From positions 1 to 64,000 of the forward strand of contig JAHFEW010000007.1 in the NCBI GenBank assembly GCA_023248215.1: a DNA stretch of 64,000 nucleotides. Direction: 5' to 3'. Of the stretch, positions 1-64,000 are shown piece by piece. A program made the translations under genes and the position numbers. Under the pieces are notes generated by a model that had not been told where the DNA came from, ran no database searches, and saw nothing but the letters and a program-made list of their open reading frames with translations. Numbering within the stretch: position 1 is the stretch's first letter; the number at the start of each line of letters is the position of its first letter. The DNA is from Nitrospira sp. (GTDB lineage: Bacteria > Nitrospirota > Nitrospiria > Nitrospirales > Nitrospiraceae).

Positions 1-32
1 TAGTATCGAATCGAATCAAGAGAGGAGTCACC

Positions 33-182
33 GTGAAACAGGGTTATCGTTTGATCGTCGTCGACAAAGACGGTGTGCTGGTTTCTGAATTCCAACTCAG
101 GGAAAGCGACCTGGCTGACCCGGCGGCGTTCGTCGCGGGGCTCCAGCAGTCGATTGAGGACGTCGAAGACGAGGAGTCCTAA
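33..182 (+). CDS. Small acidic protein, 49 aa, unknown function
   Basis: A GTG codon is preceded by AGGAG five bases upstream and opens a 49-codon frame that starts MKQGYRLIVVDKDG and ends in an acidic tail (EDVEDEES). The first 20 residues look like two beta strands around a turn; the rest is helix-like. There is no signal peptide or membrane segment, and I do not recognise a family. The ribosome binding site and the coding-like composition are the reasons to call it. Upstream context lies outside the window. Confidence 0.6.
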   Translation: MKQGYRLIVVDKDGVLVSEFQLRESDLADPAAFVAGLQQSIEDVEDEES

Positions 183-273
183 GACTATCGCACCTCACGG
201 CATGCGTTCACACCTTCTGCCGAGCTCATACGCGCGGGAGCGATGAAATACCAGTATTTGCGCCCTCTCTCCA

Positions 274-302
274 TTGACAGATTTATCCCTAAAGACTACC
301 GT
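274..302 (+). promoter_or_regulatory. Candidate sigma70-type promoter for the caspase-like gene
   Basis: A perfect TTGACA (274-279) lies 17 bases before a weak -10 match, TACCGT (297-302), about 65 bases ahead of the start at 368. The -35 is convincing and the -10 is not. Confidence 0.35.
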
Positions 303-367
303 ATCGCCATCTTTCAATCCTGAACCTTGTCACCCGCACGGCTCCCCGCCCACCCAAGGAGGTACGT

Positions 368-1279
368 ATGGCGAACACCACTTCATCATCGGCCAGCAAG
401 GCGAAGGCGATGTCGTTACACATCGGCCTGAATGCGGTGAGCCCTGCCGCGTACGGTGGCTGGAGCGGCGAACTCGCTGCCTGTGAGTTCGATGCCAAGG
501 ATATGACGGCGATCGCCACATCGCGCGGCATGAAGTCCACCCTGCTGTTGACCAAGAAGGGTACACGCGCCCATGCCTTGGCTGCTATGCGAAAAGCCGC
601 CAAACAGTTGAGGAAGGGAGACTTCTTCTTCCTGACCTATTCGGGCCACGGCGGCCAGGTGCCAGACGTGACCGGAGAGGAAGCCGACAAGAAGGACGAA
701 ACGTGGTGCCTATACGACGGCCAGCTCATCGACGACGAGTTGTACTTCGAATTAAGCCGCTTCGCGGCCGGTGTGCGCATCCTGGTCCTGTCCGACAGTT
801 GCCATAGCGGCACCGTCACCCGTGCCATGCCACCGCAACTCGACGGCATCTTGTCGACCGGGCGCTCCAAAATGATGCCGCTCGCCGTCGGCATCCGCAC
901 CTATCGCGAACACCAGAAGTTTTACGACGACCTCCAACGAGACGTGGCGGAGGTGGCCGGAAAGGCTTCCGTGCCGGACCCGGACAGCATGCTCGCTCAG
1001 ATAGCCGTGAGCCCGCGGCTGACTGCGATTGCGAAACAGTTCAAACCGGCGGTGATTCTGATCTCAGGTTGTCAGGACAACCAGACCTCCCTGGACGGCG
1101 ACCACAACGGGGCATTCACGGAACAGTTGCTGAAGGTCTGGAACCATGGCGACTACCGCGGGAATTATGCAAAATTCCATGCCGCCATCAAGGCTGGGCT
1201 GCCGGCCAGTCAGACGCCCAACCTATTCACGCTTGGGGCAGCGGCGCGTTTTGCGCGGCAGCAGCCCTTCAATGTCTGA
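368..1279 (+). CDS. Caspase-family (metacaspase-like, C14) peptidase, 303 aa
   Basis: Cysteine peptidase of the caspase fold (clan CD). The catalytic pair is visible: His94 in YSGHGG and Cys145 in DSCHSG, each at the end of a hydrophobic strand, as in bacterial metacaspases. Residues about 15-290 make up the peptidase fold, including a late GAFTEQLL segment typical of the C14 C-terminal half. There is no signal peptide, membrane segment or attached adaptor domain, so this is a stand-alone cytoplasmic peptidase. The start is set by AAGGAGG just upstream. Substrate and role are unknown; bacterial relatives are discussed in stress or cell-death responses, but nothing here shows that. The neighbouring small genes may or may not be linked to it. 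Confidence 0.9.
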
Positions 1280-1336
1280 TAGTCCCGCGCGATACCTGAC
1301 AGCCCAGGCCGTCGCTGCGGTCTCATTGCATCACAC

Positions 1337-1540
1337 ATGGAGCTGCAGTACGCTGCCTATGCTGTGGAACACTTTTTTAGCTGCCCTTCTTGCGGTGCAG
1401 AGATCTCGATGGTCTTAGACCTCTCGGTTCATCGTCACACCTACGTCGAAGACTGCGAAGTCTGCTGCAATCCACTTGAGATCAGCTATGCCGTTGAAGG
1501 CGAGGCCTTGGCACACTTCGAGGCGATGAACCTGGAATAA
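1337..1540 (+). CDS. CPXCG-motif cysteine-rich protein, 67 aa
   Basis: Small protein with a CPSCG knuckle near residue 16 and a second CEVCCNP knuckle near residue 40, the arrangement of the Cys_rich_CPXG family, predicted to bind one zinc ion. The length fits the family. The role of the family is unknown. No clear Shine-Dalgarno sequence precedes the ATG. It sits 57 bases after the caspase-like gene and 16 bases before the next gene, so the three may share a transcript. Confidence 0.8.
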   Translation: MELQYAAYAVEHFFSCPSCGAEISMVLDLSVHRHTYVEDCEVCCNPLEISYAVEGEALAHFEAMNLE

Positions 1541-1556
1541 CTGTGAGGATACGCTT

Positions 1557-2075
1557 ATGACCGTGAAACTCCTTGCGGGCGTCGCGGCTACTCTGTTTCT
1601 GCTCATGATGGTGATCACCGTGAGCGCAGCGGATCTGACCGGCGGGTGGAAAGGTACACTCACCAGCGCCGACGGCAGTCAGGCCGAGGTCCAAATCGAT
1701 TTTAGTCCGCAAGGCTTTCCCCTCTATTCCTACACGAATAATAAAGGGGTCGCGCGGCAGGTTGAATTGTCACATGTCGGGCAAACGTTGGAATACGTGC
1801 CTCGGGGAGGCGGCGTGCAACGAATGGTGGTGAAGAGCTTCGAGAAAGGACAGGGGCGGCTGTCGGTTGGAATTGTCGGTTCCTTCGAACGGGCGAGCCA
1901 GGGCTACATGGATCAGCGACAAGAAGTCGCCCTCTTTGAATATGCCCTCACTCCGGGAGGTTTGAACATGCGGGTGACGACCCGATCGACCGCTCACTTC
2001 GGCGACAAGAATATGATCGTAGGCGGCGATCCGAATTCGGTTGTCGCTGAGGGACTCTTGCAAAAGCTGCGTTGA
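1557..2075 (+). CDS. Secreted protein of unknown function, 172 aa
   Basis: The N-terminus is a clear signal peptide: a Lys near the start, a hydrophobic run LLAGVAATLFLLMMVITV, and a likely cleavage after VSA-A near residue 24. The mature part opens DLTGGWKGTL and is beta-rich, resembling lipocalin-like or META-like periplasmic barrels, but I cannot assign a family. It has no cysteine in the mature part and no lipobox. GAGGA precedes the ATG. Expected location: periplasm. Confidence 0.75.
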   Translation: MTVKLLAGVAATLFLLMMVITVSAADLTGGWKGTLTSADGSQAEVQIDFSPQGFPLYSYTNNKGVARQVELSHVGQTLEYVPRGGGVQRMVVKSFEKGQGRLSVGIVGSFERASQGYMDQRQEVALFEYALTPGGLNMRVTTRSTAHFGDKNMIVGGDPNSVVAEGLLQKLR

Positions 2076-2143
2076 CCGCCTCTCGCTTTGCCTGCCCTAG
2101 CCCGGACTATTCCTGAATACCTGTTTCGTCCTCGGATCCTCGT

Positions 2144-2229
2144 GCCCGCCGGGGCTTTTCTCGCTCGGGCTCCTCCACGGACTGCAAGTACGCCTACGTC
2201 GGCCTTACGTGCGAGAAGCCCCGGCGGGC
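2144..2229. repeat. Long imperfect inverted repeat (arms about 20 nt, 46-nt spacer)
   Basis: The left arm 2144-2164 pairs with the right arm 2211-2229 over 19 bases, with only a two-base bulge in the T run of the left arm. The core is GCCCGCCGGGGCTT. No T-tract follows either arm, so it is not a standard terminator. It resembles in layout the inverted repeat at 4245-4340. It could be a palindromic intergenic repeat or a structured RNA. Confidence 0.7.
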
Positions 2230-2597
2230 TTCGGTCTCAAACGCCTCGCGACGGCATTCATGAATAATCCGGTCTGGGATTCATGCGTGGGAGAAACATG
2301 ACGACTACGTCCCGGCGAGAAACGCCGGCAATTGCGATAGGGACGGAAGGCCGCGCAAGTAATGTGGCGATCATACCTCACCACGTTCGTAGCCGGGTTG
2401 GCGGAGGCTCCCTCGCGCTTGTCTCCATGACCGGCATGCGCATCTCGCAACTCGTGATGTGCAAGAACCAAGACACGAAGCGCGCAGCCATCAACCTGCG
2501 TTCCGAGGACGGCGTGGAACTCGCCGTTTTCTCGGTGACGCAGGTGATGACAGGAACCACCATACTCCGGTCAAAAACTGATGCAGCTGGCGCCGAA
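2230..2597. other. Intergenic stretch without a convincing gene
   Basis: A plus-strand frame of 146 codons (2283-2723) runs through here, but it extends across the well-supported minus-strand gene at 2598-2696 and has no recognisable domain. Its middle part (around RAAINLRSEDGVELAVF) looks mildly protein-like, so a short real gene cannot be excluded. I see no promoter or terminator that decides this. Confidence 0.4.
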
Positions 2598-2696
2598 TCA
2601 GCGGCCCTTCTTCGCGCTCTTTTCGGCGCGCTTTTCCATGAGCGTCTTAGTGGGTTTCTTCTTGGTCGTTTTCTTCTGTTGCATGCCCTTCGCCAT
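2598..2696 (-). CDS. Tiny lysine-rich protein, 32 aa
   Basis: On the minus strand, AGGAGG precedes an ATG by six bases. The frame encodes MAKGMQQKKTTKKKPTKTLM and continues with a Lys/Arg/Glu-rich helix to a TGA. From memory, very similar 30-residue proteins beginning MAKGMQ..KK.TKKKP occur in many bacteria as hypothetical proteins; no function is known to me. The strong basic charge suggests nucleic acid or ribosome contact (inference). The plus-strand frame covering the same bases is then a shadow. Confidence 0.75.
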   Translation of the reverse strand: MAKGMQQKKTTKKKPTKTLMEKRAEKSAKKGR

Positions 2697-2860
2697 AACC
2701 TGCCTCCTGTGATGGTTGAGTGAGTAGTACCCTGTCCACACCAATCATTGCTCCACGTTCATACACGCAATCATGAGCAAATGGAATAGGGAACGAGATT
2801 CCATAGGGCTCCCTCCGATCTCTCCCTCACCGACTCGTGCACGACTGCCCGCACCACCTT

Positions 2861-3001
2861 CTACGACGGCCACAAGCCTTTCGCGATCGTGATAACCTCA
2901 TCGTGTTTCGGCGCCCCTTCGTCGGGGTCTTCGTGAGCGGCTTGTTCGGGGCAGTGTCGCGCGTGATTATTTCCGTCTGGGGCTATCACTTCAGGCCTCA
3001 T
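2861..3001 (-). CDS. Possible small hydrophilic protein, 46 aa
   Basis: An ATG at 3001 on the minus strand, with GAGGACG just upstream, opens a frame beginning MRPEVIAPDGNNHARH, rich in Asp, Glu, His and Pro. It is followed by no recognisable domain. The longer frame reaching back to 3175 looks less protein-like. Weak call. Confidence 0.3.
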   Translation of the reverse strand: MRPEVIAPDGNNHARHCPEQAAHEDPDEGAPKHDEVITIAKGLWPS

Positions 3002-3175
3002 CTCGTCCTCAGATTGAGTGGTCAGGCTGATCGGTAACCAGAGATGAGGGACCATCGCTGAGGGGAAACACCGAAGCGAGTGCTGCAGAAACTGCGTCTT
3101 TTCTACCCCGATGAACCGGCCTGACCTACAATGCCTGCTGAATGGGACAAGACCCACATCAGGAGGTGCCCGCAA

Positions 3176-3985
3176 ATGTTCCGGTCGGCGCGATTATTCA
3201 ATTCGAAAAACCGTCGCACTCCCCTTCAGATGACTCCGCTGCGGCTCCCCGGTCAGTCAGCAGAAGAACACATTCGTTCGCTGCAGGACAAATGGACTGA
3301 TTTCTTCGTGCGAGCATCATGCCTTGTGATGCTCGCACTGTATGAATGGTGGAGATGGTTGTTCTCCATCCCCTCTAATCCACCCGTTCTCACCATAGTA
3401 GCAATTGTAGCTATTCTCGCTACCTGGCGAAGGCGCAGAGCTTACAAGGCGGAAATTAACAATCTTCGACTTGGGCGGGACGGAGAACGCACAGTGGGAG
3501 AGGTGCTCGATCTGCTGCGGGAAAAGGGCTATCGAGTCTTTCATGACATTCTTGGGCCTAATTTCAATATCGACCATGTCCTTGTCGGTTCGGCCGGCAT
3601 TTTCACCATTGAAACGAAAACGCGAAGCAAACCCTTGCACGCCGATCCGAAAATATTTTATGACGGCCAAGCCATCAGGATTGAGAACGAGCATCCCTTC
3701 GACGAACCGTTGATCCAGGCCCGGGCTCAAGCGCGCTGGCTGACAATGGTATTGAACGATGGGCGGGCCATCCCCTTCACGGTTCGACCAGTGGTGGTAT
3801 TTCCAGGCTGGTTTATCGAACGGATAGGATCAAAAAGCAATTGCGATGTGTGGGTGCTCAACCCAAAGGCCCTTGGAGCGTTTCTCGCCAACGAGCCGCG
3901 CATCCTCACGCCTGCACTGATTGATTCGGCAGCGAGTGTCTTGACACAGCGCGGCCGACATCCGATCACTCAACAGTCCGCGTAG
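3176..3985 (+). CDS. Membrane-anchored NERD-domain protein, 269 aa
   Basis: The ATG at 3176 follows AGGAGGT with eight bases between; an earlier in-frame ATG at 3131 lacks such a site. A hydrophobic stretch at about residues 45-57 and another at 71-83 suggest a membrane hairpin. The NERD (nuclease-related) domain follows at about 98-215: GERTVGE (Glu104), NIDHVLV (Asp133) and FTIETKT (Glu146, Lys148) are the acidic and lysine positions shared with restriction-endonuclease-like folds. The domain is proposed to act on nucleic acid, but activity is not established for stand-alone NERD proteins. It stands alone, with spacers on both sides. Confidence 0.8.
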   Translation: MFRSARLFNSKNRRTPLQMTPLRLPGQSAEEHIRSLQDKWTDFFVRASCLVMLALYEWWRWLFSIPSNPPVLTIVAIVAILATWRRRRAYKAEINNLRLGRDGERTVGEVLDLLREKGYRVFHDILGPNFNIDHVLVGSAGIFTIETKTRSKPLHADPKIFYDGQAIRIENEHPFDEPLIQARAQARWLTMVLNDGRAIPFTVRPVVVFPGWFIERIGSKSNCDVWVLNPKALGAFLANEPRILTPALIDSAASVLTQRGRHPITQQSA

Positions 3986-4132
3986 CACCAACAGGCGTCA
4001 TGGCCCCACACTGTAATTCCCCTCTGCCTGCGAATCCTTTCTCCCCCAAAGGCTGACCTTCTCACATCACTCACACGAAGGTGGCCCGATCGATCTCCCC
4101 CTGCGCGCAATCTTCTTACCCGCCCAACCCTC

Positions 4133-4152
4133 TGGCACGTCGAGACGTGCCA
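4133..4152. promoter_or_regulatory. Perfect 9-bp palindrome, operator-like
   Basis: TGGCACGTC (4133-4141) and GACGTGCCA (4144-4152) are exact reverse complements two bases apart. This is the size and spacing of a dimeric regulator site or a tight hairpin. It lies about 240 bases before the folB fusion gene. Confidence 0.55.
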
Positions 4153-4181
4153 TTCACCCAAGCGAGGGTCTTCCGAGAGTG

Positions 4182-4206
4182 CACGTTACGCGAGCTGCGT
4201 GACGTG
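4182..4206. promoter_or_regulatory. Second inverted repeat, 10-bp arms with one mismatch
   Basis: CACGTTACGC (4182-4191) pairs with GCGTGACGTG (4197-4206) around GAGCT; one pair is G-T in RNA. It shares the CACGT core with the palindrome 30 bases upstream, which may mean one regulator with two sites. Confidence 0.45.
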
Positions 4207-4244
4207 TGGAGTGCCGGAATCATACGTTTCCGCTTCCTTTCCCG

Positions 4245-4340
4245 GCAGGGCTGTCACCCTCTACTCCCCTGCGGCCGTCGAGCGAGGGCCTTCTCAGGCC
4301 GCGCGCTCCGGGAGCAAGGAGTAGAGGGTGACAGCCCTGC
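4245..4340. repeat. Perfect 23-bp inverted repeat with 50-nt spacer
   Basis: Bases 4245-4267 are the exact reverse complement of 4318-4340 (GCAGGGCTGTCACCCTCTAC is the start of the left arm). The spacer has its own smaller complementarity, GCGGCC near 4271 with GGCCGC near 4297. No T-tract follows. It ends about 50 bases before the folB start, so as RNA it would form a long cruciform-like stem in the leader. The arm start is echoed, diverged, near 50412. Confidence 0.8.
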
Positions 4341-4388
4341 CCCTTCCCTTGCTTGACAGTCTGAAAGCCCATCCATGACAATGCCGCC

Positions 4389-5327
4389 ATGCCTGAACGC
4401 ATCATCATTGAACGGCTGGAGTTTTACGGCCACTGCGGCGTCACGGAAGAGGAACGTCGGAAGGCGCAACTGATCGCCGTGGATCTGGAGCTGGAAGCTT
4501 CGGTCGAATCCGCCGCGATCTCGGATCGCCTCGACGAGACGATCGACTATGCCCGGGTGGCGGAACGTCTCGTTACCCTCAGCACATCGCTGGACTGTCG
4601 CCTGCTTGAAGCCCTGGCGGACAAGCTGGTCAGCATGTTGTTCGCCGAATTTTCGGTGGACCGGGTCCGCATCTGGATCCGCAAGCTGCACGCCCCGCTC
4701 GCCATGGTCGCCGGCTCGGTCGGCGTCCGATTCGAACGGACGCGCGCCGCGCACCAAGCGCAGAGCGCAGGACCCAGCCTCGCGCCGTTTCTCGTGCAAC
4801 AACTCGGGCGACTGCCCAAGGGCAGAGTTCTCGATGTGGCCGCCGGCCGTGGTCGTCATGCCCTCCATCTGCTGTCCCACGGCATGCAGGTCGAGGCCCT
4901 CGATCGAGACACAGAAGCGCTGGCCACGTTGGAGGCTGCAGCACAGGCGCGGCATCTCTCCGGGCTCACCACGCGAGTGCTCGATTTAGAACAGAACCCG
5001 GACAGACCACCCGGCCTGGGGCATGAGTGTTACGACGCCATCATCGTGTTCTTTTATCTGCATCGTCCGTTGTTCTCCGCGCTGATGGACGCATTGAAAC
5101 CGAACGGGGTACTGCTCTACGAAACCTTTACCATCGACAATTACTTCCGCTACCAGCATCCCCGCCGATGGGAATTCTGCCTGGCGCATAACGAACTGCT
5201 CCGCCTGACCTCTCCTTTGCGGGTGCTCCATTACGATGAAGGGGAACATGACGGAGGCCATGGCAGCGGACCATCCTATACCGCGCGGCTGGTCGCGCAG
5301 AAGGCGGGGCCTGAGACACCACCATGA
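4389..5327 (+). CDS. folB: FolB-SAM methyltransferase fusion, 312 aa
   Basis: Residues 1-118 are dihydroneopterin aldolase (tetrahydrofolate synthesis, splitting dihydroneopterin into 6-hydroxymethyl-dihydropterin and glycolaldehyde). Positions matching the known active site are kept: Glu22, Tyr53 in DYA, Glu73 in LLEAL and Lys98 in RKLHAP. Residues about 130-300 are a class I SAM-dependent methyltransferase of the TehB/UbiE-like type: motif I LDVAAGRGRH (Asp148-Gly154), an acidic LDRD after strand 2, and IIVFFYLHRP in the motif IV region. One uninterrupted frame covers both. Each half is of normal length, so this is a true fusion as far as the sequence shows. The methyl acceptor is unknown. 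The stop overlaps the next start (ATGA). Confidence 0.85.
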   Translation: MPERIIIERLEFYGHCGVTEEERRKAQLIAVDLELEASVESAAISDRLDETIDYARVAERLVTLSTSLDCRLLEALADKLVSMLFAEFSVDRVRIWIRKLHAPLAMVAGSVGVRFERTRAAHQAQSAGPSLAPFLVQQLGRLPKGRVLDVAAGRGRHALHLLSHGMQVEALDRDTEALATLEAAAQARHLSGLTTRVLDLEQNPDRPPGLGHECYDAIIVFFYLHRPLFSALMDALKPNGVLLYETFTIDNYFRYQHPRRWEFCLAHNELLRLTSPLRVLHYDEGEHDGGHGSGPSYTARLVAQKAGPETPP

Positions 5328-6172
5328 GTCGCATTGATCTCCATCTCCACACGACCCATTCGGACGGCAGCTTTTCCACCCGTGAGGTGATGACTTTTGC
5401 GAAACAAGCCGGCGTCACGGCCCTGGCGATCACCGATCACGACATTGTCGAGGGGATTCCGGAAGCCACCGCGATCGGAGCGGAACTCGGCATCGAAGTC
5501 ATTCCCGGCGTGGAAATCAGTTCGCGACTCGGCGAGAGCGAACTCCATATCCTCGGCTATTTTTTGAACTGGACTGATCCCCTGTTGGAACAACGCCTGG
5601 TCAGCTTGCGAGAGAGCCGCCACACCCGGAATCCCAAAATCGTCCAACGCCTCAATGAGCTGGGCATCCCCATCACCTATGAAGAGGTGCGTGCACTGGC
5701 CGGCACGGAATCCGTCGGTCGTCCCCACATCGCCCGCCTGTTGATGGAGAAAAAATTCGTTACCTCGGCCAAGGAAGCCTTCGATCGGTATTTGGCAAAT
5801 GGTCGTCCCGCCTTCGTCGATCGCGAGCTGCCCGAACCGGCTGAGGCTGTGCGATGGATTCGCGAAGCCGGGGGCGTGCCGGTCCTCGCCCATCCGACCT
5901 GGGTCAGAACATCCGCGGAGGGCTTGCGCACCCTGCTTCGACAGCTGAAAGAAGCCGGGTTGGGAGGCATCGAAGTCCACTACAGCACGCACAGCCCCAG
6001 CCAAACCGCCGAATACCTGGACCTCGCCAAACAATGCGACCTCCTCGTGACAGGAGGGAGCGATTTCCATGGCGTCACCAAACCCGACATCGAAGTCGGC
6101 ATCGGACGGGGCCAGTTGAAGGTATCCGAGAAACTGCTCGACCCGCTTAGAAAAGCCGCGACCCCTGCCTGA
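5324..6172 (+). CDS. PHP-domain phosphoesterase (YciV/RNase AM-like), 282 aa
   Basis: The PHP metal site is evident: DLHLHTTHSDG (His7, His9, Asp14), then AITDHD near 36-41, GVEIS near 64, a later LAHPTW and finally GGSDFHG near 245. Order and length (about 280) match the YciV/TrpH family, which dephosphorylates 3',5'-nucleoside bisphosphates and trims short RNA 5' ends. Three metals are expected. The gene overlaps the folB fusion by four bases, so the two are translationally coupled; a functional link between them is not obvious. Confidence 0.85.
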   Translation: MSRIDLHLHTTHSDGSFSTREVMTFAKQAGVTALAITDHDIVEGIPEATAIGAELGIEVIPGVEISSRLGESELHILGYFLNWTDPLLEQRLVSLRESRHTRNPKIVQRLNELGIPITYEEVRALAGTESVGRPHIARLLMEKKFVTSAKEAFDRYLANGRPAFVDRELPEPAEAVRWIREAGGVPVLAHPTWVRTSAEGLRTLLRQLKEAGLGGIEVHYSTHSPSQTAEYLDLAKQCDLLVTGGSDFHGVTKPDIEVGIGRGQLKVSEKLLDPLRKAATPA

Positions 6173-6267
6173 CCGCGCGCCCCCCGCATCCCTCCACAGG
6201 TTTGACCGCCTCGCTCCTCAGGACGGTGCTTCGTCCTGCTCCATCGGTGCATCATTCCTTCGTTTCG

Positions 6268-6295
6268 TTGACACTCCTGGGCCTTTCGTTACACT
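6268..6295 (+). promoter_or_regulatory. Sigma70-type promoter for the kinase operon
   Basis: TTGACA (6268-6273), 16-base spacer, TACACT (6290-6295). The start codon of the kinase is 29 bases beyond the -10. Confidence 0.6.
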
Positions 6296-6323
6296 GAATC
6301 ACAACCTCAATAGAATCCATCAC

Positions 6324-7736
6324 ATGACCACATCCTGGGGCTGGATCGGCCCGTATCTAATCGTCATCATCCTGGCCATTCTGGTGGGGCCGTTTCTGGC
6401 CACGCTCCCGCTGTTCACGCACACCTTTGTCCCGCCGTTGGGTATGAATGCCGCGCAGGCGGTTCGATTCGTCGCGGACAGCCTGTGCCTGCTGATGATC
6501 TGGCTCGCCGCCGCACGGGCAAGGCGGGAACTGCACGACAACGGCAAAGGACAAACCTTCTTCCGCTCCATTCTCTCTCCGGCTGCATTCCTGCTGATCG
6601 TCCTCGTAGCCTCTCGGGCCTATGACGCGCATGGAATTCCGGTGCTCGGACCCCCTAAGCAACCGCTCTACAATTGGCTGCTCACCGGCGGCCTCATCGG
6701 CTCAGCCACCTGGCTGACGTTCGCCTGGGTTCGCCATGCCGACGCGTTGACTCAGGCCCTCGTCGGACGCCCGCGTCGTCGCCCGGTCGAAGAGGAAGAT
6801 GAGCAAGAGGACGCAACAGCAACCGAAGCCCTCCGCAGCTCCGACAACGTGTCTCCCACCCCGGCTCGTTCAACCGGCACGGTGGTCGTCCGCACCGGCG
6901 CTGGCGTGCCGGCCACGCTGGGGCGGTATCACGTCGTCAAGGAACTCGGGCGCGGGGCGATGGGTGTCGTGTACCTGGGCAAAGATCCGACGATCCAACG
7001 CTTCGTCGCCATCAAGACCATGCGGTTGGACGAAATCGACAACGAAGAAGACCTGAAAGAATTCCGGGACCGATTCTTTCGCGAAGCGGAATCGACCGGG
7101 CGTCTGTCTCACCCCAACATTGTGACGGTGTACGACGCGGGCGAGCAGGATGGCCTAGCCTACATTGCCATGGAATATCTCGAAGGCACGTTGCTCAGCT
7201 GCTATTGCCAGAAATCGACGATCCTGCCCGCGAAACAGGCCCTGCAGATCGTGGCCACCGTCGCCGATGCCCTCGACTATGCCCACAGCCAGGGCGTCGT
7301 CCATCGCGACGTCAAACCCGCCAACATCATGATCCTGAAACAGCGCCTCGTGAAGGTGATGGATTTCGGTATTGCCAAAATGGCCAGCGCCTCGAAGACC
7401 CAGACCAGCATGATTCTCGGCACCCCGCGGTACATGTCGCCCGAACAGGCCACCGGTAAAGACGTGGACGGCCGGTCCGATGTGTTCTCCCTGGGCATCG
7501 TACTGTTCGAACTCTTGAGCGGCGAGCGACCGTTCGATGCCGAGAACATGGCGGCGCTCGTGATGCGCATCGCGAAGGCCCCGCATCCCCCGTTGCTCAA
7601 ATATCGCCGTGATCTGCCGACGCGGGTCCAATCCATCCTGGATCGAGCGCTGCAGAAAGAGATCCCCAACCGATACCGTCACGCCAGCGACATGGCCCAA
7701 GACCTTCGTGACGTCTTCCAGGTGATGCCGAGATAG
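6324..7736 (+). CDS. Membrane Ser/Thr protein kinase, PknB-type, 470 aa
   Basis: The N-terminal 135 residues carry four hydrophobic segments (about 10-32, 48-65, 83-100, 112-132), then a charged, Pro/Thr-rich linker. A complete Hanks-type kinase fills residues 202-465: GRGAMGVVY, Lys231 in AIK, HRD at 327-329, DFG at 347-349 and a GTPRYMSPEQ activation segment. This is the reverse of classical PknB, where the kinase comes first and a single helix and PASTA repeats follow. With no sizeable extracytoplasmic domain, the input is probably sensed in the membrane or by partners. The phosphatase gene follows after eight bases and the FHA gene after that. Confidence 0.92.
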   Translation: MTTSWGWIGPYLIVIILAILVGPFLATLPLFTHTFVPPLGMNAAQAVRFVADSLCLLMIWLAAARARRELHDNGKGQTFFRSILSPAAFLLIVLVASRAYDAHGIPVLGPPKQPLYNWLLTGGLIGSATWLTFAWVRHADALTQALVGRPRRRPVEEEDEQEDATATEALRSSDNVSPTPARSTGTVVVRTGAGVPATLGRYHVVKELGRGAMGVVYLGKDPTIQRFVAIKTMRLDEIDNEEDLKEFRDRFFREAESTGRLSHPNIVTVYDAGEQDGLAYIAMEYLEGTLLSCYCQKSTILPAKQALQIVATVADALDYAHSQGVVHRDVKPANIMILKQRLVKVMDFGIAKMASASKTQTSMILGTPRYMSPEQATGKDVDGRSDVFSLGIVLFELLSGERPFDAENMAALVMRIAKAPHPPLLKYRRDLPTRVQSILDRALQKEIPNRYRHASDMAQDLRDVFQVMPR

Positions 7737-7744
7737 AGCCGGCC

Positions 7745-8581
7745 ATGCACTCCTTGCAGCTCACATATGGGGCCTCATCAGATGTCGGCCTCACGCGCCG
7801 GCACAATGAAGACCGGTTTCATGCCGATCCCTCCACCGGCCTGTTCATTGTGTGCGACGGAATGGGCGGCCACCGGGCAGGTGAAGTCGCCAGCAGCCGC
7901 GCCATCGAGATCATCCCCCGTCACCTCGCAGAGTCCACCGCCGATCCCTCTCTCCCCCTGATCGGCGTCTCGCGTCCTGAGTTTTCCACTGCGACCAACC
8001 GGCTGGCCAGCGCCGTCCGGCTGGCCAATCATACGGTTCATCAAGAGGCGGCACGTCACGCCGCGTACACCGGAATGGGCACCACGGTAGTGGCCGCTTG
8101 GCTCGTCGGGCATGTCCTGTCGATCGCCCACGTGGGCGACAGCCGCCTATATCTGATTCGGGGCGACCTGCTCCACCCGCTCACAGACGACCATTCGCTG
8201 GTACAGGCGCAAGTGCAGTCGGGGCTCTTGGCCGCCGACGATGCCGAGCGCGTGTCACACAAACATGTGTTGACCCGCGCCGTCGGGGTCCATGCCACCG
8301 TGGAGGTCGAATTGGCAGAACTCCCCGTGTTGGACGGCGATACCTTGCTGCTCTGTTCCGATGGCCTAACCGCCGGAGTTTCCGCAAACACCATCCTCCG
8401 CGTCATTCACGAATCGCCCGACCCGCAGACCGTTTCTGACCGTCTCATCGCCCTCTCGAATGCCGCCGGTGGAACCGACAATACGACCGTCATCGTGGCG
8501 ACGCTCACCCGGAGCAAGCCAGGAATGTGGAACCGGATTCGCGCCCATCTGTTCGCTGCACCTACAACCGACTCATACTAA
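7745..8581 (+). CDS. PP2C-type Ser/Thr phosphatase (PrpC/Stp1-like), 278 aa
   Basis: Metal-dependent phosphatase expected to reverse the upstream kinase. Motifs in order: RRHNEDR (N-terminal metal ligand), CDGMGGHRAGE, GMGTTVVAAW, HVGDSRLY, LCSDGLT and GGTDNTTVIV, covering the usual eleven PP2C motifs over about residues 5-260. No membrane segment, so it is cytoplasmic. The C-terminal 20 residues are basic and outside the domain. Its place between kinase and FHA gene makes a writer-eraser-reader set. Confidence 0.92.
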   Translation: MHSLQLTYGASSDVGLTRRHNEDRFHADPSTGLFIVCDGMGGHRAGEVASSRAIEIIPRHLAESTADPSLPLIGVSRPEFSTATNRLASAVRLANHTVHQEAARHAAYTGMGTTVVAAWLVGHVLSIAHVGDSRLYLIRGDLLHPLTDDHSLVQAQVQSGLLAADDAERVSHKHVLTRAVGVHATVEVELAELPVLDGDTLLLCSDGLTAGVSANTILRVIHESPDPQTVSDRLIALSNAAGGTDNTTVIVATLTRSKPGMWNRIRAHLFAAPTTDSY

Positions 8582-8590
8582 GGAGCGACC

Positions 8591-9322
8591 ATGTCCCAGA
8601 ACCAAGCCCCATCGCCCACGCTCCTCGTCAAGGCACCGCAAGGCGGGACAAAGGAGATCGAGGTCTCCCGTACGCCCTTCACGATCGGGCGTAAGTACGA
8701 CAACGACCTGTGCCTGGAAGACATCGCCGTCTCAGGGCACCATGCGCGCATCGCCAAGGTACAGGAAGTCCTGTTTTTGGAGGATCTCACGAGCACGAAC
8801 GGCACGTTCGTCAATGAGCAGAAGATCGACCGGCGACAACTTCAGGATGCCGACAGCATCCGCATCGGCACACACCGTTTGATTTTTCGAGGGAACCAAC
8901 TGACACAGGCGGACTCACCGCCGGCAGGCGATCTCCTGATCGCCGACAAAACGATGGTCGTCTCAGAATCGTTTGTCGGTGAACGCCCGGCGCCGGAGCA
9001 GAGGATCGGTCTGGTAGAAATCCTATCGGGCAAGACTGATCAACCGCAGTATCGGCTGACGAAACACGTCTCGCTGATCGGGGCACAAGACGATGCGGTC
9101 ATCACGCTCACCGGCTGGTTTGCGCCCAAGACCGCGGCGGTGATCAGCCGGCGGGGCGATCGGTACGTGGTGAGCCCGACGGAGAGCGGGAAACGCATCC
9201 TCGTCAACGGCCGACCTGTTCAAGGAGAGCACACGCTCCGGAACGGAGACGTGGTGGAAGTGGCCGGCATCACGATGCGTTTTCTTGTGCGCGGCCTGAA
9301 GAAAGCCCCCGCGCCTCGCTAG
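8591..9322 (+). CDS. Double FHA-domain protein, 243 aa
   Basis: The first FHA domain (about residues 25-100) has the phosphothreonine-binding pattern: IGRKYDND, SGHHA and STNGTFVN. The second (about 155-235) keeps the fold outline (LIGAQDD, ISRRGDRY, ILVNG) but the Ser-x-x-His element is altered, so it may not bind phosphothreonine. The linker between them contains Thr/Ser that could be targets of the kinase two genes upstream. AAGGAG precedes the ATG. Cytoplasmic reader of the kinase signal (inference from context). Confidence 0.9.
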   Translation: MSQNQAPSPTLLVKAPQGGTKEIEVSRTPFTIGRKYDNDLCLEDIAVSGHHARIAKVQEVLFLEDLTSTNGTFVNEQKIDRRQLQDADSIRIGTHRLIFRGNQLTQADSPPAGDLLIADKTMVVSESFVGERPAPEQRIGLVEILSGKTDQPQYRLTKHVSLIGAQDDAVITLTGWFAPKTAAVISRRGDRYVVSPTESGKRILVNGRPVQGEHTLRNGDVVEVAGITMRFLVRGLKKAPAPR

Positions 9323-9344
9323 CCGGCATGCATCATGCGGGCTA
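9320..9344. terminator. Shared hairpin holding both convergent stop codons
   Basis: TAGCCGGCATG (9320-9330) and CATGCGGGCTA (9334-9344) pair over 11 bases with one mismatch around CAT. The TAG of the FHA gene is the first three bases; the TAG of the minus-strand gene is the last three, read in reverse. No T-tract on either side, so termination is uncertain. Confidence 0.45.
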
Positions 9345-9953
9345 ATTCAGCAGCCGGCCGCGTTTGGGCAAGAATTGAAAGCATTGGTCCGAGACTTCCT
9401 GAGCATGGGATTCCAAACACTGGACGATCGCCCCTCCGCTTAACGGCACGTCGCGACAATACTGTCTTCGGTCTGCCTCGCAGGCCGCACGCAGATGCTG
9501 CATGTTCTCTTTCATTCGCACGAGCCGCTCGCGGAGAACCGGCTGGCAGGGAATAGACAGTTGCGCCGCTTTGCGTTGCAGGCAGATCCGCCGTTCTCCC
9601 TCTTCCTCGGGACAAAGCGTGTCCATTTCCATATCGCATTTCACATCCATCCCGAAAGGACGTCGTAAGGCCGCAGACGCGGGCCGTCCCAATGGCGCCG
9701 GAAGAGCGGCTGGCGTCTCCTCCTTCACCATCACCGGCGAAGCGGAATGATCGGGCGACGACGCGACGGGAAGACTCAGATCTGGAGATGATGGCGGTGT
9801 CGGCGGTGGAAGGGACAGGGCTCGCGGCGAAGGGTCCGGCAGATTGTCGCTCTGCGGCAATAGGTAGATGATGAGACCCCAGACCGCACCCAACACCACA
9901 CAGCTGAGCACCGTGACAATGAGGATGGCGCCGAATCGCGATGGCCCAGCCAA
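9342..9953 (-). CDS. Membrane-anchored Cys-rich repeat protein (GLG1/FGFR-type), 203 aa
   Basis: A single hydrophobic segment at about residues 8-31 is followed by a long Pro/Ser-rich linker and a C-terminal region with regularly spaced cysteines: CDMEMDTLC, CLQRKAAQLSIPC, CEADRRQYC, QCLESH and QCFQF. The pattern C-x3-D-x3-C...CL...C is that of the Cys_rich_FGFR repeat known from the Golgi glycoprotein GLG1 and also seen in bacterial exported proteins. The Cys-rich part is expected in the periplasm, with disulfides. A second protein of the same type is encoded at 36771-37124. Function unknown. Confidence 0.75.
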   Translation of the reverse strand: MAGPSRFGAILIVTVLSCVVLGAVWGLIIYLLPQSDNLPDPSPRALSLPPPTPPSSPDLSLPVASSPDHSASPVMVKEETPAALPAPLGRPASAALRRPFGMDVKCDMEMDTLCPEEEGERRICLQRKAAQLSIPCQPVLRERLVRMKENMQHLRAACEADRRQYCRDVPLSGGAIVQCLESHAQEVSDQCFQFLPKRGRLLN

Positions 9954-10097
9954 GTAGCTCCTCGTTGATGTGGGATCGACCCGTCCGATTAGCAGGATGC
10001 TGAAACAGTCCCCCAGCGTCTCGTCCGACGCCCGTGAAGCGTGAATCGTGATGCATCGCCCGCCAGGAGGCCGCCCCCGGTGAATGTCCGCATTCTG

Positions 10098-11111
10098 CTA
10101 GTTCTCCGGCGCTTCGACAATGTGATTTTCGAACCTCGTGCAGCCTTCGGCAAGCAGCCGATTCGTCAGCATTTCCCCCGGCCACTCGATCGGCAGATCG
10201 GCCGTGAACACCCACACATCGGGCGACGTCCACACGGGACCATGGTCCTCGGGCAATTCCGGATCGAAGAGATCCGTCCAGACCGGCATGTACACCCCGT
10301 TTCCACATTGCGTATGGAGGTGGGCGATCGTGCGTGCCCGCACCATGGGGTCGAGGTCCCGCCACACCGCAGCGGTTTCGTCGGCCAGGCGGTGAAGCCG
10401 CACGGCATTCTGCGCGTCGAACAGGGCATAGGACGCATAGACCGGCACCTCCAAGGTGTCCGGCGCCAGGGCCAACTCGGCGCATTGTGCAACCAGACCT
10501 TCGAGCAGCGCCCGGCGTTCTGGCTCTTCCAATGAGTCCGGCAACCCCGGATCGGGCATGCCGATCAGTTGGAAGAAGAGAAATGCTGTGTTTTCCACCG
10601 GAGGATAGAGACGAGACGCGATCGCCTGGGTGCGCTGCGAGTCCGCAATGCTCGCGAGATGTTCGTTTAACGTTTGCAGCGTCAACCCTTCGAGTGTCGC
10701 ATCGGTCAAGAGGCGGGGCTCAACCCGCACGACCACACCCGCCGGCAGCTGCAGATGTCGATGAAGCAGATCCGCGGTCGCCACGGGATCGATCTTCAAC
10801 CCGAGCGGCTGCCCCAGATTGGCTTGAAGCGGCAACTCCAAGGCGGCCATCAGGGCATAGGCGCTGTTTTCATCGTCGGGCCCGTCCATGATGACTGCGC
10901 ACGAGGCTTCCGCCACCAGATCGAACATCCACTCTGCCATCTCCTCGTCGAGGGCGGCCAGGACCGTCAGGAGATCCTGCTCGCGTCCCTGCTCGATAAA
11001 GGCTTGCAGCGTGTCGATAGCGGCATCCGTGTCGCCATGGTCATGGCGACGAGCATTGATCAGATGGATCAAATCCCGCGTCAGCGGATCCGGTCGCGAC
11101 CAACTCAACAT
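10098..11111 (-). CDS. Protein of unknown function, 337 aa
   Basis: A long intact frame starting MLSWSRPDPLTRDLIH with coding-like composition. It is helix-rich and acidic, with no signal peptide, no membrane segment and no catalytic motif that I recognise. The first 70 residues look like paired helices (repeat-like: DTLQAFIEQG, LLTVLAALDEEMAE); the C-terminal third has Trp-rich segments such as GPVWTSPDVWVF. It is monocistronic, 144 bases downstream of nothing co-oriented except the yjbQ gene further upstream on the same strand. Confidence 0.7.
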   Translation of the reverse strand: MLSWSRPDPLTRDLIHLINARRHDHGDTDAAIDTLQAFIEQGREQDLLTVLAALDEEMAEWMFDLVAEASCAVIMDGPDDENSAYALMAALELPLQANLGQPLGLKIDPVATADLLHRHLQLPAGVVVRVEPRLLTDATLEGLTLQTLNEHLASIADSQRTQAIASRLYPPVENTAFLFFQLIGMPDPGLPDSLEEPERRALLEGLVAQCAELALAPDTLEVPVYASYALFDAQNAVRLHRLADETAAVWRDLDPMVRARTIAHLHTQCGNGVYMPVWTDLFDPELPEDHGPVWTSPDVWVFTADLPIEWPGEMLTNRLLAEGCTRFENHIVEAPEN

Positions 11112-11272
11112 GGCCGGCCTCCCACATCGCTGCGAACTCGTACTGAAAGGTAACCGTTCATCCTATCGTCCATGTTGCCAAACTTTCCAGAACGTAGCAA
11201 GCGTGTTGCAGTTCTTCGTCGACGTCACCCGCGAGCCACCCGAAGCGGCCATGCCGCATCAAGCCCGACAGG

Positions 11273-11686
11273 TCATTCGCCGATGACCTTGACCAGCACG
11301 CGCTTGCGCCGCCGCCCATCAAACTCACCGTAAAAAATTTGCTCCCACGGCCCGAAATCCAATTTCCCGTCCGTAATCGCGACCACCACCTCTCGCCCCA
11401 TGAGCTGCCGCTTGATGTGCGCATCGCCGTTATCTTCGCCGGTGTCATTGTGGCGATACGTTGCGTCCTGCGGAGCAAGCCGTTCAAGAACGGTCTCATA
11501 ATCGTGGAGCAATCCCGCCTCGTCATCGTTGATATAGACGCTGGCGGTAATGTGCATGGCATTCACCAAGACCATTCCTTCGCGCACTCCGCTTTTCTGC
11601 ACCGCGGCGTCGACCTGCGCCGTAATGTTGAGATAGGCGCGTCTCGTTTTTGTTTCGAACCAGAGCTCCTCGCGATACGACTTCAT
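11273..11686 (-). CDS. yjbQ: YjbQ-family (UPF0047) protein, 137 aa
   Basis: Conserved single-domain protein; relatives are annotated as secondary thiamine-phosphate synthases. Family marks include [34 protein letters not shown] (the conserved His/Asp/Asn metal-like cluster) and [16 protein letters not shown]. The start at 11686 ([10 protein letters not shown]) gives the normal family length and has CGGAG upstream; a longer frame to 11752 would add an odd 22-residue tail. Confidence 0.85.
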
Positions 11687-11900
11687 GTGACTCCGCGCAC
11701 AGGGTGTGATCGATTCTGCAACGAGGATGTTCAAACTTGCAAGCCCTTGCATACATCATGAGGACAATCCGGCGGCCGCACGTTGCCGCAGTGACACACT
11801 CCTGTTCGAAGATTTTCTCAACCCTGCTTTCCGTTCGACCAGAAGGATCGAAACCTGTTCCCGACAGGGCTCGATCGACCCGTCGCTTTGTGCAACAAAA

Positions 11901-11929
11901 TTGACAGGCTGGAGGGGCAGTGATAAGTA
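11901..11929 (+). promoter_or_regulatory. Weak promoter candidate for the SH3 protein gene
   Basis: TTGACA (11901-11906) with TAAGTA 17 bases later. The -35 is perfect and the -10 is poor. Confidence 0.3.
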
Positions 11930-11978
11930 CCTAGGAATGGACAAATCCGTGGCATTGTTCGAATGAGGAGGTCCTCCG

Positions 11979-12674
11979 ATGTTTTCTTCTACGGGCGTTC
12001 CTGCGCTCAGCAGTGAGTGGACGAACTGGCATCTTATGTTCGCACGTCAGCCCGAACCGGATCTGGAGTTCACCGAGGAAGACCTGGACGAAACCCTGCC
12101 GCCCCAGACGCCACCGATGAACGCACCCAAGCGATCCGGAAAACGGCCTCTCCTCTGGGTACTCCTGCTCCTATTCGTAGGAGGGGCCGGCTATGTGGCC
12201 ATGGACCCCGACGGGGCGATGCAACTCATTGAGCCGTACCTCGGAGGCGGCATGGAGACCGCCCAGCCTGTGCCCCAGACTCCACCCAGCAACACACAAG
12301 CCCCGACGGTCATCTCGCCCGAGTTGGTCGACAGAGGTTCCTCGGCCCCTGCGGACGCACCGACCACACCTTCGGTCATACCGGCCCCTGCGACACCAGC
12401 AGTGAAGCCTGCACCTTCGGTCGTGAACGTCGCCGGCCCGCTCTTTTCGGAGGGCCAACGAGTGACGGTCATCCCGGATCCGAACCGGCCCAAGTCCCCC
12501 GTGCCACTGTTCGTCGATGCAGCAGGTACCAAAACCAGCACCACCGTGCAAGGCAGCGCCACGCTCACGGTGTTGGATGGAGACTACCAGAAAAGCGGGT
12601 GGGTCTATACCGTGCGAACCGAAGACGGTCGGAAGGGATGGATCCCGGAGCGAAGCTTGAAACTCAAGCGCTAA
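11979..12674 (+). CDS. Single-pass membrane protein with C-terminal SH3-like domain, 231 aa
   Basis: An acidic cytoplasmic segment (DLEFTEEDLDE, about 30-40) precedes a basic stop (KRSGKR) and one membrane helix at about 59-75 (LLWVLLLLFVGGAGYVAM). A long Pro/Thr/Ala-rich linker follows, then an SH3-like domain at about 155-231 with SGWVYTVRTEDGRKGWIPE, the typical bacterial SH3 core that contacts peptidoglycan or peptides. The ATG has AGGAGG upstream; an internal Met at residue 20 is a possible alternative. Expected topology: N-terminus in the cytoplasm, SH3 in the periplasm. Confidence 0.75.
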   Translation: MFSSTGVPALSSEWTNWHLMFARQPEPDLEFTEEDLDETLPPQTPPMNAPKRSGKRPLLWVLLLLFVGGAGYVAMDPDGAMQLIEPYLGGGMETAQPVPQTPPSNTQAPTVISPELVDRGSSAPADAPTTPSVIPAPATPAVKPAPSVVNVAGPLFSEGQRVTVIPDPNRPKSPVPLFVDAAGTKTSTTVQGSATLTVLDGDYQKSGWVYTVRTEDGRKGWIPERSLKLKR

Positions 12675-12701
12675 AGGACAGTCGGCGTCTGTTCCTACCT
12701 G

Positions 12702-12743
12702 CGGCGGCCCGTTCCTCTGTGGAATGGGCCGCCGTCTTTTTTT
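12702..12743 (+). terminator. Rho-independent terminator after the SH3 gene
   Basis: CGGCGGCCC (12702-12710) pairs with GGGCCGCCG (12726-12734), extended inward by TTCC/GGAA, and is followed by a T-run to 12743. Confidence 0.85.
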
Positions 12744-12760
12744 CGTCGGCACTCCCTTGC

Positions 12761-12766
12761 TATAAT
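12761..12766 (+). promoter_or_regulatory. Perfect -10 box for the HAD/hpn operon
   Basis: TATAAT preceded by TTGC. The -35 position (around 12738-12743) falls in the T-run of the upstream terminator and matches poorly. The start codon is 69 bases downstream. Confidence 0.5.
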
Positions 12767-12834
12767 GCCGCGCCCACACAGTCGACCCAATCGATATCCG
12801 ACGATCTGCGCAGAGGGACGAACGAGCCACGACC

Positions 12835-13542
12835 ATGAGCGAGTTACGCGCCATTATTTTTGATTTCGACGGGGTCATTGCCGACACCGAGCCCCTCCAC
12901 TTTGCCGCCCTGCAGCAGGTCTTGGCCGGTATCGACATGACCCTCACAGAGGCGGAGTATTACACCGACTACCTTGGCTTCGACGATCGCGGATGCTTCA
13001 TGGCGGCCTTGCACAGGCACCACCGTGAAGTTTCCCCCGCGCTGCTCACCGCATTGATGGACCAAAAAGCTCTCGCCTACCTGACCGCCGTCAAAGAACA
13101 TCTGGCGATCTTTCCCGGTGTACGCGAACTCGTTCGAGATGCCACAGACCTGTATCCACTCGCTATTGCCTCCGGCGCTCTGCGCAACGAAATCGAATTG
13201 ATCCTGGAGGAAGCAGGCCTCCGTAAGGCCTTTCGACATATTACCAGTGCCGAAGATGTCACCCAAGGCAAGCCGGCTCCAGACCCTTTCCTCCACGCCA
13301 TGGCCGGTTTGAATCGGCAGCGGGATCGACAGGCGCTGATCCCGGGCGATTGCCTGGTCATTGAAGATTCCCTGCCAGGAATCAGGGCGGCACGCGCGGC
13401 CGGCATGAAAGTCCTGGCTGTCGCCAATACGCACACGGTGCAGGATCTCGGAGCGGCCGACGCCATTACCCATTCGCTTGCGGACACCCGGCTCTCGGAG
13501 GTGCAGGCACGTCTGTGGGGATCGGCTCAAGGACGCGCATGA
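12835..13542 (+). CDS. HAD-family phosphatase (beta-phosphoglucomutase-like), 235 aa
   Basis: Haloacid-dehalogenase hydrolase, subfamily with a helical cap. Motif I is FDFDGVIADTEP (nucleophile Asp10, Asp12); motif II is the Ser in PLAIASGA; motif III a Lys in TQGKPAPDPF; motif IV VIEDSLPGI. The cap lies between residues about 18 and 85. The arrangement is that of phosphoglycolate phosphatase/beta-phosphoglucomutase relatives; the substrate cannot be read from sequence. First gene of an operon in which each stop overlaps the next start. Confidence 0.88.
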   Translation: MSELRAIIFDFDGVIADTEPLHFAALQQVLAGIDMTLTEAEYYTDYLGFDDRGCFMAALHRHHREVSPALLTALMDQKALAYLTAVKEHLAIFPGVRELVRDATDLYPLAIASGALRNEIELILEEAGLRKAFRHITSAEDVTQGKPAPDPFLHAMAGLNRQRDRQALIPGDCLVIEDSLPGIRAARAAGMKVLAVANTHTVQDLGAADAITHSLADTRLSEVQARLWGSAQGRA

Positions 13543-14471
13543 GAATTTGTTCATTGGTACCCGGGGCCACAGAAGTTGTCGCGGCGCTGGGGCTTCAGCA
13601 AGACCTCGTCGGCATCAGCCACGAATGTGATTATCCGCCGAGCCTCGCTGAGGTCCCTGTTATGGTGCGGCCGCGTGTTGAGAGTCATCGACTCTCAAGC
13701 GCCCAGATCGATGAACAGGTGGGCACCTTGCTCTCGGCCGGGACAGGCCTGTACGAATTGGACGAACCGCAGCTCCTGGCGGCGCGGCCGGACCTGCTCA
13801 TTGCGCAGGATCTGTGCGACGTATGCGCTGTCACCCCGTCGCAGCTGGATCGCGTCATCCGCACCCTTTCGCCGCCGCCCCGCATGGTCATCCTCAATCC
13901 CCGACGACTTGAAGACATCCTCCGGGACATCGAAACGCTTGGCGTGGCGCTGAGGCAGGAAGGAGCCGGAAGACAATTTGCCACCCAGCTGCGCAGCAGG
14001 CTCGACGCCGTTCGCACCAAGGTGTCTTCCGAGACGATACGCCCCAGAGTCGCCTGCCTCGAATGGCTCTCCCCTCTGTATACCGCGGGCCATTGGGTTC
14101 CCGACATGGTGGAAGCCGCAGGAGGGATCGATGTCATGGCGACCGCCGGCACGGCCTCTCGAAAAGTGGATTGGGATACGCTGTCTGCCTCCGCACCGGA
14201 CGTGATCGTCCTGATGCCTTGTGGATTTGCGATCCAGCGCACGAGCGCCGAGCTCGCCCCGGTCACCGAACACCCGCAGTGGAAGAGTCTTCCCGCCGTC
14301 CAGAGGGGAGCCGTCTATCTTGTCGATGCCCTCTCGTACTTCAGCCGTCCGGGTCCACGTCTCATCGACGGCGTGGAACAATTGGCCGTGGTCTGCCACC
14401 CAGGCTGTTATGACCATCATCTTCCGGCGTCCGTCGAACGACTCGACAGGCAGACGGCGCTGTCGCAATGA
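13539..14471 (+). CDS. BtuF-like (cobalamin-binding type) periplasmic-binding-fold protein, 310 aa
   Basis: The helical-backbone metal/corrinoid receptor fold of BtuF/FhuD: RICSLVPGATEVVAALGL at the N-terminus, then LYELDEPQLLAARPDLLIAQDLCDVCAV, a second lobe with VACLEWLSPLYTAGHWVPDMVEAAGG and PDVIVLMPCGF. There is no signal peptide, which is usual for the cytoplasm-annotated group called cobalamin-binding protein; its ligand is not proven. The ATG overlaps the HAD stop (ATGA). No ABC permease or ATPase is nearby. Confidence 0.75.
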   Translation: MRICSLVPGATEVVAALGLQQDLVGISHECDYPPSLAEVPVMVRPRVESHRLSSAQIDEQVGTLLSAGTGLYELDEPQLLAARPDLLIAQDLCDVCAVTPSQLDRVIRTLSPPPRMVILNPRRLEDILRDIETLGVALRQEGAGRQFATQLRSRLDAVRTKVSSETIRPRVACLEWLSPLYTAGHWVPDMVEAAGGIDVMATAGTASRKVDWDTLSASAPDVIVLMPCGFAIQRTSAELAPVTEHPQWKSLPAVQRGAVYLVDALSYFSRPGPRLIDGVEQLAVVCHPGCYDHHLPASVERLDRQTALSQ

Positions 14472-15343
14472 TGACACCGGCTGACGCTCAGACCTACTGC
14501 ACGACCCTCACGAAAAAGAGCGGAAGCAACTTTTACTATTCATTTCTTTTTCTACCTAAGGCACGCCGTGATGCCATGTATACGGTCTACGCCTTTTGCA
14601 AAGAAGTGGACAACGCCGTCGACGAGCCGCCGCCCGGAAGCCATCCGCAAGAGGAGCTGGCTCGTTGGCGGCGGGAGCTGATCGCAGCGTACGAGGGTAC
14701 ACCGACATTGCCGGTGACCATCAGCCTTGCCCGGCATGTTCGAGAGCTGTCGATTCCGCAGGCGTACTTCGATGAGCTCATCAAAGGCGTCGAAATGGAT
14801 CTCACCATGACGCGGTATGCCACCTTTGAGCAATTATCCCTTTATTGTTATCGGGTGGCGTCGGTCGTGGGCTTGATTTGCCTGCACGTTTTCGGGACCA
14901 CTTCGCCCCGCGCGCAGGATTACGCCGTCAATCTCGGCATGGCTTTTCAACTGACCAACATTCTCCGCGACCTCGGCAATGACGCCGAATGCGGTCGCGT
15001 CTATGTGCCACAGGAAGATCTCACACGCTTCACGTACCGGGAAGACGATCTCATGCGCCGGCGTTATACCCCAGAATTCACTGAGCTCATGCGGTTCGAA
15101 GTCGGCCGTGCGCAGGAGTTTTACGCGAAAGCTGCGCGGGCGCTGGAATCGCTGCCGCGCCCTGAACGCCGTGCCTTGACGGTGGCGGAGATCATGCGAG
15201 GCGTCTACAGCCGTATCTTGCACCGCATCGAACAGTCCGGGTATCGCGTGCTGGGTGACCGGGTCACGCTGTCCCCCAGCCACCGGCTGGCCGTGGCGGC
15301 TGGCGTGTGGCTACAATCACGCCTTCCCTTTTCAACTTCATGA
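14468..15343 (+). CDS. hpnD: Presqualene diphosphate synthase, 291 aa
   Basis: Squalene/phytoene synthase fold. Early signature SGSNFYYSFLFLPKARRDAM and the first Asp motif D48-NAV-D52 (EVDNAVDE), then the second, D168-LGN-D172 (NILRDLGNDAE), which together bind the Mg2+-diphosphates. The sequence matches HpnD more than HpnC or CrtB: in the hopanoid pathway HpnD condenses two farnesyl diphosphates to presqualene diphosphate. It overlaps the upstream gene by four bases and the next gene by four bases. hpnC, the usual third partner, is not in the window. A phytoene-type substrate cannot be fully excluded. Confidence 0.85.
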   Translation: MMTPADAQTYCTTLTKKSGSNFYYSFLFLPKARRDAMYTVYAFCKEVDNAVDEPPPGSHPQEELARWRRELIAAYEGTPTLPVTISLARHVRELSIPQAYFDELIKGVEMDLTMTRYATFEQLSLYCYRVASVVGLICLHVFGTTSPRAQDYAVNLGMAFQLTNILRDLGNDAECGRVYVPQEDLTRFTYREDDLMRRRYTPEFTELMRFEVGRAQEFYAKAARALESLPRPERRALTVAEIMRGVYSRILHRIEQSGYRVLGDRVTLSPSHRLAVAAGVWLQSRLPFSTS

Positions 15344-16641
15344 GCGCAACGGTGCTCATCCTGGGCGGAGGGATCGCCGGTCTCACGGCGGCTCTATACC
15401 TTGGCGCCCGCGGCCATGCCGTCACGGTGATCGAGCAAGCCGCCAAAGTAGGAGGCCGCCTGTGCCATGCTCCTCCGCCGCTTCTCCTGGAAGCCCACCA
15501 CGCCACCTGGTCCTTGCTCAATAGCCTCGGCAAAGACGCCGTCACCCGGCGTCTTCGACATACCCCGCTTGAATTCCTGCAATCGACCGGTGCCCGCATC
15601 CAGTTCCTGCACCTTCCCTTGCCCTCTCCGCTCAATACGCTCCTCGGGACGACCTTGTTTCAAGGCCTGTCGATGCGGGACCGTTGGCATCTGCTTTCCT
15701 TCCTCGAGCGGACGTGGGAGCAAGATCCTCCATTGCCGAATGACCTCGATCTCCGTGTAGCCGACGAATGGCTGGCCAGCATCGGCCAGTCCGAGAGCGC
15801 CAGGCGCGGAGTCTGGAACTGCCTCGCCCGGTTGTTGTTAGGGGCCGCGCTCCCGCAGGTGTCGGCAGGTCTGTTCATGCGAACCCTGCGACGATGTTTT
15901 TTGACTGGCGCCAAGGCGACGAAACTGATTATGCCGTCCCAGGGACTCGACTCGTTTCTTCTCGCGCCGCTCAAGGCACAACTTGAGGCCATGGGCGTCC
16001 AGTTCCGGCTGAATACGACGGCGACCCAGCTGTATTTCGACCGGGATCGTGTGGCGCGAGTCGAATTGGCCGACCGCATCAGGCTCACCGCCGACTGGTA
16101 CATCTCCGCGCTTCCGCGCCATTACCTGACGCCTCTGTTGCCGGAACGAGTCGTGACCCACTATGCCTATTTCCAACAGCTCAGCCGCCTCAGCGAATCA
16201 TCCCTGGTGATAGTACGCTTGTACCTCGATCAGCCGGTAGAACAGACGCAGCTCGTCCTCCTCGAACGCCATACTTTCCATTGGATGATCCGGCATCCGG
16301 ATCGAGAACTGCACGAAGAGGCGGCCGTGGTCTGGGCCATCGCGGTGGAAGCACCGGATCTTCTCACGCAGTCGAACGAGGCGCTCGTTCGGCTTGCCCT
16401 GGAAGACATGAAGGCGGCCTTCCCGACCGCCTCGGCGCCTCGACTCATCGAGGCAGACGTCGTTCGACAGCCTCAGGCCTGTCTCACGCCTAAACCAGGG
16501 ACACAACAGTGTCGGCCACTGCCGAACAGCCCCTTCCTCAATTTTTTCGTGGCGGGCGCTTGGACCGATACCGGCTGGCCGGCCAATCTGGAATCCGCCA
16601 TTCTCAGTGGCCAACGATGCGCTGAGGCAATTCCCGTCTAG
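15340..16641 (+). CDS. hpnE: Squalene-associated FAD-dependent desaturase, 433 aa
   Basis: Amine-oxidase-type flavoprotein: the Rossmann FAD motif ILGGGIAGLTAALYLGARGHAVTVIEQ begins right at the N-terminus, followed by GGRL, and the C-terminal FAD contact is seen in FFVAGAWTDTGWPANLESAILSG. Length and the hpnD neighbour fit HpnE, which reduces/oxidises the hydroxysqualene intermediate to squalene. The start at 15340 overlaps the hpnD stop (ATGA); the longer frame from 15307 would run inside hpnD. Membrane-associated, feeding hopanoid or carotenoid synthesis. Confidence 0.87.
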   Translation: MSATVLILGGGIAGLTAALYLGARGHAVTVIEQAAKVGGRLCHAPPPLLLEAHHATWSLLNSLGKDAVTRRLRHTPLEFLQSTGARIQFLHLPLPSPLNTLLGTTLFQGLSMRDRWHLLSFLERTWEQDPPLPNDLDLRVADEWLASIGQSESARRGVWNCLARLLLGAALPQVSAGLFMRTLRRCFLTGAKATKLIMPSQGLDSFLLAPLKAQLEAMGVQFRLNTTATQLYFDRDRVARVELADRIRLTADWYISALPRHYLTPLLPERVVTHYAYFQQLSRLSESSLVIVRLYLDQPVEQTQLVLLERHTFHWMIRHPDRELHEEAAVVWAIAVEAPDLLTQSNEALVRLALEDMKAAFPTASAPRLIEADVVRQPQACLTPKPGTQQCRPLPNSPFLNFFVAGAWTDTGWPANLESAILSGQRCAEAIPV

Positions 16642-16717
16642 GCATCGAACCATTCGAGCCCCCACCACCTCGTCATTGTTCAACTGTGCAGTGAATCATG
16701 GCCACCCTGTTGCGACA

Positions 16718-16746
16718 TTGACAAGGTACCGGCCCGCGACTAAGAT
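16718..16746 (+). promoter_or_regulatory. Sigma70-type promoter for the uracil-DNA glycosylase gene
   Basis: TTGACA (16718-16723), exactly 17 bases, TAAGAT (16741-16746), 27 bases before the ATG. Confidence 0.7.
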
Positions 16747-16773
16747 TCGCCGTACATTTGAACGGTACGTCCA

Positions 16774-17445
16774 ATGCCTCAGCCCCTGATCACCCTCCAG
16801 GAACTCGCCGAGTCGCTTCACAATTGCCAGCGATGCCCGCTCGCCAAACTGGGTCGCAGCCAGGTGGTCTTCGGCGTCGGCAATCCGCACGCATCAGTCA
16901 TGTTCGTGGGAGAAGCACCGGGATTTCACGAAGACCAGAAGGGAGAACCATTCGTGGGCGCAGCCGGGCAATTGCTCAACGACTTGCTGCAGTCGGCAGG
17001 GCTGTCCCGTGCGGACATCTACATTGCCAACGTCATCAAGTGCCGCCCGCCGAATAATCGCGACCCCGAACCACAAGAAGTGGAAACCTGCAAACCGTTT
17101 CTCTTGCAACAGATCGCCCTGATCAAACCCAAACTGGTCTGTTCGTTAGGAAACTGGGCCACGCAGACCCTCTTGGAGCGCAAAGTAGGCATCACCAGGG
17201 TGCGAGGGCAGGCTTTTTATCTGAAAGAGTTCGTGCTCTTTCCACTGCTCCATCCCGCCGCGGCGTTGCACCAAGGGAGCATGCTGCAGCCCTTGCGTGA
17301 AGACTTCCAGAAGCTGAAGGAGTTTCTCGATCGGCACAGTCAGAGTACCGCGGCAAAGGATAGTGCCTCTTCTAGCGTGCCTCACGCGCTACAGAGCGAG
17401 CCAGCGTCCTCGACCGCACAACAAATGGATTTGTTTGGATCGTAG
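16774..17445 (+). CDS. Type-4 uracil-DNA glycosylase, 223 aa
   Basis: Removes uracil from DNA in base excision repair. The four cysteine ligands of the 4Fe-4S cluster are at 18 and 21 (CQRC), 106 (ETCKP) and 123 (LVCSLG). The catalytic motif GEAPGFHED begins at 46 and the second motif is LLHPAA. Residues 1-195 cover the domain; the last 30 (Ser/Ala/Gln-rich, ending QQMDLFGS) are an extra tail whose QMDLF end resembles a sliding-clamp binding peptide (QxxLF type), which would fit a repair enzyme; this is inference. Its own promoter lies upstream. Confidence 0.92.
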
Positions 17446-17514
17446 CGGAGCCGCCGTCGGTCTGGCAGCCTCGCTCGGTGGAGAGAGACCGGCCAGAACG
17501 AAGGAACTGTTTGT

Positions 17515-17970
17515 TCAGATGTGGGCGGGATTGTTTTCGGCGTCGGTCGCGGAAGGAGTTTCGTCCGTCGTCGCCTCAGGCGTTTCCTCTTCCTCGGGGG
17601 CCCCGAACCAGGCGACCAACATCTCTTCCCACCAAGCTTCATCAATCTCTGAGCCAGGATCGATGCCAAGAAACGCCACATCCTCGGCCGAGATGCCTTC
17701 TCCGACCAGGTGGGGCTGGAATTTCGCGCGATCGATCACTTCCTTCGTGGCATACCCGCCCAAGATCCAGGAATCCGGATCTGCTCGTCTGGACTTGTAC
17801 GCCTTCAGCTCCAGCTTCAGGTACATGAATACCTGTTGCTGGCGCTCATCCCCTACCCCGCTGTGGGGAAGGCTGAGCGTCTTCTCGATTTTTTTTCTCC
17901 AATGCCGATCGTCATAACGTGACGTAATCAACTGGAGCATCGTCTTGCCGAATTCTGCATCAAGTGCCAT
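17515..17970 (-). CDS. Protein of unknown function, 151 aa
   Basis: Start at MALDAEFGKTM with GAGAGG upstream on the minus strand. The first 110 residues form a globular-looking part with HWRKKIEKTL, VFMYLKLELKAYKS and EAWWEEMLVAWFGA; the tail is acidic and Thr/Pro-rich (PEEEETPEATTDET). No signal peptide or membrane segment. I do not recognise it. It converges with the glycosylase gene and no terminator is visible between them. Confidence 0.65.
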   Translation of the reverse strand: MALDAEFGKTMLQLITSRYDDRHWRKKIEKTLSLPHSGVGDERQQQVFMYLKLELKAYKSRRADPDSWILGGYATKEVIDRAKFQPHLVGEGISAEDVAFLGIDPGSEIDEAWWEEMLVAWFGAPEEEETPEATTDETPSATDAENNPAHI

Positions 17971-18081
17971 GGTCCCTCTCAACTGTGTCCGCTACGTGAA
18001 ACTCTCTCGTATCCCGACGTGCTTCTGCTTCGAGCCTATCTCGCGCCATGCGAGACGGCACAAGAAACATTTCCGAGTCTG

Positions 18082-18783
18082 CTAAGCGAGATGCTGCTTG
18101 AGGAACGCCAGGGTGCGAGCCCAGGCATCCTTCGCTTCGGCAGGCTTATAAACTTCTTTCCTCGTATCGTTAAAAAACGCATGAGCTGCGCCGGGATAGG
18201 TTTTGACCTCTCCGGGCTTCCCATACTTCTTGAGCGCCGCCGCAAGCCGCTGGACATCGGCCTTGGTGATCCACCCGTCGTCTTCACCATAGATGTAAAG
18301 CAGGGGACAACCCAAATTCTTTAACGGCGTATCCGGGTTGGGTACTTGTCCGTAAAACGGAACCGCCGCCTTGATGTCGGGATTGAGACAAGGAAGCATG
18401 AGCGCGTAGAACCCGCCCATGCAGAATCCCGTCACGCCAAGGCGTGCTGCATCGACCTCTGGAACGGTCTTGAGATAGGTGACTGTCGCCTGTAAATCCT
18501 TGAGCCCCTCTTCCTGTTTTAATCGATTCATTAGCACACCGGCCTCATTGGAATCGGTGGTCACCACGTGCCCGAGCCGGGAATAGAGATCCGGCGCAAT
18601 GGCGAGGTATCCCTCACCGGCGAACCGTCTCGCAATATCCTTGATATGCTCGACGAGCCCCCACCACTCCTGCACGATGATGATCGCCGGTCGCTTTTCT
18701 TTGGTGACGGGCGTCGCCACATACGCCATCAGCGTGACCCCATCGCCGGGATACTGTACCGTCGTCTCGCGAACTTCCGCCAT
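18082..18783 (-). CDS. Dienelactone hydrolase family protein, 233 aa
   Basis: Alpha/beta hydrolase whose nucleophile is a cysteine: Cys121 in GFCMGG, with the catalytic Asp expected in YGEDDGW and the His in GAAHAFFND. These match the Cys-Asp-His triad of carboxymethylenebutenolidase. Early family residues PAIIIVQEWWGL include the Glu that activates the thiolate. Length is normal. Cytoplasmic. The real substrate is unknown, since no other aromatic degradation gene is present. Confidence 0.88.
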   Translation of the reverse strand: MAEVRETTVQYPGDGVTLMAYVATPVTKEKRPAIIIVQEWWGLVEHIKDIARRFAGEGYLAIAPDLYSRLGHVVTTDSNEAGVLMNRLKQEEGLKDLQATVTYLKTVPEVDAARLGVTGFCMGGFYALMLPCLNPDIKAAVPFYGQVPNPDTPLKNLGCPLLYIYGEDDGWITKADVQRLAAALKKYGKPGEVKTYPGAAHAFFNDTRKEVYKPAEAKDAWARTLAFLKQHLA

Positions 18784-18822
18784 GGTGCGCCTCTAGGAGG
18801 GGCTCTCCCCGGTCAATTCAGG

Positions 18823-20181
18823 CTACTGCCCCGCGATGGTCATCTCGGCGAGCTTCACGGTGGGACAGGCCACGCGTCCACGAAACACCAGATCCGTGCC
18901 GATCGTCTCAATGTTCGCATACATCTGCTTGAGATTGCCGGCAATGGTGATTTCTTCCACCGGGTAAGCCAGTTCCCCGTTTTCGATCCAGAAGCCGCTC
19001 GCTCCGCGCGAATAGTCGCCGGTCACCATGTTGATCCCGAACCCGATGAGATCCGTCACGTATAAGCCTTGCTTTACCGACGTCAGAATGTCTTCCGGTG
19101 AGGTGGTGCCTGGCACCATGTAAAAATTCGTCGGCCCGGCCGACGGACTTTCGCCGATGCTGCGGGAGGCGTTCCCGGTTGAGGGCAATCCCAACTTCTT
19201 GCCCGAATACGTATCGAGCAGATAACTGGTTAATCGGCCGCGCTGGACCACCGCCTGCTTCCTCGTCGGCAATCCCTCGCCGTCGAATGGACGCGTGCCC
19301 AGTCCGCCCGGCATCCGGCCATCGTCATAAATCGTCACGAACTCCGGAGCGATCTGCGCCCCCAATTGTCCGATGAGAAACGACGCCCCCTTGTAGAGCG
19401 CATAGCCAGAAAGGGCGCTACAGAGATGACTGAGCAGGCTGCCCGCCACCTCCGGATCAAACACCACCGGAGCGCAGCAGGTGGGAACCTTCCGTGCGCC
19501 CAGTTTCCGTACCGTTCGCCTGGTCGCTTCCTTCCCGATCGCTTCCGGGCTCTCCAGTTTTGCGAACGACCGATCGACTCCATACCAGTAGTCTCGCTGC
19601 ATCCCGGCAGCATCCGACGCGATCGGTGAAACGGAGAGTGAAAAACTACTATTGGCATACTGACCGAGAAACCCATGGCTGTTCGCCAAAATGATCCGGC
19701 CGGACGACGAGTCGCACTCGGCCCCCTCCGAGTTCGTGATGCGCGAATCGGCGGCAAACGCGGCACGCTCGGTGCGAAGCGCAAGATCAATCTGCTGGTC
19801 CGTCTGCAGCTTCGTGGGATCGTGAATGTTCAGGTCGGGAAACTCGGTCGCGTACTGTCCCGGGTCCGGCAAGCCGGATACGGGATCTTCGACAACGGCC
19901 TGTGCCAACGTGCAGGTCTCCCCGACGAACCGTTCCAAGGAATCCCTGGAAAAGTCGGAGGTTGAAGCGCTGGCCGATCGCTGGCCGAAAAAGACGCGCA
20001 GGCCCAGCCGCTTTTCACGCGCCTTCGTCAACCGGTCAACCGCTCCCATCCTGACCTGAACCGACAGGGTTTCTCCGTCGGCGACCATGACGTCTGCCAC
20101 GGTCGCCCCCTGCTTAGACGCTCGCGCAAGCAGGTCCTGCGCGAGACTTGAATAATCCTGTTCACCGATCACGCGTGTCAT
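18823..20181 (-). CDS. pmbA: PmbA/TldE metallopeptidase subunit, 452 aa
   Basis: The non-catalytic partner of TldD: same fold, but without a His-Glu-x3-His motif. Recognisable parts are the N-terminal GATVADVMVADGETLSVQ, RDYWYG, and the C-terminal GFWIENGELAYPVEEITIAGNL. The TldD/TldE heterodimer proteolyses unfolded peptides and, in some bacteria, matures peptide antibiotics. The gene follows tldD with two bases between, so they form one operon. Confidence 0.9.
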   Translation of the reverse strand: MTRVIGEQDYSSLAQDLLARASKQGATVADVMVADGETLSVQVRMGAVDRLTKAREKRLGLRVFFGQRSASASTSDFSRDSLERFVGETCTLAQAVVEDPVSGLPDPGQYATEFPDLNIHDPTKLQTDQQIDLALRTERAAFAADSRITNSEGAECDSSSGRIILANSHGFLGQYANSSFSLSVSPIASDAAGMQRDYWYGVDRSFAKLESPEAIGKEATRRTVRKLGARKVPTCCAPVVFDPEVAGSLLSHLCSALSGYALYKGASFLIGQLGAQIAPEFVTIYDDGRMPGGLGTRPFDGEGLPTRKQAVVQRGRLTSYLLDTYSGKKLGLPSTGNASRSIGESPSAGPTNFYMVPGTTSPEDILTSVKQGLYVTDLIGFGINMVTGDYSRGASGFWIENGELAYPVEEITIAGNLKQMYANIETIGTDLVFRGRVACPTVKLAEMTIAGQ

Positions 20182-20183
20182 GG

Positions 20184-21620
20184 TTATGCCTTCGTCCCAC
20201 CGACGGTGATTTCATCGATTCGGATGGTCGGCAGGCCGACACCGACCGGCACAGACTGCCCTTCCTTTCCGCAGGTTCCGATGCCTTCATCAAGCTTCAA
20301 GTCGTGCCCCACCATAGACACCTGCTTCAAGATTTCCGGTCCACTGCCGATCAACGTCGCACCCTTGACCGGCTTGGTAATCTGCCCGTCTTCGATAAGA
20401 TACGCCTCGCTGGCGGAAAACACGAACTTGCCGTTAGTGATATCGACCTGCCCGCCGCCGAACGACACGGCGTAGAGGCCCTTTTTAACTGACTTGATAA
20501 TGTCCTGCGGGTCGGACTCGCCGGCCAGCATGAAGGTATTGGTCATCCGCGGCAACACGACGCTCTGATAACTCTCACGGCGTCCGTTACCGGTCACCGG
20601 AATGCCCATCAGGCGGGCATTCAATTTATCCGTGATATAGCCGCGCAGGATGCCACGCTCGATCAGGACGGTGCGACTGGTGGGCGTGCCTTCGTCATCC
20701 ACGTTCAGCGAGCCACGCCGAAAGGGCAGCGTCCCGTCGTCCACGATCGTGCAGACCTCCGACGCCACTTTCTTCCCGAGAAGATTCGAGAAGGCCGAGG
20801 TCTTCTTGCGGTTGAAATCCGCCTCCAGACCATGGCCGATCGCTTCATGTAGCAGGATACCGGGCCACCCCCCGCCAAGCACGACCGGCATAACCCCGGC
20901 GGGCGCATCGACGGCACTGAGGTTGAGGATCGCTTCCCGCGCCGCTTCTTTGGCGAATTGGAGATAGCGCTGATCCTGTTGAAAATACTCCAACCCGATC
21001 CGTCCGCCACCGCCGAATGTCCCGACCTGCCGATTGCCGTTTTCTTCCGCGATGCACGTTACCTGCAACCGCGACAGGGGTTGAATATCTCCGACCATGA
21101 GCCCTTCGGAGGTCGCCACCAGCATGATCTTATACTCGGTATTGTAGGCGGCCATCACGTTCTTGATCCGCGGATCGTACCGTCTGGCTTCAGCGTCGAT
21201 GGCATTGAGCAGCGTGACCCGATCGTGGGTGGCCACTTCGATGTTGGTGCGGTCGTGGGGGTAGAGGTTCCGTGCCAAGGCCGGCCGATGCGTCACGGGA
21301 ACCAGTGCCGTGCTCTGGCCGGAATCAGCGATATATCGTGCCGCCTCGGCGGCGATGTTCAAATCTTTCGGCGTCAGTTCATCGGAGTATGCAAACCCGG
21401 TTTTCTCACCGACGGTCGCGCGCACGCCAACGCCCTGTCCGATACTCTTCGTCGCGCGCTTGACGATCCCCTCTTCCATGGAGACCGACTCCGACTGGCA
21501 ATACTCGAAATATAAGTCGGCATAATCGACCGTCGATACCTTGACCCGTCCCAGCGCCTGCTCGATTTCTCGATCAGTGACCCCGAAACGCGCCAGGGCG
21601 CCGGCCTCGTCCTTAGCCAT
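20184..21620 (-). CDS. tldD: TldD metalloprotease, 478 aa
   Basis: Zinc-peptidase subunit of TldD/E. The metal motif is at residues 258-263 (HEAIGH, inside ILLHEAIGHGLEAD). Other family stretches: VDYADLYFEYCQSES near the N-terminus and SAYLIEDGQITKPVKGATLIG-like sequence near the end. The start at 21620 (MAKDEAGALARFG) has AGGAG upstream; the frame extends to 21677 but the added 19 residues are not family-like. Cytoplasmic. Confidence 0.92.
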   Translation of the reverse strand: MAKDEAGALARFGVTDREIEQALGRVKVSTVDYADLYFEYCQSESVSMEEGIVKRATKSIGQGVGVRATVGEKTGFAYSDELTPKDLNIAAEAARYIADSGQSTALVPVTHRPALARNLYPHDRTNIEVATHDRVTLLNAIDAEARRYDPRIKNVMAAYNTEYKIMLVATSEGLMVGDIQPLSRLQVTCIAEENGNRQVGTFGGGGRIGLEYFQQDQRYLQFAKEAAREAILNLSAVDAPAGVMPVVLGGGWPGILLHEAIGHGLEADFNRKKTSAFSNLLGKKVASEVCTIVDDGTLPFRRGSLNVDDEGTPTSRTVLIERGILRGYITDKLNARLMGIPVTGNGRRESYQSVVLPRMTNTFMLAGESDPQDIIKSVKKGLYAVSFGGGQVDITNGKFVFSASEAYLIEDGQITKPVKGATLIGSGPEILKQVSMVGHDLKLDEGIGTCGKEGQSVPVGVGLPTIRIDEITVGGTKA

Positions 21621-21728
21621 AAAGATGCTCCTCTCGTACGGTCGCTGAGTATACCGCACTCCTTTCAGGAGGCGCAATGCAAAGGCGCTCGAACCATCTG
21701 CAAATACAGCGAAATTGGGAAATACTGT

Positions 21729-21757
21729 TTGACATTCCCATACCCCACGGCTAGACT
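21729..21757 (+). promoter_or_regulatory. Sigma70-type promoter for the uppS operon
   Basis: TTGACA (21729-21734), 17 bases, TAGACT (21752-21757), 56 bases before the uppS start. Confidence 0.7.
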
Positions 21758-21812
21758 CGCCTTACCTTCTCGGAGAGCCACACAGAATAAGCAAAGGTGC
21801 AGACGCCGCTCC

Positions 21813-22598
21813 ATGAACGATTCTCGATCACGCGATATCGAGCCTGCTCCTGACTCTGACCTGCTCTCGCAACTCGAACCAGACCTGCTGCCGAAACATT
21901 TGGCCGTGATTATGGATGGAAACGGTCGATGGGCGGAGTTACGCGGGTTGCCGCGTATTGCCGGTCACCAGGAAGGTATCAAGTCCGTCCGAGAATTGAT
22001 CTCGCTCTCGCTCGAACTTGGCATCAAGATTCTGACGATCTACGCTTTTTCACAAGAAAATTGGAATCGGCCGGCACAAGAGATTACGGCACTGATGGGC
22101 CTGCTGGAGCATTACCTTTCGACCGAACGCTCAAGCTTGGTCGAAAAGGGGGTGCGATTCCAGACGATCGGAAGGGTCTCGTCCCTTCCTCCAACAGCCT
22201 TGCAGTGGGTTCGGACCACCGAGCAGGACACCGCTCACCTGGACAAATTGATCCTCAATGTCGCCTTGAGCTACGGCGGCCGCGCGGAACTGGTCGATGC
22301 GGCCAAAGAGCTCGCCCGGGCTGTGCAGGAGGGTCGATTGTCGGTGGACCGGATCGATGAACGCGCGGTGCAACAGGCCCTCTATACCCACGATCTCCCC
22401 GATCCGGATCTCTTGATCCGTACCAGCGGCGAGACTCGTATCAGCAACTTCCTGCTGTGGCAGCTGGCCTATACGGAACTCTACTTTACCCCGACACTGT
22501 GGCCGGATTTCCGTCGACGCGAAACGTTGGTCGCGTTGATTGAATACCAGCGGCGCGAGCGCCGTTTCGGTCGAGTGTTCAGCAGCGCCTCCTCCTAA
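21813..22598 (+). CDS. uppS: Isoprenyl transferase (undecaprenyl diphosphate synthase), 261 aa
   Basis: Cis-prenyltransferase extending farnesyl diphosphate with isopentenyl diphosphate to C55, the carrier for peptidoglycan. Signature: AVIMDGNGRWA (catalytic Asp and diphosphate-binding Gly-Asn-Gly-Arg), GHQEGIKSVRE, YAFSQENWNRP, and near the end DPDLLIRTSGETRISNFLLWQLAYTELYF. The ATG at 21813 leaves a 30-residue acidic N-terminal extension, common in the family. Heads the operon with cdsA, dxr, rseP and proS. Confidence 0.95.
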   Translation: MNDSRSRDIEPAPDSDLLSQLEPDLLPKHLAVIMDGNGRWAELRGLPRIAGHQEGIKSVRELISLSLELGIKILTIYAFSQENWNRPAQEITALMGLLEHYLSTERSSLVEKGVRFQTIGRVSSLPPTALQWVRTTEQDTAHLDKLILNVALSYGGRAELVDAAKELARAVQEGRLSVDRIDERAVQQALYTHDLPDPDLLIRTSGETRISNFLLWQLAYTELYFTPTLWPDFRRRETLVALIEYQRRERRFGRVFSSASS

Positions 22599-22641
22599 CC
22601 TCTTCGTGGTGAAACCAGGAGCCTTCCAGTGCGAGGAAACG

Positions 22642-23490
22642 ATGCCGAAACCCCTGGAGGCCGCTCGACCACGCTCATCGTCAGAAGCCGTTCGTCGCGT
22701 CCTTGCAGCGGTCGTCTTTCTGCCTCTTTTTTACGTCCTGGTGCACGATCTCGGACCAGCGGCATTCTTCGGTCTCGTCGCGATCGCCGGCATGCTGGCC
22801 GTAGGAGAATTTTATCGGCTCCATTTGGGACAGGCACCCTGGCCTTGGTGGAGCTGGGTGGGTGTGGCGGCCACCGCCTTCTTACTGGGCAGCTCGCAGT
22901 GGCCCGCTCTCGTGGCCGATCGCACCGTGCTGCTGGGCACCGTCATGATCGCGCTCTGCATCCCCCTGCTGTCAGGAAAACCGCTGCGCGACGCGCTCAT
23001 GGACGGTTTGGTTTTGGTGATGGGCGTCCTGTACGTCGGACTGACGCTCAGCTATCTCCTGTTGATCAGGGGATTGCCGGACGGGGCGCTACTCATTTTC
23101 TTCGTGATTCTCGTGAGCTGGGCGGGTGATACAGGCGCATATATCGTCGGAAAATCCCTGGGACGGCGCGCGCTCGCGCCGGTGATCAGCCCGAAAAAAA
23201 CCTATGAGGGTTTGGCTGGTGGCCTCGTTCTCGCTGGCCTCATGGCGCTGGTGGCCCGTGGATGGTTTCTCCCGGCTTTCTCGTTGGTGGATTGCCTGGT
23301 GCTAGCCGTGATCCTCACGGTGGCCGGACTCATCGGCGACCTGGCGGAATCGGCCATTAAGCGGAGTGCGGGCTTCAAAGACTCCGGCGCGCTGATTCCA
23401 GGACACGGAGGTATGCTCGATCGACTGGATAGCCTCTTGTTCACAGGCCCGGCCTTCTACTACTATGTCACGATCGTCAATAATGTGTGA
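22642..23490 (+). CDS. cdsA: Phosphatidate cytidylyltransferase, 282 aa
   Basis: Makes CDP-diacylglycerol from phosphatidate and CTP. The family signature lies at the C-terminal end: SWAGDTGAYIVGKSLGR, SPKKTYEGLAGG and GDLAESAIKRSAGFKDSG...PGHGGMLDRLDS, with the Asp pairs for Mg2+. About seven or eight hydrophobic segments place it in the inner membrane. The ATG at 22642 has GAGGA upstream; upstream in-frame codons lie in the uppS end and are not coding-like. Confidence 0.94.
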   Translation: MPKPLEAARPRSSSEAVRRVLAAVVFLPLFYVLVHDLGPAAFFGLVAIAGMLAVGEFYRLHLGQAPWPWWSWVGVAATAFLLGSSQWPALVADRTVLLGTVMIALCIPLLSGKPLRDALMDGLVLVMGVLYVGLTLSYLLLIRGLPDGALLIFFVILVSWAGDTGAYIVGKSLGRRALAPVISPKKTYEGLAGGLVLAGLMALVARGWFLPAFSLVDCLVLAVILTVAGLIGDLAESAIKRSAGFKDSGALIPGHGGMLDRLDSLLFTGPAFYYYVTIVNNV

Positions 23491-23522
23491 CGGATAACTG
23501 TCCGCCCGCTGTGGAGCATGCA

Positions 23523-24683
23523 ATGAAGAATATCGTCATTCTTGGTTCGACCGGCTCGATCGGAACCAACACCCTCGATATCGTGGATCGGTTTCCGCAG
23601 GAATTTCGTGTCATCGGCCTCACTGCCGGCTCGAACGATGACAAACTCGAAGCGCAGATCCGACGGTTTCGCCCGGCGTTCGCGGCGCTCGCCAACGAGT
23701 CAGCAGCCGCGAGACTGCGCCAACGCTGCGCCGCTCTCCCCGTCCAAATCCTCTCGGGAAACGATGGCGTCGCACAAGTCGCACAAGCGCCGGAAGCCGA
23801 ATTGGTCGTGTCGGCCATCGTCGGCGGCGCGGGGCTGGTTCCGACTTTGGCCGCAATCCGCGCCGGGAAACAGATCGCCCTCGCCAACAAGGAGCCGATG
23901 GTCATGGCCGGGGCACTGATGCAGGCGGAAGCCAAGAAACATCACGTCCGTATTTTTCCTGTCGACAGTGAACATAGCGCCATTTTCCAATCACTCGAAG
24001 GGCATCGGCGTGAAGACGTCAAACGCGTGATCCTGACCGCCTCGGGCGGTCCACTCTGGGACTTCTCGCGCGAACAACTGCAGGACGTCGGCCCTGAACG
24101 CGCCTTGCAACATCCCAACTGGAAAATGGGCTCGAAGATTACAATCGACTCGGCCACGCTGATGAACAAAGGGCTGGAAGTCATCGAGGCGCGCTGGCTC
24201 TTCGATATTCCGGATACCCAGATCGAAGTGTTGATCCATCGCGAGAGCATTATCCATTCTCTGGTAGAATACACAGACCGTTCGGTGATTGCACAGCTGG
24301 GGCTACCTGACATGCGCACCCCGATTTCCTACGCCATGCGGTATCCAGAACGGATGCCGCTGGAGTTGCCGTCGCTGGACCTGGCTGAAATCAGTAAACT
24401 GACGTTTTTCAAGCCCGATCACGATCGGTTTCCCTGTTTGCGACTGGGGTATGACGCGCTGCAGATCGGCGGAACCATGCCGGCGACGATGAATGCTGCC
24501 AACGAAGTGGCCGTGGAGGCGTTCCTGCAGAACGGAATTCGTTTTCTCGATATTCCGGACATTATTCGGAGTACAATGGAAGCACATGCGCCGCGACGCA
24601 TCGACGGTTTGGATGATGCATTGGAAGCCGATCGTTGGGCTCGTGAAAAAGCCGAGTCCCTCGTGCACGCCTTGACGCAGTAA
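23523..24683 (+). CDS. dxr: 1-deoxy-D-xylulose 5-phosphate reductoisomerase, 386 aa
   Basis: Second committed step of the MEP isoprenoid pathway, NADPH-dependent. NADPH motif ILGSTGSIGTNTLDIV at the N-terminus, ALANKEPMVMAG, the metal/substrate loop PVDSEHSAIFQSLEG, LTASGGPLW, and the C-terminal NAANEVAVEAFL. Length is normal. The start (MKNIVILGS) is 33 bases after the cdsA stop. It supplies the precursors used by uppS and hpnD. Confidence 0.95.
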   Translation: MKNIVILGSTGSIGTNTLDIVDRFPQEFRVIGLTAGSNDDKLEAQIRRFRPAFAALANESAAARLRQRCAALPVQILSGNDGVAQVAQAPEAELVVSAIVGGAGLVPTLAAIRAGKQIALANKEPMVMAGALMQAEAKKHHVRIFPVDSEHSAIFQSLEGHRREDVKRVILTASGGPLWDFSREQLQDVGPERALQHPNWKMGSKITIDSATLMNKGLEVIEARWLFDIPDTQIEVLIHRESIIHSLVEYTDRSVIAQLGLPDMRTPISYAMRYPERMPLELPSLDLAEISKLTFFKPDHDRFPCLRLGYDALQIGGTMPATMNAANEVAVEAFLQNGIRFLDIPDIIRSTMEAHAPRRIDGLDDALEADRWAREKAESLVHALTQ

Positions 24684-24708
24684 TATTCTGAACCCAAGGA
24701 GTTTCGTT

Positions 24709-26103
24709 GTGGGAACAGCTTTTGCCTGGTCGCCTGATTTTGTCTCGCTTCTGACTCACTGGGCGCTTCCGTTCCTCGTGGTGCTGGGCGTCCTCGTCGC
24801 CTTTCATGAAATGGGACATTTTCTGGCCGCGCGCTGGGTTGGGGTCAAGGTCCTAAAGTTCTCACTCGGCTTCGGGCCGAAGATTTTCGGGCGGCAAATC
24901 GGAGAAACGGAATATCTGTTATCGGTGGTGCCTCTGGGAGGGTACGTCAAGCTCTTCGGAGAAGATGAACACGAAACGATTACACCGGAAGACAAGAAAC
25001 GCGCGTTTGCCCACCAGTCACTCTGGGGCAAAACGCTCATCGTCGCCGCTGGGCCGATTTTCAATTTTATTCTGGCCTATCTGATTTATACGGTCTACAT
25101 CGGCCTCGGCTACACCTTGCCGGTTCCGAGCTTCAAGGACATCATTCCCGAAGTCGAAGCTGTGCTGCCCGGATCCCCAGCCGACCAGGCAGGATTGAAG
25201 CCAGGCGACCGTGTCCTTCGAGTCAATGAGAAGGAAATCTCGACGAGCGCCGAACTGCTGAAATACATCGCTCAAAGCAACGGAAAACAGCTCACCCTGG
25301 ACCTCACGCGTGGAGAACAGATCAAGACGGTGCTCGTGACCCCCAGCAAAACGACCCTGCAGGATAACGGCAAAGCCGTAGCCGTCTATCAACTTGGAAT
25401 TGAAGAACGGGCGCCCGTCATCACGGCTGTGATCCCGGGATCGCGCGCACAAGCCGCCGGCCTCTCAGCGGGAGACCGTGTCGTCCGCATCGATGGGCAC
25501 GACATCTTCACCTGGTCACAAATGACCTCCCTCGTGCGCGAAAACCCCAACCGGGCGCTTCAATTCGATATTCAACGAAGCGGCGCCCCCCCCCAGTCAT
25601 TTTCTGTGACGCCGGTGGGTGAAAAAACCACGGTGGACGGGAAGCCCGTCGAGATCGGCAAGATCGGCATTTCTGCCCAGAACCAGACCATTCTGCAAAC
25701 GAACGATCCCCTCAAAGCACCGCTACTTGGCGCCCAAGCCACCTGGGGTTGGACTGAACTGACGGTGGTGGGGATCTACAAGATCATCACCGGAGAGATC
25801 TCCCGCAAGAACATCGGCGGACCACTCACGATCGCCAAAACCGCCGGAGACGCCGCCGAACAGGGCACCTCGAGTCTAGTGTTTCTCATGGCGATGCTCA
25901 GCATCAACCTGGGGGTGCTCAACTTGTTGCCCATTCCCATTTTAGACGGCGGGCACCTGCTGTTCTTTTTTATCGAAGCCATCCGCAGGAAACCCCTGGA
26001 AGACCGGCAACGGGAACTCGCACAACAGGTCGGCTTAGTCCTGCTCGTGGGCATCATGATTTTCGCCTTTTGGAACGATATCGAGCGATTGATTTCCCCC
26101 TAA
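24709..26103 (+). CDS. rseP: Site-2 protease RseP, 464 aa
   Basis: Membrane zinc protease cutting anti-sigma factors within the membrane. GTG start after AAGGAG. HEMGH at residues 33-37 in the first helix, two PDZ domains (about 145-215 and 235-310; the second has GSRAQAAGLSAGDRVVRIDGH), and the third metal ligand in ILDGGHLLFF near 412. The extra PDZ and total length match E. coli RseP. There is no anti-sigma factor gene in the window. Confidence 0.94.
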   Translation: MGTAFAWSPDFVSLLTHWALPFLVVLGVLVAFHEMGHFLAARWVGVKVLKFSLGFGPKIFGRQIGETEYLLSVVPLGGYVKLFGEDEHETITPEDKKRAFAHQSLWGKTLIVAAGPIFNFILAYLIYTVYIGLGYTLPVPSFKDIIPEVEAVLPGSPADQAGLKPGDRVLRVNEKEISTSAELLKYIAQSNGKQLTLDLTRGEQIKTVLVTPSKTTLQDNGKAVAVYQLGIEERAPVITAVIPGSRAQAAGLSAGDRVVRIDGHDIFTWSQMTSLVRENPNRALQFDIQRSGAPPQSFSVTPVGEKTTVDGKPVEIGKIGISAQNQTILQTNDPLKAPLLGAQATWGWTELTVVGIYKIITGEISRKNIGGPLTIAKTAGDAAEQGTSSLVFLMAMLSINLGVLNLLPIPILDGGHLLFFFIEAIRRKPLEDRQRELAQQVGLVLLVGIMIFAFWNDIERLISP

Positions 26104-26108
26104 TCCGC

Positions 26109-27815
26109 ATGCGCGTCTCTCAAACCCTCATTCCCACATTGCGCGAAGATCCAGGCGAGGCTGAAACCGTCAGCCATCGTCTTATGCTGCGGGCAGGCAT
26201 GATCCGAAAAGTGGCAGCCGGGATCTACACCTATCTCCCGCTTGGCCTGCGGGTACTGCGCAAAATTGAGCGCATCGTCCGCGAAGAAATGAATCGTGCC
26301 GGCGCCCAGGAGTTGCTGATGCCGGTGGCCTCCCCGGCCGAACTCTGGCGTGAAACAGGCCGTTGGGATTTCTATGGCAAGGAGCTGCTCCGGTTCAAGG
26401 ACCGGCACGAACGGGACTTCTGCCTTGGGCCGACGCACGAGGAAGTGATCACCGATCTGTTCCGGCGAGAAGTCCGCTCGTATCGGCAGATGCCGCTGAA
26501 TTTCTATCAGATCCAAACGAAATTCCGCGACGAAATCCGTCCGCGCTTCGGATTGATGCGGGGTCGCGAATTCATCATGAAAGACGCATACAGCTTCGAT
26601 CGAGACGAGACCGGAGCCAGGCTGAATTATCAAAAAATGTACGATGCCTACAACCGCATCTTCAGGCGTTGCGGGCTCACCTTTCGCCCCGTAGAAGCCG
26701 ACACCGGGCTGATCGGAGGCACCTCGTCGCATGAGTTCATGGTGCTGGCGGACACCGGCGAGGAAACCATCGTCTACAGCGAGGAAGGCACCTACGCCGC
26801 AAATGTCGAGCGCGCCGAAGTGCTTCCGCCGGACGCATGCGATGGTGACGAGCACCGCCCCCTGGCCGCTGTTCCTACGCCAGGACGGCGGACGGTGGAA
26901 GAGGTCACGACCTTCTTGAAGATTACGCCACGCCAACTCGTCAAAACCCTACTCTACGACACAGGTAAAGAGACGGTCGCCATACTCGTCCGGGGCGATC
27001 ATGACGTCAATGAGATCAAAGTCAAACGTCTCCTCGGCGCCACAGAGCTTGAGCTCGTCAAGCCTGAACTCGTTCCGAGCCTGATCGGCGCGCCGGTCGG
27101 CTATGTGGGGCCGGTCGGATTGAAACAGATCCGCATTCTGGCCGATTGGGCCGTCAAGGCCATGGCCAACTTCGTCGTCGGAGCCAATCAGGCCGACACG
27201 CATTTCGTGAATGCCAACTGGGAGCGCGATTTCAGAGTCGACCAGTTTGCCGATCTCCGTAATGCGCAGGCCGGCGATCCCTCGCCGCGCAAAGACGGCG
27301 TGTTGAAGACCGCCAAAGGTATCGAAGTCGGTCATGTTTTCATGTTAGGCACGAAATACAGCCAAGCGATGAAAGCCACCTTCTTGGATGCACAGGGGCA
27401 GGAACAACTGGCGGTCATGGGCTGTTACGGAATCGGTGTGAGCCGCACCGCCGCCGCTTCGGTCGAGCAAAATCATGATGCCAAGGGCATCAAGTGGCCG
27501 GTTCCCATCGCGCCTTTTCACGTGACGCTCTTGCCGCTCAGCCAGTCCCAACCGGTGACACAGTTAGCCGAAACCCTTTATGGCACATTGCAGGATGCTG
27601 GAATTGAAGTGCTTTGGGACGATCGCGACGATCGAGCCGGGGTCAAATTCAACGACGCCGACCTGATCGGGGCTCCCTATCACCTGGTCATCGGCGACAA
27701 AGGACTCGCCCAAGGCCAGGTGGAACTCAAACTTCGTCACACCGGCGAGACAAAAAAAGTCACTCCCGACCAGGTTCTTGCAACGCTGTCCTCCTGGCTC
27801 AGCACGGCCGTCTAA
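26109..27815 (+). CDS. proS: Prolyl-tRNA synthetase, bacterial type, 568 aa
   Basis: Class II aminoacyl-tRNA synthetase. Motif 1 around LPLGLRVLRKIERIVREEM, motif 2 FRDEIRPRFGLMRGREFIMKD, motif 3 in GCYGIGVSRTAAASVEQ. The YbaK-like editing insertion (about 225-380, with LVKTLLYD and the YVGPVG loop) sits between motifs 2 and 3, so this is the long bacterial form that clears Ala-tRNAPro. C-terminal anticodon-binding domain from about 465. Starts five bases after rseP. Confidence 0.96.
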   Translation: MRVSQTLIPTLREDPGEAETVSHRLMLRAGMIRKVAAGIYTYLPLGLRVLRKIERIVREEMNRAGAQELLMPVASPAELWRETGRWDFYGKELLRFKDRHERDFCLGPTHEEVITDLFRREVRSYRQMPLNFYQIQTKFRDEIRPRFGLMRGREFIMKDAYSFDRDETGARLNYQKMYDAYNRIFRRCGLTFRPVEADTGLIGGTSSHEFMVLADTGEETIVYSEEGTYAANVERAEVLPPDACDGDEHRPLAAVPTPGRRTVEEVTTFLKITPRQLVKTLLYDTGKETVAILVRGDHDVNEIKVKRLLGATELELVKPELVPSLIGAPVGYVGPVGLKQIRILADWAVKAMANFVVGANQADTHFVNANWERDFRVDQFADLRNAQAGDPSPRKDGVLKTAKGIEVGHVFMLGTKYSQAMKATFLDAQGQEQLAVMGCYGIGVSRTAAASVEQNHDAKGIKWPVPIAPFHVTLLPLSQSQPVTQLAETLYGTLQDAGIEVLWDDRDDRAGVKFNDADLIGAPYHLVIGDKGLAQGQVELKLRHTGETKKVTPDQVLATLSSWLSTAV

Positions 27816-27919
27816 TCCCGCTCCCTTCTTCAGTCGCCCGCGCGAGTCGCTCTGCTTCTCATCGACTTGGCCGCACGCGAAGCCAACCGGCGCAACGGGT
27901 TCGAGAAAATGCCTTTTGC

Positions 27920-27947
27920 TTGCCTTGACTGCGCATTGGGATACACT
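27920..27947 (+). promoter_or_regulatory. Candidate promoter for the GspE/PilB-like gene
   Basis: TTGCCT (27920-27925), 16 bases, TACACT (27942-27947). The start codon is about 120 bases downstream, leaving a leader in which I see no other gene. Confidence 0.45.
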
Positions 27948-28066
27948 GACTCACACGGAGACGCCCGGTGCAGAACCCGTTCCCCGCAAAGGTTTCCAGG
28001 CCGGCATCACGTGGCTGGTCGACACCACGCTAAACCCCTCGTTCGACCCGTTTTGGAGACAGCTAG

Positions 28067-30379
28067 ATGCAGCCCAAATCCCCGCTGCCCGGTTTAGGCG
28101 ACAGCACCATCAAATCCGGGTTCGTCGAGAACATCAAACGAATCAGCACACAAATTCTCGCAGCGAGCGACATCGACCAAATTCTGCTGGATCTGCGCCA
28201 TGAGATCCTCAGCTGTTTCGATGCGGAAGATCTCACGCTCTTCGTGGTGGATTCCGAAAAAAAAGAAATATTCTCTAAAATTCCCCATCTCGATACCATC
28301 CGGGAAGTCCGCACCCCGATTACAGAACAGAGCCTCGCAGGGTTCTGCGCCAAATATCTTCGCCCGGTCAATGTGGGCGACGCATACAATCAGGCTGAAC
28401 TGGGCGCCATACACCCCTCGCTCACCCACGATATCACGTACGACAAAAACACCGGGTTTAAGACCAAACAGGTCCTCACCTATCCGGTCGTTGCGGAAAA
28501 CAAGTATTTGATGGGCGTGATCCAACTCCTCAATAAGAAGAGCGGAGGACGGTTCACCCGGAAAGACGAAGAGTGCGTTGCGGAGATTGCCAAATCGCTG
28601 GGGACCGCGTTCTATAATCTTCGAAAGACGTCGAAGAAACCCCCTTCCAAATTCGATTTCCTGCTGGCGAACGGCAAGATCTCACAAAACGATCTGGACA
28701 ATGCCATCGCAGAATCCAAAAAAGGTACCACCGATATCGAATCCATCCTGATCGACAAGTATAAAATTCAGAAAGCCGACCTCGGCAAATCGCTCGCCCA
28801 ATTTCACAAGTGCCCCTATATCGAATACAGCGAACGCACGATCGTCGACATCGAATTGCTCAAGAACCTGAACGTCGATTATCTGAAGAAAAACCACTGG
28901 ATGCCGCTCAAGCGGGATCGCGCCGCGATTGAGATTTTGACCGACGATCCGGGCGATCTGGATCGCGTCCAGGACATCAAGCGCACCTTCCCCGGATTAA
29001 ATATCCGGTTCGCCGTCAGCCTTCGCCGCGATATTTCTCTCTTCCTGTCGAGCACGACCGGCACGCCGGAGACTGCTACAAAGATGAATGAGAATGTCTC
29101 CGACATTCTCGGCGAACTGGTCAACGAGTCTCAACTCGAAGCCCAGGAAGATGCCTCCAGCTCAGGCCTGGACGAAAACGACAATGCCATCGTGCGCCTG
29201 GCAAACCAAATCATCGCCGATGCCTTTCGGCAAGGCACCTCCGACATCCACATCGAACCCTATGGGGAAAAGCGCGATACTCTCGTACGGTTTCGCGTCG
29301 ACGGCGACTGTTTCGAGTACATGAAGATTCCACCGAGTTATCGCCGAGCCATCGTCTCCCGTCTCAAGATCATGGCGAGTCTCGACATCGCGGAACGACG
29401 AAAACCCCAGGACGGGAAGATCAAATTCAAGATCGGTGAAAATAAAGAAATCGAACTGCGTGTGGCCACCATTCCCACCGCCGGCTATAACGAAGATGTG
29501 GTCATGCGTATCCTCGCCGCAAGCGAACCGCTGCCCGTCGACAAAATGGGATTCTCCGAGCGGAACCTGCGTGAGATCAAGAGTATCGCAGAGAAACCGT
29601 ATGGCATTATTCTCTGCGTGGGACCGACGGGATCCGGAAAAACCACGACACTGCACTCCGTGCTGGGCTACATCAATACTCCAGACATCAAGATCTGGAC
29701 GGCGGAAGATCCTGTCGAAATCACGCAATACGGGCTCCGCCAGGTACAGGTGCATGCCAAAATCGGATTCACGTTCGCCGCGGCGATGCGCGCATTTCTC
29801 CGGGCCGACCCCGATGTCATCATGGTCGGCGAAATGCGAGACAAGGAGACGGCGGATACCGGAATCGAGGCGTCTCTGACCGGACACCTGGTGCTCAGCA
29901 CCTTGCACACCAACAGCGCGGTGGAAACCATCACCCGACTCTTGGACATGGGCTGCGACTCGTTCAGTTTCGCCGACGCCATGCTGGGGGTCCTGGCCCA
30001 GCGTTTGGCGCGGCGGATTTGCAAAGAATGCCGAGAAGCGTATCAGCCGTCGAAAGAAGAGTACGAGGAACTGCGGTTGGGGTATGGGCCGGAATATTGG
30101 GACACACTCGGAATCGCCTACGACAGCACCTTCCGCCTGTATCGAGGCAAGGGATGCGACACCTGCAATCGTACAGGCCTGAAAGGACGCGTGGCGCTCC
30201 ATGAGCTCTTATTGGGGACCGACCTGATGAAGCGGTTGATTCAAAACAAGGCGAAGACCGATGAAATGCTCAAGGCCGGCATGTCGGAAGGGATGACCAC
30301 CCTAGTCCAAGACGGCATCCAGAAGGTGTTGCAAGGCCACACGACCTACAAGGAAGTCAAAGCCGTCGCCATCAAGTAA
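28067..30379 (+). CDS. GAF-domain GspE/PilB-type secretion ATPase, 770 aa
   Basis: Order of parts: GAF-like domain (about 20-190), MshEN-type segment (about 200-330: FDFLLANGKISQNDLDNAI, CPYIEY), then the type II secretion/type IV pilus assembly ATPase. Walker A GPTGSGKTTT begins at 519; the Asp box is RADPDVIMVGEMRD and the His box LTGHLVLSTLHTN. Two Cys pairs at 652/655 (CKEC) and 697/700 (CDTC) form the zinc element of PilB/GspE. The MshEN part often binds cyclic di-GMP, and PilZ genes lie 4 kb away. The GAF addition in front is unusual and suggests signal-gated assembly. No pilus or secretin gene is adjacent. Confidence 0.9.
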   Translation: MQPKSPLPGLGDSTIKSGFVENIKRISTQILAASDIDQILLDLRHEILSCFDAEDLTLFVVDSEKKEIFSKIPHLDTIREVRTPITEQSLAGFCAKYLRPVNVGDAYNQAELGAIHPSLTHDITYDKNTGFKTKQVLTYPVVAENKYLMGVIQLLNKKSGGRFTRKDEECVAEIAKSLGTAFYNLRKTSKKPPSKFDFLLANGKISQNDLDNAIAESKKGTTDIESILIDKYKIQKADLGKSLAQFHKCPYIEYSERTIVDIELLKNLNVDYLKKNHWMPLKRDRAAIEILTDDPGDLDRVQDIKRTFPGLNIRFAVSLRRDISLFLSSTTGTPETATKMNENVSDILGELVNESQLEAQEDASSSGLDENDNAIVRLANQIIADAFRQGTSDIHIEPYGEKRDTLVRFRVDGDCFEYMKIPPSYRRAIVSRLKIMASLDIAERRKPQDGKIKFKIGENKEIELRVATIPTAGYNEDVVMRILAASEPLPVDKMGFSERNLREIKSIAEKPYGIILCVGPTGSGKTTTLHSVLGYINTPDIKIWTAEDPVEITQYGLRQVQVHAKIGFTFAAAMRAFLRADPDVIMVGEMRDKETADTGIEASLTGHLVLSTLHTNSAVETITRLLDMGCDSFSFADAMLGVLAQRLARRICKECREAYQPSKEEYEELRLGYGPEYWDTLGIAYDSTFRLYRGKGCDTCNRTGLKGRVALHELLLGTDLMKRLIQNKAKTDEMLKAGMSEGMTTLVQDGIQKVLQGHTTYKEVKAVAIK

Positions 30380-30408
30380 CACTGCCTGCGCTCATCCAGG
30401 CTGAGGCT

Positions 30409-31368
30409 CTACCGTCCCGGTTGGGACCACGACGTCAGACCATTCAACTCCTTCTTCAACCGCGCGACCTCCTCTACACGCCCCGACCTCCCGGCGTATT
30501 CCGCCGCGTGAGTCAGCGCCAAGATCGCATGCGTCACATCCCCTTGCGCCAGATAACTTCGATATGCCCGCTCGGCATAGTCCAGGGCACGATCGGGAAC
30601 TCCTCGGCGATCGGCAATCCGGCCCAGCCGCAGGAGATCGGCTGCGATCTCAGATCGACGCTCCGCCGCCTTATCCAGTTCCAAGGCTCGCTCGAGTTCC
30701 CGATCTGCGACATCATACTGATGGCGCGCTTCCGCCAGGAGTCCAAGGTTCACGTGGTTACTGGCCTCGGAATCCAGATTCCCCACCGCTTGGTTCAAAG
30801 CCATCGCCTGCTGGAACAACTGTTCCGCTTGCTCGACATCGCCCATCGCTTGTCGCACCAACCCGAGGTTGTTCCGCAAGACTGCTTCTGCTGACCGATC
30901 CGCCGTGTGTTGAGCCAGATCCAGCGCCTGCTGATAGAGCCGCTCGGCTTCCTGCACTCTCCCCGCTCGATGTTCGGCGGCCCCCAATGCGGTGAGACTG
31001 TCGATCATGAGGCCTGGCTCTCCGAGTTGTTGCGCCAAGACGACGGCTCGCCCATGAAGGGTGACGGCCTGAGACGTTGGCCCCCGACTAAGAGCGACGT
31101 TCCCAAGACCATTGAGCGCAGCGATGAGCCCCTTCCTATCGTCGAGACTCTCCGCCATCTGACGCGCCGTCTCATACGCTTCTCCTGCACGTGTCATATC
31201 CCCTCGAGTCAGCCAACGCTCGCCCTGGATGAGCACCGACTCGACCTGAGCAGTCAAGGGTCTAGAGACAGGAGGAGGCGCGAGCGACGGCGGATTTGCG
31301 CACCCCAACAGGACCATCCCCGTCACCGCGCAGAAACCTCTGGCAAGACCACGTATCGTCACGATCAT
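30409..31368 (-). CDS. TPR-repeat lipoprotein, 319 aa
   Basis: Signal peptide with lipobox LLGC at about residue 23, so lipidated. The body is made of tetratricopeptide repeats (about 45-310): e.g. AGEAYETARQMAESLDDRKG, AERLYQQALDLAQHTADRS, AEQLFQQAMALNQAVGNLD. These give a protein-binding superhelix. It overlaps mlaD by four bases at the end of the mla operon, which suggests a role in the periplasmic lipid transport machine, as a scaffold or partner. The function itself is not recognisable. Confidence 0.85.
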   Translation of the reverse strand: MIVTIRGLARGFCAVTGMVLLGCANPPSLAPPPVSRPLTAQVESVLIQGERWLTRGDMTRAGEAYETARQMAESLDDRKGLIAALNGLGNVALSRGPTSQAVTLHGRAVVLAQQLGEPGLMIDSLTALGAAEHRAGRVQEAERLYQQALDLAQHTADRSAEAVLRNNLGLVRQAMGDVEQAEQLFQQAMALNQAVGNLDSEASNHVNLGLLAEARHQYDVADRELERALELDKAAERRSEIAADLLRLGRIADRRGVPDRALDYAERAYRSYLAQGDVTHAILALTHAAEYAGRSGRVEEVARLKKELNGLTSWSQPGR

Positions 31369-32360
31369 CGGTGCAGTTGATCCCCCCGCAGGCTCTGTGG
31401 TCCTGTCGGGGAAGCTGTGGCTTGATTTTTCGGCGCCGGCCCGGCGTTTTGCACGAAGCGGTTAAACGGGAACGTCTGCTTCGCGCCACGCACCAGGATC
31501 GACAGGTCTGTCAATGTGGTCTGGGCCGTCTGGATGACGGGCAGCAGCTCCTGGCTCACCTCGCCCACGGAGTCGGAGAGGCGCTTCACGCTGGTGAGCG
31601 TTGAGTGAGTACTCTCCAGGATAGCCGGTAATTTGCTCGTGGTGTGCTGCACGTCTGCCGTGACACGATCAACCACGCCCAGCGTCCGCTTGATGGAGCC
31701 GGTCACGGCGGGAAGTGCAGCCGCCGTCTGCTCCACCGACGCGACCGTGCGCTGCACCGAGGCAACGACCGCCGGCAGGTCTTGCGTCGCCTGCGCCACC
31801 TGCTCCAGCGCCTTGCTCCCGGCTTTCAGGCCGCCCTGCAGATCCTGAGTGATGGTTTCGACACGCAGCAGCGTTTGCTTCACGGCCATCAGCACCGGTT
31901 CGATTTCGTTGAGGAGATCCCCGATGTCTCTCGGTTCAAGCGCGTGAATCGTCGCCCCATCGGTCAACATCGGACTGCCGGAGGTGCCCATCCCGATATC
32001 GACCTGTGTTTGGCCCACCACCACGCCGCTCTTGGTAATACGAAGCTCCGAATTGTCTTTCACCATGTCTTGATACCGAGTCAATAACTGCAATATCAGA
32101 TCAACCGTCCCACGATCGTTGAGATCCACCTGCTTCACCCGTCCGATCGGAATTCCCGACATGACGACCGGCGATCCCGGCTCCAGGCCATACGATTTAC
32201 TCAGACTGGCCTTTACGTGATACTTGGGTTCGAAGAGATGCTCGGTCTTCGACATCCAAAAACCAGCCACCGCCAGGATCATCACGGGTATCAGCACGAA
32301 CGTGCCGACGATCTGCGCCAGCCGCCCGCTGGAAAGCTGATGTGAATAATGCATGCCCAT
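31365..32360 (-). CDS. mlaD: MlaD-family (MCE-domain) lipid transport protein, 331 aa
   Basis: One N-terminal membrane helix (about 17-36), then an MCE domain (about 43-125; SKSYGLEPGSPVVMSGIPIGRVKQV and SGVVVGQTQVDIGMG), and a long helical C-terminal region with many Thr/Val heptad-like repeats (SVQRTVASVEQTAAALPAV). In Mla systems MCE proteins form hexamer rings that carry phospholipid across the periplasm; the long helix may form a tube. GAGAGGTG precedes the ATG. Downstream of mlaF in the same operon. Confidence 0.88.
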   Translation of the reverse strand: MGMHYSHQLSSGRLAQIVGTFVLIPVMILAVAGFWMSKTEHLFEPKYHVKASLSKSYGLEPGSPVVMSGIPIGRVKQVDLNDRGTVDLILQLLTRYQDMVKDNSELRITKSGVVVGQTQVDIGMGTSGSPMLTDGATIHALEPRDIGDLLNEIEPVLMAVKQTLLRVETITQDLQGGLKAGSKALEQVAQATQDLPAVVASVQRTVASVEQTAAALPAVTGSIKRTLGVVDRVTADVQHTTSKLPAILESTHSTLTSVKRLSDSVGEVSQELLPVIQTAQTTLTDLSILVRGAKQTFPFNRFVQNAGPAPKNQATASPTGPQSLRGDQLHR

Positions 32361-32404
32361 CGATCACCTCTCAGTCTCGCAGAACCACCTCTCCATGACG
32401 CGAT

Positions 32405-33136
32405 CTACCCAACATACCTTCTGAGCGCCGGGGCAACGGTCGCGGCCAATGCGTCACGAGTCCCATCGGCCTCCACTCGGCCGTCGCGAAGCAGCACGAG
32501 GCGATCGGCCCCTTCGATGAAGGGAGAAAAAGAACGTAACGCCGCCACGACTGTCAGGGGTTGGTCCGCCTGCCGTTCTTCCACATAGGCCTTGAGCGTC
32601 AGCACCATCTCCGCGTCCAACCCTGCCACCGGATCATCCAGCAGCAGCACGTCCGGGGCGAGCATCAGGGCGCGGGCGATGGCCCCCCTGCGCACTTCTC
32701 CTTGATTGAGCTCCGCGGGAAACCGGTCCCGCATTGGAACCAGACGCAACCGTTCCAACTGTGCCATCACGGCGCTCTCACGATCGCGCTCCGACATCGA
32801 CGCACGGTGGTACCGCAGCGGCAAGGCCACGTTGTTGAACAGGGTCATATTGCTCATCAACCCTGGCTGCTGAAGCACGGCTCCGAGCCGGAGTCGAACG
32901 GGACTAGGCTCATCATTCACATCCACCGCCCAATCGTGGCCCAGCAGAATCACGCGGCCCGCTTCCGGCGAGACAAGCCCCGCCGCGAGCTCCACGATCA
33001 AGCTTTTCCCCGAGCGGCTCGGTCCTACGACGGCGACGAACTCGCCGGCACCGATACGCAGATCCACATCCAGCCGATGAGGACTGCCCAGCATGGGCAT
33101 CCGGACCTGTTCCAGAATGAGGGCCGCCTCATTCAT
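32405..33136 (-). CDS. mlaF: MlaF-like ABC ATPase with altered catalytic motifs, 243 aa
   Basis: ATP-binding subunit paired with the MlaE permease; its ATG overlaps the mlaE stop. Walker A is intact (GPSRSGKS, 38-45) and the Q-loop Gln is at about 90. The signature is LNQGE (143-147) rather than LSGGQ, Walker B ends LLLDDP (Asp168 where a catalytic Glu is normal), and the H-switch region reads VVAALRS, leaving Leu200 where His is expected. ATP binding is likely kept, while hydrolysis may be slow or altered. Length is normal. Function by context: retrograde or anterograde lipid transport. Confidence 0.85.
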   Translation of the reverse strand: MNEAALILEQVRMPMLGSPHRLDVDLRIGAGEFVAVVGPSRSGKSLIVELAAGLVSPEAGRVILLGHDWAVDVNDEPSPVRLRLGAVLQQPGLMSNMTLFNNVALPLRYHRASMSERDRESAVMAQLERLRLVPMRDRFPAELNQGEVRRGAIARALMLAPDVLLLDDPVAGLDAEMVLTLKAYVEERQADQPLTVVAALRSFSPFIEGADRLVLLRDGRVEADGTRDALAATVAPALRRYVG

Positions 33137-33912
33137 AAGTACAGCGGCACCGTCACGACGACATCGATCAGCAGGCACAGCACAAATGAATTGATCATCG
33201 CCCGCGTCGTCTGTTGCGGCACTTCCGTAAAGGACGATCTGACGGCCAGACCATGATGACAACAGACGGCCGCGACCGCCGATCCAAACAGCAGTCCTTT
33301 GAGCGCGGTCAGCGCGACATCCGTCGAAGACAGCGCCTTGATCACACCTTCCAGGAAAGCATAGAAGGGAATCGTGAGGTGCGCGTTGGCGACAAGGTAG
33401 CCGCCGAGCACCGCTACCACGTCGAAATACAACGTCAGACAGATCATCGACAGCACCATGCCGACCATGCGAGGCATGATGACGAATCGGCTGAGTGGAA
33501 TCCCCATGAGCCGGAGTGCGACTACCTCGCGCGTAACCGACATGTTACCCAATTCTGTCGCGATGGCCGCCCCCGATCGGCCGACCACAATGAAGGCCGT
33601 CAACAAGGGCCCGAGTTCGCGGACCACGGTCACGACGATGATGCTCCCCACCAGCCCACCGGCCCCGAGCCTGGGAAGTTGTGTCCCTGCCTGCGTTACA
33701 ATGATGATGCCCAACAACAGGGCGATGACGGTCGTCACGGGCAAGGCGTCCACCCCCGTGAAGAGAATTTGCCTGACAAGGACCTGCAAGGATTCCCGAC
33801 GTCCCTGCCTTGTCGGCAGAATTAAATCTAGAAAGGCTTGAGAAGAGAGCGTGGCCAGCGCCGCCAGGTAGGTATAGCCCGCGATGGTTTTGCGTCCCAC
33901 CCACTCGATCAT
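33133..33912 (-). CDS. mlaE: MlaE-family ABC permease, 259 aa
   Basis: Inner-membrane permease of the Mla/MCE lipid transporter. Family stretches: the amphipathic N-terminal part, then VTTVIALLLGIIIVTQAGTQL, VRELGPLLTAFIVVGRSGAAIATELGNM and EVVALRLMGIPLSRFVIMPRM, with five to six hydrophobic segments. First gene of the operon mlaE-mlaF-mlaD-TPR lipoprotein. The mlaC-like gene is separate at 49627-50301. Confidence 0.9.
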   Translation of the reverse strand: MIEWVGRKTIAGYTYLAALATLSSQAFLDLILPTRQGRRESLQVLVRQILFTGVDALPVTTVIALLLGIIIVTQAGTQLPRLGAGGLVGSIIVVTVVRELGPLLTAFIVVGRSGAAIATELGNMSVTREVVALRLMGIPLSRFVIMPRMVGMVLSMICLTLYFDVVAVLGGYLVANAHLTIPFYAFLEGVIKALSSTDVALTALKGLLFGSAVAAVCCHHGLAVRSSFTEVPQQTTRAMINSFVLCLLIDVVVTVPLYL

Positions 33913-34138
33913 GCGTGTGAACAGCCTCCGTCACGAAGCAGGGTCATCCGCCGGACCTCGCCCATGGAAGCCTCGACGTCCGGCGAAATTGTAGGAGAAG
34001 CATCAGAAGTAAAGCAATGACGACCGGTCCCGCTACTCAGGACCAACCAATGAGGGTGAAGCCCGCAGAACATGCCAGGGCCAGTCGTACGAGAGGCGGA
34101 CGAAGTCTCCGCGAGAATCTGGCCTCGCGTGACCCTCC

Positions 34139-34468
34139 CTATAAGGGCTTGGTCTTGATGACGAACTGCTGGATGCGCTGAAGTTGCGGGGGACGCATGG
34201 CTAGGAACTCCACCCCGAACTCCCCGCCCCGCGCCCATCGAACAATGGCTTCATCCACACGGACCGGCCACTCATGCCCGTCCGACAGAAACAACGACAC
34301 CTTCATCTGGAGTCCTGGTTGCACCGTACTCTCCGACTTGGCCATACAACCGGTAAAGGAGAGATCGAGCACCTCCCCCTCGCCCTCCACATCGTCTTCC
34401 CCGAAGAAAGCCAACCGGCAGCCGATCGCTATCCGACGAGACTTTCGCGACTCTTTCGCTCCTTCCAC
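34139..34468 (-). CDS. PilZ-domain protein, 109 aa
   Basis: Single PilZ domain, a cyclic di-GMP receptor type. RKSRRIAI supplies the basic N-terminal switch, and LDLSFTGC the D-x-S-x-x-G motif (Gly, then Cys instead of the usual Ala). GTG start with GGAGGAG upstream. The closest relatives by shape are the two further PilZ genes at 34521 and 36219, all three sharing the VRW....GxEF end. The RxxxR motif is imperfect, so binding is not certain. Confidence 0.8.
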   Translation of the reverse strand: MEGAKESRKSRRIAIGCRLAFFGEDDVEGEGEVLDLSFTGCMAKSESTVQPGLQMKVSLFLSDGHEWPVRVDEAIVRWARGGEFGVEFLAMRPPQLQRIQQFVIKTKPL

Positions 34469-34520
34469 GACTCCTCCACTTCACCAGGACCATGCGGCGG
34501 ACAGAACCGCGGCGACTGGC

Positions 34521-34901
34521 TTACTGTTTGGACGCGCCGGCGGACGCGAGAAACCTGCGCAGCCGATTCATCTCGGCAGCTCCGATAGACACGAATTCCA
34601 ATCCAAAACACTGGCCTTTGGCCCAACGCACCAGGGCCAAATCGACGGTCGTCGGAGCTTGCTCCCCTGGAAGCAGGATGATCAAGGACATGGCATCCCC
34701 CACTTTCACCCCCGCGTCGCTCTCCACTTTACAGCCCTTGATGGAGAGATTGATCACGGACCCCTCTCCTTCCGTATCGCCACTGAACGTTATGGAGAGG
34801 GCAAAGCGGGCAAACGAGAGCAGGCACGTCGGCGGCACAACACGCCGCTGGTGCTGTCGTAATTCAATACGCTTGTCGGGTACCTGATTGGATTGATCCA
34901 T
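34521..34901 (-). CDS. PilZ-domain protein, 126 aa
   Basis: PilZ domain with LRQHQRRVVPP at the N-terminus and INLSIKGCKV (N-x-S-x-x-G) in place of D-x-S-x-x-G. C-terminal DLALVRWAKGQCFGLEFVSI is almost the same as in the neighbouring PilZ genes. No clear Shine-Dalgarno sequence before the ATG. Probably cytoplasmic; the target is unknown. Confidence 0.8.
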   Translation of the reverse strand: MDQSNQVPDKRIELRQHQRRVVPPTCLLSFARFALSITFSGDTEGEGSVINLSIKGCKVESDAGVKVGDAMSLIILLPGEQAPTTVDLALVRWAKGQCFGLEFVSIGAAEMNRLRRFLASAGASKQ

Positions 34902-35067
34902 GACGGAGCGAGCGATGCGATCGTGTCCTGCGTCCAGCTAGGAGCAGTATAGCGTAAGAAGCCGCCGCCGCCGAATACTTCTCATCATTTCACAGGCTGG
35001 GCACCCTTCAAGATCCTGCGAGATCCTGAACCGAACGATCATCGACTCCGTCGCGAAGGCGGACCTA

Positions 35068-36006
35068 CTACCGCCGATAGACCGGCGGCTCTCCCGGCGG
35101 ACGGCTCTTGAAGCGGCGATGCTGCCAAAAATATTGCTCCGGCACTCGACGGACGGCGCCCTCGATCAGGCGGTTGATGCGCACGGTATCCTCTAACACT
35201 TCGCCGGATGGGAACTGATCGAGCGCCGGCCCCACTTCGATGTCATAGCCGCTTCCATCAGCCCTTCGATAGTAAAAACAAGGCACCACCGGCGCTCCAC
35301 TTACTTTTGCCAATCGGGAGGTGGCAGTGAGTGACGCCGCCGGCACCCCGAAAAACGGAGCGAACACACTACGCTTCGACCCCGCATCGATATCGGGGGC
35401 ATACCACACCACCCGGTTCTTGGCCAAAGCTCGAAGGACGCCCCTCATGTCGCGATGCTGGATTAAGTCCGAATAGTAGCGGCTGCGGCAGCCGTTCGCG
35501 ACCGTATCCGCCACGACATCGTTTTGAGGCCGGTACACGATAGCGATCGGTTGCTCCAGCGCCAGAAAGCGGCCGGCGAGTTCCGCCGTATGCAAATGTG
35601 CTCCACAGAGCAAGACCCCTCGTCCCTGCTGGAGCGCCTCTTGAATGTGCTCCAGCCCCTTGATCGTACATTCACAATGCCTGCGCGGATCCTTCGCCCA
35701 CCAGGCGAGCCCGATCTCCAACATGCCCATTCCCATGGACTCGAAGCAGCGCAGAGCAACCTTGTCGCGCTCGGCTATCGTCTGATGAGGAAAACATAAC
35801 GCTAAATTCACCCGCACAATATCGCGCCGCCTTGTGAGCAGACCATGTAGCAAGCGCCCGCACTGCCGGCCGAGCGCGAGCTGCCAACGATAGGGAAGCA
35901 ACGAGAGGAGGCGAAATAATCCTAAGCCGACCCAGGTAGGCCAATAGAACGGGTGATAGGGACTATGCGGCTGCGGCCGCTGACTTCGGGTATTCGTGCT
36001 GGACAT
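35068..36006 (-). CDS. LpxL/HtrB-type lysophospholipid acyltransferase, 312 aa
   Basis: Late acyltransferase of lipid A or a related lipid. A hydrophobic segment near 25-37 anchors it to the inner membrane. The catalytic HX4E pair is His137-Glu142 (HLHTAE). Other family stretches: ENRRxxxxNL-like RRDIVRVNLALCFP, RPQNDVVAD, WYAPDIDAGSKRSVFAPFFG and EQYFWQHRRFKSRPPGE. The length fits. The gene is preceded by a perfect palindrome that overlaps a -10-like box (36010-36032). Confidence 0.88.
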   Translation of the reverse strand: MSSTNTRSQRPQPHSPYHPFYWPTWVGLGLFRLLSLLPYRWQLALGRQCGRLLHGLLTRRRDIVRVNLALCFPHQTIAERDKVALRCFESMGMGMLEIGLAWWAKDPRRHCECTIKGLEHIQEALQQGRGVLLCGAHLHTAELAGRFLALEQPIAIVYRPQNDVVADTVANGCRSRYYSDLIQHRDMRGVLRALAKNRVVWYAPDIDAGSKRSVFAPFFGVPAASLTATSRLAKVSGAPVVPCFYYRRADGSGYDIEVGPALDQFPSGEVLEDTVRINRLIEGAVRRVPEQYFWQHRRFKSRPPGEPPVYRR

Positions 36007-36009
36007 GGC

Positions 36010-36032
36010 CTACAATGGGGAGGCCATTGTAG
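36010..36032 (-). promoter_or_regulatory. Perfect palindrome overlapping the promoter of the acyltransferase gene
   Basis: CTACAATGG (36010-36018) and CCATTGTAG (36024-36032) are exact reverse complements, five bases apart. On the minus strand the upstream arm contains TACAAT (36031-36026), with TTGCGC 17 bases before it (36054-36049), a plausible promoter. The start codon is at 36006. A regulator bound here would block transcription; as RNA it would hide the start region, which has no Shine-Dalgarno sequence. Confidence 0.55.
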
Positions 36033-36218
36033 GGAAACGGAGCGGCGAGCGCAATCTCAACCTGCGTCCGGCCTGTCTATGGGAGGGCGACCATGGCTCT
36101 CAGCGGGACGGAATGAGCTATGCGATGCCTACCGACACCGGTGCCGGCCGACTGGGAGGCAAGTCCTTCCGCAGCGCACAGTCCACCCTCCCCATCGCGG
36201 GCGAACCATCACAGAAGA

Positions 36219-36599
36219 CTATGACGCAGGCTTCATCGCGATCGTGATGAACTTTCGCAGCCGCATCTCTGCCACCGGGGACAGGTCGACAAACTCCAAC
36301 CCATAGATCTGATCTTTCTCCCAGCGCACGGCGGCTTCCTCAACCGTCATCGGCGAGGCCTGATTCGGCAGGGACAGGCTGACCGACAGCCTGTCGCCGC
36401 GCTGAATTCCGGCCTCGCTCATCACCTTGGCTCCTTTCATCGACACATCGAATACCACCCCGATCCCGTCGCCTCCCCGGCTGAGCCATTTGGCCAGACC
36501 GAGGCGGGAGAGTGAACAGACGAAGGGCGCCGGAATTCGCAGGCGCGGGTGCTGACGCAAGTCGACGGAGAAGTGTTCCTGCCCTGTAGTGCCATTCAT
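36219..36599 (-). CDS. PilZ-domain protein, 126 aa
   Basis: PilZ domain: DLRQHPRLRIPAPF supplies the basic N-terminal stretch, FDVSMKGAKVM the D-x-S-x-x-G motif with the usual following Ala, making it the most canonical of the three PilZ proteins here. C-terminal AVRWEKDQIYGLEFVDLSP. The start at 36599 (MNGTTGQ) has GGGAGG seven bases upstream; the frame continues to 36761 but the extra part is not protein-like. Confidence 0.8.
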   Translation of the reverse strand: MNGTTGQEHFSVDLRQHPRLRIPAPFVCSLSRLGLAKWLSRGGDGIGVVFDVSMKGAKVMSEAGIQRGDRLSVSLSLPNQASPMTVEEAAVRWEKDQIYGLEFVDLSPVAEMRLRKFITIAMKPAS

Positions 36600-36616
36600 A
36601 CGTAACCTCCCGTATG
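36597..36616 (-). promoter_or_regulatory. Hairpin with Shine-Dalgarno in its loop and start codon in its stem
   Basis: On the minus strand CATACG, loop GGAGGTTA, CGTATG: the second arm ends in the ATG of the PilZ gene. The stem is six perfect pairs. It could expose or mask the start codon depending on folding. Confidence 0.45.
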
Positions 36617-36770
36617 TCTGATGGTCACTGTATCTCATCATCGCTTGTTCGAGAACCAAATTGAAGAAACCGGCAGACCACAAGCCGAGAGGGAGAGGAC
36701 GGCATGCCGGGCGGAATAAATAATGGTTCTGTCGTTGCCCGGCATGCGTCTCGCCGCGCAATGCAGGGCT

Positions 36771-37124
36771 TTACTTACGGCGCTTGCCGCGCTGCTGCAT
36801 CATATCGGCACAGCCCTGGGAGAGATCTTGTGTATGCTGCTTCAAGCACTGGGCAATCCGTCCCTCCCCCGGTTTCACGTCAGGGCAAAGCTTTTTTACA
36901 TCCTCGGCACAGGCCTTCCTCAAGGGATGGTTCCCCTTTCCTTCGCGGCCTTTCCCAGAACTGCCGGGTGAATCTGGCGTCGCGGTGGGATGCTCCTGAT
37001 CGGTTGAAGATGAAGGTTCGGTTGCCGACAGGGTGGGCTCGCTCATCCCGGAGACTCCGACCAGAAATCCACTCAAGAGCACAACAAGAACTGACTTCCG
37101 CAGATACACAGACAGTCCACACAT
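36771..37124 (-). CDS. Exported Cys-rich repeat protein (GLG1/FGFR-type), 117 aa
   Basis: GGAGG precedes the ATG at 37124. An N-terminal signal-like stretch (SVLVVLLSGFLVGVSGM) is followed by a Ser/Thr/Pro-rich linker and one Cys_rich_FGFR repeat: CAEDVKKLCPDVKPGEGRI, then QCLKQH and GCADMM. The same C-x3-D-x3-C...CL...C spacing occurs in the protein at 9342-9953. Expected in the periplasm. Basic tail (QQRGKRRK). Role unknown. Confidence 0.75.
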   Translation of the reverse strand: MCGLSVYLRKSVLVVLLSGFLVGVSGMSEPTLSATEPSSSTDQEHPTATPDSPGSSGKGREGKGNHPLRKACAEDVKKLCPDVKPGEGRIAQCLKQHTQDLSQGCADMMQQRGKRRK

Positions 37125-37334
37125 AGAATCCTCCTTCCAGTGATTAACGCCGTAACCGCCTCTCATTCGGCACATGTTGCGGATGAGAGCAGGATCTGTT
37201 TCGCGACATAGTGACACCAACGTATTTGCCCACGCTGGGTTGACCAGCCGCCAGCATCCATCACGAGGGCGTCAGGCACGCTGAACCGTACGAGCGCCCC
37301 CTAATCCGTGGATGAACCCGTCCTGAAAATACGC

Positions 37335-37363
37335 TTGCGAAAACATGCGCGCTTGATTATTCT
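37335..37363 (+). promoter_or_regulatory. Promoter abutting the desaturase start (leaderless candidate)
   Basis: TTGCGA (37335-37340), 17 bases, TATTCT (37358-37363). The ATG begins at 37370, where transcription would be expected to start, and no Shine-Dalgarno sequence precedes it. Confidence 0.5.
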
Positions 37364-37369
37364 GGTGAG

Positions 37370-38239
37370 ATGCAAGATATTTCCCAAAATTCCGTTCCAG
37401 CCGACGTCGTTCACCGCATCCACCACAAGTTCTGGACCTACCTCCTGTTCTGGTCGATTGTCGCAGGGTCGATGATCGCAGTCCCAGGCTACGGACTGGT
37501 CTATGGATACTCCTGGCTAGATTGGACGATGTTTGCCGTGCTCTACGTCATCACCGGCCTGGGTATCACGGTGGGCTACCACCGGCTGTTGACCCATCGC
37601 AGTTTCGAATGCCCCGACTGGGTGAAAGCCTGTCTCTTGGTCGCCGGGGGCTGGGCCCTTCAGAACTCCGGTGCGAAATGGACGGCTGACCACCTGCGCC
37701 ACCATGCCCACTGCGATGACCCGGCCGACCCGTACAACGCCAAACGGGGGTTCTGGTACAGCCACTGCGGCTGGCTCCTCAATCCCGTGCCCTGCAACGA
37801 TGAACGATTCGGCTCCCGCGTCATGCAGGACCGCGTGGCGATGTGGCAACACCGTCATTATGTGGCGATCGTCATCATCGGCCTGGCCATCCCCTTTGTC
37901 GTGGGATTTCTTTATGACGGCTGGAGGGGCGGAATCAGTGGCTTCATGCTGGCCGGAGTCGGACGCACCTTTGCCGTCCTGAACTCGACCTTCTGCATCA
38001 ATTCGGTCTGTCATTTGTGGGGAGAACAACCCTACACCACGGCCAATTCAAGCCGCAACTCCTGGTTGGTCTCCTTGCTGACGTTCGGCGAAGGCTATCA
38101 CAACTATCACCATACCTATCCCAGTGACTATCGTAATGGACCGCTCTGGTATAATTTCGATCCCTCAAAGTGGCTCATCTACGCTCTGTGGAAAATGGGA
38201 CTGGCCTCCTCACTCAGAACCGCCTCCTCCGGCGCCTAA
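37370..38239 (+). CDS. Acyl-CoA (stearoyl-type, delta-9) desaturase, 289 aa
   Basis: Membrane di-iron desaturase introducing a double bond in fatty acyl chains. The three His boxes are complete: HRLLTH (near 71), HLRHH (near 107) and HNYHH (near 245), with hydrophobic helices around them. EGYHNYHHTYPSDYR is a family hallmark. It should adjust membrane fluidity, and its position beside a cold-shock-like RRM gene fits a cold response (inference). No leader sequence appears to exist. Confidence 0.92.
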   Translation: MQDISQNSVPADVVHRIHHKFWTYLLFWSIVAGSMIAVPGYGLVYGYSWLDWTMFAVLYVITGLGITVGYHRLLTHRSFECPDWVKACLLVAGGWALQNSGAKWTADHLRHHAHCDDPADPYNAKRGFWYSHCGWLLNPVPCNDERFGSRVMQDRVAMWQHRHYVAIVIIGLAIPFVVGFLYDGWRGGISGFMLAGVGRTFAVLNSTFCINSVCHLWGEQPYTTANSSRNSWLVSLLTFGEGYHNYHHTYPSDYRNGPLWYNFDPSKWLIYALWKMGLASSLRTASSGA

Positions 38240-38276
38240 GCGACACACCACCTGCATCAACGCCAGAGAGGACTCG

Positions 38277-38453
38277 ATGAACGACACCACACGTTTGCCG
38301 AGTCCGCATCCTTCACCAGGGTTCGCGACAATAGCCTCCGCGGAATGCTTCAATGGGAAGTTGACCGACCAAGCGGCGAGCCTGCCGGTTGTCAGGCTTG
38401 TCCCAACGACTTACCCGGGGCATAGCGGAAGGCTTGGTAAATCATGCAGGTAG
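38277..38453 (+). CDS. Possible small protein, 58 aa
   Basis: ATG with GAGAGGA six bases upstream, frame beginning MNDTTRLPSPHPSPGFATIA. The composition is only mildly protein-like and no family is recognised. It lies directly after the desaturase gene and before the hairpin at 38477, so it could be a last gene of that transcript. Confidence 0.3.
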   Translation: MNDTTRLPSPHPSPGFATIASAECFNGKLTDQAASLPVVRLVPTTYPGHSGRLGKSCR

Positions 38454-38476
38454 GAACGAACAAAGGAGCTTTCCCT

Positions 38477-38517
38477 CGGTTGGGGTCACCCCCATCCAAC
38501 CGAATAAAACTTTTTTT
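38477..38517 (+). terminator. Hairpin and T-run, terminator-like
   Basis: CGGTTGG...CCAACCG (38477-38502), with GGGG/CCCC extension near the loop, is followed after eight bases by seven T. The gap between stem and T-run weakens the call. Confidence 0.5.
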
Positions 38518-38760
38518 CATTTTATCGCTAAAGAGATAGTATTCTCCAAACTCTTCTGTTAGCATGCATCATGATCTCATGACGGGCCGCATGAGAAACA
38601 TGGTTTCAGATGGCCCATCACCGATGTTGTTTGTTACCGAGAAGTTGATCGGAAGTCAGACCCAAGTCGCCTCAATGATCGCGTCTTCGGCCCGCTCATT
38701 CCCCTCATATGTCTGTTCTCGCGTCGCCGACAATGTCACCATTCAAAAGGAGAGACCCCT
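38518..38760 (+). other. AT-richer leader ahead of the RRM gene
   Basis: About 240 bases with no convincing gene. It is locally A/T-rich around 38511-38570 compared with its surroundings, and ends in AAAAGGAGAG before the ATG at 38761. Long structured leaders are known for cold-induced RNA-binding protein genes; here this is only a possibility. Confidence 0.35.
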
Positions 38761-39081
38761 ATGGGTACTAAATTGTACGTCGGCGGATTGCCGTATGCAG
38801 CCACTGAGTCACAGCTAAGCAACTTGTTTTCGACCCACGGCACCGTCGAGTCGGCACGCGTGATTACGGACAAGTTTACCGGACAGTCGCGCGGCTTCGG
38901 CTTCGTCGAAATGTCCACTGCGGAAGAAGCGAAGGCAGCCATCGCGGCCTTGAACGGCTCGGACATGGATGGCCGGCAGCTCACCGTGAATGAAGCGAAG
39001 CCCCAAGAGGCTCGTTCCGGTGGCGGCGGCGGTGGACGGTTTGGCGGCGGTGAAAACCGCGGCGGCCGCAACCGCTTCTAA
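38761..39081 (+). CDS. RRM RNA-binding protein with Gly-rich tail, 106 aa
   Basis: One RNA recognition motif (about 1-80): RNP2 is KLYVGGLPY, RNP1 is RGFGFVEM, both with the aromatic residues that stack on RNA bases. The tail (GGGGGGRFGGGENRGGRNRF) is Gly/Arg-rich. This is the compact bacterial RRM type found in cyanobacteria and Nitrospirota, often cold-inducible. AAAAGGAGAG precedes the start; a strong terminator follows. Confidence 0.93.
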   Translation: MGTKLYVGGLPYAATESQLSNLFSTHGTVESARVITDKFTGQSRGFGFVEMSTAEEAKAAIAALNGSDMDGRQLTVNEAKPQEARSGGGGGGRFGGGENRGGRNRF

Positions 39082-39107
39082 AAGGTTACAAGACTCGTCT
39101 TGTCTCC

Positions 39108-39142
39108 GAAGGGGCGCTTCATCTGAAGCGCCCCTTCTTTTT
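39108..39142 (+). terminator. Rho-independent terminator of the RRM gene
   Basis: GAAGGGGCGCTTCA (39108-39121) pairs perfectly with TGAAGCGCCCCTTC (39124-39137), followed by five T. Confidence 0.9.
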
Positions 39143-39159
39143 GCCCTGCGCTTGTACCA

Positions 39160-39585
39160 TCATTGCTCTTCCGGCTTCGCCCGCAAGGCTTTCAGCCGCG
39201 CTCGCTTGGTTTTACTCTGCAATCTTCGCTGGGCGGATCCCTTGGTCGGCTTGGTCGGACGACGCGGAATACGCGGCACCGCCACACGCTGGATCAGCTC
39301 ACGCAGTCGATCTAGCGCAAGCGCGCGGTTCCGCTCCTGGCTCCGTGAATCCTGGGCCTTGATGATGATCACGCCTTCGCCTGTCACCCGATGGTCCCGC
39401 AATGCCAGGAGCCGCTCCTTATAGAACGGTGGAAGAGATGAGGCCGCGATATCGAAGCGCAAATGGATCGCCGAGGAGACCTTGTTGACGTGCTGCCCAC
39501 CCGCGCCCTGAGCCCGCACAGCGGTCAGTTCGATCTCTTCGTCCGGAATAGTCACATGCGTTGAAATGAACAACATAGCCGTCAC
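39160..39585 (-). CDS. arfB: ArfB-type peptidyl-tRNA hydrolase (ribosome rescue), 141 aa
   Basis: Release-factor-like single domain with the catalytic GGQ in RAQGAGGQHVNKVSSAI, which hydrolyses peptidyl-tRNA on stalled ribosomes. The C-terminal basic tail (PRRPTKPTKGSAQRRLQSKTKRARLK) is the mRNA-channel-probing extension of ArfB/YaeJ, so it is not a normal stop-codon-reading factor. Start: GTG at 39585 (AGAGA upstream) or the ATG three codons later; the family start MLFIS favours the latter. Confidence 0.92.
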   Translation of the reverse strand: MTAMLFISTHVTIPDEEIELTAVRAQGAGGQHVNKVSSAIHLRFDIAASSLPPFYKERLLALRDHRVTGEGVIIIKAQDSRSQERNRALALDRLRELIQRVAVPRIPRRPTKPTKGSAQRRLQSKTKRARLKALRAKPEEQ

Positions 39586-39778
39586 GCATCTCTGTACGAC
39601 CAGGAAACTACCGGGGGGACAGTGTGAGAGTCAACCCGGCAGCCGATAACCGTCCGCTCACGGGCGGCGAAGGCAAAGCAGGAGCCAGTTCTCCTCCCCC
39701 TCAAAATATGGAACTGCGCGCGTAAAGAAGCTATGATGCCGCCGGTAGGTCCTTGGGAATCGTGACGACGAGGCATTC

Positions 39779-41545
39779 GTGGAAGCTCCTGTGCGAAACT
39801 CATCTCCCCAACCAGGGTCCAAGGAAGAAAGAGGACGATGGGCCGAAGGGATCCTTCCGCTGGTTCTCTTCCTCTGTTTCGTCATCGCTGGGGCCGTAGG
39901 ACTCTATTCCCTCTCCTTCTTGCAGACGGTGCTGGTCGCTGAACGGGAAAGAGAACTGGCCATGAACGCCGCCGCCGTCGCGGACACCCTCGACCGCGTG
40001 CTGTTTGAACGGTTCGGCGATATCCAGGTGTTTGCAAATGACGGGGTATTTCGAGAAGGCACTTCAGATGAGAAGACCGCCAGGCTCCTGCAGTACAAGC
40101 AGCTCTACTGGTACTACTCCTGGCTGGGAGTCGCTGATACAAGCGGACAACTGATCGCGGCAACCGACTCGCTTCCCGCGCAAGGCACGCAAGGATTGAA
40201 TCCCGACTCCTTTGAATTGGTGCGGCGGACGGGAACCGTTCAATTGGAAGACGCGCATTTTTCATCTGAATCACGAAGGAACCTGGCCGTCGGATTCTCA
40301 GCACCGATCTATGGGGCACGAGGAGAATTTCTCGGGGCGGTGGCCACACGGGTACCGATCGAGAATCTTCGGACGATTTTCGAGCAGGAAGGCCGGCTGC
40401 GATACGGAGAAGGTACCTACGACTGGTTGCTGCTGGATCGGGAGGGGACGGTCCTCAGCGAAAAAACCCCATCGACAAGCATGAACGGCGGTCCGGTGAA
40501 GCTGGACCTGCCTTCGCAAGCCAAAGCCACCATTGAGGGGGATCAGCCCGGTTTCGTGGAAGAAGTCCATCATCGCCGAGGACATGCGGTCGTCACGGGC
40601 CATGCGAGGACTATGGGCTATGGCGATTTTCGCGGTTTCGACTGGCGGGTCTTGTTCCGCTTGGACCACGACCAGGTCTATGCCCCCGTCGATCGACTGG
40701 TATGGATGACGGGAGGAATCGGTTTACTGGTCATACTCCCCCTGACCGCCTACGGCATCTGGGTCTCGTGGAAACTGGGGCGTGAGCGGAACGACCTGGT
40801 CGAGGCGCGGCAAGCCTTGGAGCAGTCTGTAGCGGAACTGGGCCGTTCCAACACCGACCTGCAACAATTCGCCTACGTGGCTTCGCACGACTTGCAGGAG
40901 CCCCTCCGCATGGTGAGCAGCTACACGCAACTCTTGGCGAAGCGCTACAAGGGAAAACTCGATGCGGATGCGGATGAATTTATCGCCTTTGCCGTCGACG
41001 GCGCCAATCGCATGCAACGGCTCATTCAGGACCTCTTAGCCTATTCACGAGTCAGCACGGGAGGCCGCCAGTTCGAGTCCACTTCGTTGGAAGCTGCTCT
41101 CAACTATGCGCTAGAGAGCCTGAGAAATGCCGTGAACGAAAGCGGCGCGGTGATCACTCATGATCCGTTACCGACCGTCCTGGGTGATGAAAAACAGCTG
41201 GCGCAGTTGTTTCAGAACCTGCTGAGCAATGCCGTCAAATTCAGAGGGGAAGAACCGCCGCGCATTCACGTCTCCGCCAAGCGAACCAACGCCGGATGGC
41301 TGTTGTCCGTTCGTGACAATGGGATCGGACTCGACTCGCAGTATGCAGATCGTATCTTTGTGATATTCCAGAGGCTTCATACTAGACAAGAATTCCCTGG
41401 AACCGGCATCGGGCTGGCGATCTGCAAGAAGATCGTCGAACGGCACGGGGGGCGCATCTGGGTAGAATCTGAGCTTGGCAAGGGAACAACCTTTTATTTT
41501 ACTGTCCTAGACCACGAACGTAGTCACGACACCGCGCGTGAGTGA
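39779..41545 (+). CDS. Membrane sensor histidine kinase, 588 aa
   Basis: GTG start. Helix 1 at about 24-45, a periplasmic domain of about 260 residues (double Cache-like: PIYGARGEFLGAVATRVPIENL, TYDWLLLDREGTVLSEK), helix 2 at about 311-333, then a coiled stretch, HisKA (His370 in ASHDLQEPLRMV) and HATPase_c with NLLSNAVKF, RDNGIGLD and GTGIGLAI. The HisKA type is the Cph1/bacteriophytochrome one, which pairs with Rcp1-like single receivers; such a receiver gene follows 28 bases downstream. There is no attached receiver. Confidence 0.9.
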   Translation: MEAPVRNSSPQPGSKEERGRWAEGILPLVLFLCFVIAGAVGLYSLSFLQTVLVAERERELAMNAAAVADTLDRVLFERFGDIQVFANDGVFREGTSDEKTARLLQYKQLYWYYSWLGVADTSGQLIAATDSLPAQGTQGLNPDSFELVRRTGTVQLEDAHFSSESRRNLAVGFSAPIYGARGEFLGAVATRVPIENLRTIFEQEGRLRYGEGTYDWLLLDREGTVLSEKTPSTSMNGGPVKLDLPSQAKATIEGDQPGFVEEVHHRRGHAVVTGHARTMGYGDFRGFDWRVLFRLDHDQVYAPVDRLVWMTGGIGLLVILPLTAYGIWVSWKLGRERNDLVEARQALEQSVAELGRSNTDLQQFAYVASHDLQEPLRMVSSYTQLLAKRYKGKLDADADEFIAFAVDGANRMQRLIQDLLAYSRVSTGGRQFESTSLEAALNYALESLRNAVNESGAVITHDPLPTVLGDEKQLAQLFQNLLSNAVKFRGEEPPRIHVSAKRTNAGWLLSVRDNGIGLDSQYADRIFVIFQRLHTRQEFPGTGIGLAICKKIVERHGGRIWVESELGKGTTFYFTVLDHERSHDTARE

Positions 41546-41573
41546 ATGACGACACGAAAGGAGCGATAGTTGT

Positions 41574-42026
41574 ATGGTGCCTGAACTGGTGAAACCGATC
41601 GAGATTCTCCTGGTTGAAGATAATCCAGGCGATGTTCGCCTGACGAAGGAAGCGCTGAAGGAAGCGAAGGTCATTAACAATTTGACCGTGCTCAAAGACG
41701 GTGAGGAAGCCTTGACCTATCTGCGCCGGCAGGGTCCCTATACCAAGGCGAAGCGCCCCCATCTGATCCTACTCGACTTAAATCTCCCCCGAAAAGACGG
41801 CCGAGAAGTGCTGGCTCAAATCAAGGCCGAGGAGTCGCTAAAACGCATTCCCGTCGTCGTACTGACGACCTCGCAAGATGAACAGGATGTGTTGAAGAGT
41901 TATAACCTTCATGCCAACTGCTATATTACGAAGCCGGTCGATCTGGATCAGTTCATCAAGGTGGTGCGATCCATCGAAGATTTCTGGCTCGGCATCGTCG
42001 TGCTTCCAGTGAATGGGAAAGGCTGA
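41574..42026 (+). CDS. Single-domain response regulator, Rcp1 type, 150 aa
   Basis: Receiver domain alone: acidic pair in [12 protein letters not shown], phospho-acceptor Asp68 in [13 protein letters not shown], Thr in VLTTS, Lys in [10 protein letters not shown], all present. Rcp1-type features are the inserted [14 protein letters not shown] loop and the C-terminal helix FWLGIVVLP. Receives phosphate from the upstream kinase by context; no output domain. Its end overlaps the start of the next gene by 14 bases. Confidence 0.92.
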
Positions 42027-45000
42027 CGGGGTGAACGGGGTCCCGACACATATCCTCCTGATCGAGGACAATCCGGGTGACGCCAGAATATTGCGGGAAC
42101 TCCTCGCCGAGGCAGACCCCAGCCGATTCACCCTCACCCATGTCGACCGACTTGCCAAGGGAATCACCTGTATACAGGAGGGCGGGATCGAGATCGTCTT
42201 GCTCGATTTGTCACTGCCCGACAGCCAGGGGTTTGCCACGTTGATCGCGATGCACAAGGTCGCGATGGGCATTCCCATCGTCGTGATGACCGGCATAGAA
42301 GACGAGGCCTTGGGATTGCAGCTGGTCCAACAGGGCGCACAGGATTATCTGGTGAAAGGCCAGGTGACCGGCCCTCTCCTGCAGCGCTCGTTGCGCTACG
42401 CCCTCGAACGTGCGCGGATGGCCAACGAATTACGGCAGAAGACGACCCTCCTTCAGTCCGTTCTGGACAGCATGGCCGACGGGGTCGTCATGGCCGACGA
42501 CGCCGGTGCATTCCAGCTGTGGAATCCTGCCGCCGAACGCATCGTCGGAACCGGCCCCATGACCCTGGACGTCGATCAGTGGTCGTCGCACTTCGGTCTG
42601 TTGCTACCGGACACCATCACGCCCTACCCAAGAGAAGAGCTTCCCCTCGTGAGAGCCATACGCGGCGAGTCGGTCAACGACGTCCTGCTGTTCCTGCCAA
42701 ATACTCATCGCCGCTCCGAAGTATGGTTGAGCGTGAATGCCCGCCCGCTTCGGGATGAATCGGGACACATCAGGGGTGGGGTGGCCGTCTTTCGTGACAT
42801 CACGGAACGCAAACGGACAGAAGAAGCGTTGCGGGAAAGCCAAGAACGGTACCAATTGTTGGTGACGAAGGCCAACGACATCATCTATCGAACCGACGCC
42901 ATGGGCCGGTTTACCTTTGTGAATCCCGTCGCCACGCGCATCATGAAATATTCGGAGCAGGAATTGCTCAACCGCCGGTTCGTGGACTTGATCCATCCCG
43001 ATCATCAGGCGGCGGCTGAACGATTCTACGGACGGCAGTTCGTCCGGCAACGGCCAAGTACCTATTACGAATTTCCAGCCGTCGCCAAGGATGGCAGCGA
43101 AGTGTGGATCGGCCAGAACGTGCAAGTCCTCCTGGAAGACAGCAAGGTAGTCGGGTTCCAAGCGGTGGCTCGTGATATCACCGAGCGTAAGCGGGTCCAG
43201 GTCGCGCTCGCGGCGAGTGAAGAACGGTTCCGCTCGCTGGTTTCCAACCTTCCAGGGGCGGTCTATCGCTGCGCCTGCGATCCTGCCTGGACGATGGACT
43301 TCCTCAGCGACCCGATCAAGCACCTCTGCGGCTATCCAGCCTCGGATTTCCTCGCCAATAAGGTCAGATCCTATGCCAGCGTGATTCATCCGGATGACCT
43401 GCAGATGGTCGAGCGCGTCGTACTGGGTGCGGTGGCGCAGCGCCAGCCCTTTTCCCTCGAGTATCGGCTACTCCACAAAGACGGCGGTATCCGGTGGGTG
43501 TATGGGAAGGGCCAGGGCGTATTCGCCGCCGACGGCCAGGTCTTCTGGCTTGATGGAGCCATCTTCGACATCACAGACCGCAAGCGAGCGGAGGAGGCAC
43601 TGCTGGAAAGTGAAGAGCGGTCGCGGTCGATCGTGCAATCGTCCAACGACGCGATTATTTTGATGGATACCGAGGGAAACGTGGCGTTCTGGAACAGCGG
43701 TGCGGAAAAGACGTTCGGCTATGCCGCTGATGAGATGGTCGGCCAGTCGATGACCCGCATTATTCCCGAACGATTCCGCGAGGCCCACCAACGAGGAGTC
43801 CAACGGGTGGCTGCCGCGGGACGATTGACCGTACAAGCCAGCATGTTCGAACTGGCGGGGCTGAGAAAAGACGGCACGGAGTTTCCGTTGGAGTTCAGCC
43901 TGGCCTCCTGGACCGCCAAGTCAAGACTGTTCATCACCGGCATCATTCGCGATATCAGCGAGCGCCTACAGGCAGAATCAGCGTTACGCGAAAGTGAAGA
44001 ACGGTTCAAAGCGATCATGGATAACAGTCCCTCGCTAATTTTTCTCAAAGATGCGGCAGGGCACTATCTGCAGGTGAATCGAAAATTCGAACAGACCTTC
44101 CACCTGGCCGGCGAGGAGATTATTGGCAAAACGGACGATGAAATTTTCCCCTCGCAACAGGCTGCTGCGTTTCAGATCAATGATCGACAGGTGTTTGGGA
44201 CCGGTCTCCCGATAGAGTTTGAGGAAATAGCGGTTCACGATGATGGGCCTCACACCAGCATCGTGGTGAAATTCCCCCTGTTCACCCCCCAAGGCAACTG
44301 CTACGCCTTATGCGGCATGACCACGGATATCACCGACCGCAAACGCGCCGAAGAAACTCTCCATCGCAGTGAAGAACTGCTCCGTTCGGTCATCAACAAT
44401 GCAACCGCCGTCATCTATGCCAAGCAGGCCGACGGACGCTACCTCATGGTCAATTCGCGGTTCGAACAGCTCTTTCATCTCACCTCGGAGCAGATTCGCG
44501 GAAAAACCGATCATGACATTTTCCCGAAGGACATCGCCGATGTGTTTCGGACAAACGACCGGTGGGTCCTCACGAACGGCCAGCCGTTGGAAATCGAAGA
44601 GTATGCGCCCCATGCCGACGGCCTGCATACCTATCTGTCGGTCAAAGTCCCGATCCGCGACCAGGCCGGCCACGTCTCCGCCATGTGTGGCATTTCCACC
44701 GACATCACGGAACGCAAACGAGCGGAAGAAGAGCGGCAGAAGCTCGCCAGGGAACGGTTGCTACTCCTGGACTCGACAGGGGACGGCATCTATGGAATCG
44801 ATCCGGACGGTCGTTGTACCTTCATCAACAGGGCCGGCGCAAAGATGCTGGGATACGAACCCGCCGAAGTGATGGGCAAGAACATGCATCAGCTCATTCA
44901 CCATTCATTTCCGGATCGTTCTCCCTATCCTCGCACGCAATGCCATATCTACGAGGTCTTGCACAGCGGGCGAGGCTGTCACATTGACGACGAGGTCTTC

Positions 45001-46347
45001 TGGCGGAAGGATGGCACGGCATTTCCAGCCGACTACTCTTCCTTTCCCGTCTTCGAACAAGACACCATCGCGGGTACGGTGGTGACCTTCATCGACATTA
45101 CCACCCGCAAACGGTTGGAGGAGGAGCGGAGCCAGCGGGCCCTGCGCCTGATCAAGCAGCAATCGGCCCTCACCGGTCTCACTCGGAGCAGGTTTTTTCA
45201 GAGTTCGGAGCTCATGCAGACGTTGCAGCGCATCACGGAAATGGCAGCGAGGACGCTCGACATCGAGCGGGTCGGCATTTGGCGGTATACCGATGATCGC
45301 AGCGCGATTCGCTGCATCGATCGCTACGAGTTGATGGGCACCCGCCATGTGAATGGAATGACGATCTCGGTCGCTTCCCGACCGGCCTACTTTGAGGCGT
45401 TGAGCACATCGCAGATGATCGCGATCGACGATGTTCAGACAGACGATCGCACCGCGCAATTTTATCCCGGCTACGCCTCGAAAGACGGCATCACCTCCAT
45501 GATGGACGTCCCGCTCTACTTATTCGGGAGATTGGAAGGCGTGATCTGCCACGAGCATATCGGACCCGCGCGAAAATGGATGGAGGATGAATGGATGTTC
45601 GCCATCGCCGTGTCGAACCTGGTCGCCCTTGCCTACGAAGAAGACGAACGCAAACGTGCCGAAGTGCAGCTCCAGCATTCCCAAGAACGGCTGAGAAGCC
45701 TGACCGGGCGTCTCGAATCCGTGCGGGAGGAAGAGCAGACCAGAATCGCCCGCGAAGTGCATGACGAATTGGGGCAAGCGCTGACGGGCGTGAAATTAGA
45801 GCTGGCGTTCTTGCGCGACCAACTTTCCGACCTACGTCCGGCCGTACTCGACAGAGTCGAGTCGACCGTGAAACTCGTCGATCGAACGATGCAATCCGTG
45901 CGAAAGATCGCGACGGAATTGAGGCCGGTGGTACTGGACCAACTCGGCCTCATTCCCGCCATCGAGTGGCAGGCAGGCGAATTCCAGAACAGAACCGGCA
46001 TCCAATGCACGCTGAATATCTATCTCCGGACCGTGGCGTTATCCGTGGACCGCTCCACGGGTGTGTTCCGCATTTTTCAGGAAATCCTGACCAATGTGGC
46101 CCGTCATGCGCAGGCCTCTCGTGTGGACATCAGCATGCAAGAGCATACGGGACATCTTCTGCTGCAAGTGAGCGACAATGGTCGAGGCATCACAGAGGTT
46201 GAAGTCTCCGGTTCTCAATCCCTGGGGCTTCTCGGGATGCGCGAGCGCGCGCTGCTGCTGGGAGGAGAAACCAAAATCGAACGCAACCTCGAACAGGGGA
46301 CGACGGTGAGCGTCCGCGTTCCCCTCGACCAATCACAGCCGGAGTAA
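42013..46347 (+). CDS. REC-multiPAS-GAF-HisKA_3 sensor kinase, 1444 aa
   Basis: Domains in order: N-terminal receiver (about 10-130; [11 protein letters not shown], phospho-Asp in [12 protein letters not shown]), about seven PAS domains (about 135-1040, each closing with a DIT(E/D)RKRAE-type linker), a GAF domain (about 1065-1215), HisKA_3 (His1250 in [13 protein letters not shown]) and HATPase_c. The two PAS units at about 650-770 and 785-905 are close copies of each other. No membrane helix, so cytoplasmic. The NarL-type regulator at 46416 is the expected partner. The upstream receiver gene overlaps, hence a phosphorelay from the membrane kinase through the receivers is possible. Confidence 0.9.
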
Positions 46348-46415
46348 ACGGATCATGCCCCACCGCGTCACAGCATGGGACACATGACAAGAATCGGCAA
46401 GGCAGGACAGAGGCC

Positions 46416-47057
46416 ATGAAAATCCTAGTCGTCGACGATCATGCGGTGGTGCGCCACGGAGTCAAACAAATCCTGATCGAACACTTCCAGTGTTCCGTCA
46501 TCGGCGAGGCTCAGAATGCCGAGGAAATGATCGAACAGGTTCAAAAAAAACACTGGAGCATCGTCATCCTTGATGTGGGCATGCCCGGGAAGGGCGGACT
46601 GGACGCGCTCAAGGAGCTGAAGCAGCTACACCCGAAACTTCCCGTGCTGGTGCTGAGCGCATATCCGGAAGATCAGCTTGCGCTGCGTACATTGAAGGCC
46701 GGGGCGTCCGGCTATCTGTCGAAAGACAGCGCGCCGAATGAACTGGTGCACGCGATCCGCAAAATCATCGCCGGCGGCAAGTACGTGAGTGCAGCGGTGG
46801 CCGAGCTCCTGGCCTTGAATCTAGAGAGTGACCTAGAGAAGCCCCTTCACGAACAATTGTCCGATCGCGAGTATCAAGTGCTGTGCATGATCGCAGTGGG
46901 AAAAAGCTTGAAGGAGATCGCCGATGATTTGTGCGTGAGCATCAGCACCGTCAACACCTACCGGGCGCGTATCCTGGAAAAAATGCAGCTAAAGAACAAC
47001 ACCGAACTCACGCATTACGCCATCGAGAATCGCCTGGTGAACCGCCTCGTCACGTGA
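46416..47057 (+). CDS. NarL/FixJ-family response regulator, 213 aa
   Basis: Receiver (1-120) with acidic pair VVDDH, Asp53 in ILDVGMPGKGG, Ser/Thr in VLSAY and Lys in LSKDS; LuxR-type helix-turn-helix at about 148-205 (LSDREYQVLCMIAVGKSLKEIADDL, SISTVNTYRARILEKM). HisKA_3 kinases usually pair with this type, and its gene follows the 1444-aa kinase by 68 bases. A transcription factor; targets unknown, maybe the gene string downstream. Confidence 0.95.
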   Translation: MKILVVDDHAVVRHGVKQILIEHFQCSVIGEAQNAEEMIEQVQKKHWSIVILDVGMPGKGGLDALKELKQLHPKLPVLVLSAYPEDQLALRTLKAGASGYLSKDSAPNELVHAIRKIIAGGKYVSAAVAELLALNLESDLEKPLHEQLSDREYQVLCMIAVGKSLKEIADDLCVSISTVNTYRARILEKMQLKNNTELTHYAIENRLVNRLVT

Positions 47058-47312
47058 CCCCATCCTGTCATTCCTTCCTGTCGCACCTTCGTAGCATAAA
47101 CGTCGACACAACAACTCAGCAAAACGGCGACGTATAAATTGCGTAAAGGGCGATGCTCTTCATGGTCTTGCCCCGGTACAAATAGCACCGTCGATGCAGT
47201 CGGTTTGTGGGAGCGGCCGTCCTCGACTGTTTTCAGAAGGGATGACCAAGCGGCAGTATCCGTACTGTGCATCCCTGAGACCAAGACCATCCGGGAACAC
47301 GTGGGGGATCGT

Positions 47313-47597
47313 ATGACCGAGAACTACGAAATCGGGGTGCTCATAACGCAAGAGCTGGAGCAGCATGGTCCCTGCACGTTGGAAGCCCTCGCTCACAACC
47401 TTCCAACCTGTGGCTGGAATCAGGTGTTTATGGCGGTTGACGCACTGTCGCGGGACGGCGCGATTACCCTCCAACCTCAGGCTCGTTTCCAATACCTGGT
47501 GTCTCTGGCGCCTACTCATAAACATGCCTTGCATTTCGATTCCATCAGGAGGGTAGCGGGAGCCCTGCAGGAAGGTCGTGGTTCATACGAGAGATAA
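47313..47597 (+). CDS. Small winged-helix-like protein, 94 aa
   Basis: ATG with GGGGGAT upstream. TENYEIGVLITQELEQHGPCTLEALAHNLPTCGWNQVFMAVDALSRDGAITLQP reads as helix-helix-recognition helix-wing, like MarR/ArsR cores, although I cannot name a family. The remaining 40 residues have no clear domain. The frame extends upstream to 47139, but that part is not protein-like. The stop lies 13 bases before the next start. A short frame (47242-47316) ends across its ATG. Confidence 0.6.
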   Translation: MTENYEIGVLITQELEQHGPCTLEALAHNLPTCGWNQVFMAVDALSRDGAITLQPQARFQYLVSLAPTHKHALHFDSIRRVAGALQEGRGSYER

Positions 47598-47610
47598 GGG
47601 AGGGCGACAC

Positions 47611-48030
47611 ATGAACACCACTATGAACAGAGTCAAGCAGACCGGAAGAACGCGCGTGATGATTGTCGATCCTGAGTGGCAGTTTGGACTCGAACTTGCC
47701 GATTGTCTCGCAACCAGCGGATACCAGGCAATCCTCGTTCGAAGTCTTGAGTCGATGATCGACGATCTCGGCGAGTTGCAGCCAGGTGCGATCTTGCTCC
47801 GCGCTGATTCGTACGGCGACAAGCTCGGGGGCCATGGGGCCGAAACATTAGAAACCGTCAAGGCCCTCTGTCCGCAGGCACCGGTGCTGATGCTGACCAA
47901 GCCGGGTCATGACACCATGCCTGCTGTCTCGCAGCGCACAGTCGAAGCTCCCCCACCCATTATCCCACCGACTCGGGTAGTGGAGCTGCTTCAAACAAAG
48001 CTCGGCATCCCTTGCGCGCGCGTGCTCTAA
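47611..48030 (+). CDS. Pseudo-receiver domain protein, 139 aa
   Basis: GGAGGG precedes the ATG. VMIVDPEWQFGLELADCLATSGYQAILV has the strand-helix beginning of a receiver, but the acidic pair is reduced to one Asp (VDPEW), the phospho-acceptor position reads LLRADS with Arg64 in place of Asp, and the last strand is LMLTKPGHD. It should therefore not be phosphorylated in the usual way. No output domain. It is one of two such proteins in this gene string. The name receiver rests on fold pattern only. Confidence 0.6.
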   Translation: MNTTMNRVKQTGRTRVMIVDPEWQFGLELADCLATSGYQAILVRSLESMIDDLGELQPGAILLRADSYGDKLGGHGAETLETVKALCPQAPVLMLTKPGHDTMPAVSQRTVEAPPPIIPPTRVVELLQTKLGIPCARVL

Positions 48031-48085
48031 CGTGGCGCGCTCATCTTAAAGCACACAAGCAGTCAACTCCAAGGAGACGTCACAC

Positions 48086-48397
48086 ATGGCACGACAGCGG
48101 GCAAAAACGACCCTGGACACCAATGGACGACAGGGGCGATCCCTCGCCCCGACACATGTACCGACGCAAGACAACAAGGATCGTCAGACCTTGTTGCACA
48201 AGAACGGCAGCTGCACGGCGATCGATGACACCCGGATGCGTATCGAGAAGCTGGCCTATGAGCTGTACCAGCGACGCGGATGCCAGGACGGCCATGATCG
48301 GGAAGATTGGCTGGAGGCCGAACGGGTGGCGCTCAAGCAAACGACGGGTGCGGACACGAGCAGCTTCGACCGCCTCACGACCTCCTCTCTGGCATAA
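48086..48397 (+). CDS. DUF2934 protein, 103 aa
   Basis: The last 50 residues match DUF2934: RIEKLAYELYQRRGCQDGHDREDWLEAERVAL. The first half is basic, Gln/Thr-rich and likely disordered. CCAAGGAG lies upstream. The function of the domain is unknown; it is frequent in Nitrospira and Deltaproteobacteria, often next to signalling genes. Confidence 0.85.
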   Translation: MARQRAKTTLDTNGRQGRSLAPTHVPTQDNKDRQTLLHKNGSCTAIDDTRMRIEKLAYELYQRRGCQDGHDREDWLEAERVALKQTTGADTSSFDRLTTSSLA

Positions 48398-48441
48398 CGT
48401 GTGAGAAGACGGCAAACGGAAGACCATTCACGGACAACCTC

Positions 48442-48849
48442 ATGACGCTCTGCCCGACAACCCACTGCGGCCAACTGATGAAACCCGACTCCCGTGCCGG
48501 TTATGACGCACAGACTGGTCTCGAGTGTCTGCGTTGTTGCCGCTGCGGGCATCGTGGCATGAAGGCGCAACATGGACTGCAGCTTCTGTTTACCGGGCAG
48601 CGTGAATATGTCTTCAGTTATGGTCCCTCCCTCTCCTATCTCAAGGTGGTGCTCTCGGCGGTCGCGCTGAATCGGTTCAGAGGACAAGGCCTCTCACCGA
48701 CCCAACTGGCGGCCTCCGTCGCCGAATGGGCGCTCCTCATGGGACAGGCTTGCGGCACTGTGCGGCCCTCAGGCGACCTGGTCCTTTCACGTTGTTATGA
48801 GTATTGTGAACGGCAGGCGCCGAAAGGCGCCGGTGTCTCATCACTGTAG
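48442..48849 (+). CDS. Cys-rich protein of unknown function, 135 aa
   Basis: Starts MTLCPTTHCGQLM. Cysteines at about 4, 9, 31, 34, 35 and 38 (CLRCCRCGHRGMK) look like a treble-clef or zinc ribbon: CPTTHC...CLRCCRC. The second half is helical (SYLKVVLSAVALNRFRG, LAASVAEWALLMGQACG). I do not recognise a family. No Shine-Dalgarno sequence stands out. The frame extends back to 48307 but would run inside the DUF2934 gene. Gene ends 25 bases before the LuxR-type gene. Confidence 0.6.
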   Translation: MTLCPTTHCGQLMKPDSRAGYDAQTGLECLRCCRCGHRGMKAQHGLQLLFTGQREYVFSYGPSLSYLKVVLSAVALNRFRGQGLSPTQLAASVAEWALLMGQACGTVRPSGDLVLSRCYEYCERQAPKGAGVSSL

Positions 48850-48874
48850 GCCTGTGGCCCTGACGGACTGATCT

Positions 48875-49570
48875 ATGAGCGGACTAGAACGAAGCAATAC
48901 CCCGATTACAGCGGCGATCGTCAGTAAGAATCACCTCGTGCACCTTGGTCTTCAGGCCGTCGTCAAATCCCAACAGCACATCCGGCTCATTGGAGCAGCG
49001 ACGAGCGCGGTGGAAGCGGAGGAACTCATCGCACGAGAGAAACCTCAGGTGATCATCATCGAGCTAGAGCCTGAGATCGATATCATGGGACTGGTGCGAA
49101 AGATGAAGACATCCGTCCCGACGACAAAAATCGTGTTATTGAGCGGCATTGAAGACAAACACCGCGCCTGGGAAGCCTTGTCATCCGGGGTAGACGGCAT
49201 TGTGCTGAGCATTCAGCCGCCGGCGGCCCTACTCGCGATCATCGACTACGTCTGTCATGGCCAGGCAAAGACGATACCAGATGAACTCAATGGAACAGGC
49301 CGACTGAACGGATTGGCCCTCGGCATCTCCAATGCAGGCCCCTCATCGCCGAGGAGCTCGGACGCCTTGACCAAACGCGAGCGTGAGATCATCGATTTGA
49401 TTGGGCAAGGACTCTCAAACAAGGACATTGCCGACCATCTCTGCATTTGTTCCACGACCGTGCGCCATCACCTCACCAGCATATTTGACAAACTCGGCGT
49501 GACCAGTCGCCAGAAGCTTCTGATTCGAGCCCATCAGCATGGCCTCGTGGAATTCAGGACCTTTGCATAA
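48875..49570 (+). CDS. LuxR-type regulator with degenerate receiver, 231 aa
   Basis: Laid out as a NarL/FixJ regulator: receiver-like domain (about 10-125) and LuxR helix-turn-helix (about 165-225; LTKREREIIDLIGQGLSNKDIADHL, CSTTVRHHLTSIFDKLGV). The receiver has lost its chemistry: AAIVSKNH instead of VDD at the N-terminus, Glu63 (IIIELEPE) at the phospho-acceptor, and no conserved Lys in VLSIQPP. The Glu could mimic a permanently phosphorylated state. A DNA-binding protein that likely works without phosphorylation. Confidence 0.88.
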   Translation: MSGLERSNTPITAAIVSKNHLVHLGLQAVVKSQQHIRLIGAATSAVEAEELIAREKPQVIIIELEPEIDIMGLVRKMKTSVPTTKIVLLSGIEDKHRAWEALSSGVDGIVLSIQPPAALLAIIDYVCHGQAKTIPDELNGTGRLNGLALGISNAGPSSPRSSDALTKREREIIDLIGQGLSNKDIADHLCICSTTVRHHLTSIFDKLGVTSRQKLLIRAHQHGLVEFRTFA

Positions 49571-49626
49571 ATTTTCACGGGTGAGGTGGGAGGGACCACT
49601 TTGAAGGCAAGGCGGCTGAGTTCCGC

Positions 49627-50301
49627 TCAGGAATCAACTTTTTCGGTGACTCTTGCGACGAGCGCCTTCTGCTTCATGCGTTCCATCAGTTCAGAAAAGG
49701 ACCCTTCGCGCAGAATGCGTGAGAACTGCGTCTGGTAATTCGCCACGATGCTGGCGCCATCGCAGACCAGGTCATTCATGAGCCACGTTCCAGACCGGTG
49801 CACCACCTGAAACTCAATCCTCGTATCAACGTCCGCCCCGGCAGGCGCCGTCGTCACCTGCATCGCTTCTTTATTGCCCCGTTCGGAAAGATACGCGACC
49901 TGTGCAGAGGAGTACTCCCGGAGTCTGTCAGCCACCTCATCGCGCAACAACTGCACGAACAACCGGACATACTGCCGTCGCTCGGCAGCATTCAATCCGT
50001 TCCAGGCCTCTCCGAGGGAACGCTCGGCCATCTCTTCGTAGTTGAACGAGCGCCGCACGACTTGCTCGATTTCCCACTGACGTTGCGCCGACCGGCTGGC
50101 ATCCTTCAGTTCCGTCAGGATGTATAGGATATCGTTCATGGTGCGCTGGACAGCCATCGTGGGACTTTGCTCAGACAATGGGGATACCGCTTGAGAGTTC
50201 CCTGACAGCATCACAAACAGGACCAAGAATACCGCCTGTCGACACCACTGCCAGCTAGCCGAACCGTGCTCAGGCGCCACGCCGTTGGAACTGTGTCCCA
50301 T
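49627..50301 (-). CDS. mlaC: MlaC/Ttg2D-type periplasmic lipid carrier, 224 aa
   Basis: ABC auxiliary (Tol_Tol_Ttg2) family, the periplasmic phospholipid chaperone of Mla. A signal peptide covers about 18-40 (VFLVLFVMLSGNSQA). Family stretches include RSFNYEEMAERSLGEAWNGLNAAERRQYVRLFVQLLRD, IEFQVVHRSGTWLMNDLVCDGASIVANYQTQFSRIL and the closing SFSELMERM. The ATG at 50301 has AGGGAG upstream. The gene lies apart from the mlaEFD-like operon 16 kb away. Confidence 0.88.
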   Translation of the reverse strand: MGHSSNGVAPEHGSASWQWCRQAVFLVLFVMLSGNSQAVSPLSEQSPTMAVQRTMNDILYILTELKDASRSAQRQWEIEQVVRRSFNYEEMAERSLGEAWNGLNAAERRQYVRLFVQLLRDEVADRLREYSSAQVAYLSERGNKEAMQVTTAPAGADVDTRIEFQVVHRSGTWLMNDLVCDGASIVANYQTQFSRILREGSFSELMERMKQKALVARVTEKVDS

Positions 50302-50411
50302 ACTCCCTGCCTTTCGGTCATACATTGATGTCAGCGTACTAATGGTACTGGCCGTAAAAACCACGCGTCAAGCACGTGGATATACCTGGTTCCTGAGCCC
50401 GAGTGTGCGCC

Positions 50412-50436
50412 GGCAGGGCTGCGACCCTGTACTTGC
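50412..50436. repeat. Diverged half-copy of the 4245 inverted-repeat arm
   Basis: GCCGGCAGGGCTGCGACCCT resembles the left arm region at 4243-4267 with a few substitutions, and the match extends a few bases (GTACT versus CTACT). No second arm is seen nearby. This may be a decayed member of the same repeat family or chance. Confidence 0.3.
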
Positions 50437-50493
50437 CTTGGTCCGACGGTGGCCTATTGAGAGATTTTCTTTTCCTCTCCCCTAAACCTTCGG

Positions 50494-50499
50494 TATACT
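50494..50499 (+). promoter_or_regulatory. -10 box just before the mltC-like start
   Basis: TATACT ends six bases before the ATG at 50506, which leaves no leader or Shine-Dalgarno sequence. No good -35 is visible at the right distance, so this is tentative. Confidence 0.35.
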
Positions 50500-50505
50500 C
50501 CCGCC

Positions 50506-51756
50506 ATGTCTTATCGACGATTGCCTTGGCTGCTGCTGAGTCTCACCACCCCTGCGCTTCTCTCCGGCTGCGAAACGACCGATAAAATGCTCGGTGCCGC
50601 CGAGCGTGCCGTCGGCAGCAGCAGCGGGAGAACCGTCCTGGATATCGTGGGCGGCAAGGATCCGGCTGAAATCGCACGGCGACGAATCGAGAATTATGGT
50701 CGGGACCCTCAGGCCCTGCTCAGAGACCTCCGGTCGATTCAACGCGACTTCCAAGCCCTGATGGCGGCCTTGACCGGAGAGGTCGGCAAGAAATGGGGCA
50801 CGAAAGAAGTCAAACTGCCCGAGCAGAAGAAGTACGTCAAATACACGCAAAACTATCGCAGCCGGGCCATTGTCGACTTCGATGCCGGAAACATTCTAAT
50901 CGAGACACTTGACGAGAAGGATCCCCAAGCGAGCCTGAAGAACGCCGTCGTCACCACGCTCCTGACACCCAATGATCCCCGCAGCGTCGACCTCTTTACG
51001 GATAAAGAAATCACCCTGACCGGCGACAAAGAGCCCTATCTCTTGGGTCTGGTATTGGACAAAGTCGGCAAGCCGGTGCGAACTCCGACGGAGGCGGAAC
51101 AATTTGCCGAGTCGCTTCTATCGAAAGGCGCGACGACACGCAAGGTCGAGCAAGACGATGGTCCGAAGACCGCGCACGTGGTGAACATCCCCATGGTCAC
51201 TAACTTCTCACACAAACAGGCCGAAAAATATCGCGGAGTCGTGGGCCAGTTTGCGGAGAGGTATCAGATCAGCCCGAGCCTCGTGTTTGCCATCATTCGT
51301 ACGGAGAGCAACTTCAATCCGTTTGCCGTGAGCTCCGCACCGGCCTATGGCTTGATGCAGCTGGTCCCCACCAGCGGCGGACGCGATGCCTATCGCAAAG
51401 CCAAAGGCGAGGACAAGGCGCCCACACGCGACTATCTCTTCGATCCCGAAAACAACATCGAACTGGGAGCAGCCTATCTCAATGTATTGACCTACTCCCA
51501 GTTGGATGACGTCATGGATCTCGTCTCACGGGAATACTGCGTCATCTCTGCCTATAACACCGGTGCCGGCAATGTCTTCAAGACCTTCTCCAAAGATCAG
51601 CGCACCGCCCTGCAGCAAATCAATGGGCTCCAACCGGCCGCGCTCTATGACCGCCTCCGCACCGCCCTCCCCTATCAAGAGACCCGCGACTATCTGGCGA
51701 AAGTCGTTGGGTTCCGCAAACAGTTCGTGAGCATCGGCGATACCGTCGCTAAATAG
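50506..51756 (+). CDS. mltC: MltC-like membrane-bound lytic murein transglycosylase, 416 aa
   Basis: Lipoprotein signal with lipobox LLSGC (Cys at about 22). Residues about 60-225 form the MltC N-terminal domain (KYVKYTQNYRSRAIVDFDAGNILIETL), then the Slt domain (about 245-400): catalytic Glu267 in IIRTESNFNPFAVSSAPAYGLMQL, later YNTGAGNV. It cleaves peptidoglycan to anhydromuropeptides at the outer membrane inner face. Length is normal. Confidence 0.93.
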   Translation: MSYRRLPWLLLSLTTPALLSGCETTDKMLGAAERAVGSSSGRTVLDIVGGKDPAEIARRRIENYGRDPQALLRDLRSIQRDFQALMAALTGEVGKKWGTKEVKLPEQKKYVKYTQNYRSRAIVDFDAGNILIETLDEKDPQASLKNAVVTTLLTPNDPRSVDLFTDKEITLTGDKEPYLLGLVLDKVGKPVRTPTEAEQFAESLLSKGATTRKVEQDDGPKTAHVVNIPMVTNFSHKQAEKYRGVVGQFAERYQISPSLVFAIIRTESNFNPFAVSSAPAYGLMQLVPTSGGRDAYRKAKGEDKAPTRDYLFDPENNIELGAAYLNVLTYSQLDDVMDLVSREYCVISAYNTGAGNVFKTFSKDQRTALQQINGLQPAALYDRLRTALPYQETRDYLAKVVGFRKQFVSIGDTVAK

Positions 51757-51848
51757 CCGGAACAGGCCTTCCATTTCTGCTGACAGATTTCTTGCCCTTG
51801 CCGCGCATCCTTCGTTACAAGAAATCAGGCGTATGGTCACGAGAGGCA

Positions 51849-53411
51849 GTGAACCGCGAACTCATTAGACCCCACAGAAACCGCCTCGAGTATTCTGGGT
51901 GCAGCCCTGGCCCTGCTTTGCGTCACCCTGATCCCTGTCGTACTGGTCGAGATCCCCCCGTTGGTGGACTACCCCAACCACATGGCCCGCATGCACATCC
52001 TGGCCGACGGCGGTCACTCTCCCTGGCTTCGTCAATACTACGAAATCCACTGGGGCATTCTGCCGAACCTATCGATGGATCTGGTGGTGCCTCCGCTCAC
52101 TCGATTCATGTCCCTCGAAACCGCAGGGAAAGTCTTCATCGGTCTGACATTCGCATTGCTGGCAGGCGGCGTAATGGCCTTACATGCGGCCTTGCATCGA
52201 CGCTGGTCGCCCTGGCCTCTGCTGGCATTCTTCTTTCTCTATAACAGTGTGTTCCTGTGGGGGTTTCTCAATTACCTCTTTGGACTCGGATTGGCCCTCC
52301 TCACCTGTGGACTGTGGATAGTCCTCCGCGATCGTTCCGCCACACTGATCGTTCCGCTGTTCTCACTATTGGCCGTCGTCCTGTTCTTCGCCCATCTCTT
52401 TGCGTTCGGCGTCTTCGCCATGATCGTGCTCGCATACGAGTTTGCCCAGTGGTGGACTTATCGTCGCGCCCCTGTTCGCACCCAAGACTTCCTTTCTGGA
52501 AAGCACTTCCGACCATCGTGCTGCCGCTCATCTTGTTGCTCCTGTCCCCGACGTTTCGAGCCACTCCTGACGACTACCCGTCCTGGCTCAGAGGATCGCC
52601 GCCTCTCCCGGCTGTCACCTTTGTTCCTCTCAACACAAGACTCGAAGCCCTGAAGGGCACCCTCCGAACGGAGCACCAGGTCCTGGATCGCGTGACCGGG
52701 CTCATGCTGGTCGGCCTCGTGGGAATCGGGCTGGCCTTGCGGCATTGCGCTGTCCTACCCTCGACGTACCTCCCACTCGCGGTGGTGGCCCTGGCGGCAC
52801 TGGCAATGCCCAGCACAATCGGCACCACCGGGCTGGTCGATATTCGGATGCCGATTGTCTCCATGTTACTCGCCCTTGCGAGTTCAGATTGGCCGGTGAC
52901 GAGCCGACGATGGTTCATGGCAGTCGCCCTGATGCTCGGCACGTTATTTGTGATTCGCATGGCCTATATCACGGACCACTGGCGTGACACGGATCGACAC
53001 TATCGCCAATTCGTGCAGACGCTCGACCAGCTTCCGGAAGGAGCCCGTCTGTTATCGGCCATCACACTCCCCGATGCTCCATCTCCAGTGGACAGGCGAC
53101 CACCTGAACCCATGCCGATGAGTAACCTGTCCTGCTGGGGGGTCATCCGGCGATCACTGTTTGTTTCGAACCTCTTTTCCGCACCAGGCCAACAGCCCGT
53201 TCAACTTACTCCGAAGGTTCGTTCCCCGCTGACGATGGGGGAATTCATCATTCAGTCGGCCCCGATCCCGTGGGACCGGCTCAGCACCCAGTACGATTAT
53301 GTGGTCATACGACGCGGGCAACGGCTGCCACAGGCCATTCCTGCCGATTTCATTCCGTTCGACTCCGGTGAGGAATTCCAATTCTACCGAATCGAAGGAC
53401 GGCGACCGTAG
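51849..53411 (+). pseudogene. Frameshifted polytopic membrane protein gene
   Basis: GTG at 51849 with GAGAGG upstream opens VNRELIRP; after the four C at 51870-51873 the coding-like reading continues in the next frame (TETASSILGAALALLCV through to YEFAQWWTYRR), and around the three T at 52493-52495 it returns to the first frame (FWKALPTIVLPLILL to the stop). Removing one C and adding one T would give a single protein of about 520 residues with many hydrophobic segments. The two shifts cancel each other. The family is not recognised. Either real decay or homopolymer errors in the sequence. Confidence 0.75.
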
Positions 53412-53444
53412 CCAACTCTCTGTGTGGCGAAAGGGCTGGACGGG

Positions 53445-54500
53445 TTACTGGATTTTCGCGTTCCAGGTGTAGGACGACGTCACGGCATAATTCCATACCG
53501 TTCCCACGAGAATGCCTGCCAGCGCCGACAATCCCCAATTGAATTCCTGCGTAAACAGGTAGGACGCTACTCCCACGTTCCCGACGGCGCCAAGGCTGCA
53601 CACCAGGACGAAGGAGAGCCAGCCCCGCAGCCACTGCCACCCGCGTAAGCGCTGATCCCGATAGGTGACGACATTGTTCAAGATGAAGTTACTCGTCATC
53701 GCAATGAATGTCGCGGCTCCCTGTCCCCACGCAAACGGCCATGACGACCATCGATAGAGGAGCAGCAATACCGCGAAGTAGATCAGGAGCCCGGGCCGCC
53801 GACCAGAGAAAAGGTTACTAGACGCACGGGCACAAAGCGGCCGACAGACTTGTCGAGGAGGAGCATGAGATAGTCCCAGGCCACCTGGCTATCGACCTTG
53901 CTCTCCCCCGCCTGTCGCGTCCTAAATTCGCAGGGCAGTTCTTTGAACGTCAACGGATGCGGGGGAGGAGGCAAACAGATCCAGCAGCAATTTAAAACCG
54001 AGCCCGGACGTCCGCCGCACAAGCTGCTCGAACACCTCACGACGCAGCGCGAAAAACCCGCTCATTGGGTCCGTCAGACTGGCGGGCACCAACGGACGAC
54101 TCAACAGCGTGGCCCATCGACTGGTCAGGGCCCGTAGGCCGTCCCACTCGCCGATGCTGCCGCCGGCTTTGTATCGACTCCCGATGACGAGATCGTATCC
54201 GCCCTGTTTCAGGTTTCTGAGCATGTCGAGGAGCAGTCGTTCGTCATGCTGAAGGTCGCCGTCCATGACTGCAAGGAAGGGCGCGGAGCTGGACAGCATG
54301 CCTTCAATACAGGCAAGGATAACCCTCAACGCCCGATCCGTTGGAGACAGCGCACCCGATGGTTCGTGCCGGCCAGCCGGCGAACCAGGCCCGCTGTCAT
54401 GTCCGGAGAATCGTCAGGCTTCCAGGAGTTCGGCATGCTGGACGATATTGTCCCGCTCATTGAAGGTGGGGACAATGATGGAGAATTCAGGCCCTAACAA
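53445..54500 (-). pseudogene. Broken dolichol-P-mannose synthase/GtrA fusion gene
   Basis: Minus-strand fragments spell out a GT2 glycosyltransferase fused to a GtrA membrane domain: EFSIIVPTFNERDN from 54485 down, then DDSPD...LVRRLAG in another frame with a TGA between, APFLAVMDGDLQHDE in a third piece, PHPLTFKELPCEFRTRQAGESK after a shift near the C run around 53960, and finally LIYFAVLLLLYRW...SYTWNAKIQ after a shift near 53795. About ten codons expected between NERDN and DDSPD are missing, so not all lesions are simple base-call errors. The GtrA part is otherwise well kept. Possible TTG start at 54500. Confidence 0.8.
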
Positions 54501-54650
54501 ACACTCATCTCCGTGAGAACCGGCGTGGGTGAATCCGATCTGGATGCTGACATCCTACGCCTCAACGAATGTCAGACAGCGTCTTTATCCCTCGAGAACG
54601 TACGGTTAAACACAGACGGCACAACTGGCTCCTCCGGCTAAGTTTCGTCC
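54501..54650. other. Intergenic, no gene seen
   Basis: Spacer between the broken glycosyltransferase gene and the 3' end of the sterol-desaturase-family gene. I find no frame, repeat or hairpin worth naming. Confidence 0.5.
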
Positions 54651-55385
54651 CTACAGACCGATCATCAGCCTCCCCGGCGAGACCCGCTCTGTAAGACCGA
54701 ACGACAACTCCCCTTTCACATCATCAGGATTGTAGTAGGTCCCGAACAAGCGATCCCAAATCGTGAGCAGGGCGCCAAGGTTTGCCGTCTGGTGGGCCGG
54801 ATCTTGACTGTGATGGATGTGATGGTAACGAGGCGTCACAAACACCCATTCCAACCAGGTCGATTTCCACGTCACGTTCATATGCATCCAGTTGTTGCGA
54901 ACAATGTGTTCCACCATGATCACCTGAAACGCCCAGGACGAGGCCTCGTGAAGCAGGGGGAGGGCTAGAACATAGGTCAGGTTGAACAGCACAATATGTG
55001 GAATCGTGGCACGAATCCCGGCCAGCCAATACAGATAGCTCGGTGCATGGTGCCACCGGTGAATGCGCCAGATTGGTCTGGTATGCATGAGCCGGTGCGC
55101 CCAATACAGCCCGAAGTCTTCGACTATGTAAAACAGCACGAGCTTATACACCGTGGGCAACGTATGCAGAGAGGTAGGAAGATAGTTGGGAATTGGGATG
55201 CGGTCCGTCCATCGGACCACCAGCAGGAACGAGAGGTTATACGCAGCCAATGCCAGCAGGTCGCGCCACAATACGGAACGATAGGCGATCGGACGCGCAG
55301 GATAGAGCCACTCGGCCGTGAAGAACAGCAGTCCGATACTCCAAAACAAGAGATAAGGGTAAAGCACCTTATCCATCTGCCGCAA
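54651..55385 (-). CDS. Sterol desaturase / fatty acid hydroxylase family protein, 244 aa
   Basis: Integral membrane di-iron oxygenase fold. His boxes: HRLMH (near 97), HRWHH (near 109) and HHIHH (near 190), with ITPRYHHIHHSQDP as the usual last box context. Hydrophobic helices near 8-27, 40-55, 82-95 and 125-150. The substrate is unknown: hopanoid, sterol-like or fatty acid. Start MRQMDK or the Met three codons later. Orphan gene. Confidence 0.88.
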   Translation of the reverse strand: MRQMDKVLYPYLLFWSIGLLFFTAEWLYPARPIAYRSVLWRDLLALAAYNLSFLLVVRWTDRIPIPNYLPTSLHTLPTVYKLVLFYIVEDFGLYWAHRLMHTRPIWRIHRWHHAPSYLYWLAGIRATIPHIVLFNLTYVLALPLLHEASSWAFQVIMVEHIVRNNWMHMNVTWKSTWLEWVFVTPRYHHIHHSQDPAHQTANLGALLTIWDRLFGTYYNPDDVKGELSFGLTERVSPGRLMIGL

Positions 55386-55771
55386 TTCTGAACTTAGGCG
55401 ATTTCATCGCATAGACCCACCTTATTTCCGCTCCTCTACTCGAGCACGCACAAGGGGATTTCGTCTCATCGTGAAGCCCTCAGGACCTCGGGGGTGATGA
55501 TCCACGGCTGTCCTTGATCGACGAGCGGGCCGTCTCGCGAGCATGAACAAACGGCCGGCATAGATCATTTATTGCCGGCAGGTTTCTCGCTCCACGGTAC
55601 AGGAGGATCCCTCGTTTGTGAATACAATTTGGTCTTAGCTGTTGGGACATGCGGCTTGCGGCTGCCAGCGCTGAGCATAGGCTGGAATGTCTTGATCTTA
55701 TTTTCTAATAAAGGAGAAATGTCCGTAGGTGCAACAAGAAGGTCGATGGGGTGCTCACGCCCTACTTCGGC
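55386..55771. other. Gene-poor spacer with a small hairpin
   Basis: GCCGGCA (55554-55560) pairs with TGCCGGC (55573-55579) around 12 bases. A perfect AAAGGAG precedes an 18-codon frame starting ATG at 55719 (MSVGATRRSMGCSRPTSA), too short to trust. The base composition around 55690-55720 is more A/T-rich than the surrounding genes. Nothing else supported. Confidence 0.4.
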
Positions 55772-56023
55772 TTAGGACGTAGAACTCTTGCCCTCCTGCG
55801 GTATCGAGCAATCGGCCTGCGCATAGCGGGGCCGACAGTCACATTCGAAATAGTAATGGCACGTCTCATCAGTATGGAACTTGTGTCCCTCTTCGCATTC
55901 AAAATGAGAGAGGACCTGGCCGTCATGTGTTGCCTTTGCAATCTGACGCCCCTGCGCATTCTTCCCACACCTTTCCTTCCGCAATCCATCGACAGGAACC
56001 ATGCATGTCGTTCTTAATCCCAT
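55772..56023 (-). CDS. Small Cys/His-rich protein, 83 aa
   Basis: ATG at 56023 with GGGGGTG upstream. The sequence has RCGKNAQGRQIAKATHDGQVLSHFECEEGHKFHTDETCHYYFECDCRP, several Cys and His at spacing that suggests a metal site. No signal peptide. The composition looks like a real protein, but I know no family. It is transcribed away from the trehalose cluster. Confidence 0.5.
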   Translation of the reverse strand: MGLRTTCMVPVDGLRKERCGKNAQGRQIAKATHDGQVLSHFECEEGHKFHTDETCHYYFECDCRPRYAQADCSIPQEGKSSTS

Positions 56024-56227
56024 TATCACACCCCCACTCTAAGGCCGCGCGGTCTCGCGCCTGCACCACCTATCATACCTACTGGGGCTGCGCTTTATCG
56101 TCAGCTAGGTGTTTCACTAGTCTGGAGACCCGAGTAAACGATCTATATTAAGAACCAGGTGGAGGTGCCTAACGAAGCTTGGCAGCATGCCGCGCTTATG
56201 GGTGTGCATTTGTGTGCGAGGAGGCTT

Positions 56228-56308
56228 ATGATTAGCTGCTTTCTTCACTTACGAAAGAAGGGTGTGAGATCGTGCCAATTGTTCCCGATGCCCCGTTTGC
56301 ATTCATAG
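56228..56308 (+). CDS. Short upstream frame, 26 aa, overlapping the DUF5752 start
   Basis: GAGGAGG followed by ATG at 56228 gives the best ribosome binding site in the region. The frame (MISCFLHLRKKGVRSC...) ends at 56308, 36 bases beyond the GTG of the DUF5752 gene, in a different frame. It could be a leader that couples translation, or just chance. Confidence 0.35.
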   Translation: MISCFLHLRKKGVRSCQLFPMPRLHS

Positions 56309-56946
56309 GTTGCAGCGAATTGCAGGAAAGCATAGCCCATCAGGCGGATGACGAAAAAGAGCTCGCGGAGTTGATTGAAGAAGTTCCGCTGGATTCGGTT
56401 CACTTTCACACCCATAGCTATTTTCTGCGCCATGGTTTGATTGAGGGAACCTACCCGAACGATTTTGCCCAATGGGTCGTAATGCAAATCGGTGATCACG
56501 TACTAGGGGAACGGCTGGCCGTTATTGACCCCTTCGATTATCCGGACTTGGAGGACCTTCGAGAGGAAATCATCTCCATCATCGACGACCATCTCTCCCG
56601 CACACCGATCATTCCACGAGTGGTATTTGGCCAACCATTTCATTTTAAACGTTCCCGGATTCTCGAGGTCCCGCTCGGACTGGAGGCGCGTACGCTGCAG
56701 GAGTTCCGCGACATGGTGGCCGATATCGACGTCAGCACCATCTACTTTCACATGTTCGAAGCCCATTTTCGCTTACGACGCGAAGAAAACGATTTCTCGG
56801 CCTGGATTCGTTCGAGACTTGGGCTTCTGAAATTGGCCGACCGCATCCGCACGATCAATCCATACCAGGGCAGTCTGGAACGGTTACGTTCCAGACTCAT
56901 CACAGTCTGCGATGAATTCCTCACCGGCGATTCGGCAAGGATCTGA
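56272..56946 (+). CDS. DUF5752 protein, 224 aa
   Basis: GTG start; no upstream in-frame start exists because a stop lies at 56233. FAFIGCSELQESI, DSVHFHTHSYFLRHGL and DVSTIYFHMFEAHFRLRREENDFSAW are the hallmarks of DUF5752: two related half-domains (about 1-105 and 115-224) that both contain a (S)xxFHxxxxxF-type motif. Function unknown; the family is regularly found beside trehalose synthase genes. Located four bases before treS. Cytoplasmic. Confidence 0.85.
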   Translation: MPIVPDAPFAFIGCSELQESIAHQADDEKELAELIEEVPLDSVHFHTHSYFLRHGLIEGTYPNDFAQWVVMQIGDHVLGERLAVIDPFDYPDLEDLREEIISIIDDHLSRTPIIPRVVFGQPFHFKRSRILEVPLGLEARTLQEFRDMVADIDVSTIYFHMFEAHFRLRREENDFSAWIRSRLGLLKLADRIRTINPYQGSLERLRSRLITVCDEFLTGDSARI

Positions 56947-56949
56947 TCG

Positions 56950-58629
56950 ATGCTGAATCAAGATCCACTCTGGTACAAGGACGCCGTGTTTTATGAGCTC
57001 CACGTCCGTGCCTTTTACGACGGCAACGACGATGGGATCGGGGATTTTTCCGGCCTGATCCACAAGCTGGATTACCTGGAATGGTTGGGAGTGGATTGCC
57101 TCTGGTTACTGCCGTTCTATCCCTCGCCCTTGCGGGATGACGGCTATGATGTGGCGGATTTCCGCAGCATCGCATCGTCGTACGGCACGGCGGAGGATTT
57201 CCGCCGGTTACTCGAAGAAGCCCACCGACGCGGCATGCGTGTGATCGTCGACCTCATCCTCAACCACACTTCCGACCAACATGCCTGGTTTCAAGCGGCG
57301 AGGACCTCCCCTGAGGCCCCCACGCGACAATACTACGTCTGGAGCGAGACGGATCACAAATATCCCCGCGCACGAATCATCTTCGTCGACACCGAAAAAT
57401 CCAATTGGACATGGGATTCGGAAGCCCAGGCTTACTTTTGGCATCGCTTCTTCAGTCACCAGCCGGACCTCAACTACGATAATCCCGAAGTCCGCCGCGC
57501 GATGATTCAGGTCATGGAGTATTGGCTCGACCAGGGCCTAGACGGGTTTCGATGCGATGCCGTGCCCTACCTGTTCGAGCGCGAGGACACGATCTGCGAG
57601 AACTTGCCGGAGACCCATCGCTACCTGAAAGAGATTCGTACCAGCATCGATCAGCGGTACAAGGGACGTGTCCTGTTGGCCGAGGCCAATCAGTGGCCGA
57701 GCGACGTACGCCCCTACTTCGGTGACGGCGACGAATTTCACATGGCCTTTCACTTCCCGCTCATGCCTCGCCTGTTCATGGGCGTCCGAAGCGAAGATCG
57801 CCAGCCGATCATCGACATGTTCAAACATACTCCCGAAATCCCCCCTGCCTGCCAGTGGTGCTTGTTTCTACGCAATCACGATGAGTTGACACTGGAAATG
57901 TGCACCGGTGAGGAACGTGATTATATGTATTACGCTTACGCTCGCGATCCTCAAATGCGCCGGAATATCGGAATCGCCCGTCGTCTGGCCCCACTCCTGG
58001 ACAACGATCGCCGCAAGGTGGAACTCCTGAACAGTATCGTGTTCACCCTGCCGGGCAGCCCGATCATTTACTACGGAGATGAAATCGGCATGGGGGACAA
58101 TATTCACCTGGGGGACCGGAGCGGGGTGCGTACGCCGATGCATTGGACGGCCGATCGCAACGCCGGATTCTCCAAAGCAGACCCATCTCAGTTGTTTCTT
58201 CCCGTGGTCACCGATGCGGTCTACGGCTACCAGTCCGTCAACATCGAGGCACAAAAACAAGCAACCCATTCCCTCCTCAACTGGATGCGGCGGATGATCG
58301 CCATCCGTAAGAAACATAAGGTCTTCGGTCGCGGGACGTTGGAGTTCCTGAACCCGGCGAACGAAAAAATTTTGGCCTACGTCCGTACCTACGAACAGCA
58401 GACCGTGCTGCTGGTGCACAACCTCGCAGAATCCTCACAGGCCGTCGAACTTGATCTCGGGCGTTACAAAGACATCGTTCCGGAAGAGTTGTTTGGAGAT
58501 TCGCGATTCCCCGTGATCGGCGAGGGCCCCTATGTCCTGACATTGGGGCCCTATAGTTCCTACTGGTTGCATCTTCCGGCAGTGCGGCCGCGGAATAGCG
58601 CCTATAGTATGGAGTGGAGTGCCATTTAA
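56950..58629 (+). CDS. treS: Trehalose synthase (maltose alpha-D-glucosyltransferase), 559 aa
   Basis: GH13 enzyme that interconverts maltose and trehalose. The N-terminus WYKDAVFYELHVRAFYDGNDDGIGDF is typical of TreS. Catalytic residues: nucleophile Asp203 in FRCDAVPYL, acid/base Glu245 in LAEANQWP, transition-state Asp in FLRNHDELTLEM. The C-terminal beta-domain is present, but there is no fused maltokinase (Pep2), which many bacterial TreS proteins have. Together with GlgE downstream this points to the TreS-Pep2-GlgE route, but the kinase is not in the window. Confidence 0.94.
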   Translation: MLNQDPLWYKDAVFYELHVRAFYDGNDDGIGDFSGLIHKLDYLEWLGVDCLWLLPFYPSPLRDDGYDVADFRSIASSYGTAEDFRRLLEEAHRRGMRVIVDLILNHTSDQHAWFQAARTSPEAPTRQYYVWSETDHKYPRARIIFVDTEKSNWTWDSEAQAYFWHRFFSHQPDLNYDNPEVRRAMIQVMEYWLDQGLDGFRCDAVPYLFEREDTICENLPETHRYLKEIRTSIDQRYKGRVLLAEANQWPSDVRPYFGDGDEFHMAFHFPLMPRLFMGVRSEDRQPIIDMFKHTPEIPPACQWCLFLRNHDELTLEMCTGEERDYMYYAYARDPQMRRNIGIARRLAPLLDNDRRKVELLNSIVFTLPGSPIIYYGDEIGMGDNIHLGDRSGVRTPMHWTADRNAGFSKADPSQLFLPVVTDAVYGYQSVNIEAQKQATHSLLNWMRRMIAIRKKHKVFGRGTLEFLNPANEKILAYVRTYEQQTVLLVHNLAESSQAVELDLGRYKDIVPEELFGDSRFPVIGEGPYVLTLGPYSSYWLHLPAVRPRNSAYSMEWSAI

Positions 58630-58669
58630 TGAGGTTGCTGGCGCGTGAACCAAGGATGGAGAAAGGCCT

Positions 58670-59869
58670 GTGAACTCGGCGTTGGACGAATATCGCGATG
58701 TGTCGCCGAAAGGCACGGTCGATTTTCTCTACCGGTTAAGCGATCTCGTGAAGGGCAAGAGTTTCCTCCATCTCAATGCGGTCCGGTACGGAGGTGGGAT
58801 GTCAGAGGTCTTGCGCCGTCTAGTCCCCATGATGGTGTCCTTGGGCGTGGAGGCGCGTTGGGAGGTCCTGGCGGGCACGCAGGAGTATTTCATCGTGGTC
58901 AATCGCATGATGAACGCCTTACAGGGACGAGACGAAAAGATCACCGACGATATGTACCACACCTATTCGAGCATCATCGAGCGCAACGCCAAGGCACTGA
59001 AACTCGAGGCCGACATGGTCATGGTCCACGACCATCAACCGGCGGGCCTAGTCGATTATCGAACCAACGGCTGTTGGTTGTGGCGCTGTCATTTGGACCT
59101 TGCACAGCCTCAACGGCGGGCCTGGACCTTTCTTCGACGCTCTGTCTTGAAGTATGACGCCGCGATCTTTTCGCTTTCCGGCTTTGCCCAACGGCTGCCG
59201 ATTCCCAAGTTCCTGGTCTATCCGTCCATTGATCCGTTGAGCCCGAAGAACCGTGAGATGGGGCGATCGGAAATCACCCAGATAATTGATCGGCTCGGCA
59301 TTCATCGAACCAAGCCCATGCTGTTGCAGGTCGCCCGCTTCGATCGGTTTAAGGATCCTTTAGGCGCCATTCAGGCCTATCGGCTCGTGAAAAAGCACCA
59401 CGACTGCCAGCTGGTGTTAGCCGGCTCCGGTGTGATGCATGACCCGGAAGGTGAGGCGGTCCTCGCTGAACTCCGCGAGTCGGCGGGCCGCGACTCCGAT
59501 ATTCATGTCATCCAACTCCCTCCCGAGGCAGACCTGGAAATCAACGCGTTGCAACGGAGCGCCACAGTCGTGCTCCAAAAGTCCATCAAAGAAGGCTTCG
59601 GCCTGACAGTTTCGGAAGCCATGTGGAAAGGAAAACCCGTGGTGGGGAGCACGGCCGGGGGAATTGCCGCTCAAATCGTCGACGGGGTCACGGGGTATGT
59701 GGTCCATTCCGTGGAGGGGGCGGGGTTTCGGATGCGTCATTTGCTCAACAATCCCGGGCTGATGAACAGGATGGGAGCCATGGCACGCGAACATGTACGG
59801 CGCAATTTCCTCATTACCAGACAACTCTGCGACTACCTCACATTGCTGAAGGTCTTGCCCGCATCCTGA
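58670..59869 (+). CDS. treT: Trehalose glycosyltransferring synthase, 399 aa
   Basis: GT4-family retaining glycosyltransferase, which joins NDP-glucose and glucose to trehalose (and can run in reverse). Family marks: FLHLNAVRYGGGMSEVLRRLVPMM, MVHDHQPAGL, LWRCHLDLAQP (TreT-typical VWRCHID region), the Rossmann C-half LLQVARFDRFKDP, and EGFGLTVSEAMWKGKPVVG for nucleotide-sugar binding. GTG start with GGAG upstream. Acts in the cytoplasm. Confidence 0.9.
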   Translation: MNSALDEYRDVSPKGTVDFLYRLSDLVKGKSFLHLNAVRYGGGMSEVLRRLVPMMVSLGVEARWEVLAGTQEYFIVVNRMMNALQGRDEKITDDMYHTYSSIIERNAKALKLEADMVMVHDHQPAGLVDYRTNGCWLWRCHLDLAQPQRRAWTFLRRSVLKYDAAIFSLSGFAQRLPIPKFLVYPSIDPLSPKNREMGRSEITQIIDRLGIHRTKPMLLQVARFDRFKDPLGAIQAYRLVKKHHDCQLVLAGSGVMHDPEGEAVLAELRESAGRDSDIHVIQLPPEADLEINALQRSATVVLQKSIKEGFGLTVSEAMWKGKPVVGSTAGGIAAQIVDGVTGYVVHSVEGAGFRMRHLLNNPGLMNRMGAMAREHVRRNFLITRQLCDYLTLLKVLPAS

Positions 59870-59937
59870 CGGCTCGGCTCGACCGATGAGTACGTCGGCC
59901 TCGCTGCGGCAGGACGCGAAAAAGTGAGACGGCTATC

Positions 59938-61209
59938 GTGACAAATGAGCAAACCGTGCTTGGCTCTCCCGGTATTGAGGGCGAACAGCCGACAGACACA
60001 ACGGAGATCATCGTGGGCCTGCTGACCCTCAATAACGCCGCCACGATCGAATCCATCGTGAAATCCGTGCTGGAAGGCTTGCAGCAATCGTTTCCCGATA
60101 TTCCCGCCCTTCTTGTAAATTGCGACGCCGGTTCACAAGACGGCACGCCGGGAATCATCGATCGGGTCGCCGCCGGCATGGTCCCGGTCCGGATGATTCC
60201 CAATGCTGCCAGCACCTATGCGAATCTAACCAGGGAGTCCGGTTTTCCCGGGCGAGCCGAAAGTATCCGCAATCTCTGCCTCGCCGCCCAGCAACTCCAG
60301 CCGAAAGTTTGCCTGATCCTCGAGGGGCAGCTTCGCTCGCTCAGCTCTGGTTGGATCGATCAACTGGCCAGACCAGTGTATGAGGCGGGCGAGGATTATG
60401 TAGTCCCGCTCTACCGACGTCACCGCTACGAGGGCACATTGGTCAATAACCTCCTCTACCCGTTAACACGTGCCCTGTATGGGAAGCGCTTGCGGTATCC
60501 GAGCGGAGGCGCCTACGGCCTATCGGGAAAGTTCGCCCGCGATCTGCTCACCCGGTCGACGTGGACGGGAGCCGCGGGCAAATTCAGTGTGGACGGCTGG
60601 ATGACAACCGCCGCTCTAGCCGGCGGGTATCGCGTCTGTCACGCCTTTCTCGGCACCCGGGATCAAGACACCAAGATTGGGTCAGTCGATCTGTCCATCG
60701 TCCTTGCGCAAACGGTGGGGGGAATTTTTCATTCGATGGAGGAATACGAATCCGCCTGGGAACGGACGAAGGAATCCAGCGAGGTACCGCTCTACGGTAT
60801 ACCCCAAACGGCCCCCGATCCCGGCCCCTTGCAAACCGGCCGCATGATAAGCGGGTTTAAACAGGGCTTGCGTGATCTCCTCCCGCTTTGGGAATTGATC
60901 CTCTCTCGGGACACATTGGGACAGATCCTCACGCTCGACATGCAGGACGCCGAGGACTTTCGTTTTCCGCCGGAACTCTGGGTTCAGACGGTCTACGATT
61001 TCGCCCTGGCCTACCACGATCAGACATTGCATCGGGAGCACATGCTGAAATCGCTGACCCCGCTCTATCTCGGGCGCACGGCCTCCTTCGTCCTGGAAAC
61101 ACAGGACGGTGATGGAGCCCAGGTGGACAGGGCGGTGGAAGCACTCTGCAGGCAGTTTGAACGGTCGAAGCCCTATCTGGTCGAGCAATGGAGGTGGCGC
61201 GATGAGTGA
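59938..61209 (+). CDS. GT81-like (glucosylglycerate synthase type) protein with altered metal site, 423 aa
   Basis: Resembles GpgS/mannosylglycerate synthase: NNAATIESIVKSVLEG, LLVNCDAGSQDGT, then RSLSSGWIDQLARPV, YVVPLYRRHRYEGTLVNNLLYPLTRALYGKRLRYP, and FSVDGWMTTAAL. The expected DxD of GpgS (DSDLRS) is here EGQLRS (Glu129-Gln131), GGDFG has become GGAYG, and the His of the later HD motif is Gln243. These are the metal and sugar-phosphate positions I recall from the mycobacterial enzyme. The protein is likely inactive as a normal transferase or has changed specificity. GTG start. Confidence 0.8.
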   Translation: MTNEQTVLGSPGIEGEQPTDTTEIIVGLLTLNNAATIESIVKSVLEGLQQSFPDIPALLVNCDAGSQDGTPGIIDRVAAGMVPVRMIPNAASTYANLTRESGFPGRAESIRNLCLAAQQLQPKVCLILEGQLRSLSSGWIDQLARPVYEAGEDYVVPLYRRHRYEGTLVNNLLYPLTRALYGKRLRYPSGGAYGLSGKFARDLLTRSTWTGAAGKFSVDGWMTTAALAGGYRVCHAFLGTRDQDTKIGSVDLSIVLAQTVGGIFHSMEEYESAWERTKESSEVPLYGIPQTAPDPGPLQTGRMISGFKQGLRDLLPLWELILSRDTLGQILTLDMQDAEDFRFPPELWVQTVYDFALAYHDQTLHREHMLKSLTPLYLGRTASFVLETQDGDGAQVDRAVEALCRQFERSKPYLVEQWRWRDE

Positions 61210-61903
61210 CCTGTGGCGCGATACAGTGGTCGCCGGATTTCGTGACACCGTCATGCAGATCGTGCTCGTGTTGCCGCGGCTCCTCGCACTGTTCACCTTT
61301 CTGGCGTTGGGGATCATGGCAGCCTGGTTCGTCAGGACGCTGACGCTGCGACTCCTTCGAACATTCGGTTTCGACCTGTTTTGTGAACGTTTGGGCGTCG
61401 CCCAGCCGCTCTCTCAGGCAGGCGTCAGGCAGCCGGTTTCGTCGGTGGTCAGCCGTATCCTGTTCTGGATCGTCTTTCTGTTGTTTACCTTTATGGGCGT
61501 CGACGCGATGAATCTGCCGGCCACAGCCAATTTGATCAGCCAGATCGTCGGCTTTCTGCCGAATGTCCTCGCCGCGTCGCTCGTGCTTTTCGTGGGCATG
61601 CTCTGCGCCAACTTCTTTGCCGAAGCCGCCCTGATTGCTGCCGTCAACGCCCAGGTCGAGGAGGCCCGCGTCGTCGCTGGTTTGGTGCGATGGGGGCTGC
61701 TGCTGTTTACGTTCGCCATGGTGCTGACTCAGTTGGGTATCGCCAAAGAGATTGTCATCGCAGCCTTCTCGATCACCTTCGGCGGCGTCGTGCTCGCGCT
61801 GGCCCTGGCGGTGGGCTTGGGAGCCCGCCATCTCATGCGCAAGGCACTGGAACGACGTTTCGGGCACCACGAACACAAACCGGACGAGTTGTCGCATCTA
61901 TGA
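61202..61903 (+). CDS. MscS-related membrane protein (TM-helix repeat), 233 aa
   Basis: Five hydrophobic segments (about 19-42, 76-94, 104-135, 152-173, 178-205). ITFGGVVLALALAVGLGARHLM resembles the pore-lining TM3 of MscS-type channels, and the first parts the TM_helix family. The MscS cytoplasmic beta/alpha vestibule is missing, so it is not a full MscS channel. Sits between two osmolyte enzymes, overlapping both (8 bases and 4 bases). A mechanosensitive or solute-release role is likely from context only. Confidence 0.8.
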   Translation: MSDLWRDTVVAGFRDTVMQIVLVLPRLLALFTFLALGIMAAWFVRTLTLRLLRTFGFDLFCERLGVAQPLSQAGVRQPVSSVVSRILFWIVFLLFTFMGVDAMNLPATANLISQIVGFLPNVLAASLVLFVGMLCANFFAEAALIAAVNAQVEEARVVAGLVRWGLLLFTFAMVLTQLGIAKEIVIAAFSITFGGVVLALALAVGLGARHLMRKALERRFGHHEHKPDELSHL

Positions 61904-63975
61904 AAAAAACACGAGCAAAGGAGTCGAAGAACGATGCCGGGACTGCGCGCCACGCATCCGCGAACCGCAGCACGCCCCAGTCCCTGATTGGTGAAGGGCG
62001 CAGGAGAGTGGCGATTGAGCATGTCGAGCCGGAGATCGACGGCGGGCGTTATCCGATCAAGCGGGTAGTCGGCGACGCGATTGTGGTCGAGGCAGACCTC
62101 TTCGCAGACGGACACGACGTCATCCGCGGAATGCTGCGCTTCCGTCATGAACAGAACTTGGACTGGCAGGAGGTTCCGCTCGAGCCGATCGATAACGACC
62201 GGTGGCGAGCGTCCTTCGATGCTACCGAACTCGGACGGTATCACTATTGCGTGACAGGCTGGGTAGATCATTTTGCGACCTGGCAACGCGACATGCACAG
62301 GCGATTGGCGGCGCAACGGGACATCACGGTGGACATTCTGATCGGGAAGCGTCTCGTCGAGGAGGCGACGACACGGGCGTCCGGCGAGTCTGGGGAGAGG
62401 CTGAGGGCCATAGCCGCTACCGTGCAGTCCTCCCCGCCTGTACAGCAATGTCAGTTGGATCTGCTTCTCAGCCAGGAGGTTGCCGATGTGATGGCGGTTT
62501 GCGTGGATCGCCGGTGGGCCACGACCTACGACAAGGAACTCTCAGTCGTGGTTGATCGCCCAAAGGCTCGTTTCAGTGCGTGGTACGAAATGTTCCCACG
62601 CTCCTCCGCCGGCGAACCTCGGCCGCACGGGACCTTTGGGGATTGCGAAGCGCGACTGCCCTACATTGCTGACATGGGATTTGATGTCCTGTATCTCCCT
62701 CCCATCCATCCCATCGGACAAACGCTTCGAAAAGGCAGGAACAACAACCCGGAGGGCGACCCCGACTCGGTGGGCAGTCCATGGGCCATCGGCGCGGCCG
62801 AGGGCGGCCACACCGCCATTCATGCCCATCTCGGCACCGTAGACGATTTCAAACGACTGGTCGCCGCAGCCAACCGGCGAGGGATCGAGGTCGCGATGGA
62901 CCTGGCCTTTCAATGTTCTCCCGATCATCCCTACGTGAAGCAACATCCGGAATGGTTTACCAGGCGCCCCGACGGCACGATTCAATTCGCGGAAAATCCA
63001 CCCAAACAGTATCAGGACATCTTTCCGCTGAATTTCGAAAGCGATGAGTATCAGGGGTTATGGAAGGAACTCCGATCAGTAGTGGAGTACTGGATCGATC
63101 ACGGCATCCGCATCTTCCGCGTCGACAACCCCCATACCAAACCTTTTCTCTTTTGGAATTGGTTGATCACCGACATCAAGAGCCGGTACCCGGATGCGAT
63201 TTTTCTTGCCGAAGCTTTTACCAGACCGAAGGTGATGTACCACCTGGCCAAACTGGGCTTCACTCAGTCCTATACCTACTTCGCCTGGCGCAATACCAAG
63301 ACCGAGCTGACAGCCTATTTCACGGAACTGACCGGGACCGACGTCCGGGAGTATTTCCGGCCCAACTTATGGCCCAATACACCCGATATTCTGACCGAGC
63401 ACCTGCAACATGGAGGGCGTCCGGTCTTCATGGCCCGGCTGGCGTTGGCTGCCACGCTCGGGGCCAGCTATGGCATCTATGGACCCGCCTTTGAACTGTA
63501 TGAAGATCGCCCGCAGAAACCCGGCAGCGAGGAGTACTTGAACTCCGAGAAGTATGAGATCCAACGCTGGGATATCACGAGATCTGACAGCCTGAGAGAA
63601 TTTATCGGGCTGGTCAACCGCATCCGGCGCGAGAATCCCGCCCTGCAGAGTGATGCCAGCTTGCGGTTTCACCACATCGACAACGACCAACTGCTTGCCT
63701 ACAGCAAGCAGTCACCGGACAGTTCGAACGTCATCTTGGTCGTGATCAATCTGAGCCCTCACCATATTCATTCCGGCTGGCTCAATCTGGATCTGGAGTT
63801 GCTGGGGTTGCAAGGCGATCGTCCCTTCCAGGTCCACGACCTGCTGACGAATGCTTACTACCTCTGGCAAGGCGCGAAAAATTTCGTCCAGCTCGATCCG
63901 CATTCCGTGCCGGTTCAGATTTTTGCTGTACGGCGGAACCTGAGACGAGAGCAAGACTTCGACTACTTCATGTAG
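61900..63975 (+). CDS. glgE: Alpha-1,4-glucan:maltose-1-phosphate maltosyltransferase GlgE, 691 aa
   Basis: GH13_3 enzyme, transfers maltosyl from maltose 1-phosphate to alpha-glucan. A basic 30-residue extension precedes the N-terminal domain (RRVAIEHVEPEIDGGRYPIKRVVGD). Core: WYEMFPRS, LYLPPIHPIG, nucleophile Asp409 in FRVDNPHTKPF, Glu438 in FLAEAFTRP, then QSYTYFAWRNTK and a YGIYGPAFELYED region, all GlgE-typical. ATG overlaps the MscS-like stop (ATGA). Needs maltose 1-phosphate, so a maltokinase should exist elsewhere. GlgE glucan is a storage or capsule polymer. Confidence 0.95.
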   Translation: MKKTRAKESKNDAGTARHASANRSTPQSLIGEGRRRVAIEHVEPEIDGGRYPIKRVVGDAIVVEADLFADGHDVIRGMLRFRHEQNLDWQEVPLEPIDNDRWRASFDATELGRYHYCVTGWVDHFATWQRDMHRRLAAQRDITVDILIGKRLVEEATTRASGESGERLRAIAATVQSSPPVQQCQLDLLLSQEVADVMAVCVDRRWATTYDKELSVVVDRPKARFSAWYEMFPRSSAGEPRPHGTFGDCEARLPYIADMGFDVLYLPPIHPIGQTLRKGRNNNPEGDPDSVGSPWAIGAAEGGHTAIHAHLGTVDDFKRLVAAANRRGIEVAMDLAFQCSPDHPYVKQHPEWFTRRPDGTIQFAENPPKQYQDIFPLNFESDEYQGLWKELRSVVEYWIDHGIRIFRVDNPHTKPFLFWNWLITDIKSRYPDAIFLAEAFTRPKVMYHLAKLGFTQSYTYFAWRNTKTELTAYFTELTGTDVREYFRPNLWPNTPDILTEHLQHGGRPVFMARLALAATLGASYGIYGPAFELYEDRPQKPGSEEYLNSEKYEIQRWDITRSDSLREFIGLVNRIRRENPALQSDASLRFHHIDNDQLLAYSKQSPDSSNVILVVINLSPHHIHSGWLNLDLELLGLQGDRPFQVHDLLTNAYYLWQGAKNFVQLDPHSVPVQIFAVRRNLRREQDFDYFM

Positions 63976-64000
63976 TCGAACGTCATGTTCGGATAGGAGT
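63976..64000 (+). other. Window end, probable ribosome binding site of a next gene
   Basis: The last ten bases include ATAGGAG, which could serve a gene starting just outside the window. Nothing more can be said. Confidence 0.25.

Follow-up and report, generated by a model that had tools for sequence, protein, structure and literature searches.

We demonstrate here that, in bacteria of the order Nitrospirales, the folate enzyme dihydroneopterin aldolase (FolB) is fused to a C-terminal methyltransferase of the class I, SAM-dependent type. This is a true gene fusion, old and maintained by selection. FolB is a well-studied enzyme, normally found alone or joined to its pathway neighbors, and the fusion constitutes a real and conserved architecture of this known enzyme for which we found no published description. 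We favor, as the probable reading, a bifunctional protein in which an aldolase serving folate synthesis and an independent small-molecule methyltransferase were joined by a single early fusion. No description of a FolB–methyltransferase fusion was found in titles and abstracts or in passages of two articles (PMC1971073, PMC3223725). Whereas the Nitrospira protein bears an extra C-terminal methyltransferase, the described FolB fusions are those with FolK, mentioned in a comparative study of folate genes whose main text does not contain the word "methyltransferase" (PMC1971073), or with FolK and FolP, the folB-folK-folP fusion being the subject of another article (PMC4224340).

Architecture of the Fused Gene

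The fused gene lies on the forward strand of the window (i.e., the whole stretch of Nitrospira sp. DNA analyzed, 64,000 nucleotides) and presents the following features:

4389..5327, + strand: fused gene, FolB plus class I SAM methyltransferase, 312 amino acids plus stop
4389..4742, + strand: FolB domain, residues 1-118 (Pfam, NCBIfam, and DHNA structure matches)
4452 (E22), 4548 (Y54), 4608 (E74), and 4683 (K99), + strand: starts of the FolB signature codons (from the alignment)
4743..4781, + strand: variable short linker, residues 119-131 (averaging 37% pairwise identity)
4782..5306, + strand: methyltransferase domain, residues 132-306 (start about 130)
4827-4856, + strand: SAM motif VLDVAAGRGR, residues 147-156 (from the alignment)
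4902-4904, + strand: acidic residue D172 (from the alignment)
5118-5129, + strand: YETF motif, residues 244-247 (from the alignment)
5157-5201, + strand: HPRRWEFCLAHNELL motif, residues 257-271 (from the alignment)

The gene at 4389-5327 is read in a single frame, from ATG to TGA, over 312 codons and with no internal stop. The original prediction of a FolB–methyltransferase fusion with both halves complete is thus borne out by one open frame and by family matches for each half. In the AlphaFold model, the protein folds into two confident domains (mean pLDDT 84.3), with a helix at residues 119-126 in the linker; the pTM of 0.60 leaves the relative placement of the two domains unsure.

The N-terminal half is, by all these comparisons, a full dihydroneopterin aldolase domain that passes both curated cut-offs and keeps the signature residues. 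Residues 5-115 match Pfam FolB (PF02152; 2.5e-27, 96.1 bits for a cut-off of 31.8), residues 4-116 match NCBIfam TIGR00525 folB (83.7 bits for a cut-off of 72.15), and a structure search retrieved DHNA structures with a Z of about 17. The residues E22, Y54, E74, and K99, invariant in 59 diverse fused sequences, align with the conserved Glu, Tyr, Glu, and Lys of E. coli FolB, and we take them to be the catalytic residues of the aldolase active site. Titles of Yersinia DHNA structure entries name Tyr53 and Lys98 mutants.

The C-terminal half exceeds the cut-offs of three Pfam families, i.e., Methyltransf_25 (PF13649; residues 147-240, 1.1e-7), TehB (PF03848; residues 144-234, 1.5e-7), and Methyltransf_11. 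D149, G155, D172, E245, P258, and E269 are invariant in the 59 fused sequences and G153 is nearly so; VLDVAAGRGR is presumably motif I and D172 the acidic residue, with roles as in class I methyltransferases. The best structural match is Slr1183 (3mer; Z 23.5, 1.8 A over 167), followed by the TehB structures 2i6g, 2xva, and 4dq0 (Z 22.2). Hence, this half has in common with the TehB/Slr1183 class I methyltransferases the fold (Z 22-23.5), the SAM motif, and the Pfam matches, although it is only 20-25% identical to the solved structures. A TehB function (tellurite resistance) by name was rejected, since the scores against the three NCBIfam TehB equivalogs (37.5, 35.9, and 28.5 bits) are far below their cut-offs (218, 303, and 219.5), and we found no evidence of tellurite as the target of the fused methyltransferase.

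Both halves are under comparable constraint. For the genus group, a set of 37 sequences in which certain species are represented by near-copies, the median dN/dS is 0.105 for the FolB half and 0.106 for the methyltransferase half; these ratios are rough, synonymous change being around one per site, and they were computed over 591 of the 666 pairs, the other 75 having been excluded for a synonymous change outside 0.1-2. Among the fused sequences, full conservation is seen at 16 positions of residues 1-118 and at 34 of residues 132-304, and the mean pairwise identity is 57% over residues 4-118 versus 63% over residues 132-304. The equal dN/dS and the share of invariant residues rule out a decaying methyltransferase half. 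Moreover, the retention of the signature residues together with this equal constraint suggests, at the sequence level, that both halves should work.

Distribution of the Fusion

A full-length fused match was present in 58 of 61 genomes, the source genome counted, with identities down to 38% (G035, G036, and G049 gave no match). When 198 genomes were drawn evenly across Nitrospirota, each of the 56 Nitrospirales had one match covering both halves, and no listed match from the 142 other Nitrospirota did so; the restriction to Nitrospirales is thus a statement about Nitrospirota, the phylum within which the comparison was made. A plasmid search matched five Haloferax methyltransferases. No Nitrospirales genome with the halves as separate genes was seen among the 56 drawn or the 58 matched.

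At the level of loci, 119 of 120 of the fused type were re-read as a fusion, the exception (L099) starting within the gene at a contig edge. A contig scan for relatives, based on one peptide pattern and keeping the best 80 of 183, gave 79 loci readable across both domains, L099 again being the exception. These loci are labelled as Nitrospira or other Nitrospirota, except one labelled Nitrosospira (L087, 81% identical to the query). One stop was reported in the matching stretch of some genomes (G048, G031, G056, G058, and G059), and re-reading of G048 (L186) found a frame open through both domains.

A search for the FolB family matched 206 of 210 genomes of the order, all except G266, G315, G049, and G284, the last having a stated completeness of 99%. 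Among the 150 matches listed, 147 sit in open frames of at least 300 amino acids, a length consistent with the fusion but, taken alone, no proof of it. Two of the short frames (G323 and G345) are cut by contig ends past the FolB domain, and the remaining one, from G332, is a stand-alone FolB adjoining folK. This last FolB (L169, about 1805-2583) is of another type and perhaps represents a transfer or a contamination.

The original prediction had named relatives with separate genes as the sign of an artefactual junction. Relatives across the order carry the fusion, and such an artefact is excluded: full-length fused homologues occur throughout Nitrospirales, and the identical fusion recurs in dozens of independent assemblies, in some within a single contig. 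We accordingly give an assembly or sequencing error virtually no credit.

Free Relatives and Origin of the Fusion

Methyltransferases of the same family also exist unfused. We aligned 13 free Nitrospirota proteins with the fused half and found 32-51% identity and motifs in common, the five aligned f17 and f19 sequences being 43-51% identical. These proteins, for which we found no name, differ from the fused form in being about 170-230 amino acids long and encoded apart from folB where both genes could be placed; in G220, for instance, free methyltransferase and free FolB lie 216 kb apart on one contig. Since the family also occurs in free form with the common motifs, its reaction need not involve FolB. 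Some Nitrospirales genomes, at least G057, G044, and G187, keep a free paralogue in addition to the fusion. Near the paralogues of G057 and G044, a shared gene of ~500 amino acids carries a second methyltransferase domain (L062, 2673-4190; L073, 2068-3561), with a Haem_oxygenas_2 gene between paralogue and ~500-amino-acid gene in L073.

A methyltransferase tree was built from 51 rows, 26 of them fused, and one branch separates all the fused rows from the others (support 81/54; recovered in 78% of 200 bootstrap trees). A single fusion event is thus likely, albeit with low support, and probably preceded the split of the Nitrospirales families f1-f4. The fusion would have been made once, from a methyltransferase gene that is still separate in other Nitrospirota, and then kept.

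An alternative is a merger devoid of functional meaning, produced by chance and never undone. Fusions can be neutral, and the free relatives have no common neighbor. Against this stand the lack of separate halves among the 56 drawn and 58 matched genomes and the equal constraint on both halves, two points that are nevertheless compatible with the neutral joining of two needed enzymes. We hold such a chance merger to be very improbable.

Folate Genes and Genomic Context

The source genome has one FolB match, the fusion itself, so that the second folB which the original prediction proposed to look for was not found there. Family searches also gave a single FolE and a single FolK, together with two Pterin_bind matches, namely a FolP-like frame of 306 amino acids and a frame of 1231 amino acids that is, by its length, probably MetH. 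The fusion hence appears to provide the aldolase of an ordinary folate pathway.

The neighborhood of the fused and free genes was analyzed with E. coli queries taken from whole pathways. These queries are insensitive for small proteins, and the counts below are thus lower bounds, for test loci and controls alike. In the source window, none of 18 queries, E. coli FolB included, gave a match at 1e-6. Elsewhere, moaC-moaE-moaA stands head-to-head with the fusion in seven f2 loci and two of five f3 loci, often with folC behind; in L182 (f2, a 3.4-kb contig), moaC alone is visible. Of the 61 contig-scan loci with an upstream sequence of 4 kb or more, 22 carry moaC within 4 kb of the fusion on that side. 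It is rare near the source genus, where it was seen in only two (L078 and L081, 4-5 kb off) of the 12 loci L077-L088. The row moaC-moaE-moaA was observed upstream of the fusion in L089, L094, L100, L136, L140, L145, and L151-L156, and further in L175-L177, L183-L185, L187, and L188. In f4, folD or metF adjoins the fusion in four of four loci, L178 showing the row folD, metF, a class II tRNA synthetase gene, and panB.

This f4 arrangement bears on a regulatory role, in which the methyltransferase half would bind SAM mainly to tune the aldolase and would so couple folate to the methyl cycle. Methionine and SAM draw on the one-carbon units of folate, and the SAM-site residues are conserved. On the other hand, residues in YLxR, YETF, and HPRRxEFCLxHNELL, which lie outside the SAM site, equal the SAM motif in conservation among the fused forms and are partly kept in the free forms too, whereas a mere sensor would need none of them. 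This equal conservation makes SAM control of the aldolase less likely, and we consider it quite improbable.

For the free methyltransferases, gcvT was found in five of six f19 loci (with gcvP in four) and folP in one of six; gcvT is also near in f6 and moeA in f5. The listed pterin and one-carbon genes were absent near the free methyltransferases of f7, f8, f10, f12, f17, and f30, and near the three free Nitrospirales paralogues. Thus, gcvT, folP, or moeA is near free relatives in three of nine lineages compared with two of the 78 stretches used as controls (Fisher p = 0.007), a value that is post hoc, as the moa, folD/metF, gcv, and moeA neighbors had been seen before the list was drawn up, and that concerns nine lineages only. 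The test loci are of uneven length (3.5-10 kb) and the controls of 9.5 kb, the latter placed by hand at round coordinates on long contigs of the same and related genomes (partly non-test genomes). A neighbor common to all free relatives was sought and none was seen, prmA adjoining the methyltransferase in f19 only: a PrmA-cluster gene does so in five of six f19 loci (identified by Pfam in one). In L045, L048, and L049, the free methyltransferase frame overlaps the end of prmA (ribosomal protein L11 methyltransferase).

Taken together, these neighborhoods point towards pterin, folate, or one-carbon metabolism, in a suggestive manner only. They are one ground for a further reading, in which the methyltransferase half would act on the substrate, the product, or a relative of the aldolase reaction and yield a methylated pterin. 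The fusion partner is FolB itself, the moa genes (f2, f3) and folD/metF (f4) adjoin the fusion, the free relatives of f5, f6, and f19 have the neighbors described above, and a heterocycle methyltransferase (7ndm, Z 19.5) is among the structural neighbors of the methyltransferase half. The leaning of the three lineages out of nine would argue for a related substrate rather than an independent one. However, FolB alone could explain the moa and fol neighbors of the fused gene, so that we rejected them as proof of pterin methylation; indeed, free folB of the outgroup is also near folC (five of nine loci, all five in f19). Six of the nine free lineages and the three paralogues lack such neighbors, as does the source window, with moaC in only two of the 12 loci L077-L088; the p value is weakened by its post hoc nature and its nine lineages, and 7ndm is no nearer than many other methyltransferases. 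We regard pterin methylation as a possible but rather unlikely activity; dihydroneopterin, its epimer, 6-hydroxymethyl-dihydropterin, or a molybdopterin precursor would be candidates for its substrate. The original prediction, which suggested a modified pterin or a regulation of the folate branch by SAM, is thus supported in part, i.e., for the true fusion, the completeness of both halves, and the lack of any other FolB match in the genome.

The Downstream PHP Gene

A second gene follows the fusion:

5324..6172, + strand: PHP-domain phosphatase-type gene (Pfam PHP, 2.6e-11)

Its start codon overlaps the stop codon of the fusion (ATGA, 5324-5327). Its top NCBIfam match is 3',5'-nucleoside bisphosphate phosphatase, with 226 bits for a cut-off of 400. 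Among 119 fused loci, which contain repeats of the same species, a PHP gene lies within 0.3 kb downstream in 118, with the start placed at the ATGA overlap in 95; the one exception ends two bases past the fused gene. The PHP gene also follows the fusion in five f3 loci fetched later. No PHP match was found in 11 f2 and f4 loci, six of which have at least 3.5 kb downstream, and the fusion is thus probably older than its pairing with the PHP gene.

According to the 2007 comparative study (PMC1971073), the last phosphate before the FolB step is believed to be removed by a non-specific phosphatase. The PHP enzyme is a candidate dihydroneopterin-phosphate phosphatase, or simply a pAp phosphatase, and its gene offers a testable candidate for the step that this study ascribes to a non-specific enzyme. 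A more daring combination would have Nitrospirales make a methylated pterin (or methylate a molybdopterin or folate intermediate) by a dedicated aldolase–methyltransferase, with the PHP enzyme providing the substrate of the aldolase as the missing dihydroneopterin-phosphate phosphatase. If true, three steps of a variant pterin route would be encoded together, by the fusion and the PHP gene; we judge this improbable.

Proposed Function of the Fusion

We retain as the probable reading the bifunctional enzyme with two independent activities. The four genomes of the order that gave no FolB match, G284 among them being nearly complete, weigh against it. The N-terminal half would be the dihydroneopterin aldolase of the cell, serving folate synthesis by converting 7,8-dihydroneopterin into 6-hydroxymethyl-7,8-dihydropterin and glycolaldehyde. 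The C-terminal half would be an active methyltransferase of the TehB/Slr1183 type, dependent on SAM and having a small-molecule substrate of its own. FolB structures form a ring assembly, on which the methyltransferase would probably be displayed, and the fusion would tie the amounts of both enzymes together. The data establish the fusion, its conservation, the equal constraint on its halves, and the presence of the other folate genes beside a single FolB match, whereas we infer the two activities, the ring scaffold, and the benefit of co-expression. Many of these bacteria oxidize nitrite by an enzyme requiring a pterin cofactor. A fusion selected across a whole order is a concrete lead to a new methylation step, which may belong to pterin or one-carbon metabolism.

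Other Features of the Window

Three further regions of the window were observed. At 368-1279 (+), a frame resembles a caspase-type peptidase (SGHGG and DSCHSG, by eye). At 6324-9322 (+), a Ser/Thr kinase (Pfam) is followed by PP2C-phosphatase-like and FHA-like frames, both recognized by eye. The Cys_rich_FGFR domain is best known from eukaryotic Golgi proteins, and a protein encoded at 9342-9953 (-) carries a match to this repeat (Pfam, 2.5e-5).

Follow-up and report, generated by a model that had tools for sequence, protein, structure and literature searches.

A glycosyltransferase homologue without its metal ligands is maintained in a trehalose/GlgE operon of Nitrospiraceae, probably as a non-catalytic partner

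In a stretch of 64,000 nucleotides of Nitrospira sp. DNA (the window), an operon of the trehalose/GlgE route contains a glycosyltransferase homologue in which both protein metal ligands are replaced. We refer to this copy (59938-61209) as GTA and to its canonical paralogue as GTB. GTA has been preserved in every such operon that was examined despite the loss of its metal-binding residues, and hence it probably now serves other proteins in a regulatory or structural role and no longer works as an enzyme. From sequence comparison, the explanation we favour is that GTA is an old duplicate which lost metal-dependent catalysis and persists as a non-catalytic partner of the DUF5752-TreS-TreT unit.

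Operon structure and linkage of GTA

The operon carries the following genes within the window, and Mak (maltokinase) and GlgB follow beyond it, as seen from the downstream genes of L060.

56272-56946 (+): DUF5752 protein (PF19027, E 1e-64)
56950-58629 (+): TreS, maltose alpha-D-glucosyltransferase (trehalose synthase) (TIGR02456, E 6.5e-275)
58670-59869 (+): TreT, trehalose synthase of family GT4, E-x7-E intact (PF21269, E 2.4e-45; NF041139, E 7.8e-107)
59938-61209 (+): GTA, GT78-fold glycosyltransferase homologue without metal ligands, 423 aa, intact ORF with a GTG start
61202-61903 (+): Msc, multi-pass membrane protein with MscS-family TM helices (PF05552), its start overlapping the GTA stop by 8 bases
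61888-63975 (+): GlgE, directly after Msc (PF11896, E 4.1e-56)

The overlap of GTA with its downstream neighbour had been noted in a preliminary description of the gene, and the GTA stop and the next ATG (61202) do share these 8 bases. No match to the MscS pore domain was found in Msc (61202-61903).

The linkage of GTA was surveyed in 147 Nitrospiraceae genomes, an operon-type TreT being defined by an identity of at least 67% (n=42). The GTA slot lies directly downstream of TreT in all 42 genomes with an operon-type TreT, a count that takes in one unusual copy (G030) and one interrupted copy (G017), both described below. The next-best TreT copies (at most 59% identity) have no GTA directly downstream. 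In 34 of the 42 loci the GTA and Msc frames share 8 or 4 bases. A strict link of GTA to Msc was rejected, as GTA has no Msc-like gene next to it at four loci of one genus (L141, L185, L187 and L188), and so was a strict link to GlgE, which is missing from the neighbourhood at L138 and L141 and lies about 15 kb away in L185, while DUF5752-TreS-TreT stays beside GTA wherever the contig reaches. The constant unit is therefore DUF5752-TreS-TreT-GTA, since the Msc-like gene and a neighbouring GlgE are each missing at some loci. The placing of the gene in a trehalose/GlgE operon stands, with the reservation that GlgE is not a constant neighbour. A plasmid search gave one weak archaeal match.

In a further set of genomes (L172-L181) the operon is rearranged to GlgE-Mak-DUF5752-TreS-TreT-GTA-Msc, with a GlgE of about 50% identity and the same GTA. 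In the related genomes of L045, L049 and L051, a canonical GTB-Msc pair directly precedes DUF5752-TreT, which may point to how GTA came to its place. Msc-like genes (61202-61903 in the window, L058:5552-6256) match PF05552 only and accompany GTA- or GTB-type glycosyltransferases across Nitrospirota; the glycosyltransferase and the Msc-like gene seem to have been duplicated together as a pair.

Further upstream in the window, a multi-pass membrane protein (51853-53411, +) is seemingly split by a frameshift near 52.6 kb, the frames 51853-52653 and 52245-53411 appearing to continue each other. On the opposite strand (53445-54413, -), a truncated GT2 glycosyltransferase (PF00535) is followed by a hydrophobic frame, maybe GtrA-like, and this pair looks broken.

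Replacement of the metal-binding and catalytic residues

The sequence features of GTA are as follows, with counts from a comparison set of 40 GTA and 54 GTB sequences of Nitrospirota, most of whose genomes are MAGs.

60124-60147 (+): nucleotide-binding motif D63-x-G-S-x-D-x-T70, kept; D63, S66 and D68 in 40/40 GTA and 54/54 GTB
60253-60255 (+): R106 in place of the catalytic Lys (GpgS K114, MGS K76), aligned to GpgS PGKG; R in 39/40 GTA, K in 54/54 GTB
60322-60330 (+): E129-G130-Q131 in place of DxD, equivalent to MGS D100/D102 and GpgS DSD, with Q131 at the metal-binding Asp
60505-60513 (+): G190-G191-A192 in place of GG(D/E); A, G or C in 40/40 GTA, D or E in 54/54 GTB
60592-60594 (+): D219 (GpgS E232, MGS D192), kept in 40/40 GTA and 54/54 GTB
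60664-60666 (+): Q243 in place of the metal-binding His (MGS H217, GpgS H258), on residue counts in GTA versus GTB
60838-61197 (+): C-terminal helical domain (residues 301-420); in GTA its conservation exceeds that of the catalytic domain, and in GTB the order is reversed

The preliminary description had reported EGQ (129-131), GGA and Gln243 in place of the DxD, the GGD loop and the His of the HD motif, and conserved stretches PLYRRHRYEGT and YPLTRALYGKR; all of these were located, GGA at 190-192 and the two stretches at 157-167 and 174-184. Two further changes were observed beyond that list, namely Lys106 to Arg and E225 to A, V or L.

The reference for these positions is GTB (G000:C123), which is encoded in the same genome, is 41% identical to GTA and has all catalytic and metal-binding residues intact. 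It is adjoined by its own Msc-like gene, 41% identical to that of the operon, and by a gene of the mannosyl-3-phosphoglycerate-phosphatase family, which is often the case for canonical paralogues of Nitrospirota. GTB carries the motifs GKG, VDSDLRS, PIGGDFG and AKIHNP, the last three of which read LEGQLRS, PSGGAYG and TRDQDT in GTA, and the two proteins align without gaps through the motif stretches. Neither phmmer with the single GTA protein nor a profile of GTA sequences alone recovered a solved relative, and the equivalences were therefore drawn through the GTB profile and the fold. The GTB profile aligns to the mannosylglycerate synthase (MGS) of R. marinus (E 3e-6) and to GpgS of M. hassiacum (E 4e-4), placing its residues on the published ligands. 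A misaligned DxD, foreseen earlier as a source of error, was rejected, since EGQ and its flanks align gap-free to VDSDLRS of GTB and the GTB profile lands on the ligands of MGS and GpgS.

The metal is bound by Asp136 in GpgS and by Asp102 and His217 in MGS, and an ion-pair network is formed by Asp134-Lys114-Glu232 in GpgS and by Asp100-Lys76-Asp192 in MGS (PMC2581804). The K76A mutant of MGS is inactive, and in Mnn9 the His equivalent to the metal-binding His is indispensable (PMC3787745). When these residues are equated with the changed positions, both protein metal ligands are lost in GTA, while the triad is changed in a manner that preserves charge: R106-E129-D219 keeps the charges of Lys76-Asp100-Asp192 with two of the three residues altered. 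D219 could re-form an ion-pair triad with E129 and R106. MGS and GpgS, used as references, indicate that the residues of GTB are ancestral.

The changes extend across the clade. The GTA sequences fall under six genus labels of Nitrospiraceae (g1, g2, g6, g21, g24 and g148), and GTA forms one clade (support 100/99) in a tree with 73 rows, of which 23 are GTA. At position 131 Asp is found in none of the 40 GTA sequences (N 27, Q 11, G 1, S 1) and in all 54 GTB sequences. As the second Asp is missing from all 40 members and from none of the 54 canonical relatives, the substitutions are not due to chance. At residue 243, GTA has Q in 32, H in 3, L in 2, R in 2 and E in 1, versus H in 54/54 GTB; Lys106 and an acidic residue 192 are each present in 0/40 GTA versus 54/54 GTB. 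D165 and T169 are also changed in GTA. D219, D63, S66, D68 and R161 are invariant in both sets. Reading the DxD as EGQ holds for the window copy, and the clade-wide event is the replacement of the second Asp by Asn or Gln; the first Asp changed to Glu late, and residue 129 is E in 17 and D in 23 GTA sequences.

Fold and family assignment

The AlphaFold model of GTA (pLDDT 83.6) was compared with the solved enzymes. It matches MGS (GT78) with Z 32.8 and 3.4 A over 352 aligned residues, spanning model residues 24-415, and GpgS (GT81) with Z 19 over 226 residues, which is little more than the GT-A core. GTB behaved alike, with Z 33.9 for GT78 and 20.0 for GT81. The full-length match to MGS against a core-only match to GpgS makes GT78-like a better label than the GT81-like proposed earlier; a superposition on GpgS had been suggested at that time, and it does recover a common GT-A core.

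The model of GTA contains both the GT-A core and the C-terminal domain of GT78. The likeness to MGS of Rhodothermus marinus (PDB 2Y4M/2BO4) is one of full-length fold including the C-terminal domain, and D219 corresponds to MGS D192, but identity is 12%, and MGS Asp102, His217, Lys76 and the Glu of PLGGE are all replaced in GTA. In place of the second Asp of DxD and the C-terminal His that form the GT78 metal site, GTA has Q131 and Q243, the canonical residues occurring in 0/40 and 3/40 members of the clade. With GpgS of Mycobacterium (GT81) GTA has the GT-A core in common and its active-site residues can be equated, but the metal ligands belong to GpgS alone, EGQ and Q243 standing where GT81 has its DSD motif and metal-binding His. 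Window GTA gave no match to the Pfam MGS_GT family (PF21969) at E 0.1, and 3 of 24 aligned relatives did (best E 2e-8); against the GpgS profile NF010496 it scored 15.9 bits versus a cut-off of 262, over residues 21-82 only. GTB has the same fold, adjoining membrane-protein gene and 41% identity to GTA, but differs in K106, D129xD131, GG(D/E)192 and H243 (54/54) and in having the catalytic domain as its more conserved part.

Purifying selection and shift of constraint

Omega was estimated after Nei-Gojobori as simple pairwise counts in four comparison sets, some with dS near 1, and was 0.08-0.14 for GTA, 0.04-0.06 for TreT, 0.11-0.15 for GlgE, 0.18-0.24 for Mak and 0.02 for GTB. GTA is under purifying selection, which is weaker than in GTB. 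Together with its presence in 42/42 operons, this bears out the earlier impression that the gene is maintained. Descent from an apparently active family with loss of catalytic residues, and upkeep by purifying selection, are two marks of a pseudo-glycosyltransferase that are found in GTA.

Tree lengths were determined on a fixed topology for the catalytic (22-272) and the C-terminal (301-420) domains. For the catalytic domain they were 7.15 in GTA versus 3.50 in GTB, and for the C-terminal domain 4.24 versus 11.09. The column-identity difference of contrasts (domain by GTA/GTB) was 0.40, with a bootstrap range of 0.335-0.471. In GTA the stronger constraint now lies on the C-terminal domain and no longer on the catalytic one, and nine positions are newly fixed in GTA, including E275, G306, Q350 and R419.

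Unusual copies

The copy of G030 (L044:7688-8944), in the same operon slot, retains DAD and His243 and carries Met106, Gly192 and Gln216 (in place of F216). The catalytic domain of this copy resembles GTB more closely (0.47, versus 0.38 for GTA), and the C-terminal domain resembles GTA more closely (0.61, versus 0.49 for GTB). The G030 copy seems, from its sequence, to have lost catalytic residues by another route while having the C-terminal trait in common with GTA. Its branch in the tree is long and its placing uncertain; if it is an early branch of GTA, the C-terminal change would have come first and the catalytic residues would have been lost by separate routes, which is to be expected if catalysis is not under selection. 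In G017, the GTA gene has an in-frame TAG (L040:10660-10690) at codon 243, that of the lost metal-binding His, with the frame open afterwards. This is either an error or a sign that GTA can be lost.

Possible functions of GTA

GTA stems from an ancient duplication of a GT78-type glycerate glycosyltransferase. We propose that the adjoining membrane-protein gene was duplicated with it in an ancestor within Nitrospiraceae, and that the duplicate came to be placed in a trehalose-to-alpha-glucan operon. The metal-binding Asp and His, the catalytic Lys and the acidic loop residue were replaced, so that metal-dependent transfer has most likely gone. As the fold, DxGSxD, Arg161 and an altered triad (E/D129-R106-D219) are kept, GTA may have retained the binding of a nucleotide or nucleotide sugar. 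Selection now acts most strongly on the C-terminal domain. GTA would be a subunit with a regulatory or structural task, in all probability belonging to TreT, which always adjoins it, or to the DUF5752-TreS-TreT unit, the candidate partner being indicated by gene order. It would perhaps report the nucleotide-sugar state and, where Msc is present, dock to the overlapping membrane protein. A pseudoenzyme regulating TreT or GlgE had been suggested at the outset. A pseudoenzyme is indeed the likeliest state of GTA; GlgE is not a constant neighbour. A new chemistry, the other suggestion made then, is less likely; no new basic residue that might compensate was found in the site. More specifically and more tentatively, GTA might be a metal-free GT-A nucleotide-sugar sensor that governs TreT/TreS by way of its C-terminal domain and thereby decides whether trehalose serves as osmolyte or as glucan precursor; in most genomes it would be coupled to the membrane protein with MscS-type helices.

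There are precedents for such a role. COSMC (C1GALT1C1), a pseudo-glycosyltransferase, is a duplicate without DxD that serves an active GT31 enzyme as chaperone and non-catalytic partner (PMC7185993); it differs from GTA in family and in being eukaryotic, and the GTA partner is a candidate from gene order. In the yeast Mnn9-Van1 system (GT62), whose fold is similar to that of GT78, Mnn9 allosterically activates its partner transferase even when inactive (PMC3787745), but Mnn9 is an active enzyme with its ligands intact. Some observations argue against the partner role: the triad, DxGSxD and Arg161 are kept though a pure scaffold has no obvious need of them, residue 243 is still His in 3/40 GTA, and there is the in-frame TAG of G017, with most genomes being MAGs.

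The kept residues also underlie the strongest rival, which we nevertheless regard as rather unlikely. On this view GTA would be a metal-independent transferase of the GT-A type: Arg106, with further basic residues, would stabilise the diphosphate as it leaves, and the product would be a glycoside of glycerate or of a different acceptor related to the trehalose/glucan pathway. The triad is conservatively kept and D63/S66/D68 and R161 are invariant; ScMnn9 is active with Arg (R209) at the K76 position (PMC3787745), and GT14 and bacterial GT6 enzymes have lost DxD and work without metal (PMC7185993). However, we found no new conserved basic residue near the site apart from the K-to-R changes, D165, T169 and the acidic residue 192 are also changed, constraint on the catalytic domain is lower than on the C-terminal one, and the L044 copy, which keeps its metal ligands, has lost the Lys.

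Asn and Gln can ligate metals weakly. A weakened metal-using GTA with a new donor or acceptor, employing Asn/Gln131 and Gln243 as poor ligands, would suit the prevalence of Asn131 (27/40) and of Gln243 at the His site (32/40), but it is improbable: in most members both sites hold neutral amides, with Gly, Ser, Leu, Arg or Glu in others, and Mnn9 cannot do without the corresponding His (PMC3787745).

It is very doubtful that GTA regulates GTB in a hetero-oligomer instead of the trehalose enzymes; the paralogues occur together in most GTA-bearing genomes, but in most genomes GTB stands without GTA, and dependence on GTB was rejected because the near-complete G024, G169 and G197 have GTA without any GTB. 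A functionless duplicate decaying towards loss, for which its faster evolution than TreS/TreT and the TAG of G017 might speak, is just as implausible, a pseudogene being largely refuted by an omega well below 1 (close to that of GlgE and below that of Mak in the same operon), retention in every operon, nine newly fixed positions and one clade across several genera.

Significance

In the open-licence PMC texts, we found no report of glucosylglycerate work in Nitrospira and no described regulator of the GTA type for the trehalose/GlgE route to glycogen, and a search there on pseudo-glycosyltransferases gave VldE and unrelated work. Known glycosyltransferases that combine a loss of catalysis with a conserved role are few, and the examples found in these texts were eukaryotic. 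GTA is old, has become fixed in the bacterial family to which the nitrite oxidiser Nitrospira belongs, and is tied to the trehalose/GlgE route. With an intact paralogue, a half-changed copy in one genus and a shift of constraint, the passage from enzyme to partner becomes directly testable.
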